Below, one piece after another: positions 1-23,573 of a DNA stretch of 23,573 bases. The stretch's first letter is position 1. Every line of letters starts with the position of its first letter. Position numbers and translations under genes: made by a program. The stretch lies in the IMG/VR virus record IMGVR_UViG_3300032291_003341, positions 1 to 23,573 of that record, one strand, 5' to 3'. Origin of the DNA: a virus. The notes under the pieces are model-generated. The model saw only the letters and a program-made list of their open reading frames with translations. It ran no database searches and was not told where the DNA came from.

Positions 1-2
1 AA

Positions 3-119
3 ACATTAGTGTCAGACATTGAATCGGGTGAGAATTCTAACTATGGGCAGGTACAATTTAAGAATGAAAACAATAATAACAGTGTTATTGAATTTACAAT
101 AGTAGCTAAAAACAACTAA
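3..119 (+). CDS. C-terminal fragment of an unknown protein (5' end outside window)
   Basis: An open frame enters from the left edge and ends at TAA 117-119, giving the last 38 residues of a protein. The fragment is rich in Asn and Ser and ends in a beta-like stretch (VIEFTIVAKNN). No family is recognisable from so little. A promoter-like sequence begins five bases after the stop, so this gene probably ends its own transcription unit. The reading frame is open throughout while the other two forward frames have several stops. Confidence 0.5.
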   Translation, partial: TLVSDIESGENSNYGQVQFKNENNNNSVIEFTIVAKNN

Positions 120-123
120 ATGA

Positions 124-156
124 TTTGGAGCCAATTGAAATGGATGATATATTAAT
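124..156 (+). promoter_or_regulatory. Phage promoter (TTTGG / TATATTAA variant)
   Basis: TTTGG at 124 and TATATTAA at 148 have the same 24-nt offset as the other promoters here, and the preceding AATGGATG matches the copy at 14787. It probably drives the genes from 225 to 1528. Confidence 0.6.
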
Positions 157-224
157 TAAAATGGTATCTAGACCAATTGATAAATTATCATTACCAAAAG
201 ATCATCACGTTAAAAGAATATAAT

Positions 225-617
225 ATGGAAGATAGAATACAATTAAATGGGGTATGGTACACTCGAGAAGATAACCAACCCACACAGGAAATAAAACCAT
301 TAAAGAGAGAAGATGTAACTGCCTTTAAAGGATTTGTATATGAAACAGATAAATTCTGTTATGAAGCAACCATTATAGCAAAAGATGGTTTATTTGAAGA
401 AGGTGAATACCATGATAATATTGATATTAAGTTCACTGACAAACGTATTAAACCATGGGTAGAAGATCACTGGGATAGTATGGCTTGGTTTAAGGGAGTA
501 CTTGAAAATAATCCTGAGTCAATTAATACATTATTAGTTGGGGATGGCATGAGTAGAGAAGATGTAGATGGGTTTAGATCATTTTTAGCATTTTTAAAAC
601 AACAAGGATGGTTATGA
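225..617 (+). CDS. Hypothetical protein, 130 aa
   Basis: I do not recognise this protein. It is acidic and soluble, with an N-terminal beta-rich part (IQLNGVWYTRED) and a helical C-terminus ending SFLAFLKQQGWL. The ATG at 225 is preferred over an in-frame TTG at 177 because it follows an AT-rich leader about 70 nt after the promoter at 124. The stop overlaps the next start as ATGA (614-617), so it is the first gene of a tightly coupled four-gene operon (225-1528). Confidence 0.8.
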   Translation: MEDRIQLNGVWYTREDNQPTQEIKPLKREDVTAFKGFVYETDKFCYEATIIAKDGLFEEGEYHDNIDIKFTDKRIKPWVEDHWDSMAWFKGVLENNPESINTLLVGDGMSREDVDGFRSFLAFLKQQGWL

Positions 618-958
618 GAACATATATTAGAGTAACATACGTAGCATTATCACACTACGGCAAACCAATAGCAACTGCCCATACAGAGAAAGATCTCAAA
701 GATGGAATAGATGAGTACTATGGAATAGGAACAGATAATAAAGCTAAGTATATTGAATGGGTAAATAACAATAGTAAGTACCCAGATGAACTTGAAGGAC
801 ATCATATCTATGAAGTAGATGATTTCAATGGTGGATTAGAGTTTGAGCATGTAAAGGTGTATTGTGTAGAATTTTATCCGTATACAAAATATGAAGTGGA
901 TACTCAAAAAGAAGCACTCATTGAACTAACAAATATAAACTTAGAAGATGAAAACTAA
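614..958 (+). CDS. Hypothetical protein, 114 aa
   Basis: Unrecognised acidic soluble protein, rich in Tyr, Asp and Glu. The start at 614 gives the ATGA overlap with the upstream gene that recurs in this genome; an ATG two codons earlier (608) is the alternative. It overlaps the following gene by 11 nt. No signal peptide or membrane segment is visible. Position and overlaps imply co-translation with its neighbours, but the sequence gives no function. Confidence 0.8.
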   Translation: MRTYIRVTYVALSHYGKPIATAHTEKDLKDGIDEYYGIGTDNKAKYIEWVNNNSKYPDELEGHHIYEVDDFNGGLEFEHVKVYCVEFYPYTKYEVDTQKEALIELTNINLEDEN

Positions 959-1217
959 AATAGTAGAACGTCTAATGAATGAGACACCAGAACATGTTAA
1001 ACAACAAGTTAGTGAATATGCTGATAATTTGGTAACCGTTAAAGCCTCAACAACCCAAGAACCATCAATGTGTATATCTGCAATACCTAATTATGTTGGT
1101 ATGTACTGTTTAGGAGGTGAGATTGGATTTTGTATTTGTTTTAAAACTAAACCTAATTGGTTTCATCGTACAATGATGAAGGTATGTTTGGGATGGGAAT
1201 GGAGAGATAAAAAATAA
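948..1217 (+). CDS. Hypothetical protein, 89 aa, Cys-rich
   Basis: Unrecognised small protein. The N-terminal half looks helical (VERLMNETPEHVKQQVSEYA). The C-terminal half carries four cysteines (MCIS, MYCLGG, FCICF) plus one in VCLGWEW, which could bind a metal, although there is no regular CxxC pair. It overlaps the previous gene by 11 nt and is followed 8 nt later by the next start. Confidence 0.75.
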   Translation: MKTKIVERLMNETPEHVKQQVSEYADNLVTVKASTTQEPSMCISAIPNYVGMYCLGGEIGFCICFKTKPNWFHRTMMKVCLGWEWRDKK

Positions 1218-1225
1218 AAATAAAT

Positions 1226-1528
1226 ATGATACTAACACCACTACAACAAATTAAAGACAACTACTATAAAATGAGTGAAAACCAATTTCATTATTGGATG
1301 TCTCAAAATATAGAAACATTGATGAAACAAGAACATGACATAATAGTTAACGCTTACGATAGAGAACCAATAGATGGAATACAAAACTGGTTTATAAGAG
1401 ACGGTGAGCGGTATTATGAATTACATATGGAGGGAAAGAGCGGAATTAGAGAATATAGTTCAGGGGAAACAAGTAGGGGGAACAAGACGGTGGAAGGAAA
1501 AAATTACTCATTCGAGGACGGAGTATAG
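1226..1528 (+). CDS. Hypothetical protein, 100 aa, C-terminus read from repeat array
   Basis: Last gene of the 225-1528 operon. Residues 1-78 look like an ordinary protein (LTPLQQIKDNYYKMSENQF, then WFIRDGERYYELHMEGKSG). From base 1461 the reading frame runs into a G-rich array of 13-nt units, so the last 22 residues (SSGETSRGNKTVEG...) are array-encoded and low in complexity. The original C-terminus may have been replaced when the array grew into the gene. No function is recognised. Confidence 0.6.
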   Translation: MILTPLQQIKDNYYKMSENQFHYWMSQNIETLMKQEHDIIVNAYDREPIDGIQNWFIRDGERYYELHMEGKSGIREYSSGETSRGNKTVEGKNYSFEDGV

Positions 1529-1968
1529 GGGGAACAAGTTAGGGTGAACAGGTAGGAGTATAGGGTAGGGGAAAACAGAATGTGATAACGTAGGAGGAAC
1601 AAGTACGGGAGAAAGGGTAGGGTAAACTAAAGTTTACAAGTAGGGTGAACGAGTAGGGGAACCAAGTGTGACAAACGGAAGAACAAGTGTGACTCACATA
1701 TCCAAATATAAGTATATACAAGAACGGTATGTGACAAACGTAGGGAGAATGGGTAGTATGAGGGCAGGGGAGTGTTAACCCACCTCGCCAGCACAAGCCA
1801 AACTCTTTATCGAAAAAATATATACAAAAATTCCCCACCCCCGGGGCAAATAAATGGGGATCCCCCGCGGGGGAACGCGCAGGGGGAACAAAAGGGGGAA
1901 CGGGTAGGGGAACGGACATGGCCCGGTCGGGGGACCCGGTAGGGGAAACCAAAGGGGGAACAAGAAGG
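1461..1968 (+). repeat. G-rich array of 12-13 nt units (consensus TAGGGGGAACAAG)
   Basis: This 491-nt gap between genes is far richer in G than its surroundings and is strongly strand-biased. Units set head to tail include CAGGGGAAACAAG (1461), TAGGGGGAACAAG (1474 and 1526), TAGGGTGAACAGG (1540), TAGGAGTATAGGG (1553), TAGGGGAAAACAG (1566), TAGGAGGAACAAG (1591), TAGGGTGAACGAG (1641) and TAGGGGAACCAAG (1654). A 12-nt version runs from 1869 to 1916 and two more units from 1940 to 1964. Between 1667 and 1860 the units are degenerate or absent. The period is not a multiple of three and all frames are broken, so it is not coding. G runs of 4-5 could form G-quadruplexes. Confidence 0.85.
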
Positions 1969-2001
1969 TTTGGCCCCCTGGGGAAGGGATGTTATATTTA
2001 G
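1969..2001 (+). promoter_or_regulatory. Phage promoter
   Basis: TTTGGC at 1969 and TATATTTA at 1993, starting just after the last array unit. It serves the gene at 2020. Confidence 0.85.
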
Positions 2002-2019
2002 TCAAATAAATAAACACAT

Positions 2020-2487
2020 ATGACACTACAAGAGCTAAAAAAAGAGGTTGCTAAAAAAATAATGTTAAAAAAGAATGCGTGGACGGAAACGTACGCCAAG
2101 GAAGGAGCGCCCACGGATTTTGAAAGACAGACCTACAAAGAGTACGCCGATATAATTGATAGAGAAATTAAGGAGATGATCCCTGAAAGTGAGTGGCTGA
2201 CAATTGAGCTAACAGGGTGCGCTAAGGGGGAATTGTCCCACTACACCATTGAAGACTCACTTAAAGAGGTATTTAAGCCAAGAGAAGGAATTTTGTATGA
2301 CAGCGAGGGAGGGCAGTTTTGGGTGTACGTCAAGTCCTCACTGGTGCAGAAGGTGTTAAGGCACATCGACTATCACTTTCCAGGCCAGATAGATCTACAT
2401 GTAGGTGTAAATAAATACGGCGACAATCCATGGTTTCAGAATTGGACCCAAGCAGAGATGTTCTTATCGACGCAAAAGGAGGGTTAA
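2020..2487 (+). CDS. Hypothetical protein, 155 aa
   Basis: Single-gene cassette with its own promoter. The N-terminus is helical (TLQELKKEVAKKIML), with a charged helix to about residue 60 (IDREIKEMIPESEWL), then a mixed beta region with several Trp and Tyr (GGQFWVYVKSSLVQKVLRHIDYHF). Its composition is somewhat richer in GC than its neighbours. The opening TLQEL resembles the TVQEL of the next gene. No family is recognised. Confidence 0.85.
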   Translation: MTLQELKKEVAKKIMLKKNAWTETYAKEGAPTDFERQTYKEYADIIDREIKEMIPESEWLTIELTGCAKGELSHYTIEDSLKEVFKPREGILYDSEGGQFWVYVKSSLVQKVLRHIDYHFPGQIDLHVGVNKYGDNPWFQNWTQAEMFLSTQKEG

Positions 2488-2493
2488 ACCTCC
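2478..2493 (+). terminator. Possible short hairpin at gene end
   Basis: GGAGG and CCTCC pair around the stop codon, followed by ACCTTTTG. It is short and may be only a weak terminator. Confidence 0.35.
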
Positions 2494-2504
2494 CTCACCT
2501 TTTG

Positions 2505-2537
2505 TTTGGCCTCGCGAACAATTGATGTTATATTTAA
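2505..2537 (+). promoter_or_regulatory. Phage promoter
   Basis: TTTGGC at 2505 and TATATTTA at 2529, followed by the common leader GTATAATTAAAAA. Confidence 0.88.
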
Positions 2538-2560
2538 GTATAATTAAAAAATATAAACAC

Positions 2561-2758
2561 ATGACAGTACAAGAATTAATCGACCAATTAACAGAGTTAA
2601 AAAATCAAGGTCACGGAGGAATGGAGTTAGTATTATCAGTTACCGACCACACAGATTGGGAGTATAACTTTGAATTTCCAGGTTTTGACATAGGAAATGT
2701 ATTTGATGATGATTTTGATGATTTGACCGACTATGGTATTTGTGAGGTAAGTATTTAA
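2561..2758 (+). CDS. Hypothetical protein, 65 aa, very acidic C-terminal half
   Basis: Starts TVQELIDQLTELKNQGHGG, a helix followed by a glycine turn as in many small phage early proteins, and then becomes strongly acidic (NVFDDDFDDLTDYG). An in-frame ATG at 2522 lies inside the promoter's -7 region and is therefore unlikely; ATG 2561 follows the standard leader. Single-gene cassette, function unknown. Confidence 0.82.
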   Translation: MTVQELIDQLTELKNQGHGGMELVLSVTDHTDWEYNFEFPGFDIGNVFDDDFDDLTDYGICEVSI

Positions 2759-2765
2759 AAGTAGG

Positions 2766-2798
2766 TTTGGCTTTGTAATAAAGGGATGTTATATTTAA
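2766..2798 (+). promoter_or_regulatory. Phage promoter
   Basis: TTTGGC at 2766 and TATATTTA at 2790, seven bases after the preceding stop codon. Confidence 0.88.
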
Positions 2799-2833
2799 TC
2801 AAATAAAAAAATAATAATTAAAAACAAAAAAGT

Positions 2834-3181
2834 ATGAACAAGTTCGCAGAATTGTTAGGTTTAAAAGCAAAAATTGCAGAGTTAGAAAACGAAATTAACA
2901 ATGAAAGTATTACTTTCACAAAAGAGGAGTTAATTGAATTTACTAAAACAATTAGTAATGCCGTTGCAAATGGTGTGAAGTATGAGTTGAGTAAAAAAGA
3001 TAATTTTGATTTTGGAAGTGCCTTATACACTAAACGTAATAGTGATTTAATGGGTGGTTTAGAAGTTAAAGTTAGTAGAGGTAGAGTGTTAAGTGAGGTT
3101 GTAGATAGTATTGATTGGGTGTTGGATGATGAGAATGTTGAGAGTGTAGTTGAGACTGTATTAGAGGGTTTAGGTAAGTAA
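2834..3181 (+). CDS. Hypothetical coiled-coil protein, 115 aa
   Basis: The N-terminus has a leucine heptad pattern (FAELLGLKAKIAELENEI), suggesting a coiled coil over about residues 3-25 and hence oligomerisation. A mixed region with Gly-rich turns and Val-rich strands follows (VKVSRGRVLSEVVDSIDWVL). Single-gene cassette bounded by its own promoter and a hairpin at 3197-3220. No family is recognised. Confidence 0.85.
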   Translation: MNKFAELLGLKAKIAELENEINNESITFTKEELIEFTKTISNAVANGVKYELSKKDNFDFGSALYTKRNSDLMGGLEVKVSRGRVLSEVVDSIDWVLDDENVESVVETVLEGLGK

Positions 3182-3196
3182 AATTACCTTTAAATG

Positions 3197-3220
3197 GAGG
3201 GGCACAGGAATGTGTCCCTC
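3197..3220 (+). terminator. Hairpin terminator
   Basis: GAGGGGCACA and TGTGTCCCTC form a 10-bp stem with one G-U pair and a GGAA loop, just after the 2834 gene. The following T run is poor (CTGTTT). Confidence 0.6.
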
Positions 3221-3222
3221 TG

Positions 3223-3255
3223 TTTGGCCTTTGGGGAGAGTGATGTTATATTTAG
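3223..3255 (+). promoter_or_regulatory. Phage promoter
   Basis: TTTGGC at 3223 and TATATTTA at 3247 with the standard leader. Confidence 0.88.
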
Positions 3256-3278
3256 GTATAATTAAAAAATAATAACAC

Positions 3279-3467
3279 ATGTATCAAGAAATTTACACCT
3301 ATTTGATCTTTGTAGATCGTAATAACATTTATGATTTTACATCTATTAGATGTTTTAAAGATGAGTTAAATAATCATTTAATTAAAGAGGAATTCTTATC
3401 ACCAGGCGAACACTACTCAGATTTTAGTTGGGTTATATTTGAGGAGGGTAGGATGATTCAAGGGTAA
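3279..3467 (+). CDS. Hypothetical protein, 62 aa
   Basis: Small soluble protein rich in aromatic residues (MYQEIYTYLIFVDRNNIYDF) and acidic towards the end. Single-gene cassette: promoter at 3223, a hairpin overlapping the stop codon, then the next promoter. No family is recognised. Confidence 0.78.
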   Translation: MYQEIYTYLIFVDRNNIYDFTSIRCFKDELNNHLIKEEFLSPGEHYSDFSWVIFEEGRMIQG

Positions 3468-3478
3468 CATTTGTTACC
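3463..3478 (+). terminator. Short hairpin overlapping stop codon
   Basis: GGTAAC and GTTACC form a perfect 6-bp stem around the TAA at 3465-3467; a weak terminator at best. Confidence 0.4.
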
Positions 3479-3483
3479 TCTTG

Positions 3484-3516
3484 TTTGGCTTTGCCGAACA
3501 TGGATGTTATATTTAA
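3484..3516 (+). promoter_or_regulatory. Phage promoter
   Basis: TTTGGCTT at 3484 and TATATTTA at 3508, upstream of the RadA-like gene. Confidence 0.88.
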
Positions 3517-3539
3517 TTCATAATAAAAAACACACACAC

Positions 3540-4343
3540 ATGAAAAATTTAGTAATGCAAAAGAAAAGAGGTCGTAAGCCAAAAGTTAAAGAAACAGTAG
3601 CGTTCGACCCAAAATCAGTTCAAATATTTAAAGGTTCTGAGCTGTCATTTAACGAATCTGTATTTCGCCCAATGTCAACTGGAACATTGATGGATTCAAT
3701 TTTATCAACAGATAAGGGTTTGATGCCTGCTGTTAATATGATTATCTGCGGCGGACCAGGTTCAGGTAAGAGTACAGTGGTATTAGATATGTTATCTAAA
3801 TTAGCGGCTAGAGGTAAAAAGGTATTGTTTGTGAGTGGTGAGATGGATGAAATTGGTCACTTCAAATATTGTAAACGTATGCCTGGTTTTAAGGTTGTAC
3901 CGACATTATTTTTGAAGAACTATACTGAAACGGTTCGTGAGACAATGGAGTATGTGTTCGACCAAGGTTATGATGTGATTGCGATTGATAGTATTGCTGA
4001 GGTAATTGAGATGTTTAAAGATACTTACCGTACAACTGAAAGCGCTGCGGAGTTATGGTTTTTGAACTTACAATCGACAGTTAAGAAAGGTGGTAACAAA
4101 TTAAAAAAGTACACATCGTTCATTAACATTCAACAGGTAACTAAAGCAGGTGATTTTGCAGGTAGTAACCGCTTAAAACACATGACTGAAGCAATGTGTC
4201 ATATTGATAGAATTAAAGGTAGCGATAGTAGAAAGATATATTTTAGTAAAAACAGAGATTGTGATACTGAATCATATATCAAATATAGAATTGGGTTTAG
4301 TAAGGTAGAGTATAGTTTGCCTGAGGCGGACGAAGAGGAATAA
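3540..4343 (+). CDS. RadA/RecA-like ATPase with N-terminal AT-hook-like patch
   Basis: A 267-aa P-loop ATPase of the RecA/RadA (Sms) type, expected to act on DNA in phage recombination or branch processing. Walker A is GGPGSGKST (71-79) and Walker B is VIAIDS (146-151). The segment LFVSGEMDEIGHFKYCKRM parallels the RadA 'SGEES..Q...R' sensor region. INIQQVTKAGDFAGSNRLKHM (195-215) parallels RadA's 'VTK.G.IAGP..LEHM', and FSKNRD (235-240) sits where RadA has KNRFG. The usual RadA zinc finger and Lon-like domain are absent; instead residues 8-18 (KKRGRKPKVKE) resemble an AT-hook. The start at 3540 follows the standard leader. Single-gene cassette with its own promoter. Confidence 0.85.
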   Translation: MKNLVMQKKRGRKPKVKETVAFDPKSVQIFKGSELSFNESVFRPMSTGTLMDSILSTDKGLMPAVNMIICGGPGSGKSTVVLDMLSKLAARGKKVLFVSGEMDEIGHFKYCKRMPGFKVVPTLFLKNYTETVRETMEYVFDQGYDVIAIDSIAEVIEMFKDTYRTTESAAELWFLNLQSTVKKGGNKLKKYTSFINIQQVTKAGDFAGSNRLKHMTEAMCHIDRIKGSDSRKIYFSKNRDCDTESYIKYRIGFSKVEYSLPEADEEE

Positions 4344-4344
4344 A

Positions 4345-4362
4345 GTGTGTGTTTTTTAATTA
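4345..4362 (+). repeat. Post-stop element GTGTGTTTTTTAATTATA
   Basis: A GTGTGTTTTT sequence just after a stop codon, followed by TATAGG. Close copies occur after the stops at 6614 and 8001, each followed by a G-rich element. It may be a 3' end or terminator element. Confidence 0.5.
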
Positions 4363-4506
4363 TAGGGGAATCGGGTGCGGAAACGCGCCCATTCTTCGTC
4401 TAGGGGTATCGGGCAACGTATTGCGTTAGGGGTATCGGGTAGGCGGCCTAATGCCCGGCTATGGCCGCAGGATTATCGGGTAGGTGGATCCGGTAGGAAG
4501 ATCCGG
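4363..4506 (+). repeat. Second array of 13-nt units (consensus TAGGGGTATCGGG)
   Basis: GC-rich noncoding sequence after the RadA-like gene. The clear 13-nt units are TAGGGGAATCGGG (4363), TAGGGGTATCGGG (4401 and 4427), TAGGTGGATCCGG (4481) and TAGGAAGATCCGG (4494), the last two directly in tandem. Between them lie GC-rich inverted stretches such as CGGCC and GGCCG. The units share the form TAGGGG.A.C with the array at 1461-1968, so the two arrays appear related. Confidence 0.75.
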
Positions 4507-4525
4507 ACAGGAGGGACAAGACAGG

Positions 4526-4558
4526 TTTGGCTTCCAGGTAGGGTGATGTTATATTCAG
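4526..4558 (+). promoter_or_regulatory. Phage promoter
   Basis: TTTGGCTT at 4526 and TATATTCA at 4550, followed by GGTATAATTAAAAA. Confidence 0.88.
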
Positions 4559-4578
4559 GTATAATTAAAAACAGATAT

Positions 4579-4848
4579 ATGAAAAATTTAGTAATTGAGC
4601 CAGGTAAAGACGCAGAACAATCAATTCACGCCCGCTACGGTAAGTTAATTGGAACTATTAAAGGAGTTATCAGTTATCACAATGTGGATGATGCGGTATT
4701 TAAGACGTTTATAACGGCCTTAACCGACGTATTAAACCCAGATAACGCCTTTGACGCACTACAGATTAAACAACTTATAGCCGTGGCTGAGGAGCGAGAG
4801 TTTAACGTTTCAGAAGTGGTAAAAGAAGTGAATCTTATCCACGAATAA
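4579..4848 (+). CDS. Hypothetical protein, 89 aa
   Basis: Unrecognised, mostly helical soluble protein (AVFKTFITALTDVLN, then IKQLIAVAEEREFNVSEVVKEV). ATG 4579 follows the standard leader; an open frame continues upstream only because the 13-nt array happens to lack stops there. The first 17 bases, giving MKNLVI, are identical to the start of the RadA-like gene at 3540, suggesting that promoter and start were copied together. Confidence 0.82.
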   Translation: MKNLVIEPGKDAEQSIHARYGKLIGTIKGVISYHNVDDAVFKTFITALTDVLNPDNAFDALQIKQLIAVAEEREFNVSEVVKEVNLIHE

Positions 4849-4849
4849 G

Positions 4850-4882
4850 TTTGGCTTAGGGGGATCAAGATGTTATATTCAG
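4850..4882 (+). promoter_or_regulatory. Phage promoter
   Basis: TTTGGCTT at 4850 and TATATTCA at 4874, starting two bases after the stop of the previous gene. It drives the 4913 gene, tRNA-Leu and perhaps the HNH gene. Confidence 0.88.
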
Positions 4883-4912
4883 ATAAATAATAAAAACAAA
4901 TAAATAAAGGTT

Positions 4913-5056
4913 ATGTCACAAAAAGGAAGACCAGTAGTAGAGGGTAGCGCACGTCAAACACGATTAGCGGCCCGCGCAGCACGAGTTGCAGCAAACGGAG
5001 GAACAGTTAAACGCGGACGCCCAGCGAAAGCGAAAACTGAAACCACAGAGGCGTAA
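4913..5056 (+). CDS. Small basic protein with AT-hook-like motif, 47 aa
   Basis: ATG at 4913 opens a 47-aa protein very rich in Ala, Arg and Lys. It has a KRGRPAK core near the C-terminus and an alanine-arginine helix (RLAARAARVAA) before it. RGRP is the core of AT-hook minor-groove binders, so DNA binding is a reasonable inference. The frame is bounded by the standard leader upstream and a GAGGC/GCCTC hairpin at the stop. Its higher GC content than neighbouring genes reflects its Ala/Arg composition. Confidence 0.8.
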   Translation: MSQKGRPVVEGSARQTRLAARAARVAANGGTVKRGRPAKAKTETTEA

Positions 5057-5061
5057 GCCTC
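5048..5061 (+). terminator. Short hairpin at stop codon (GAGGC/GCCTC)
   Basis: A perfect 5-bp stem with loop GTAA containing the stop codon, five bases before tRNA-Leu. It has no T run, so it may be a processing or attenuation hairpin. Confidence 0.4.
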
Positions 5062-5065
5062 AAAT

Positions 5066-5148
5066 GGCCGGGTGGAGAAATTGGTATACTCGCAACACTT
5101 AAAATGTTGTTCCCATAGGGAATGTCGGTTCGATCCCGACTCCGGCTA
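5066..5148 (+). tRNA. tRNA-Leu (UAA)
   Basis: Complete class II cloverleaf: acceptor GGCCGGG/TCCGGCT (two G-U pairs), D-stem GAG/CTC, anticodon arm CAACA-CTTAAAA-TGTTG with anticodon TAA, long variable arm TTCCC/GGGAA, T-arm GTCGG-TTCGATC-CCGAC, discriminator A. CCA is not encoded. It is co-transcribed from the promoter at 4850 and followed directly by an HNH endonuclease gene. Confidence 0.94.
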
Positions 5149-5168
5149 CTACCTTTAGGTAAATGTCA

Positions 5169-5178
5169 ATATTTATGA
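5169..5178 (+). promoter_or_regulatory. ATATTTATGA motif upstream of HNH gene
   Basis: One of seven ATATTTAT-type motifs found just upstream of start codons in this window; it may be a separate promoter for the endonuclease gene. The AT-rich background makes single copies weak evidence. Confidence 0.3.
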
Positions 5179-5200
5179 TAGACACATAAGATTGATAGAT

Positions 5201-5620
5201 ATGAAACCTAAAGACATAAGTAAAGAAACGTTCATTGAAATATGTAACCAACAACCAACAATGGCTAAAGCAGCAGTTGCTTTAGGGTTACACTTTAATA
5301 CCTTTAAAACATATGCTGTTAAATATGGCTGTTATGAGCCGAATCAAGCAGGTAAGGGTATTAAAAAGGATATTAAAAAACGGATCACGAATCTAGAAGA
5401 CTATGCTAATAGAGCTAGTGTCAGACGAGTGATCATTAAAGATGGTTTATTACCGTATGAGTGTAGTGAGTGTGGTATAAGTAAGTGGAACGAAAAACAG
5501 TTAGCACTTCACCTAGACCATATAAATGGTAAGAATGGGGACCATAGATTAGAGAATTTAAGATTTTTATGCCCGAATTGCCACTCACAGACAGATACAT
5601 ATACTGGTAAAAATAAGTAA
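5201..5620 (+). CDS. HNH endonuclease, probably a free-standing homing enzyme
   Basis: The 139-aa product has an N-terminal helical DNA-binding part (TMAKAAVALGLHFNTFKTYAV resembles a helix-turn-helix) and a C-terminal HNH nuclease. Zinc ligands are C88/C91 (CSEC) and C124/C127 (CPNC). The catalytic series is D106-H107 in LDHINGK, N119 in LENLRFL and H128 in CPNCHSQ. ATG 5201 is chosen over the in-frame TTG 5192. It lies 52 nt after tRNA-Leu, a common site for mobile nuclease genes in phages; the tRNA itself is intact. DNA nicking or cleavage is expected; the target is not visible. Confidence 0.88.
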   Translation: MKPKDISKETFIEICNQQPTMAKAAVALGLHFNTFKTYAVKYGCYEPNQAGKGIKKDIKKRITNLEDYANRASVRRVIIKDGLLPYECSECGISKWNEKQLALHLDHINGKNGDHRLENLRFLCPNCHSQTDTYTGKNK

Positions 5621-5627
5621 CCACTTG

Positions 5628-5660
5628 TTTGGCTTTGTGAAATAATGATGTTATATTTAG
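5628..5660 (+). promoter_or_regulatory. Phage promoter (in duplicated segment)
   Basis: TTTGGCTT at 5628 and TATATTTA at 5652; from 5646 onward it belongs to the exact 122-bp duplicate. It drives the microprotein at 5685 and probably the RNA cluster to 6326. Confidence 0.88.
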
Positions 5661-5767
5661 TCATAATTAAAAAACAATAACAATATGGAACACGCTTATT
5701 ACTGGGTATCAACATTACTCCAATTAATCATGATTATCGTTTTAATGGGTATTCGTGAGAACACAAA
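5646..5767 (+). repeat. 122-bp exact direct repeat, copy 1
   Basis: Identical base for base to 9491-9612. It carries the -7 part of a promoter, the leader and almost all of a 30-codon gene. The copies are 3845 bp apart, and the flanks differ immediately on both sides. Confidence 0.95.
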
Positions 5768-5777
5768 GAAGAAGTAA
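5685..5777 (+). CDS. Single-span membrane microprotein, 30 aa, copy 1
   Basis: The ORF starts at ATG 5685 after the standard leader and encodes MEHAYYWVST then LLQLIMIIVLMGI then RENTKKK. This is a short polar N-terminus, about 14 hydrophobic residues and a basic tail, typical of a small N-out/C-in membrane peptide. Perfect conservation of all but the last codons in the copy at 9530 supports it being a real gene. It is the first gene of a transcript that continues into two tRNA-like RNAs. Function unknown; holin-, toxin- or antitoxin-like roles are possible but not shown. Confidence 0.75.
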   Translation: MEHAYYWVSTLLQLIMIIVLMGIRENTKKK

Positions 5778-5787
5778 AAAACAATAT

Positions 5788-5980
5788 AGTCAGGTGGCGG
5801 AATGTTAACAACCCCGTTCTAGAGGTAAAAACAATGTGGTTAGAATCCACTACGGGGTCAATGTTAACTTGGTAGACGCAAATGCCACTCGGAGGCGAAT
5901 GAGTAATCAAACACCTCCTTGCTAGTGGTAGGGTATCCAAAAGAGTAAATCTCATACAGGTTCGAATCCTGTCCTGACTA
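5788..5980 (+). tRNA. Non-canonical tRNA-like gene A, 193 nt, with D-loop insertion
   Basis: The ends are a good tRNA: acceptor AGTCAGG/CCTGACT, T-arm ACAGG-TTCGAAT-CCTGT, D-stem GCG (5797)/CGC (5877), discriminator A. The body is not. The D-loop contains an inserted hairpin (5801-5868) between two 9-bp direct repeats AATGTTAAC. Inside it, ACCCCGT/ACGGGGT (5811/5852) and GTGG-TTAGAAT-CCAC mimic a second acceptor and T-arm. The anticodon position has an extended arm: TGCCACT/AGTGGTA (5883/5924), an internal loop, GGAGG/CCTCC (5891/5914) and an 18-nt loop, so no ordinary 7-nt anticodon loop exists. It could be an intron-bearing tRNA-Leu/Ser, a tRNA-like regulator or a decaying tRNA. Confidence 0.6.
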
Positions 5981-6024
5981 CAAAATCCTAAAAGTGGTTG
6001 ACAGCTCGGAACAGACGGCAACAT

Positions 6025-6107
6025 AGTCAGGTGGTGTAAGGGTAGACAAACACACGGTAAGGTACTAGAGACTAATCGAGTAACAGGTTCGAATCCTGTC
6101 CTGACTA
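6025..6107 (+). tRNA. Non-canonical tRNA-like gene B, 83 nt
   Basis: Same acceptor (AGTCAGG/CCTGACT) and T-arm (CAGG-TTCGAAT-CCTG) as gene A, and a D-stem TGT (6035)/ACA (6046) that differs from the GCG/CGC of the other copies by compensated changes. No 5+7+5 anticodon arm fits. The best arm is TACTAGA-GACTAA-TCGAGTA (6063-6082), with one A-G mismatch and abutting the T-arm. The length is normal for a class II tRNA, but no anticodon with U33 can be assigned. Confidence 0.6.
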
Positions 6108-6121
6108 CACAAATACCAGTA

Positions 6122-6175
6122 GTTGATTATGAGACTCGAGGGGAGATTATAGGACCTAAGGGTTGATTATGAGAC
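6122..6175 (+). repeat. 14-bp direct repeat GTTGATTATGAGAC (6122-6135 and 6162-6175)
   Basis: Two exact copies 40 nt apart within the noncoding region after tRNA-like gene B. Confidence 0.7.
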
Positions 6176-6299
6176 ATTTAATCTGGTAACAATGAGGAAG
6201 GCCCTTAGGCAAGGCTATGTCGACTGGAACGTATGCCGGAAGATGAATAACCAACTTACTCATGGGATTCGAACGCGAAGCAAAGCGCCCCAACAATGG

Positions 6300-6326
6300 A
6301 GACCTAGGCCTGATCAGCTTAGGTCT
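6300..6326 (+). terminator. Hairpin terminator ending the RNA cluster
   Basis: A perfect 7-bp stem AGACCTA/TAGGTCT, with a palindromic CTGATCAG in the loop, followed by TTTCCCCTTCTT. It separates the RNA operon from the helix-turn-helix gene. Confidence 0.6.
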
Positions 6327-6345
6327 TTCCCCTTCTTAAGGATAG

Positions 6346-6378
6346 CTTGCTCTATCACTAGTACTATCGTATATTGAG
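6346..6378 (+). promoter_or_regulatory. Phage promoter variant (CTTG / TATATTGA)
   Basis: CTTG at 6346 and TATATTGA at 6370 keep the exact 24-nt offset but lack the GGC and GATG parts. It serves the helix-turn-helix gene at 6405. Confidence 0.55.
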
Positions 6379-6404
6379 ATATAAATAAATAATTAATTAA
6401 AGTT

Positions 6405-6614
6405 ATGCGTAAATTAAATCGTACAGCAAAATTGGCGTTCTACAATGCACGTCAAAGACAAGGTGACACTGCTCGCCTAGCAGAAACAACTGGTTATTCT
6501 ACCAGTCACGTTTCAAACATCATTAATGGTAACCGTTCGGTGAACCAAGACGTAGCGAACGCTATGTACAATATGTCTCGTCGTCGTATGAAGACTATCG
6601 AGCTAGTGGGTTAA
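6405..6614 (+). CDS. Small helix-turn-helix DNA-binding protein (Cro/XRE-like), 69 aa
   Basis: A short basic protein with a clear helix-turn-helix: RLAETTGYSTSHVSNIINGNRSV (about residues 25-47) matches the XRE/Cro pattern in which the second helix reads STSHVSNII and is followed by NGNR. The N- and C-termini are basic (RKLNRTAKLAFYNARQRQG, MSRRRMKT). The start is fixed by an AT-rich leader after the promoter at 6346. It probably binds DNA as a dimer to regulate phage or host transcription; the target is not visible. Its promoter differs from the standard type, so its timing may differ. Confidence 0.82.
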   Translation: MRKLNRTAKLAFYNARQRQGDTARLAETTGYSTSHVSNIINGNRSVNQDVANAMYNMSRRRMKTIELVG

Positions 6615-6625
6615 TACCCAGCCAT

Positions 6626-6647
6626 GTGTGTGTTTTTACAAGTAGGG
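6626..6647 (+). repeat. Post-stop element GTGTGTGTTTTTACAAGTAGGGG
   Basis: The second copy of the GTGTGTTTTT element, 12 bases after a stop codon and running into the G-rich hairpin at 6645. Compare 4345 and 8011. Confidence 0.5.
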
Positions 6648-6662
6648 GCCCAAAGGGGCCCC
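6645..6662 (+). terminator. GC-rich hairpin terminator
   Basis: GGGGCC pairs with GGCCCC across a 6-nt loop, followed by ATCTTGTTT. Confidence 0.6.
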
Positions 6663-6668
6663 ATCTTG

Positions 6669-6701
6669 TTTGGCTTAGCTGAACAGGGATGTTATATTCA
6701 G
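6669..6701 (+). promoter_or_regulatory. Phage promoter
   Basis: TTTGGCTT at 6669 and TATATTCA at 6693 with the standard leader. Confidence 0.88.
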
Positions 6702-6723
6702 ATATAATTAAAAACACAAGTAT

Positions 6724-6879
6724 ATGTATAGTTTGAATTGTTCGTATTACACAGCTGAATTTGAATCGTTAGGTGATTTAATCGCCCATATTATGATCTC
6801 TGGGATGGACCCGAATTATGAGGTAACACTTGATGGTGAAGGAGTAGGGGAAAATGCAATTGATTATATAACATTTTAA
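6724..6879 (+). CDS. Hypothetical protein, 51 aa
   Basis: An ORF from ATG 6724 encodes a 51-aa acidic protein (MYSLNCSYYTAEFESLGDL, then YEVTLDGEGVGENAI). It starts in the standard position after a strong promoter and is followed ten bases later by the next ORF. The pattern 'sequence...DGEG' with an isoleucine-rich end suggests a small mixed alpha/beta protein. No family is recognised. Confidence 0.65.
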   Translation: MYSLNCSYYTAEFESLGDLIAHIMISGMDPNYEVTLDGEGVGENAIDYITF

Positions 6880-6889
6880 ATTGAAACAC

Positions 6890-7159
6890 ATGGATTACAA
6901 TAAACACACCGACGAGGTATTAGAGCGTTTACAGGCACATCAGATCCTAGAAATACTAGCCACGGCTAACAAATCGATAGACCAAGCGTTGAAACAGATA
7001 CAGGAACTAGAACACAATTCGATGATGTACCTAGACCTAAGACCAACTCAGCAGATTATGGATGACATAAACGCCTTGCATTTGCACCTGCACTTCCTAG
7101 ACTCCGCTAAGTCATTCGCTAAAAATGAAATACATGAGATAGGGTTTTACCTTAATTAA
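6890..7159 (+). CDS. Hypothetical helical protein, 89 aa
   Basis: Almost entirely helical by composition (TDEVLERLQAHQILEILA, then SIDQALKQIQELEHN) with His-rich turns (ALHLHLHFLD). It may form a coiled-coil oligomer. ATG 6890 is preferred over an in-frame TTG at 6881. Second gene of the cassette begun at 6669; function unknown. Confidence 0.8.
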   Translation: MDYNKHTDEVLERLQAHQILEILATANKSIDQALKQIQELEHNSMMYLDLRPTQQIMDDINALHLHLHFLDSAKSFAKNEIHEIGFYLN

Positions 7160-7166
7160 CCATTTG

Positions 7167-7199
7167 CTTGGCTTAACAGGACATGGATGTTATATTCAA
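7167..7199 (+). promoter_or_regulatory. Phage promoter (CTTGGC variant)
   Basis: CTTGGCTT at 7167 and TATATTCA at 7191; one base change in the -33 box, standard spacing and leader. Confidence 0.8.
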
Positions 7200-7222
7200 T
7201 TATAATTAAAAAACATAAATAC

Positions 7223-7405
7223 ATGAAGACATTTAAGGTAGAAGAAACAGTTTTGAAAACAGTTAAACGAGTTTATTTTGTGGATGCTGAGGATGAGGAA
7301 GCAGCGGTTCACCGAGTGATGAGTCATCAGAAGGACGTTGATGAGGAGGATGAGGTGGATGAAGAGGTAATTGATTATAAGGTAAAGAAATATAGATTTA
7401 GATAA
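7223..7405 (+). CDS. Hypothetical protein, 60 aa, charged
   Basis: A basic, beta-like N-terminus (FKVEETVLKTVKRVYFVDA), a central helix (EDEEAAVHRVMSHQ) and a long acidic stretch (DVDEEDEVDEEVIDY) before a basic tail (KVKKYRFR). ATG 7223 follows the leader; the in-frame ATG at 7187 lies inside the promoter. Single-gene cassette, unknown function. The acidic segment could mimic DNA, but this is speculation. Confidence 0.8.
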   Translation: MKTFKVEETVLKTVKRVYFVDAEDEEAAVHRVMSHQKDVDEEDEVDEEVIDYKVKKYRFR

Positions 7406-7412
7406 CCTTAAG

Positions 7413-7445
7413 TTTGGCTTAGGGGAATTAGGATGTTATATTTAG
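7413..7445 (+). promoter_or_regulatory. Phage promoter
   Basis: TTTGGCTT at 7413 and TATATTTA at 7437. Confidence 0.88.
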
Positions 7446-7467
7446 ATCAATAATAAAAACAAATAAC

Positions 7468-8001
7468 ATGAAGACAATATTACAGCAATTAATAGAATTA
7501 GAAGAAAAATTTGCTACTTTAAAGGCACAAGTTAAACCTGAGGAAGCAGTTAGTTGTTATAGTGGAGAGTACCATGAGTGTGATTGTGGGTGTAATGAAC
7601 CGCCTGTGGAGGTGGAAGACGAAGGTCCTGAATTCGATAGTGCTGGTTTCAGCGAAGCGGATCGAACCGTAGACAGTCAATATGTGGTAACACAGGATGA
7701 TAAATACGCAGGACATGTTTACCTTACCAGAGCAGAGATGATCGACTTTGCCACTAGGTTGACGGAACGAGTGATCTCCTCAGTTAAGGAAGCAGTTAGT
7801 AATATGGATTTAAGCGCAGATGACTTGGTCACACTAGAGTTAAATAGCTGGAGTAATGTGATTGAGGTGGAGTTAGACAATAGTACACTTGCCAATAACG
7901 TTAACAGTGAGATCGAGGATGCGATTAATTTGGATGCGGATTCAATAAGTGATGAAATAGATGACATCTTTGGGGACATGTACCTAGAGAGGATCAGTTA
8001 A
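7468..8001 (+). CDS. Hypothetical very acidic protein, 177 aa
   Basis: Begins with a short helix (TILQQLIELEEKFATLKAQ), followed by a Cys-rich stretch CYSGEYHECDCGCNEPP (about residues 30-46), which could bind a metal. A long, strongly acidic C-terminal half follows with Ser, Asp and Leu periodicity (ADDLVTLELNSWSNVIEVELDN, INLDADSISDEIDDIFGDM). No family is recognised. Single-gene cassette ended by the strong hairpin at 8036-8052. Confidence 0.85.
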   Translation: MKTILQQLIELEEKFATLKAQVKPEEAVSCYSGEYHECDCGCNEPPVEVEDEGPEFDSAGFSEADRTVDSQYVVTQDDKYAGHVYLTRAEMIDFATRLTERVISSVKEAVSNMDLSADDLVTLELNSWSNVIEVELDNSTLANNVNSEIEDAINLDADSISDEIDDIFGDMYLERIS

Positions 8002-8010
8002 GTAGTTCAT

Positions 8011-8031
8011 GTGTGTTTTTAATTATATAGG
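8011..8031 (+). repeat. Post-stop element GTGTGTTTTTAATTATATAGG
   Basis: The third copy of this element, nine bases after a stop codon and just before a terminator hairpin. It matches 4345-4364 nearly base for base. Confidence 0.55.
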
Positions 8032-8035
8032 ATGT

Positions 8036-8056
8036 GGGCCCCATTGGGGCCCTTTT
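8036..8056 (+). terminator. Rho-independent terminator
   Basis: GGGCCCC/GGGGCCC is a perfect 7-bp stem with an ATT loop, followed by TTTT. Confidence 0.82.
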
Positions 8057-8067
8057 CCGTACCTAGG

Positions 8068-8100
8068 TTTGGCCTCTGGATAAAGTGATGTTATATTTAG
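8068..8100 (+). promoter_or_regulatory. Phage promoter
   Basis: TTTGGC at 8068 and TATATTTA at 8092. It drives the four-gene operon 8122-9465. Confidence 0.88.
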
Positions 8101-8121
8101 TCATAATTAAATAACACGAAC

Positions 8122-8385
8122 ATGAATAAAACAGAAAAAAGAAAAGAGCTTAACAAGCTAGTATTTGAAATGGTAACATCATTAGGTTACGAGGTAGTAG
8201 ATGATGGGGACGGAGGACGAGTAACGTTTATCAAACCTAACTTTAAAAATTACCATGACAGTATGGAGTATCACAGATCATATTTTGACATATGTGTTTT
8301 AGATGACGCCAGTAATGAGGTTAAAGAAGACGCTAAGACAATAGAGTGGTTTATTAATACACAAAGACAAGCATTAAATATATGA
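8122..8385 (+). CDS. Hypothetical protein, 87 aa
   Basis: Basic N-terminal helix (NKTEKRKELNKLVFEMVTS), then a beta-like region (YEVVDDGDGGRVTFIKPNF) and a C-terminal helix. Unrecognised. First gene of an operon whose four members overlap by 1-4 nt; its stop overlaps the next start as ATGA. Confidence 0.82.
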   Translation: MNKTEKRKELNKLVFEMVTSLGYEVVDDGDGGRVTFIKPNFKNYHDSMEYHRSYFDICVLDDASNEVKEDAKTIEWFINTQRQALNI

Positions 8386-8729
8386 ACAAATTTAAAGCAA
8401 CACAAACAGAATATCATAATGGGTTCCATATGACATTCAAGAATGGATACACTATGAGTGTCCAGTTTAGTAAAACCAATTACTCGGATGGAGGTGAGAC
8501 CACAGCTGAAATTGCAGCATGGGGCCCAGATGGTAAATGGATGAAACTGAGCGAGCATGATGATGTTCGCGGATGGTGTTCACCAGATGAGGTACTCGAG
8601 GTCATGAACACAGTAGCGAGCCAGGGTAGTAAACCTAAGAGTAAAGGATTGTCTACATTTTGGATGTTGTACCTAGCAGGATTCATCATAATAGTAGCGG
8701 CAGTAATAATAACATTAATAACAGCATAA
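8382..8729 (+). CDS. Tail-anchored membrane protein, 115 aa
   Basis: A soluble N-terminal domain of about 85 residues (QTEYHNGFHMTFKNGYTMSVQF, then a helix PDEVLEVMNTVASQG) is followed by a single hydrophobic segment at the extreme C-terminus (FWMLYLAGFIIIVAAVIITL). This gives a C-tail-anchored protein with its domain in the cytoplasm. It overlaps the preceding gene by 4 nt and the next by 1 nt (TAATG). It is co-expressed with a second membrane protein and a caspase-like protein, which suggests a membrane-linked system; the domain itself is unrecognised. Confidence 0.82.
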   Translation: MNKFKATQTEYHNGFHMTFKNGYTMSVQFSKTNYSDGGETTAEIAAWGPDGKWMKLSEHDDVRGWCSPDEVLEVMNTVASQGSKPKSKGLSTFWMLYLAGFIIIVAAVIITLITA

Positions 8730-8920
8730 TGGCAAACAATAACACATCAAACGGGATCGGATTCGGAACAGTATTATTCCTCATATTCATGACCTTAAAA
8801 CTAACAGGCAACATCGACTGGAGCTGGTGGTGGGTGACTAGTCCATTATGGATACCGCTAGCACTTATAGTAGCCATAGGTGGTATTGGAGCATTAATAT
8901 TAATAAGCCGAAACAAATGA
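8729..8920 (+). CDS. Two-span membrane protein, 63 aa
   Basis: ATG 8729 overlaps the previous stop (TAATG); an open frame continues upstream but only as a shadow of the preceding gene. Two hydrophobic segments are seen: FGTVLFLIFMTLKL (about 12-25) and SPLWIPLALIVAIGGIGALILI (about 38-59), separated by a Trp-rich loop (DWSWWWV). Size and topology would suit a small holin or an accessory membrane subunit. It overlaps the next gene as ATGA, so it is translationally coupled to the caspase-like protein. Confidence 0.75.
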   Translation: MANNNTSNGIGFGTVLFLIFMTLKLTGNIDWSWWWVTSPLWIPLALIVAIGGIGALILISRNK

Positions 8921-9465
8921 AACGACTAGTAATACACCCGACAGACGAGTCCACAGACTTTCTAGCGCCAATATACAATCGCCTACCAGACGTCACGCTA
9001 GTGACTACAGGATGTAGCCGCCTAGAGCTCATGGACATGGTAGATGAGCACGATCAGGTGATCATGTTAGGCCATGGAACGCCAGGTGGACTGCTAAACG
9101 TATCTGGGTTCAGAACAGGTCTGTACATCGTGGATTCACTGGTAGCGGAAGCGCTAGCGCACAAGGACAACAGTATATTCATCTGGTGTAACGCCGACCA
9201 GTTCGTCCGTCGTTACAACCTCAAGGGCATGTACTCAGGTATGTTCATCAGCGAGGTAGCGGAAGCGTCTTACTTCAAAATATTGACCGACCAGGATACA
9301 GTAGACAGATCCAATGATACGTTTGCACAGTTGCTGGGAGAGCGATTACTGGTGTCAGACGCTCTGGAGGATATCTATGCTAGTGTCGGTCAGCAGTACC
9401 AGTTGCTGGCGGAGACAAACGACATCGCTAGGTATAACAGCGACAGATGGTACATAAGTAAGTAA
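8917..9465 (+). CDS. Caspase/CHAT-like fold protein with His-Cys dyad (putative), 182 aa
   Basis: The order of segments suggests a caspase-hemoglobinase fold. A strand DQVIMLG leads to the His motif GHGTPGG (H53), a helix YIVDSLVAEALAHK follows, then a strand SIFIWCNADQ carrying Cys91. A further strand and helix (GMYSGMFISEVAEASYFKIL) resemble the segment after the catalytic Cys in CHAT and caspase-like peptidases. If active it would be a cysteine protease; no substrate is visible. ATG 8917 overlaps the upstream stop by 4 nt; a longer in-frame start at 8848 is a shadow inside the membrane protein gene. Composition is richer in GC than its neighbours. The fold call is from motif reading only. 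Confidence 0.5.
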   Translation: MKRLVIHPTDESTDFLAPIYNRLPDVTLVTTGCSRLELMDMVDEHDQVIMLGHGTPGGLLNVSGFRTGLYIVDSLVAEALAHKDNSIFIWCNADQFVRRYNLKGMYSGMFISEVAEASYFKILTDQDTVDRSNDTFAQLLGERLLVSDALEDIYASVGQQYQLLAETNDIARYNSDRWYISK

Positions 9466-9472
9466 CCTCTTG

Positions 9473-9505
9473 TTTGGCTTCCCGATCAGGTGATGTTATA
9501 TTTAG
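9473..9505 (+). promoter_or_regulatory. Phage promoter (in duplicated segment)
   Basis: TTTGGCTT at 9473 and TATATTTA at 9497; identical to the copy at 5628 from the GATG onward. Confidence 0.88.
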
Positions 9506-9612
9506 TCATAATTAAAAAACAATAACAATATGGAACACGCTTATTACTGGGTATCAACATTACTCCAATTAATCATGATTATCGTTTTAATGGGTATTCG
9601 TGAGAACACAAA
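9491..9612 (+). repeat. 122-bp exact direct repeat, copy 2
   Basis: Identical to 5646-5767, including the promoter -7 region, leader and microprotein gene. Confidence 0.95.
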
Positions 9613-9619
9613 AAAATAA
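9530..9619 (+). CDS. Single-span membrane microprotein, 29 aa, copy 2
   Basis: The same protein as at 5685 except that the tail is one lysine shorter (TKK instead of TKKK) because the duplication ends just before the stop. The next ATG comes seven bases after its stop, so here it is coupled to two small protein genes rather than to tRNA-like RNAs. Lack of any base change between the copies points to a recent duplication or active gene conversion. Confidence 0.72.
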   Translation: MEHAYYWVSTLLQLIMIIVLMGIRENTKK

Positions 9620-9626
9620 TAACAAC

Positions 9627-9812
9627 ATGAACACTAAAAAATTCACAATCGTACACACTGGGAAGACGATGAATGACTTCCCTCAGGACCCATACAATCG
9701 ATACTCACCTTACTCACCTGCCTTTGAGGTGTTAGACCAGAATGGAGTATCTAGGTTTGTCGGTCCATATGTTTCATGTGAAAACTTTATCCAATGGTAT
9801 TACCAACGATGA
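9627..9812 (+). CDS. Hypothetical protein, 61 aa
   Basis: A small protein rich in Tyr, Pro and Phe (FTIVHTGKTMNDFPQDPY, then FEVLDQNGVSRFVGPYVS), likely a compact beta domain with a C-terminal helix (CENFIQWYYQR). The start follows AACAAC after the microprotein stop. Its stop overlaps the next start as TGATG. Unrecognised. Confidence 0.75.
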   Translation: MNTKKFTIVHTGKTMNDFPQDPYNRYSPYSPAFEVLDQNGVSRFVGPYVSCENFIQWYYQR

Positions 9813-9973
9813 TGACAACAATGAGTTACAACGCCGCACTAGTGATGATGGAAGTGCATCGCCAGCAAGTGCCACATGGTGAACTGTCACCTAATTTGGT
9901 AAAGACGATCGCCGATGAAATTCATGTGTCACTGACTAGTGAAGAGGTGGTTTACATATCTGACCACGCTTGA
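9812..9973 (+). CDS. Hypothetical protein, 53 aa
   Basis: An ORF from ATG 9812 (overlapping the previous stop) encodes 53 residues, MTTMSYNAALVMMEVHRQQV... ending SDHA. It looks like two short helices and carries a Val-rich strand near the end. An internal ATG at 9821 is an alternative start. Last gene of this operon; the 300 nt beyond are noncoding. Function unknown. Confidence 0.55.
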   Translation: MTTMSYNAALVMMEVHRQQVPHGELSPNLVKTIADEIHVSLTSEEVVYISDHA

Positions 9974-10223
9974 TCCTCCTGTGTCGCGGGAGTGCGCGTG
10001 TACACGGTATGTACATATACAGTACAACGTAAGCGCTACCATGCGCGTTGATATCCATATACCCGGTAGTCCTGAAACTCCGTGGAATGGATTAACCTTC
10101 AGATCGTAAACGATCTTTACAGATCGATTTGTATATACGTATATCCCACAACCATGTACCGTTTTTGAACTAACCCCTTTAACCAAAAATCGCAAGAGAT
10201 GAAAAAACTCCTCTAACAAAAAG
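9974..10223 (+). other. Noncoding intergenic stretch with hairpins and operator-like repeats
   Basis: About 250 nt without a convincing gene. Its composition is mixed, richer in GC on the left. It holds TGTACA palindromes near 10000 and 10012, a GCGC/GCGC hairpin (10033-10046), a perfect AGATCG-TAAA-CGATCT hairpin (10101-10116) and the sequence GTATATACGTATAT (10131-10144). It may contain a terminator or a regulatory region for the following operon. Confidence 0.4.
10131..10144 (+). promoter_or_regulatory. Operator-like sequence GTATATACGTATAT, copy 1
   Basis: Contains the perfect 10-bp palindrome TATACGTATA. An exact copy overlaps the promoter at 10224 and a third lies at 11820. Confidence 0.45.
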
Positions 10224-10256
10224 TTTGGCTATCGAGAAGTATATACGTATATTTAG
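10224..10256 (+). promoter_or_regulatory. Phage promoter with overlapping palindrome
   Basis: TTTGGCT at 10224 and TATATTTA at 10248. The usual GGATG before the -7 box is replaced by TATACGTA. It heads the operon 10277-11816. Confidence 0.82.
10239..10252 (+). promoter_or_regulatory. Operator-like sequence GTATATACGTATAT, copy 2
   Basis: Overlaps the -7 box of the promoter at 10224, where a bound protein would block RNA polymerase. Confidence 0.45.
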
Positions 10257-10276
10257 ATATAATAAAAATAAGGGTT

Positions 10277-10426
10277 ATGATTAACATAATATTAATAATT
10301 TTAGTATCAATTAGTATAATTGGTTTCTTCTTAAGAAAAGCAGAACAATTTGACCTATGGTTTAAAGATAAAGTACATAACTTCTTAAAAAAAGATACAG
10401 AACAATACTTAAAAAACAAATCATGA
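10277..10426 (+). CDS. Single-span membrane protein, 49 aa
   Basis: ATG 10277 follows the leader GGGTT. The N-terminus is a membrane segment (INIILIILVSISIIGFFL, residues 2-19), followed by a charged cytoplasmic helix (KAEQFDLWFKDKVHNFLKK). The stop overlaps the next start (ATGA). It opens the operon that contains tRNA-like gene C, just as small membrane proteins accompany the other tRNA-like genes. Function unknown. Confidence 0.75.
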   Translation: MINIILIILVSISIIGFFLRKAEQFDLWFKDKVHNFLKKDTEQYLKNKS

Positions 10427-10680
10427 TATCACCAAGAGTAATTAGAAAAAACATTACTATCAAATTCGATGGTAAGGTAGTAGACAAAGCAGTGGTAGTA
10501 GAAGCGAGTAAAACGTGGGAACCTAAGCACACAACGCTGTTCACGAAGTTGCTAAAACAGGGTGGTAAATTCACTGCTAACGGCGTTATAGTTGAAGTAA
10601 TACCACAGGAACAAATGTTAACTTCACGAGGTGAAAAAGATGGTGGTATCATCACTTCAGATCCTTTAGCACGATTTTAA
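10423..10680 (+). CDS. Hypothetical protein, 85 aa
   Basis: A basic, beta-rich N-terminus (RVIRKNITIKFDGKVVDKA) followed by a mixed region with two Gly-rich turns. Unrecognised soluble protein. It is translationally coupled to the upstream membrane protein (ATGA overlap) and followed 11 nt later by the next gene. Confidence 0.8.
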   Translation: MISPRVIRKNITIKFDGKVVDKAVVVEASKTWEPKHTTLFTKLLKQGGKFTANGVIVEVIPQEQMLTSRGEKDGGIITSDPLARF

Positions 10681-10691
10681 ACTAAATAATT

Positions 10692-10895
10692 ATGGAAGTA
10701 AAAGTAAAAGCAGAACAGTTAGTAAACAAAATGTTCAATTGGATTGCAGGTGGAAGCGTAATAGAATATGAAATGGCTAAAGAATGCGCTTTAATAGCAG
10801 TAGATGAGATATTAAAAGTAGCGTCATTTTACAATGATTCACAAGCCGAAGTAACTTATTGGAACGAAGTAAAAGAAGAAATAGAAAATCTTTAA
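10692..10895 (+). CDS. Hypothetical helical protein, 67 aa
   Basis: Mainly helical, acidic protein (KAEQLVNKMFNWIAGG, then YEMAKECALIAVDEILKVASFY). The pattern 'ALIAVDEIL' resembles small helical phage proteins of unknown role. Third gene of the operon at 10277; three bases separate it from the next start. Confidence 0.8.
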   Translation: MEVKVKAEQLVNKMFNWIAGGSVIEYEMAKECALIAVDEILKVASFYNDSQAEVTYWNEVKEEIENL

Positions 10896-10898
10896 ACT

Positions 10899-11072
10899 AT
10901 GGAAGGTAAGTATGTTATCATAGATCTAAGGACTATGGATTTCATGAAGGATAAAGATGGTATTATAAAGTACTATGACACCGAAGAAGAAGCAGGTATT
11001 GTATGTGGTGTATATGAGCATGAAAACGCTTGGGTATTAAAATTAATACATAATCATATTGAAAAAAATTAG
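10899..11072 (+). CDS. Hypothetical protein, 57 aa
   Basis: ATG 10899 lies three bases after the upstream stop and encodes an acidic 57-aa protein (MEGKYVIIDLRTMDFMKDKD, then YYDTEEEAGIVCGVYEHENA). It looks like a compact beta-alpha-beta unit. The stop TAG at 11070 is followed at once by a structured RNA region. No family is recognised, but position and spacing fit the operon well. Confidence 0.7.
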   Translation: MEGKYVIIDLRTMDFMKDKDGIIKYYDTEEEAGIVCGVYEHENAWVLKLIHNHIEKN

Positions 11073-11283
11073 CCCCGCTCGCGAGGGGATCGTAAAACAC
11101 AGTAAGCCTCTGACACAAGCTCAAGTAACTGTTCTCATCGTATAGGAGATAGAGTTAGCCTTCTCGACGTCGTTCAAAAAGGCAACTATTAGTAAACTTT
11201 AGTACCCGCACAGCGTGAGTAGGGCTAAGTTAGATACAATTCCTCAAGCTGGGAGTAGAATGCTAAAGAACTAATAGTAACAT
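11073..11283 (+). ncRNA. Candidate structured noncoding RNA upstream of tRNA-like gene C
   Basis: 211 nt without a gene but densely paired. TCTC-ATCGTATAG-GAGA lies within AACT/AGTT, and GCCTT/AAGGC encloses a CGACGTCG palindrome near 11158-11183. A strong domain at 11185-11278 has ACTATTAGT/ACTAATAGT (9 bp) stacked on CTTTAG/CTAAAG (11197/11263), enclosing a CCC/GGG arm and an ATTC-CTC / GAG-TA-GAAT arm. Part of it (CATCGTATAGG...) recalls a tRNA D-arm region, but no full tRNA fits. It lies six bases before tRNA-like gene C in the same transcript. No known family is recognised. Confidence 0.5.
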
Positions 11284-11389
11284 AGTCAGGTGGCGTTTTG
11301 GAAAGCGCAGCACCTTCCAGGGTTGAGACTAACAGCTAATGGCACTCAAAATGATAAAGCTGAAGCAGGTTCGATTCCTGTCCTGACTA
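11284..11389 (+). tRNA. Non-canonical tRNA-like gene C, 106 nt
   Basis: Acceptor AGTCAGG/CCTGACT, T-arm GCAGG-TTCGATT-CCTGT, D-stem GCG (11293)/CGC (11306) with a normal D-loop (TTTTGGAAAG), discriminator A. The anticodon position could read CTTCCAG (anticodon TCC, Gly), but its flanks AGCAC and GGTTG pair at only two of five positions. A 40-nt variable region contains a CAGCT/AGCTG helix (11333/11358). It shares GAGACTAA with gene B. It is either a badly degenerate tRNA-Gly or a tRNA-like RNA with another job. Confidence 0.6.
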
Positions 11390-11404
11390 CTAAAATTAAA
11401 AATT

Positions 11405-11644
11405 ATGGGAAAAATAATATTAGAATTTACAGAAGACGAAGAAAATGATGCTCGTGTTGCAATAGACGGACACAAGTATAGACATTTCATTTGGGAACTC
11501 GATCAAAAACTACGTAGTGTCCATAAGTATGGAGCTGCTCTCACTGGCTCTGGAGAAGCGACATCTGAAGAAATGGATGTATGTTACCGTCTAAGAGACG
11601 TTATTAGAGAAATGTTACAAGAAGATAACTTAACAATAGAATAA
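11405..11644 (+). CDS. Hypothetical protein, 79 aa
   Basis: Acidic soluble protein: a short strand (GKIILEFTEDEEND), then helices (GHKYRHFIWELDQKLRSVHKY and ATSEEMDVCYRLRDVIREML). The second helix with conserved-looking DVIREML is common in small phage proteins of unknown role. It starts 15 nt after tRNA-like gene C, so it is on the same transcript, and is followed after one base by the next gene. Confidence 0.82.
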   Translation: MGKIILEFTEDEENDARVAIDGHKYRHFIWELDQKLRSVHKYGAALTGSGEATSEEMDVCYRLRDVIREMLQEDNLTIE

Positions 11645-11645
11645 T

Positions 11646-11816
11646 ATGATATCAATTATTGGATGGGCCTTACTAACAGGCCTACACACTCTCAACATTT
11701 ACACCTGGAAAGATGAACCAAAAACATTTTGGTATAAATCATCTTGGTTTTTCTTAGGTTGGTCATCACTATCACTTTTATACGCTATTGGTGATGCTAT
11801 TATAGCTAGCCTATAA
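11646..11816 (+). CDS. Two-span membrane protein, 56 aa
   Basis: ATG 11646 lies one base after the preceding stop. The protein has two hydrophobic segments, MISIIGWALLTGLHTLNIY and SSWFFLGWSSLSLLYAIG, joined by a short charged loop (WKDEPKTFWYK). Unrecognised. Last gene of the operon; it is followed by a third operator-like palindrome and a terminator hairpin. Confidence 0.72.
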   Translation: MISIIGWALLTGLHTLNIYTWKDEPKTFWYKSSWFFLGWSSLSLLYAIGDAIIASL

Positions 11817-11819
11817 ATC

Positions 11820-11832
11820 GTATATACGTATT
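11820..11832 (+). promoter_or_regulatory. Operator-like sequence GTATATACGTATT, copy 3
   Basis: Differs from the two upstream copies only at the edge. It lies four bases after the last stop of the operon. Confidence 0.35.
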
Positions 11833-11847
11833 AAGGTGCAATAAGAT

Positions 11848-11875
11848 GGGGTCCACATATGGACCTCTCTTACTT
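11848..11875 (+). terminator. Rho-independent terminator
   Basis: GGTCCA-CATA-TGGACC stem (extended by G-C and G-U pairs), followed by CTCTTACTTTT. Confidence 0.75.
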
Positions 11876-11880
11876 TTCTA

Positions 11881-11890
11881 ATATTTATAA
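11881..11890 (+). promoter_or_regulatory. ATATTTATAA motif before the GNAT gene
   Basis: Lies between a terminator and the ATG at 11893; a candidate late-type element. The very short distance to the start codon is awkward for a -10 box. Confidence 0.35.
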
Positions 11891-11892
11891 CC

Positions 11893-12828
11893 ATGATAAA
11901 ACTCACCGACTTACTTAAAGAATTAGACCTACGTGGTGGTAATCTAGATGACAATGTCACTTTAGAACAAGTATTACTTGCATTTGTAGAGGACTTTCAA
12001 ATACCTGAAGATGAATTCTTTGAAGATGATGAGTTAATCCCTGGTGCTATATTTAACCCTCGTATACTTAAAAAGAGTGTTATTATATCTGATGGTGACT
12101 ATGAGTTTATAGTTCCTTCTACTTATCGTGGTACTTTATATTTAGTAAATACTAAAGGCACTAGTTTAGATGATTATATTATAGGACAAGTAGAGGTGGA
12201 AAAAATATATATCAACGCGAATTCCGGGCGTACTAAACCATATCGCCTACCTGGTGCAGAGATACATTTAACATATGTAAGCCCGAAGTACCGCGGTAAA
12301 GGACTAGGTGTTAAGATGTATACTATGCTATTAGAAGCATATAAGACAGTTTTCTCAGATAACATTTTATACCCTGGTAGTTGGAGTCTATGGATTAGTA
12401 AATTAGCTCCTATAGGCTTAAAGAGTGGTAATTTTATTGGGGGTGAAGTAGGAGGAATTATAGTTCCATTTACACCTGAAGATATAAGTAATTCTAGTTT
12501 GATGGAAGGTATAGGAGTAGATCACTTGATATTATCTATTGAACCACCTCAAGTATTACTTGATATTAAACAAGCATTATCAGGTTTATCTCTATCTAAA
12601 GGAGATTATGGTATATATGAAATGAGAACTTCAAATCTTAAAGTAGCTCAATTAGATGAAATCGTTGACCAAGTAGGTTCAATTGAGGAAGTAATTGAAG
12701 AAGCTGGTTTAATACAAGTAGTTGGGTTAAATGATGATGATAACTACTCAGCTATAGTAGTGGCTACTCAGGACGCTTTAGCAGTGATTCGTGAGGTAGG
12801 TGATGATGTTACCCTAGAAATCGTCTAA
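11893..12828 (+). CDS. GNAT-like acetyltransferase domain protein, 311 aa
   Basis: Residues 95-200 resemble a GNAT N-acetyltransferase. IHLTYVSPKYRGKGLGVKM (124-142) is motif A, with RGKGLG (134-139) forming the acetyl-CoA pyrophosphate loop, followed by the helix YTMLLEAYKTV. The N-terminus (IKLTDLLKELDLRGG, then an acidic stretch EDEFFEDDE) and a C-terminal domain of about 100 residues with repeated VIEEAGLIQVVGLNDDD-like segments are unrecognised. The substrate is unknown: small molecule, tRNA or host protein are all possible. It stands alone after a terminator and is followed by the promoter at 12881. Confidence 0.7.
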   Translation: MIKLTDLLKELDLRGGNLDDNVTLEQVLLAFVEDFQIPEDEFFEDDELIPGAIFNPRILKKSVIISDGDYEFIVPSTYRGTLYLVNTKGTSLDDYIIGQVEVEKIYINANSGRTKPYRLPGAEIHLTYVSPKYRGKGLGVKMYTMLLEAYKTVFSDNILYPGSWSLWISKLAPIGLKSGNFIGGEVGGIIVPFTPEDISNSSLMEGIGVDHLILSIEPPQVLLDIKQALSGLSLSKGDYGIYEMRTSNLKVAQLDEIVDQVGSIEEVIEEAGLIQVVGLNDDDNYSAIVVATQDALAVIREVGDDVTLEIV

Positions 12829-12880
12829 TCCATTAATTTTCAACGTTCTAGTATCTCCCTGTAACCTTTCCGGTTGAATG

Positions 12881-12913
12881 TTTGGCTTCCTGGTGAGTGG
12901 ATGTTATATTTAG
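12881..12913 (+). promoter_or_regulatory. Phage promoter
   Basis: TTTGGCTT at 12881 and TATATTTA at 12905. Confidence 0.88.
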
Positions 12914-12938
12914 CTTATAATAATTAATAATAACGGTT

Positions 12939-13178
12939 ATGAGCACAATTAAGGAAGTTTTAGATTTTTTGAGTTTCACAAATTCACTTTATTTGATATC
13001 AATTATTACATGTTTGAATATGATTTATGTTCATACTAAGAATACAATTTTCCAAATTTTGGTTGAATGTATAGGAATTAAAGTAGTTTTAATTGAAATT
13101 AAAGCGCGTTTTCTTACATTTGCTCTACTATATAGTATTGTTTATGGAATTGCTTATTTGGTTACCATTTTCGGTTAA
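12939..13178 (+). CDS. Membrane protein, 79 aa, two or three spans
   Basis: Hydrophobic throughout: SLYLISIITCLNMIYV (about 16-31), IFQILVECIGIKVVLIEI (about 37-54) and FLTFALLYSIVYGIAYLVTIF (about 58-78). It is probably an inner-membrane protein with a short soluble N-terminus. Unrecognised; its timing, with an early-type promoter, argues against a simple lysis role. Single-gene cassette. Confidence 0.78.
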   Translation: MSTIKEVLDFLSFTNSLYLISIITCLNMIYVHTKNTIFQILVECIGIKVVLIEIKARFLTFALLYSIVYGIAYLVTIFG

Positions 13179-13181
13179 GAG

Positions 13182-13214
13182 TTTGGCTCACCAGGATAAG
13201 AATGTTATATTTAG
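13182..13214 (+). promoter_or_regulatory. Phage promoter
   Basis: TTTGGCT at 13182 and TATATTTA at 13206. It drives the genes at 13242 and 13561. Confidence 0.88.
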
Positions 13215-13241
13215 GTATAATTAAAAACACAAATAAAGGTT

Positions 13242-13538
13242 ATGGAAAAAAGAAGAGGTCGCCCACCCGGGACAAAGAAACAAGAAGTTAAATTAGAAGT
13301 AAGCACAGCTGAACCTAAAAAAAGAGGCCGTAAGGCAGTTCAAAAGATATTTATTGTGCCTACAATTGATGCCTTGGAAGGTGAATTTGAAGGTTCAACA
13401 TCTGAGAAATTAAAGATATATGCTGACCAGGCAGTTCTTTTAGCTCAAGATATAGATAAGGATCCATGGAGAATGGATTATAGAGAAAAATACAGAAACA
13501 CAATTGGTCGTATGTGTTCATTAATTCAAGAATTATAA
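13242..13538 (+). CDS. AT-hook-like DNA-binding protein, 98 aa
   Basis: The N-terminus carries two basic hooks, KRRGRPPGTKK (residues 3-13) and PKKRGRKAVQK (26-36), separated by an acidic linker. RGRP and KRGRK are AT-hook cores that bind the minor groove of AT-rich DNA. The C-terminal half is helical (EKLKIYADQAVLLAQDIDKD, then YREKYRNTIGRMCSLIQEL). It probably binds phage or host DNA. It shares the hook with the RadA-like ATPase (3540) and the 47-aa protein (4913), and is followed in the same transcript by the DUF932-like gene. Confidence 0.78.
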   Translation: MEKRRGRPPGTKKQEVKLEVSTAEPKKRGRKAVQKIFIVPTIDALEGEFEGSTSEKLKIYADQAVLLAQDIDKDPWRMDYREKYRNTIGRMCSLIQEL

Positions 13539-13560
13539 ATAAAATAAATAAATAAAGGTT

Positions 13561-14364
13561 ATGCCACTAGATTTAAACAACAACACGTTTTTAACTGCTT
13601 CTGAAATTAAAGAGAAAGCAAGTTCAATTTTCACAACTACAAGTGCTCCAGGCACTAGTCAAAAGTATTCACATATCTCAACTAAACAGATCATTGATGA
13701 TATGGAAGAGCTAGGATGGGGTGTAGTAGACGCTAAACAAGTACGCGCCCGTAAAGGTGAAGGTTTCCAAAAACACTTAGTAGTGTTCCGTAATAATGAT
13801 TTGTTCATTGAAGGTGCTGATGGTGATAATGTTTTTCCACAAATTCTATTAACTAATAGTCATGATGGTAAAAATGCATTTACATTCACAGCTGGTTTGT
13901 TTCGAATGATTTGTGAGAATGGTTTAGTAATTTCAACTCAAGAGTTTGAAAATATGAAGATTCGTCACTACGGATATGATTTTACTGAGTTGCAAACTGT
14001 TATTAGTACAATGGTTGAAGCGTTACCGTTAGCAGTTGAGTCAATGAATCAATTTAAACAAACACAACTAGCTCAAGAACAAATTTTAGATTTTGCTCGT
14101 AAAGCAGTTCAAATACGTTTTGGTGAGGAACAAGCGCAAAATATCGCAATTGATTATAACGCCTTAACTACAGCTACTAGACCTGAAGATCGTGGTTCTG
14201 ATTTGTGGAGTGTGTTTAATGTGATTCAAGAAAAGATCACTCAAGGTATGTTTGAATATCAATCAGGAGCTAAAGTTAGAAAGGCTCGTAAGATTAAGAA
14301 CTTCAAACAAGATTTAGATTTGAATGCTAAATTATATGAATTAGCGGCTGAGTTCGCTGCTTAA
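13561..14364 (+). CDS. DUF932-family protein, 267 aa
   Basis: Residues 94-126 (PQILLTNSHDGKNAFTFTAG then LFRMICENGLVIS) match the hallmark of DUF932 proteins found in phages and plasmids ('L.NSHDG..A......LFR..C.NGL'). The family length of roughly 250-320 residues also fits. Its biochemical role is not established; some members sit with DNA-metabolism genes. A basic helical segment (ARKIKNFKQDLDLNAKLYELA) closes the protein. Second gene after the promoter at 13182, ended by a strong terminator. Confidence 0.85.
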   Translation: MPLDLNNNTFLTASEIKEKASSIFTTTSAPGTSQKYSHISTKQIIDDMEELGWGVVDAKQVRARKGEGFQKHLVVFRNNDLFIEGADGDNVFPQILLTNSHDGKNAFTFTAGLFRMICENGLVISTQEFENMKIRHYGYDFTELQTVISTMVEALPLAVESMNQFKQTQLAQEQILDFARKAVQIRFGEEQAQNIAIDYNALTTATRPEDRGSDLWSVFNVIQEKITQGMFEYQSGAKVRKARKIKNFKQDLDLNAKLYELAAEFAA

Positions 14365-14384
14365 ATAATTAGGAAAGTAAATTA

Positions 14385-14412
14385 AGAAAGGAGCGAAAGC
14401 TCCTTTCTCTTT
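14385..14412 (+). terminator. Rho-independent terminator
   Basis: AGAAAGGAGC-GAAA-GCTCCTTTCT: a perfect 10-bp stem with a GNRA loop, followed by CTTT. Confidence 0.82.
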
Positions 14413-14413
14413 G

Positions 14414-14423
14414 GTATTTATCA
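14414..14423 (+). promoter_or_regulatory. GTATTTATCA motif after terminator
   Basis: An ATATTTATAA-like motif between a terminator and the ATG at 14437; a candidate late-type element. Confidence 0.35.
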
Positions 14424-14436
14424 TAAAACACACATT

Positions 14437-14724
14437 ATGAAAAAATTCTTTAAAGATTTATTATCAGGATCTTCTGATACCTCAAGTAAGCGTTTCGCTT
14501 CATTATTAGCATTAGCTGTAGTAATCTCATTAGCTTACATTGCAGCGTATAAGAACGAAGAACACGTTGTACCTGAATTCATGTTCGATTCAATCGCGTT
14601 AATTGCTGGTGGTGGATTAGGTTTAACTGTTATAGAAAACGTTGTTAAAATGAAACAGCAAGCCAAGAATAACACGCTAAATCCCACGGATACCCCACCT
14701 ACCAACCCGGATGAGCAACTATAA
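14437..14724 (+). CDS. Two-span membrane protein, holin-like, 95 aa
   Basis: N-terminal amphipathic segment (KKFFKDLLSGSSD), membrane span 1 (FASLLALAVVISLAYIAAY, about 20-38), span 2 (MFDSIALIAGGGLGLTVIENVV, about 49-70) and a hydrophilic Pro/Thr/Asn tail. Size, two spans and a charged tail fit a class II-type holin. Similar small two-span proteins with a 'GGGLGL..IE' second span are common in Bacteroidota phages, though holin activity is inferred only. It stands alone between two strong terminators, so it is independently expressed. Confidence 0.72.
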   Translation: MKKFFKDLLSGSSDTSSKRFASLLALAVVISLAYIAAYKNEEHVVPEFMFDSIALIAGGGLGLTVIENVVKMKQQAKNNTLNPTDTPPTNPDEQL

Positions 14725-14747
14725 CGATAAAATATAAGTAGTCGTTT

Positions 14748-14774
14748 AAAGCCGGGTTAAGCCCGGCTTTTTTT
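14748..14774 (+). terminator. Rho-independent terminator
   Basis: AAAGCCGGG-TTAAG-CCCGGCTTT with a run of seven Ts; the strongest terminator in the window. Confidence 0.92.
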
Positions 14775-14786
14775 ATTCAAAAAGAG

Positions 14787-14819
14787 TTTGGCTTTCCAAT
14801 AAATGGATGTTATATTCAT
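14787..14819 (+). promoter_or_regulatory. Phage promoter of the tRNA operon
   Basis: TTTGGCTT at 14787 and TATATTCA at 14811, 11 nt before tRNA-Thr. Confidence 0.88.
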
Positions 14820-14830
14820 CATATATAAAA

Positions 14831-14902
14831 GCTTCTTAAGCATAAAAGGTGATGCACCTGATTTGTACTCAGGATAAGTGGGTTCGATTCCTACAAGAAG
14901 CT
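14831..14902 (+). tRNA. tRNA-Thr (UGU)
   Basis: Canonical cloverleaf: acceptor GCTTCTT/AAGAAGC, D-stem GCAT/ATGC, anticodon arm CCTGA-TTTGTAC-TCAGG with anticodon TGT, T-arm GTGGG-TTCGATT-CCTAC with one G-U pair, discriminator T. CCA is not encoded. First gene of the RNA operon from the promoter at 14787. Confidence 0.93.
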
Positions 14903-14906
14903 CTAC

Positions 14907-15047
14907 ACTCAAGTGGCGAAAGGATCAGGAGGCCCTGGTCGACGGTAGACGCAACGTATGGTTATAACAACGTGAGTAAAAAATTATCTGAACAAGATAA
15001 GGTCATTATAATGGCAGCTCGTGCAGGTTCAACTCCTGTCTTGAGTA
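14907..15047 (+). tRNA. Non-canonical tRNA-like gene D, 141 nt, with D-loop hairpin
   Basis: Acceptor ACTCAAG/CTTGAGT, which differs from genes A-C at two positions in both strands so pairing is kept; T-arm GCAGG-TTCAACT-CCTGT; D-stem GCG (14916)/CGC (14950). The D-loop holds an extra hairpin GATCAGG-AGGC-CCTGGTC (14923-14940) before the usual GGTAGA. The anticodon position offers only ACGT/ACGT with a 12-nt loop. A 6-bp variable hairpin TTATCT-GAACA-AGATAA (14984-15000) follows, then about 20 nt more before the T-arm. Amino-acid identity cannot be assigned. Confidence 0.6.
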
Positions 15048-15052
15048 CAAAA

Positions 15053-15131
15053 TGTGTTGTTCCCTTGAGAAAGGAGTAGGAAGGAACAGGAGAGAAACAT
15101 ACTGGAAAGTAAGAATCTTACTCACAACACA
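15053..15131 (+). ncRNA. Cloverleaf-like structured RNA between tRNA-like gene D and tRNA-Met
   Basis: A 79-nt element closed by the perfect helix TGTGTTGT (15053)/ACAACACA (15124). Inside are CCTT-GAGA-AAGG (15063-15074, GNRA tetraloop) and AGTAAG-AAT-CTTACT (15108-15122), the latter one base from the closing helix as a T-arm would be. GTTCC/GGAAC is an alternative pairing on the left. It has tRNA size and layout but no TTCRA loop and no anticodon arm. A GAGGG/CCCTT hairpin follows at about 15132-15150. Confidence 0.5.
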
Positions 15132-15154
15132 GAGGGGTTCTCTCCCTTAAAATA

Positions 15155-15228
15155 GCGCCCTTAGCTCAGCGGTTAGTAGCAACACACTCATAATGTGAAG
15201 GTCACAAGTTCGAATCTTGTAGGGCGCA
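15155..15228 (+). tRNA. tRNA-Met (CAU)
   Basis: Acceptor GCGCCCT/AGGGCGC, D-stem GCT/AGC with a slightly long loop, anticodon arm CACA-CTCATAA-TGTG with anticodon CAT, T-arm ACAAG-TTCGAAT-CTTGT, discriminator A. CCA is not encoded. It reads as elongator Met, or Ile if C34 is modified to lysidine; the sequence cannot decide. Confidence 0.93.
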
Positions 15229-15242
15229 CTAAATTTATTACT

Positions 15243-15386
15243 ATGTTATTATTAACAGCTATTTTACTTGTTGAGACAATTTTATCAATTACTTATCTTT
15301 ATACTCTAACTAAACGAGTAGAACAGTTAGAGAACGAAATAAGTGAGTTAAAAACTCGACATATCAAACAATTATTAAAGGGTTGA
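15243..15386 (+). CDS. Single-span membrane protein with coiled coil, 47 aa
   Basis: ATG 15243 lies 14 nt after tRNA-Met; a longer in-frame start would overlap the tRNA. An N-terminal span (MLLLTAILLVETILSITYLYTL) is followed by a leucine-heptad helix (RVEQLENEISELKTRHIKQLL), so it should dimerise or bind a partner on the cytoplasmic side. The layout is like that of phage spanin or Rz-type coiled coils, but it is too short for one. It belongs to the tRNA operon and ends at the hairpin at 15399. Confidence 0.75.
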   Translation: MLLLTAILLVETILSITYLYTLTKRVEQLENEISELKTRHIKQLLKG

Positions 15387-15398
15387 TTTGATGGTTAA

Positions 15399-15415
15399 AG
15401 CGGCTTAAAGCCGCT
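15399..15415 (+). terminator. Hairpin terminator
   Basis: AGCGGC-TTAAA-GCCGCT perfect 6-bp stem, followed by ATTTCCC. Confidence 0.6.
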
Positions 15416-15431
15416 ATTTCCCTACTTAACA

Positions 15432-15440
15432 TATATTTAG
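15432..15440 (+). promoter_or_regulatory. TATATTTAG box without -33 TTTG
   Basis: Lies just after a terminator and five bases before ATG 15445. No TTTG occurs at the standard distance, so it groups better with the ATATTTAT motifs. Confidence 0.3.
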
Positions 15441-15444
15441 ATAT

Positions 15445-15864
15445 ATGAATATTGATGATATTTTTAACTTATTTAAGTCCTCTGAGCAAGAACATGAGAC
15501 TACTACTCAAGTAGATATGTCAGAACATCCTATTGTATGGATGGGGATGTTTAAAAAGTTAATTATAAATTATAAAGTATTTAGTAAACAGATGATAGAA
15601 TTTTTTGAATCATCTGACCCTAAATTAGATACAGATGATATTAAATTAGCTGGTGGTATAATGGTATTTGCTAGGGCTATGAGTTATCTTTCTAAGATAG
15701 ATATCACTAATCAAATGCATCGTGATTGTCTTATATTATATTCAGATGAATATTTTTTAAAAGCATTATCATTATCACTTTCTCATTTTGAAGATTTAGA
15801 AGAATATGAGAATTGTGCTCTTCTTAAAAAAATACAAGACATAGCAAACCCCTCTTCAAAATAG
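15445..15864 (+). CDS. Hypothetical helical protein, 139 aa
   Basis: Unrecognised, mostly helical protein: an acidic Thr-rich N-terminus (NIDDIFNLFKSSEQEHETTT), then helices (FKKLIINYKVFSKQMIEFFE; AGGIMVFARAMSYLSKI; DEYFLKALSLSLSHFEDLEEY). The change to longer, AT-rich genes starts here. The DxxF-rich N-terminal tail could be a docking peptide. Single gene, flanked by a hairpin and a degenerate promoter. Confidence 0.82.
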   Translation: MNIDDIFNLFKSSEQEHETTTQVDMSEHPIVWMGMFKKLIINYKVFSKQMIEFFESSDPKLDTDDIKLAGGIMVFARAMSYLSKIDITNQMHRDCLILYSDEYFLKALSLSLSHFEDLEEYENCALLKKIQDIANPSSK

Positions 15865-15897
15865 CTTGGCCTTGTAAGTCCTAATTCGTATTATATA
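15865..15897 (+). promoter_or_regulatory. Degenerate phage promoter (CTTGGCCTTG / TATTATATA)
   Basis: CTTGGC at 15865 and TATTATAT at 15889 keep the 24-nt offset, but the -7 box is altered. It may drive 15983-17922. Confidence 0.4.
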
Positions 15898-15982
15898 GAT
15901 ACGGGTTTTAGGAAACATCTAAAATATAGAAAATAAAGAACGTGAAAATGTAGCCACGGGTATATAAACAAATAACAAATAT

Positions 15983-16165
15983 ATGAAAAATAAAGACAAC
16001 GTATTACATCAATTAGACAAGATGGATAATCTTGCTAACCAATTAAATTTTATTGTTAAGCAAGAACAACCTCTAGAAGTATATTTAGAAGGTATTGATA
16101 AACTGAAAGACATGATTGAACAAACTCGTTTATTTGTTGAGTCTGAACAAACAATGTATAATTAA
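15983..16165 (+). CDS. Hypothetical helical protein, 60 aa
   Basis: Small amphipathic helical protein (VLHQLDKMDNLANQLNFIV, then DKLKDMIEQTRLFVESEQ), likely a coiled coil. It starts 86 nt after the degenerate promoter box and is followed after one base by the HD gene. Unrecognised. Confidence 0.8.
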   Translation: MKNKDNVLHQLDKMDNLANQLNFIVKQEQPLEVYLEGIDKLKDMIEQTRLFVESEQTMYN

Positions 16166-16166
16166 T

Positions 16167-16937
16167 ATGAATTTAACAGCGGAACAAATCCAACAAAACT
16201 GGGTAGATTTAGAAGAAACTATTAAATCTTATATCAGTGAACCTCGTTGCTCACAATTATTAGATTTTTATTCTAAATACTCAGAACGTATTATGTTAAT
16301 GCCTGCTGCTCATAAGAAAGAATATCATAATGCTTTCCCAGGTGGTTACGTAGATCACGTACTACGAGTAGTAGATTGTGCTCTTAAATTAAATAATGTT
16401 TGGGTTGAAATGGGAGTAGACGAGTCTACTTATACTAAAGAAGAATTAGTATTCTCAGCCTTAAACCATGATTTAGGTAAAATGGGTGATGAACACCATG
16501 AAGCATATATCCCTCAGGATGACCAATGGCGTAAAGACAAGTTAGGTGAAGACTATAAATTTAATGATCGCTTAGAATTCATGTCAGTACCAGATCGTAG
16601 TTTACATTTACTACTATCTCATGGTATCTCAGTTTCTAAAAACGAGTGGTTAACAATTAAATTACATGATGGTTTATATGATGACGCTAATAAACCATAT
16701 TTAATGTCTTGGTCACCAGAAACAAAACCACGTACTTCATTAATTTATATTGTTCATCAAGCTGATTTAATGGCTGCTCGTATTGAATTTGAGCGTGAAT
16801 GGAATCCTAAATTAAAAGGTGAAGTTAAGAAAGTAAATAATTTTGCTGTCACTAAAGTACCTAAACAAACAATTAAAACTAAAACATTAAGTAATGTTAA
16901 ATCTCAAGGCTTAATGGATATGTTAGATAATATATGA
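16167..16937 (+). CDS. HD-domain metal-dependent phosphohydrolase, 256 aa
   Basis: The HD signature is complete: H64 in YVDHVLRVV, the HD pair H101-D102 in ALNHDLGKMG, H152 in LLSHGI, H167 in LHDGLY and D200 in HQADLMAAR, the order expected for metal binding. The preceding KEYHNAFPGG lead-in is typical of a group of phage and bacterial HD hydrolases. Likely substrates are nucleotides or cyclic or alarmone nucleotides, but specificity cannot be read. ATG 16167 is preferred over an in-frame start at 16116 that would overlap the previous gene. It overlaps the next gene by 4 nt, linking it to the sigma-factor operon. Confidence 0.85.
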   Translation: MNLTAEQIQQNWVDLEETIKSYISEPRCSQLLDFYSKYSERIMLMPAAHKKEYHNAFPGGYVDHVLRVVDCALKLNNVWVEMGVDESTYTKEELVFSALNHDLGKMGDEHHEAYIPQDDQWRKDKLGEDYKFNDRLEFMSVPDRSLHLLLSHGISVSKNEWLTIKLHDGLYDDANKPYLMSWSPETKPRTSLIYIVHQADLMAARIEFEREWNPKLKGEVKKVNNFAVTKVPKQTIKTKTLSNVKSQGLMDMLDNI

Positions 16938-17209
16938 TAGTAGTAACAATAATATTAGGCTTAATGGTCGTGGTCTTAGGATTCACGACCTTTAATCTTC
17001 TTAAGAAAAATGAACGCCAAGAAGATATCTTAGCAGGTTATATGGAGTACCTAAATAAAATTTCAGGCCTAATTGAATTTTCAGATAAAAAACTTAAAGA
17101 AGTAGATCATAAAGGTTCATTTGAGTCTGATGATGAAGTAGGATTCTTTTTCCAAGAAATAAAGCAAATTCAAGAAACATTAAATGCTTTTAAAATTAAA
17201 AATTTATGA
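16934..17209 (+). CDS. Membrane-anchored coiled-coil protein, 91 aa
   Basis: N-terminal span (IVVTIILGLMVVVLGFTTFNLL, residues 2-23), followed by a charged helical region (KKNERQEDILAGYMEYLNKI, then FFFQEIKQIQETLNAFKI). It overlaps both neighbours by 4 nt (ATGA). Unrecognised; small anchored coiled coils of this kind are frequent beside late regulators in T4-like marine phages. Confidence 0.8.
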   Translation: MIVVTIILGLMVVVLGFTTFNLLKKNERQEDILAGYMEYLNKISGLIEFSDKKLKEVDHKGSFESDDEVGFFFQEIKQIQETLNAFKIKNL

Positions 17210-17922
17210 TTGAAATACAAGAGGCTAAAAAAAGAAAACCTAAAGGTGTTCAATATTTTACCCAAGATACAGAAAACGCTATCAATGAGTATAATACAAC
17301 TAATGATTTTGAATTAAAAGATAAAATATATCGTGAACGTATTCATTATGCTTTCTTTAAATTAACAGAGAATATTATTCATACTTTTAAATTTTATTAC
17401 ACAGAAGTAGATAATATTCAAGATTTACAACATGAAGTAATAACATTTTTACTTTCTAAAATACATCTATTCAACCCAGCTAGGGGAGCAAAAGCATTCT
17501 CGTACTTTGGTACTATTGCGAAACGTTACTTAATTATTACTAATACTAAAAATTATAAGAAACGAGTGGATAAAGCACCTATTGAAGAAATTGAATCAAA
17601 TGAAGATTTTTCTTATAGAATAGATGAGGGTTCGTCTCAAGATAGGTTATCTAACTTTATAGATGAGTATGTTACTCATTGCACTAGCCATATTTATACT
17701 TTATTTCCTAAAGAAATTGATGCTCAAATAGCAGATGCTATTCTTGAGTTATTTCGTAAGAGAGAGGATATAGACGTCTTTAATAAGAAAGCACTATATA
17801 TATACATTCGTGAGATTATTGATGCTAAAACCCCTAAAATCACTAAGATAGCCGACAGATTATATAATATATTTAAACAGCATTATTATTTTTATCTAGA
17901 AAACGGATACACAAATTTCTAA
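17206..17922 (+). CDS. 55: gp55-like late-transcription sigma factor, 238 aa
   Basis: Residues 40-115 resemble sigma region 2 of T4 gp55-type factors: a helix with DLQHEVITFLLSKIHLFNPA (73-92), then the key segment GAKAFSYFGTIAKRYLIIT (94-112). 'KAFSYF.TI.K.YLI' is the pattern typical of gp55 homologues, which direct RNA polymerase core to late promoters together with a sliding clamp. The C-terminus is divergent and helical. An ATGA overlap couples it to the preceding membrane protein. It sits directly before the baseplate genes, which fits control of late genes. Confidence 0.68.
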   Translation: MIEIQEAKKRKPKGVQYFTQDTENAINEYNTTNDFELKDKIYRERIHYAFFKLTENIIHTFKFYYTEVDNIQDLQHEVITFLLSKIHLFNPARGAKAFSYFGTIAKRYLIITNTKNYKKRVDKAPIEEIESNEDFSYRIDEGSSQDRLSNFIDEYVTHCTSHIYTLFPKEIDAQIADAILELFRKREDIDVFNKKALYIYIREIIDAKTPKITKIADRLYNIFKQHYYFYLENGYTNF

Positions 17923-17927
17923 TGTTC

Positions 17928-17937
17928 ATATTTATAA
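17928..17937 (+). promoter_or_regulatory. ATATTTATAA motif before the tail genes
   Basis: A perfect copy 11 nt before ATG 17948, at the head of the baseplate block; the best candidate for a late promoter of this phage. Confidence 0.45.
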
Positions 17938-17947
17938 CTAAAACATT

Positions 17948-18289
17948 ATGAATGGATTAGACAATGTTGTATTTGGTAAGAAAAAATTCTCTGATATATT
18001 AGAAGAGATTTATACCAATCAACAAAAGAAAGACAAACAAATATCTATCCTAATATCAGAACTTAAACCACTTGTACAAGAGATAGGTGACGCTACTCTT
18101 ATTGTTCCTTTAATTAAAGAATATTTAGAAATAAGTGTTAAAAATGATGAACAGTTAATTAAGATGGCTACTATCATCCAACGTATTATGAATAATAGTA
18201 CTGGGCCAAACGATGGCAGTTTTGGTATATCTGAAGAAGAAAAACAACAACTGTTAGCGGAGTTAGATAAATTTAAAACTGAAGAATAA
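17948..18289 (+). CDS. Hypothetical helical protein of the tail block, 113 aa
   Basis: Helical, charged protein with a coiled-coil-like core (FSDILEEIYTNQQKKDKQIS, then ELKPLVQEIGDATLIVPLIK and EYLEISVKNDEQLIKMATII). Ends in an acidic helix. Such small helical proteins often precede baseplate hub genes in T4-like marine phages. It overlaps the next gene by one base (TAATG), so it is coupled to the baseplate hub. Confidence 0.8.
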   Translation: MNGLDNVVFGKKKFSDILEEIYTNQQKKDKQISILISELKPLVQEIGDATLIVPLIKEYLEISVKNDEQLIKMATIIQRIMNNSTGPNDGSFGISEEEKQQLLAELDKFKTEE

Positions 18290-19575
18290 TGGCTCAAGTT
18301 AATTTTGGTTCCTCAAATAGTACTCCATCCTACTCTAGTTATACTGGTATTCAATCTCAAATGACACTTGGGGTCACACCCGCCCGAGTAGTAGATATCA
18401 TATTAGATAATACTCACCCTAAATTTAAAACATATGGTGAATGGAGTAGTATTGGTATAGTATTTTTTACAACAAATATAACTAATCAAGTACCCCTAGG
18501 TTATACTGGAAATCTTGTAGTTAATACTGACCAACCAATAGCTTATCCTATTCAAGCAAATATAAAAAATTACCCATTAATTAATGAGATAATATATGTA
18601 TTATATTTACCTAGTAATGAATTATTAGATAATCCATTACAGAGAATACCTTATTATTTACCTCCTATCAATATATGGAATAGTCAACACCATAATGGTA
18701 TCCCCACAGTAGAACAAGCTGCTACCCAAAATATAGCAGATGATTATCTAAATACAACTGATGGTAATTTTCGCCAAATTACAGATGATAGTTCTGATGT
18801 CTATTTAGGTACAACATTTAAAGAAAAAATAAATACATATCCTTTATTACCATATGAAGGTGATATAATATATGAAGGTAGATGGGGTAATTCAATACGA
18901 TTAGGTTCAACTGTTACTGATGCTAATATACCTAATGAATGGTCTTCTGTTGGTGATAATGGTGATCCTATTACTATTTTAAGAAATGGCCAAGGATCTG
19001 ATCCTAAAGAACCATGGATACCTCGTTTAGAAGAAATAAATAATGATGCTTCATCTATTTATCTTACATCTACTCAAAAATTACCTTTATTTACTGTTAG
19101 TAATATTAATGATTCTTTTGATAAAGCTACATCATCTATACCTACTTCCCCCTCTCAATATGAAGGAAACCAAATAGCATTAAACTCAGGACGTTTAGTA
19201 TTTAATGCTAAATCTGACTCTATAATTCTAAGCTCAGAAAAATCAATGCATTTAACATCTAATGATATAATTGGAATAGATGGAGCAAACCAGATATCTA
19301 TTTCAGCCCCAACTGTATACTTAGGATCAGCTATAGGAGTTGAAGGACTTCAAATCCAATCTTTAGTTTTAGGTGAAAATCTAAACCAAGTATTATCAAG
19401 TATATCTACTTTTTTAAATACACTAGGTATAGCATTTTCTGTAGCTACGGATAGTATGGGGGCACCTATTATATCCTTAAATACAATAGCACAAGATGCT
19501 CAAACATTAAGTAAAAATATTACCAATGTAGTTAATAGTAAAGATTTATTATCTAAAACAGTTAAAACAGTATAA
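18289..19575 (+). CDS. Baseplate hub/spike protein, gp5-like with OB-fold, 428 aa
   Basis: Residues about 28-125 read as the OB-fold domain of gp5-like hub proteins: VTPARVVDIILDNTHPKFK, then NIKNYPLINEIIYVLYLPS, the strand pattern seen in myovirus hubs. The C-terminal part (about 290-355) has short beta repeats (GRLVFNAKSDSIILSSEKSM; IDGANQISISAPTVYLGS) like a spike beta-helix, and it ends in a helix. No lysozyme domain is visible. It should lie at the centre of the baseplate and pierce the host envelope. It is followed after one base by the next structural gene. Confidence 0.72.
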   Translation: MAQVNFGSSNSTPSYSSYTGIQSQMTLGVTPARVVDIILDNTHPKFKTYGEWSSIGIVFFTTNITNQVPLGYTGNLVVNTDQPIAYPIQANIKNYPLINEIIYVLYLPSNELLDNPLQRIPYYLPPINIWNSQHHNGIPTVEQAATQNIADDYLNTTDGNFRQITDDSSDVYLGTTFKEKINTYPLLPYEGDIIYEGRWGNSIRLGSTVTDANIPNEWSSVGDNGDPITILRNGQGSDPKEPWIPRLEEINNDASSIYLTSTQKLPLFTVSNINDSFDKATSSIPTSPSQYEGNQIALNSGRLVFNAKSDSIILSSEKSMHLTSNDIIGIDGANQISISAPTVYLGSAIGVEGLQIQSLVLGENLNQVLSSISTFLNTLGIAFSVATDSMGAPIISLNTIAQDAQTLSKNITNVVNSKDLLSKTVKTV

Positions 19576-19576
19576 T

Positions 19577-21154
19577 ATGAATATATTTAAAGGAACTGTA
19601 CGAGACCAAAATGGTAAACCTATCCTCCAAGCTAAGATCCAAATAACCCAAGGAAATGTGGTTTATCAAAGTAGTGGAAGTTCTTTCACTAATGAAAATG
19701 GAGAATTTAGAATACAAATAGATGAAGCCATTGTCACTAGAGACGTTACTTTAACAGTTACTAAAGACGGAAGAGAGCTTAGATCTATTTCTAACCCCGG
19801 TGTTACATCTAATATTACCGCTCCCCTTACCCAAATCTCAGCACAAGAAGGTGGAGAAATATTTTTAAAAGGTAAATATAAAGGTGGTGAGTATTATTTT
19901 ACATCATTAGGGGGTAAAGGTAATGCCGGGGATATAATAAGGGATGAATTTGACTCTAATATGAAAGAAGTAGAAGGTCTTCTTAAAAATGGCGCTAATA
20001 CTAATATCCTTATAGACTTAGTAATCACAGGTTCTGAATCACAAATTCCAAACACGGACAATGAACTATTCCTCCCTGATGGTAAAACCAAAAATTCTAA
20101 TTATGGGAAATCTCTTACAGAACAAAAAGAACTAGCTAGAAGAAGAGTAAATTATTTAAACCAGCATGTAAGAAATGATCTATTTAAATTAGATGGAGGA
20201 AGATGGATTGGTTATTATGATCCAACTATTTCATTACAAGTTAATGGTCCTGCTTACCCTAGCACTAGTGGTCGGGTTAATTACACCGATTATCAATATG
20301 TATCTGTATCTGCTAAACCAAGAAAATGTTTATGTATTACAACATATGTTACCCCAACACCTGCATCCGCTGGGGAGATAAAAAGTATCCCTTATATACC
20401 CTCAAACGCAAAATATATTAGTTTTATCGCATTTGGAATACCTGATAGATTTGGTTTTAATAATTATCTTTTACCATATTATATTTTTCGGTCTATGCTC
20501 TCTGAAGGTGTCCCTGAAGAAGATATTAGAAATCCTTGGAGTATATTCATATATATGTTTTTATATCTTAGTAATAATAAAAGCACTGCTTTTTTAGATG
20601 TTACAACTCCTGGATTAAAATTAAATTATACTACTCTTATAAATAAAAATATATACGGTGGTGGTACAGCGGCTGATATAAATGAGTATAATACAGATTC
20701 TTTAAAATACTACATAAAACAATTAAAGAATACTTTAAACCCAAGTTATACTGAATCGCGCCTCCGAAAAAATATAGATCTTATAGAGGCTTTTGATAGG
20801 TTATTAACCGATTACCCAGACGCATTTACTATCGATTACCAAAATCCTGATGGTTCAGTATCAATAAGATCCGTTACATCAAGTGACCCATATGAATATA
20901 AATCTAGAAGTATAGAACGATTTTTTCAAAATTTAATTGATAATAATGTTAAAATAGCGGGTATAGATGTAAGATACCAAAGAGATGTAGCAATAGATAT
21001 TACTTTACCTGAATGTGGACTTACACCAAATGGGCTAGGTAATACAGCAATAGGAATTAGTAGCGACCCAGTACGACTAGCATCCCAGTGGGCTTATGTT
21101 GTATGTGATCAACCATTTCATAATTGGCCACAAGGTTCGGGTGGTGGTGGGTAA
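19577..21154 (+). CDS. Baseplate/tail protein with transthyretin-like and OmpA-like regions, 525 aa
   Basis: Residues 1-88 form a carboxypeptidase-regulatory/transthyretin-like beta domain (FKGTVRDQNGKPILQAKIQI, then FTNENGEFRIQI). Residues about 140-200 resemble an OmpA-like fold: ILIDLVITGSESQ, then LTEQKELARRRVNYLNQHV, the usual 'I.I.G..D...N..LS..RA..V..YL' layout, which would suit peptidoglycan contact. The rest is unrecognised and ends in a SGGGG tail. It immediately follows the hub gene. Its stop lies three bases from the stop of the converging gene at 21158. The structural role is inferred from position. Confidence 0.65.
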   Translation: MNIFKGTVRDQNGKPILQAKIQITQGNVVYQSSGSSFTNENGEFRIQIDEAIVTRDVTLTVTKDGRELRSISNPGVTSNITAPLTQISAQEGGEIFLKGKYKGGEYYFTSLGGKGNAGDIIRDEFDSNMKEVEGLLKNGANTNILIDLVITGSESQIPNTDNELFLPDGKTKNSNYGKSLTEQKELARRRVNYLNQHVRNDLFKLDGGRWIGYYDPTISLQVNGPAYPSTSGRVNYTDYQYVSVSAKPRKCLCITTYVTPTPASAGEIKSIPYIPSNAKYISFIAFGIPDRFGFNNYLLPYYIFRSMLSEGVPEEDIRNPWSIFIYMFLYLSNNKSTAFLDVTTPGLKLNYTTLINKNIYGGGTAADINEYNTDSLKYYIKQLKNTLNPSYTESRLRKNIDLIEAFDRLLTDYPDAFTIDYQNPDGSVSIRSVTSSDPYEYKSRSIERFFQNLIDNNVKIAGIDVRYQRDVAIDITLPECGLTPNGLGNTAIGISSDPVRLASQWAYVVCDQPFHNWPQGSGGGG

Positions 21155-21157
21155 CAA

Positions 21158-21502
21158 TTATTTTTTATTTTTAAAAAACTCATATGCCTCCTTTGGCCCC
21201 ATTTCAATCAATGTAAACACTCTCTTCCCCTCAGAATCTACTTTATAATACCAGTATTTAATAGATTTAAAAGTGTAATCATAAAAATCATAATTACCCC
21301 AATCCCACTCAATCATATCAAAACTTACACCCCAGTAATTTGCTAAAGTAAAAAACCATAAATCAGAATGCACATGCCCCATTGCGTAAGCTTCATTTAG
21401 TGTTTCTTCAAAACTAAAGGCTTCCGTTTTTAAAGTATCTTGTGTTTGGGTAAATCCATTTACCCCGACTAATAAACTGATAATAACTAATATTTTTTTC
21501 AT
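21158..21502 (-). CDS. Secreted aromatic-rich protein, 114 aa (moron candidate)
   Basis: The only clear gene on the minus strand. It begins with a Sec signal peptide (MKKILVIISLLVGVNGFTQ, cleavage near residue 16-19), in the style of flavobacterial exported proteins. The mature part is rich in Trp, Tyr and Phe (HSDLWFFTLANYWGVSFDMI, then EWDWGNYDFYDYTFKSIKYW). It has its own promoter on the same strand and converges on the tail gene. It is not structural by orientation; it more likely alters the host surface or blocks other phages, but no family is recognised. Confidence 0.85.
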   Translation of the reverse strand: MKKILVIISLLVGVNGFTQTQDTLKTEAFSFEETLNEAYAMGHVHSDLWFFTLANYWGVSFDMIEWDWGNYDFYDYTFKSIKYWYYKVDSEGKRVFTLIEMGPKEAYEFFKNKK

Positions 21503-21519
21503 AACCTTTATTTTATATT

Positions 21520-21552
21520 ATAAATATAATAAACATAACTTGGAAAGCCAAA
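21520..21552 (-). promoter_or_regulatory. Phage promoter on minus strand
   Basis: Read on the minus strand, TTTGGCTTTCC starts at 21552 and TATATTTA at 21528, with exactly the same 24-nt offset as the forward promoters. It drives the secreted-protein gene. Confidence 0.85.
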
Positions 21553-21572
21553 CATAATTCCGTATCTTTTGC

Positions 21573-21582
21573 ATATTTATTA
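21573..21582 (+). promoter_or_regulatory. ATATTTATTA motif
   Basis: A late-type motif 24 nt before ATG 21607, restarting rightward expression after the reversed gene. Confidence 0.35.
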
Positions 21583-21606
21583 CAAATAACTAATCAAATA
21601 TAAATA

Positions 21607-22884
21607 ATGAATGTAAGTTATACATACTTAGGAAGATATGATGGTGATACTATATATGTTGATGTTAGAAATAACCTAAGATTAATAGGAGAAAGAAAAT
21701 TTAGTACTATTACATATACTGTAGATAGTGCTGTAGCTACTATAAAAGAGGAAGGAAATAATTTTGGGTTTAGTTTTGATGGTGAGTATTACCCTCCTCA
21801 AAATAATAATACCACCAACACCCCACCTCCTACCACCTCCTCAGAGCCATATAATCCTGAAGACCTTAACATCCAACCTACAGAAGGAGCAATAGATGGC
21901 TATGAATTTAATCTACCTCGGATTACTCTTATAGAAACCCCAGATATTATCAACCTAACTACACTCCAAACTAATGATGATTTAAAGCAAAAAGAAAATA
22001 GCCAATTAAAAGCCCAACTAGAACCCCAACTATCAGTCCAAGATAAGATAGCTAATACAATTAATGCTAAAAAGGAACTTATTAAAGTATCATTAATACC
22101 TTTTGTATTAACATTATTAGCATCATTTGGAGCTACTGCTCTACAAGCTATAATAAAAAAACTACCTTTATCTCCTGAACAACTAAAATCATTAATTAGT
22201 TGCCCCTCTTCTGCTAAAATAAGTAGTCTTATTAAAAAAAGAAATTCATTAGTAAAGCAATTAAATAATATATATACTATAATTAATACATTAACAAAAA
22301 CACTTGCTATAACAACCGCAGTAATAACCGCGTTAACAATAGGGGTATCATTAGCAAAAGCCCTTCCTTATCCTTCTATAGGTATCCCACCATTAGGTCT
22401 ACCCCCACTCACAGCAGGGCAGCAAGCTACATTAGCTGATGGGTTAAGATTACTTCAAGAATCATTAATTAAAGCAGGCATAACAGTAACTATATTAACT
22501 TTATCTGTTGGTTCATTTGGTATTCTTTTAGGTAAAATAATTGATTTATTAAATTCATTAGATATGTTATTACAACATTGTGCTGAAGACCAAGATATGG
22601 ATTTTGAGCAAATAAATGATGAAATTAATGCATTAGCTAACCCAACAATTGAAGCCACACAATCCCCTGAAAATGGAAGTAATAATACTTACAAAGGATT
22701 TACACTTGAAGTAGTCATAAACCAACAAAACACAAGTAAATACATACAACGTTATGCCCAGGCATTAACCCCACAAGGAGTTCCAGTACTAAAAACAGAA
22801 CCATCTTTTGCTTCTGATCCATCAGTATTAGTATCTCAATTAAAATTCATAATAGATTCAAATCCTAATATAACAGCTGAATAA
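21607..22884 (+). CDS. Tail-region protein with three hydrophobic segments, 425 aa
   Basis: N-terminal beta domain (VSYTYLGRYDGDTIYVDVRN, 3-22), a Pro/Thr/Asn-rich linker (about 62-90), then hydrophobic segments at about 160-183 (KVSLIPFVLTLLASFGATAL), 232-254 (TLAITTAVITALTIGVSLAK) and 291-314 (GITVTILTLSVGSFGILLGK), and a C-terminal soluble domain. The segments flanking a Pro-rich turn (PSIGIPPLGLPP) could insert in a membrane during DNA entry. Genes of this kind lie near gp25 in several T4-like phages; the role is inferred from position only. Confidence 0.7.
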   Translation: MNVSYTYLGRYDGDTIYVDVRNNLRLIGERKFSTITYTVDSAVATIKEEGNNFGFSFDGEYYPPQNNNTTNTPPPTTSSEPYNPEDLNIQPTEGAIDGYEFNLPRITLIETPDIINLTTLQTNDDLKQKENSQLKAQLEPQLSVQDKIANTINAKKELIKVSLIPFVLTLLASFGATALQAIIKKLPLSPEQLKSLISCPSSAKISSLIKKRNSLVKQLNNIYTIINTLTKTLAITTAVITALTIGVSLAKALPYPSIGIPPLGLPPLTAGQQATLADGLRLLQESLIKAGITVTILTLSVGSFGILLGKIIDLLNSLDMLLQHCAEDQDMDFEQINDEINALANPTIEATQSPENGSNNTYKGFTLEVVINQQNTSKYIQRYAQALTPQGVPVLKTEPSFASDPSVLVSQLKFIIDSNPNITAE

Positions 22885-22888
22885 TCAA

Positions 22889-22898
22889 ATATTTATAA
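22889..22898 (+). promoter_or_regulatory. ATATTTATAA motif
   Basis: A perfect copy four bases before ATG 22903. The distance is too short for a -10 box unless translation starts elsewhere. Confidence 0.35.
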
Positions 22899-22902
22899 TC
22901 AT

Positions 22903-23256
22903 ATGAAAATCGACAGTTTAAAAAAACTAATAAAAGAAGCAGTACGTGAAGTAATTCAAGAAGAATTAAAAGATATTTTGCTTGAAGCAGTTAAATCACC
23001 TAAAGCAATAGTACAGGAAACATATGCTCCTGCTCCTACCTACCACCAACCAGTTACTTCAACTGTGAATCATGATCTTAAACGTAACTTAAGAAGTATG
23101 ATTGGAGGTGAATTTGACACAGTGATATCTGCTAATTCATCACATGCACAGCCTACTTACACTCCTCCTCCAGTAAATACAGCGGGTGAGGGATCAAGTT
23201 TACCAGGCGGAGAAGTAAGTTTAGATCAAATAATGGGAATAATGAATAATAAATAA
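22903..23256 (+). CDS. Hypothetical tail-region protein, 117 aa
   Basis: The N-terminus is a charged amphipathic helix (SLKKLIKEAVREVIQEELKD), then a Pro/Ala/Thr-rich flexible part (YAPAPTYHQPV; QPTYTPPPVNTAGEG) and a short C-terminal helix (SLDQIMGIMNN). This layout is seen in small virion proteins of T4-like marine phages. Its stop overlaps the start of the gp25-like gene (TAATG). Confidence 0.78.
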   Translation: MKIDSLKKLIKEAVREVIQEELKDILLEAVKSPKAIVQETYAPAPTYHQPVTSTVNHDLKRNLRSMIGGEFDTVISANSSHAQPTYTPPPVNTAGEGSSLPGGEVSLDQIMGIMNNK

Positions 23257-23573
23257 TGGCGTATAGAGTATCACAATATACAACTGAGAATTTTACAACT
23301 AGTTCTAGAGCTTATTCAACTATAATAGGACTGCAAATTCCATTTCATGGTATATCATCTTCCCTTTCTTTTTACGGGACTGATGCTGTGTTTACTTCTA
23401 ATTTCACAACTCGAGATCAAATTAGATCAAACATCATTAATTTTTTATTGACAGATCAAGGTGAAATATATATGAATCCTCAATTTGGTTCTAGTTTAAG
23501 AAGATACATATTTTCAAATATTACTAATGAATCATACACATTCAGCAAACCTGGTTCTCCCTCATTTACTAAT
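23256..23573 (+). CDS. 25: gp25-like baseplate wedge protein (3' end outside window)
   Basis: The first 106 residues are present. TTRDQIRSNIINFLLTDQGE (51-70) followed by IYMNPQFGSSLRRYIF (71-86) is the signature of the T4 gp25 / contractile-tail sheath-initiator family ('...L.T..GE....P.FG..L...LF'). The protein links the baseplate wedge to the tail sheath. ATG 23256 overlaps the preceding stop, so it is translated as part of the tail operon. The frame is open to the right edge. Confidence 0.9.
   Translation, partial: MAYRVSQYTTENFTTSSRAYSTIIGLQIPFHGISSSLSFYGTDAVFTSNFTTRDQIRSNIINFLLTDQGEIYMNPQFGSSLRRYIFSNITNESYTFSKPGSPSFTN

Follow-up and report, generated by a model that had tools for sequence, protein, structure and literature searches.

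A structured RNA module in the D-loop of an apparently undescribed family of viral tRNA-like genes

In a 23,573-nt stretch of viral metagenomic DNA (IMG/VR record IMGVR_UViG_3300032291_003341; this whole stretch is referred to here as 'the window'), a tRNA-like gene, gene A, carries a 65-nt structured segment, M1, within its D-loop. We favor the interpretation that M1 is a discrete RNA module seated in the D-loop of a tRNA-like RNA that does not decode and that overall would act as a scaffold for exchangeable cargo, and we put the probability of this reading at roughly 60%. That M1 is a real, exchangeable structured module we regard as highly probable, and any specific function that might be proposed for the family to which gene A belongs stands well short of even odds. 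The fold of M1, its fixed position, its gain or loss independently of the rest of the gene interior and its existence outside tRNA-like genes are all read here from sequence comparison.

Gene A is laid out as follows:
5788-5980, + strand: tRNA-like gene A, with acceptor, D-stem, T-arm and discriminator; its ends are common to at least 120 viral stretches
5788-5794 and 5973-5979, + strand: acceptor stem, AGTCAGG/CCTGACT, 7 bp and perfect
5797-5799 (GCG) and 5877-5879 (CGC), + strand: D-stem
5880-5955, + strand: hypervariable middle, in place of the anticodon and variable arms
5956-5972, + strand: canonical T-arm, ACAGG-TTCGAAT-CCTGT
5980, + strand: discriminator, A

Gene A resembles canonical tRNAs in its 7-bp acceptor and its T-arm with a TTCRANT loop, and it lacks an anticodon arm (a 5-bp stem with a 7-nt loop directly after the D-arm). 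In the place of that arm is a middle in which a hairpin, GGAGG...CCTCC, is nested in CCACT/AGTGG, and this middle (GGCGAATGAGTAATCAAACA) has no exact match in other viral contigs. ARAGORN called no tRNA at gene A, the Rfam tRNA model (RF00005) matched only its 3' part with a score below threshold, and the window contains no tmRNA model matches or calls. Gene A is very probably not a decoding tRNA. Without the inserted segment, its D-arm reads GGCGGAATTGGTAGACGC, which is the normal form of the family, as the first-pass annotation of this DNA had supposed, and which we take to be Leu-like.

The module itself comprises four proposed helices:
5804-5868, + strand: D-loop module M1, 65 nt; covariance model match of 95 bits, found in 20 further contigs
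5804-5809, + strand: helix P0, 5' arm GTTAAC, pairing with 5863-5868; at 4 of its 6 pairs, both bases are substituted in homologues
5863-5868, + strand: helix P0, 3' arm GTTAAC, within the second of two direct repeats noted earlier
5811-5817, + strand: helix P1, 5' strand ACCCCGT; both bases substituted at 2 of its 7 pairs
5852-5858, + strand: helix P1, 3' strand ACGGGGT, pairing with 5811-5817
5820-5827, + strand: small hairpin P2, YA-GNNG-TR; T-A in 8/10 and C-G in 2/10 sequences
5836-5850, + strand: hairpin P3, T-arm-like GTGG-TTAGAAT-CCAC, invariant in ten D-loop copies

On one sequence alone, a hairpin of this kind is within chance expectation: nested hairpins of this design number 3, against 0.98 expected per strand and a maximum of 5 in first-order Markov random sequences, and the window is rich in 9-bp repeats spaced 20-80 nt apart (62 vs. 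14 expected). The feature is significant because the module is conserved across contigs. Ten distinct copies from D-loops form the four proposed helices in 97.9% of cells, and 7 pairs are changed on both sides (vs. a mean of 1.8 in shuffles; 0/500 shuffles as high), a signal that is lost when the partners are slid against each other. The covarying helices are two, P0 and P1. In P0, the arms read GATAAC/GTTAAC in L130, ATTAAC/GTTAAT in L132 and TGTTAC/GTAACT in L182, none of which are direct repeats, and GTTTAAAC/GTTTAAAC in L133; in P1, a T-A replaces an A-T in L132 (TCCCCGT/ACGGGGA) and a C-G in L182 (ACCTCGT/ACGAGGT). The P2 pair is also C-G in L131 and L181, with few independent events, and P3, being invariant in the D-loop set, offers no covariation there; outside that set, P3 reads CCGC in L180/L181 with pairing kept via G-U, and its loop is TTAAAAT in L207/L209. 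Covariation lends little or no support to P2 and P3. The junctions TTCYAGNNGTRAAAAYAAT and YAAT are almost constant among copies. Free folding returned P0 and P1 in 3/3 copies tested and P3 in the L181 copy only; the minimum-energy fold of the window copy accordingly has P0 and P1 and no P3.

The elements named in the first-pass annotation, including ACCCCGT/ACGGGGT and GTGG-TTAGAAT-CCAC, are all present, and its proposal of a structured segment in the D-loop of a tRNA-like gene is supported by the recurrence of the segment and its covarying stems. Its further description of the segment as a tRNA-like minihelix nested in a tRNA holds insofar as the acceptor-like helix and the T-arm-like hairpin are conserved, the tRNA likeness being one of resemblance only: the P3 loop, TTAGAAT, has an A where tRNAs have C56, and it occurs in none of the real tRNA T-arms of these loci. 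The refuting pattern that it named, in which every homologue has the segment amid unrelated flanks, does not arise, since filled as well as empty homologues occur. The absent anticodon arm of gene A and the hypervariable family around it had escaped that annotation, whose interpretation is in sum partly supported.

M1 recurs in 20 other metagenomic contigs (L081, L128-L140, L180-L183, L207 and L209) and in about 13 flank contexts, the window counted. Grouping by flanking DNA placed 19 copies, L207 and L209 not among them, in 12 groups; these last two, genuine copies from a relaxed scan whose surroundings match each other, appear to form one extra group. Two other low-scoring matches from the relaxed scan (L198 and L202) look like chance. 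In the D-loop, M1 invariably comes after the D-stem and GRAAT and before TTGGTAGACGC (the exceptions being L131 and L180/L181), in a single orientation and at an identical site that it occupies with 12 different middles; by sequence, the copies in L133, L134, L136, L139 and L183 also lie inside the tRNA-like scaffold. Only in L131 and L180/L181 is M1 free-standing. In L131 its neighbors are tRNA-Ile and tRNA-Trp, and in L181 they are tRNA-Lys and tRNA-Trp, with another closing stem there, ATACGAAT/GTTCGTAT. Being found without the scaffold, M1 is an independent RNA element that either entered D-loops as a module or escaped from them. The viral contig L131 (1028-7904) also carries a near-complete tRNA set (24 tRNA genes) and a tmRNA (tag GEYNYAIAA).

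Conserved junction loops on freely changing stems, together with the free-standing copies in the tRNA-array spacers of L131 and L181, are what one might expect of a self-cleaving ribozyme or a processing signal. We consider this unlikely, as cleavage in the D-loop would nick the scaffold and no Rfam ribozyme family matched M1, lax thresholds included; more generally, the Rfam 15 covariance models placed no family over 5804-5868 or over the L131 copy.

Beyond M1, the scaffold itself is widespread. The constant ends of the family (AGTCAGG...ACAGGTTCGAATCCTGTCCTGACTA) enclose its variable interior, and the exact 3' end GTTCGAATCCTGTCCTGACT occurs in at least 120 viral-contig stretches. A loose finder returned 321 candidates in 163 loci, with up to 9 per locus, of which 224 have the acceptor of gene A and the remainder, with other acceptors, include ordinary tRNAs. 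Clustered at 80% similarity, the middles of the 130 distinct members with a parsable D-arm give 116 types, and 104 of these types have a single member. Set against dinucleotide shuffles, the middles are somewhat better folded (mean z -0.70, standard error 0.08) and hence are no random filler.

Members of the family retain the acceptor, D-stem, T-arm and discriminator, some sit among ordinary tRNA genes, and a few (e.g. L047 and L073) have plausible anticodon arms, all of which would suit a translating tRNA with expansion segments that is charged by an unusual synthetase. Yet canonical anticodon arms are at chance level (2/130 members vs. 0.8 in shuffled middles), the middles are hypervariable in length as well as in sequence, and ARAGORN makes no call at gene A, which renders a translating role decidedly unlikely. 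We give little credence to the possibility that these are decaying tRNA pseudogenes, with ends that recent duplication has kept and middles that are drifting debris. The wild diversity of the middles and one very short remnant (L129:662-689, AGTCAGGTGGCAATTGGTCCTGACTA, consisting only of the family acceptor ends and part of the D-arm) are compatible with decay; against it, the ends are exactly conserved beside free middles, the stems of M1 covary around invariant loops, unrelated contigs share middles and modules that are identical or similar, and the middles outfold their shuffles. Given the constant ends, the hypervariable middles and the chance-level anticodon arms, we interpret the family as putatively non-decoding tRNA-like RNAs with a hypervariable interior.

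In 50,697 records of isolate phages there was no real match to the family, only chance T-arm or D-arm matches. In host chromosomes, the 22-base pattern of the 3' end turned up in 1/395 genomes from the sampled phylum, where it lies on a MAG contig of 4.3 kb. We found no description of the family in the full-text literature, a scope that leaves out most subscription journals and bioRxiv and so allows for an earlier description; with that reservation, this family of modular viral RNAs is apparently a new one. Within a few kilobases of family members we also observed the Rfam freshwater-1 RNA, in L178 (10301-10363, just above the gathering score) and L023 (4124-4186, just below it).

Filled and empty D-loops can be compared directly. 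L128, which has M1, shares an identical 33-nt middle with L135/L138, which have the plain D-loop GGCGAATGGTAACGC, and L209/L207 (M1) have a middle similar to that of L017 (plain D-loop). Other modules occupy the same D-loop position without being related to M1. A scan for long D-loops, which returned 40 contigs and selects for modules, so that module frequencies are biased, yielded at least four further recurring classes, plus singletons: M2, AAAGAGTAATAGTA on a varying stem; M3, built around GGCGCTGGGATAAAAACTGGGGCC; M4, GTTAGGAATATTAAAG; and M5, GCGGTTGAAAGGCC. Filled and empty pairs are found for M2 (L150 vs. L017, and L162 vs. L069) and M3 (L178 vs. L091). The M2 stem has 3/6 pairs changed on both sides, a weak signal that 30/500 shuffles reach, and the other classes, e.g. 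M2, look like conserved loops on varying stems. As read from such member pairs rather than from a tree, M1 has been gained or lost independently of the middle.

Exact removal of M1 restores the consensus D-loop of the empty members, which is what would be seen if M1 were an intron whose excision left a normal D-loop (GGAATTGGTAGA) and a working tRNA. Archaeal tRNA introns can indeed lie in the D-loop. We give this explanation still less credence than decay, since gene A minus M1, like nearly all members, remains without a canonical anticodon arm, the module classes have no visible junction motif in common, and L131, L180 and L181 each have an M1 that is not part of a tRNA-like gene. To our knowledge, the bulge-helix-bulge splicing endonuclease is not known in bacteria.

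Least credible is a small mobile element (MITE- or IS-like) whose entry into the D-loop would have left the 9-bp target-site duplication suggested in the first pass: the window does carry two exact copies of AATGTTAAC (5801-5809 and 5860-5868) and both filled and empty homologues exist, but the two repeat arms change together, as strands of an RNA helix, and are unequal in several copies, no empty site keeps a repeat copy (GTTAAC was absent from all short D-loops tallied), so that the direct repeats do not derive from an empty site, and M1 keeps one orientation and one D-loop position, tRNA-array spacers aside, where unrelated modules are found too.

Gene A is one of several such genes in the window, and its surroundings vary among related phages:
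5192-5620, + strand: HNH endonuclease gene upstream of gene A, in a ~960-bp stretch missing from L186 and L187
5628-5657, + strand: repeated promoter-like motif TTTGGCTT-N13-TGTTATATT, preceding genes A and B
6025-6107, + strand: tRNA-like gene B, with the same ends as gene A and a D-loop without a module
11284-11389, + strand: tRNA-like gene C, with the same ends as gene A
14907-15047, + strand: fourth tRNA-like gene, acceptor ACTCAAG/CTTGAGT

The fourth gene has a D-loop hairpin of its own (GATCAGG-AGGC-CCTGGTC, 14923-14940) that is unrelated to M1. The comparison drew on twelve loci, each carrying a relative (70-100% identity) of the ATPase gene at 3537-4343. In L186 and L187, the tRNA-Leu immediately adjoins the DNA found 3' of gene B in the window; the missing stretch, from about 5150 to about 6108-6144, comprises the HNH gene, the promoter-like motif, a small ORF and genes A and B. 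At the syntenic site, L188 carries a single tRNA-like gene whose middle is a different one, L190 two other such genes and L196 a tRNA-Met. Because the site is empty, different or tRNA-replaced in relatives, we regard it as a swap point beside a tRNA gene, where the HNH gene may drive exchange. Separately, the motif TTTGGCTT-N13-TGTTATATT has ten copies between 2766 and 14816 of the window, at constant spacing and several of them before genes or RNA genes, and it may serve as a phage-wide promoter. Also separate is a segment of ~240 nt at 6109-6345, strongly conserved in six related phages and with no known RNA match, which is probably a further uncatalogued structured RNA; its terminal hairpin has a stem changed on both sides (GACCTAGGC-CTGATCA-GCTTAGGTC vs. 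GGCATGGAC-CTGATCA-GTTCATGCC), and its overall fold energy is mildly below that of shuffles (z -1.6).

Under the scaffold-and-cargo reading, a constant shell of acceptor stem, D-stem, T-arm and discriminator encloses an exchangeable inside, consisting of an optional D-loop module, one of a limited set, and, in the place of an anticodon arm, a hypervariable middle. The shell would recruit host tRNA maturation (RNase P, RNase Z and CCA addition) and protect the RNA, cargo would be tolerated on the D-loop and anticodon sides, and modules would be exchanged by homologous recombination via the constant ends. M1, with its strictly conserved loops on free stems, may be a recognition element for a protein or another ligand. 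Our guess is that the most likely use of such cargo would be in phage-host or phage-phage conflict, e.g. as a carried regulatory RNA, or as a decoy for host factors that target tRNAs. It is conceivable, although we lean against it, that phages, probably of Bacteroidota, have a combinatorial RNA system in which a tRNA-like capsule, with modules swapped at two sites (the D-loop and the anticodon side), yields a phage-specific set of matured, stable effector or decoy RNAs; by analogy, this would be a variable-region repertoire made of RNA.

The finding bears on why phages carry so many tRNA-like genes. If the reading is true, the tRNA fold is a capsule in which phages deliver and mature diverse RNAs that do not decode, with the D-loop as a natural plug-in site, and many unexplained tRNA-like genes of viral metagenomes would have a common explanation, with a warning that tRNA finders overlook or misname them. 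It would also provide a ready set of covarying RNA modules for ligand fishing.

Among known systems, gene A shares a canonical T-arm and a Leu-like D-arm with class II, Leu-type tRNAs (RF00005), and differs in having no anticodon arm at the canonical place, its match to the model being partial and below threshold. In tmRNA, tRNA-like ends surround a non-tRNA insert, as they do in the gene A family; unlike tmRNA, this family has several dissimilar copies per phage and no tmRNA model match in the window, and L131 has its tmRNA separately. Van den Berg et al. (2023; PMC10264068) proposed that phage-encoded tRNAs counter the anticodon nucleases of the host; these tRNAs have in common with the family the phage tRNA-array setting and a proposed role in conflict, but are real tRNAs with anticodon-loop changes, whereas the family has no anticodon arm. 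Finally, the allo-tRNA-like or irregular tRNA polycistrons of soil metatranscriptomes (Mukai et al., 2017, as summarized in PMC7609411) likewise comprise irregular tRNA-like genes, some with an extra loop, and in that summary they are neither charged nor used in translation in Escherichia coli systems. As described there, these genes have anticodons, 8/4 or 9/3 acceptor domains (12 bp) and an extra loop between the acceptor and the D-stem, whereas the phage family has 7/5 arms (in gene A, a 7-bp acceptor and a 5-bp T-stem), no anticodon arm and a module inside the D-loop, and is phage-borne with modules that appear to be swappable.
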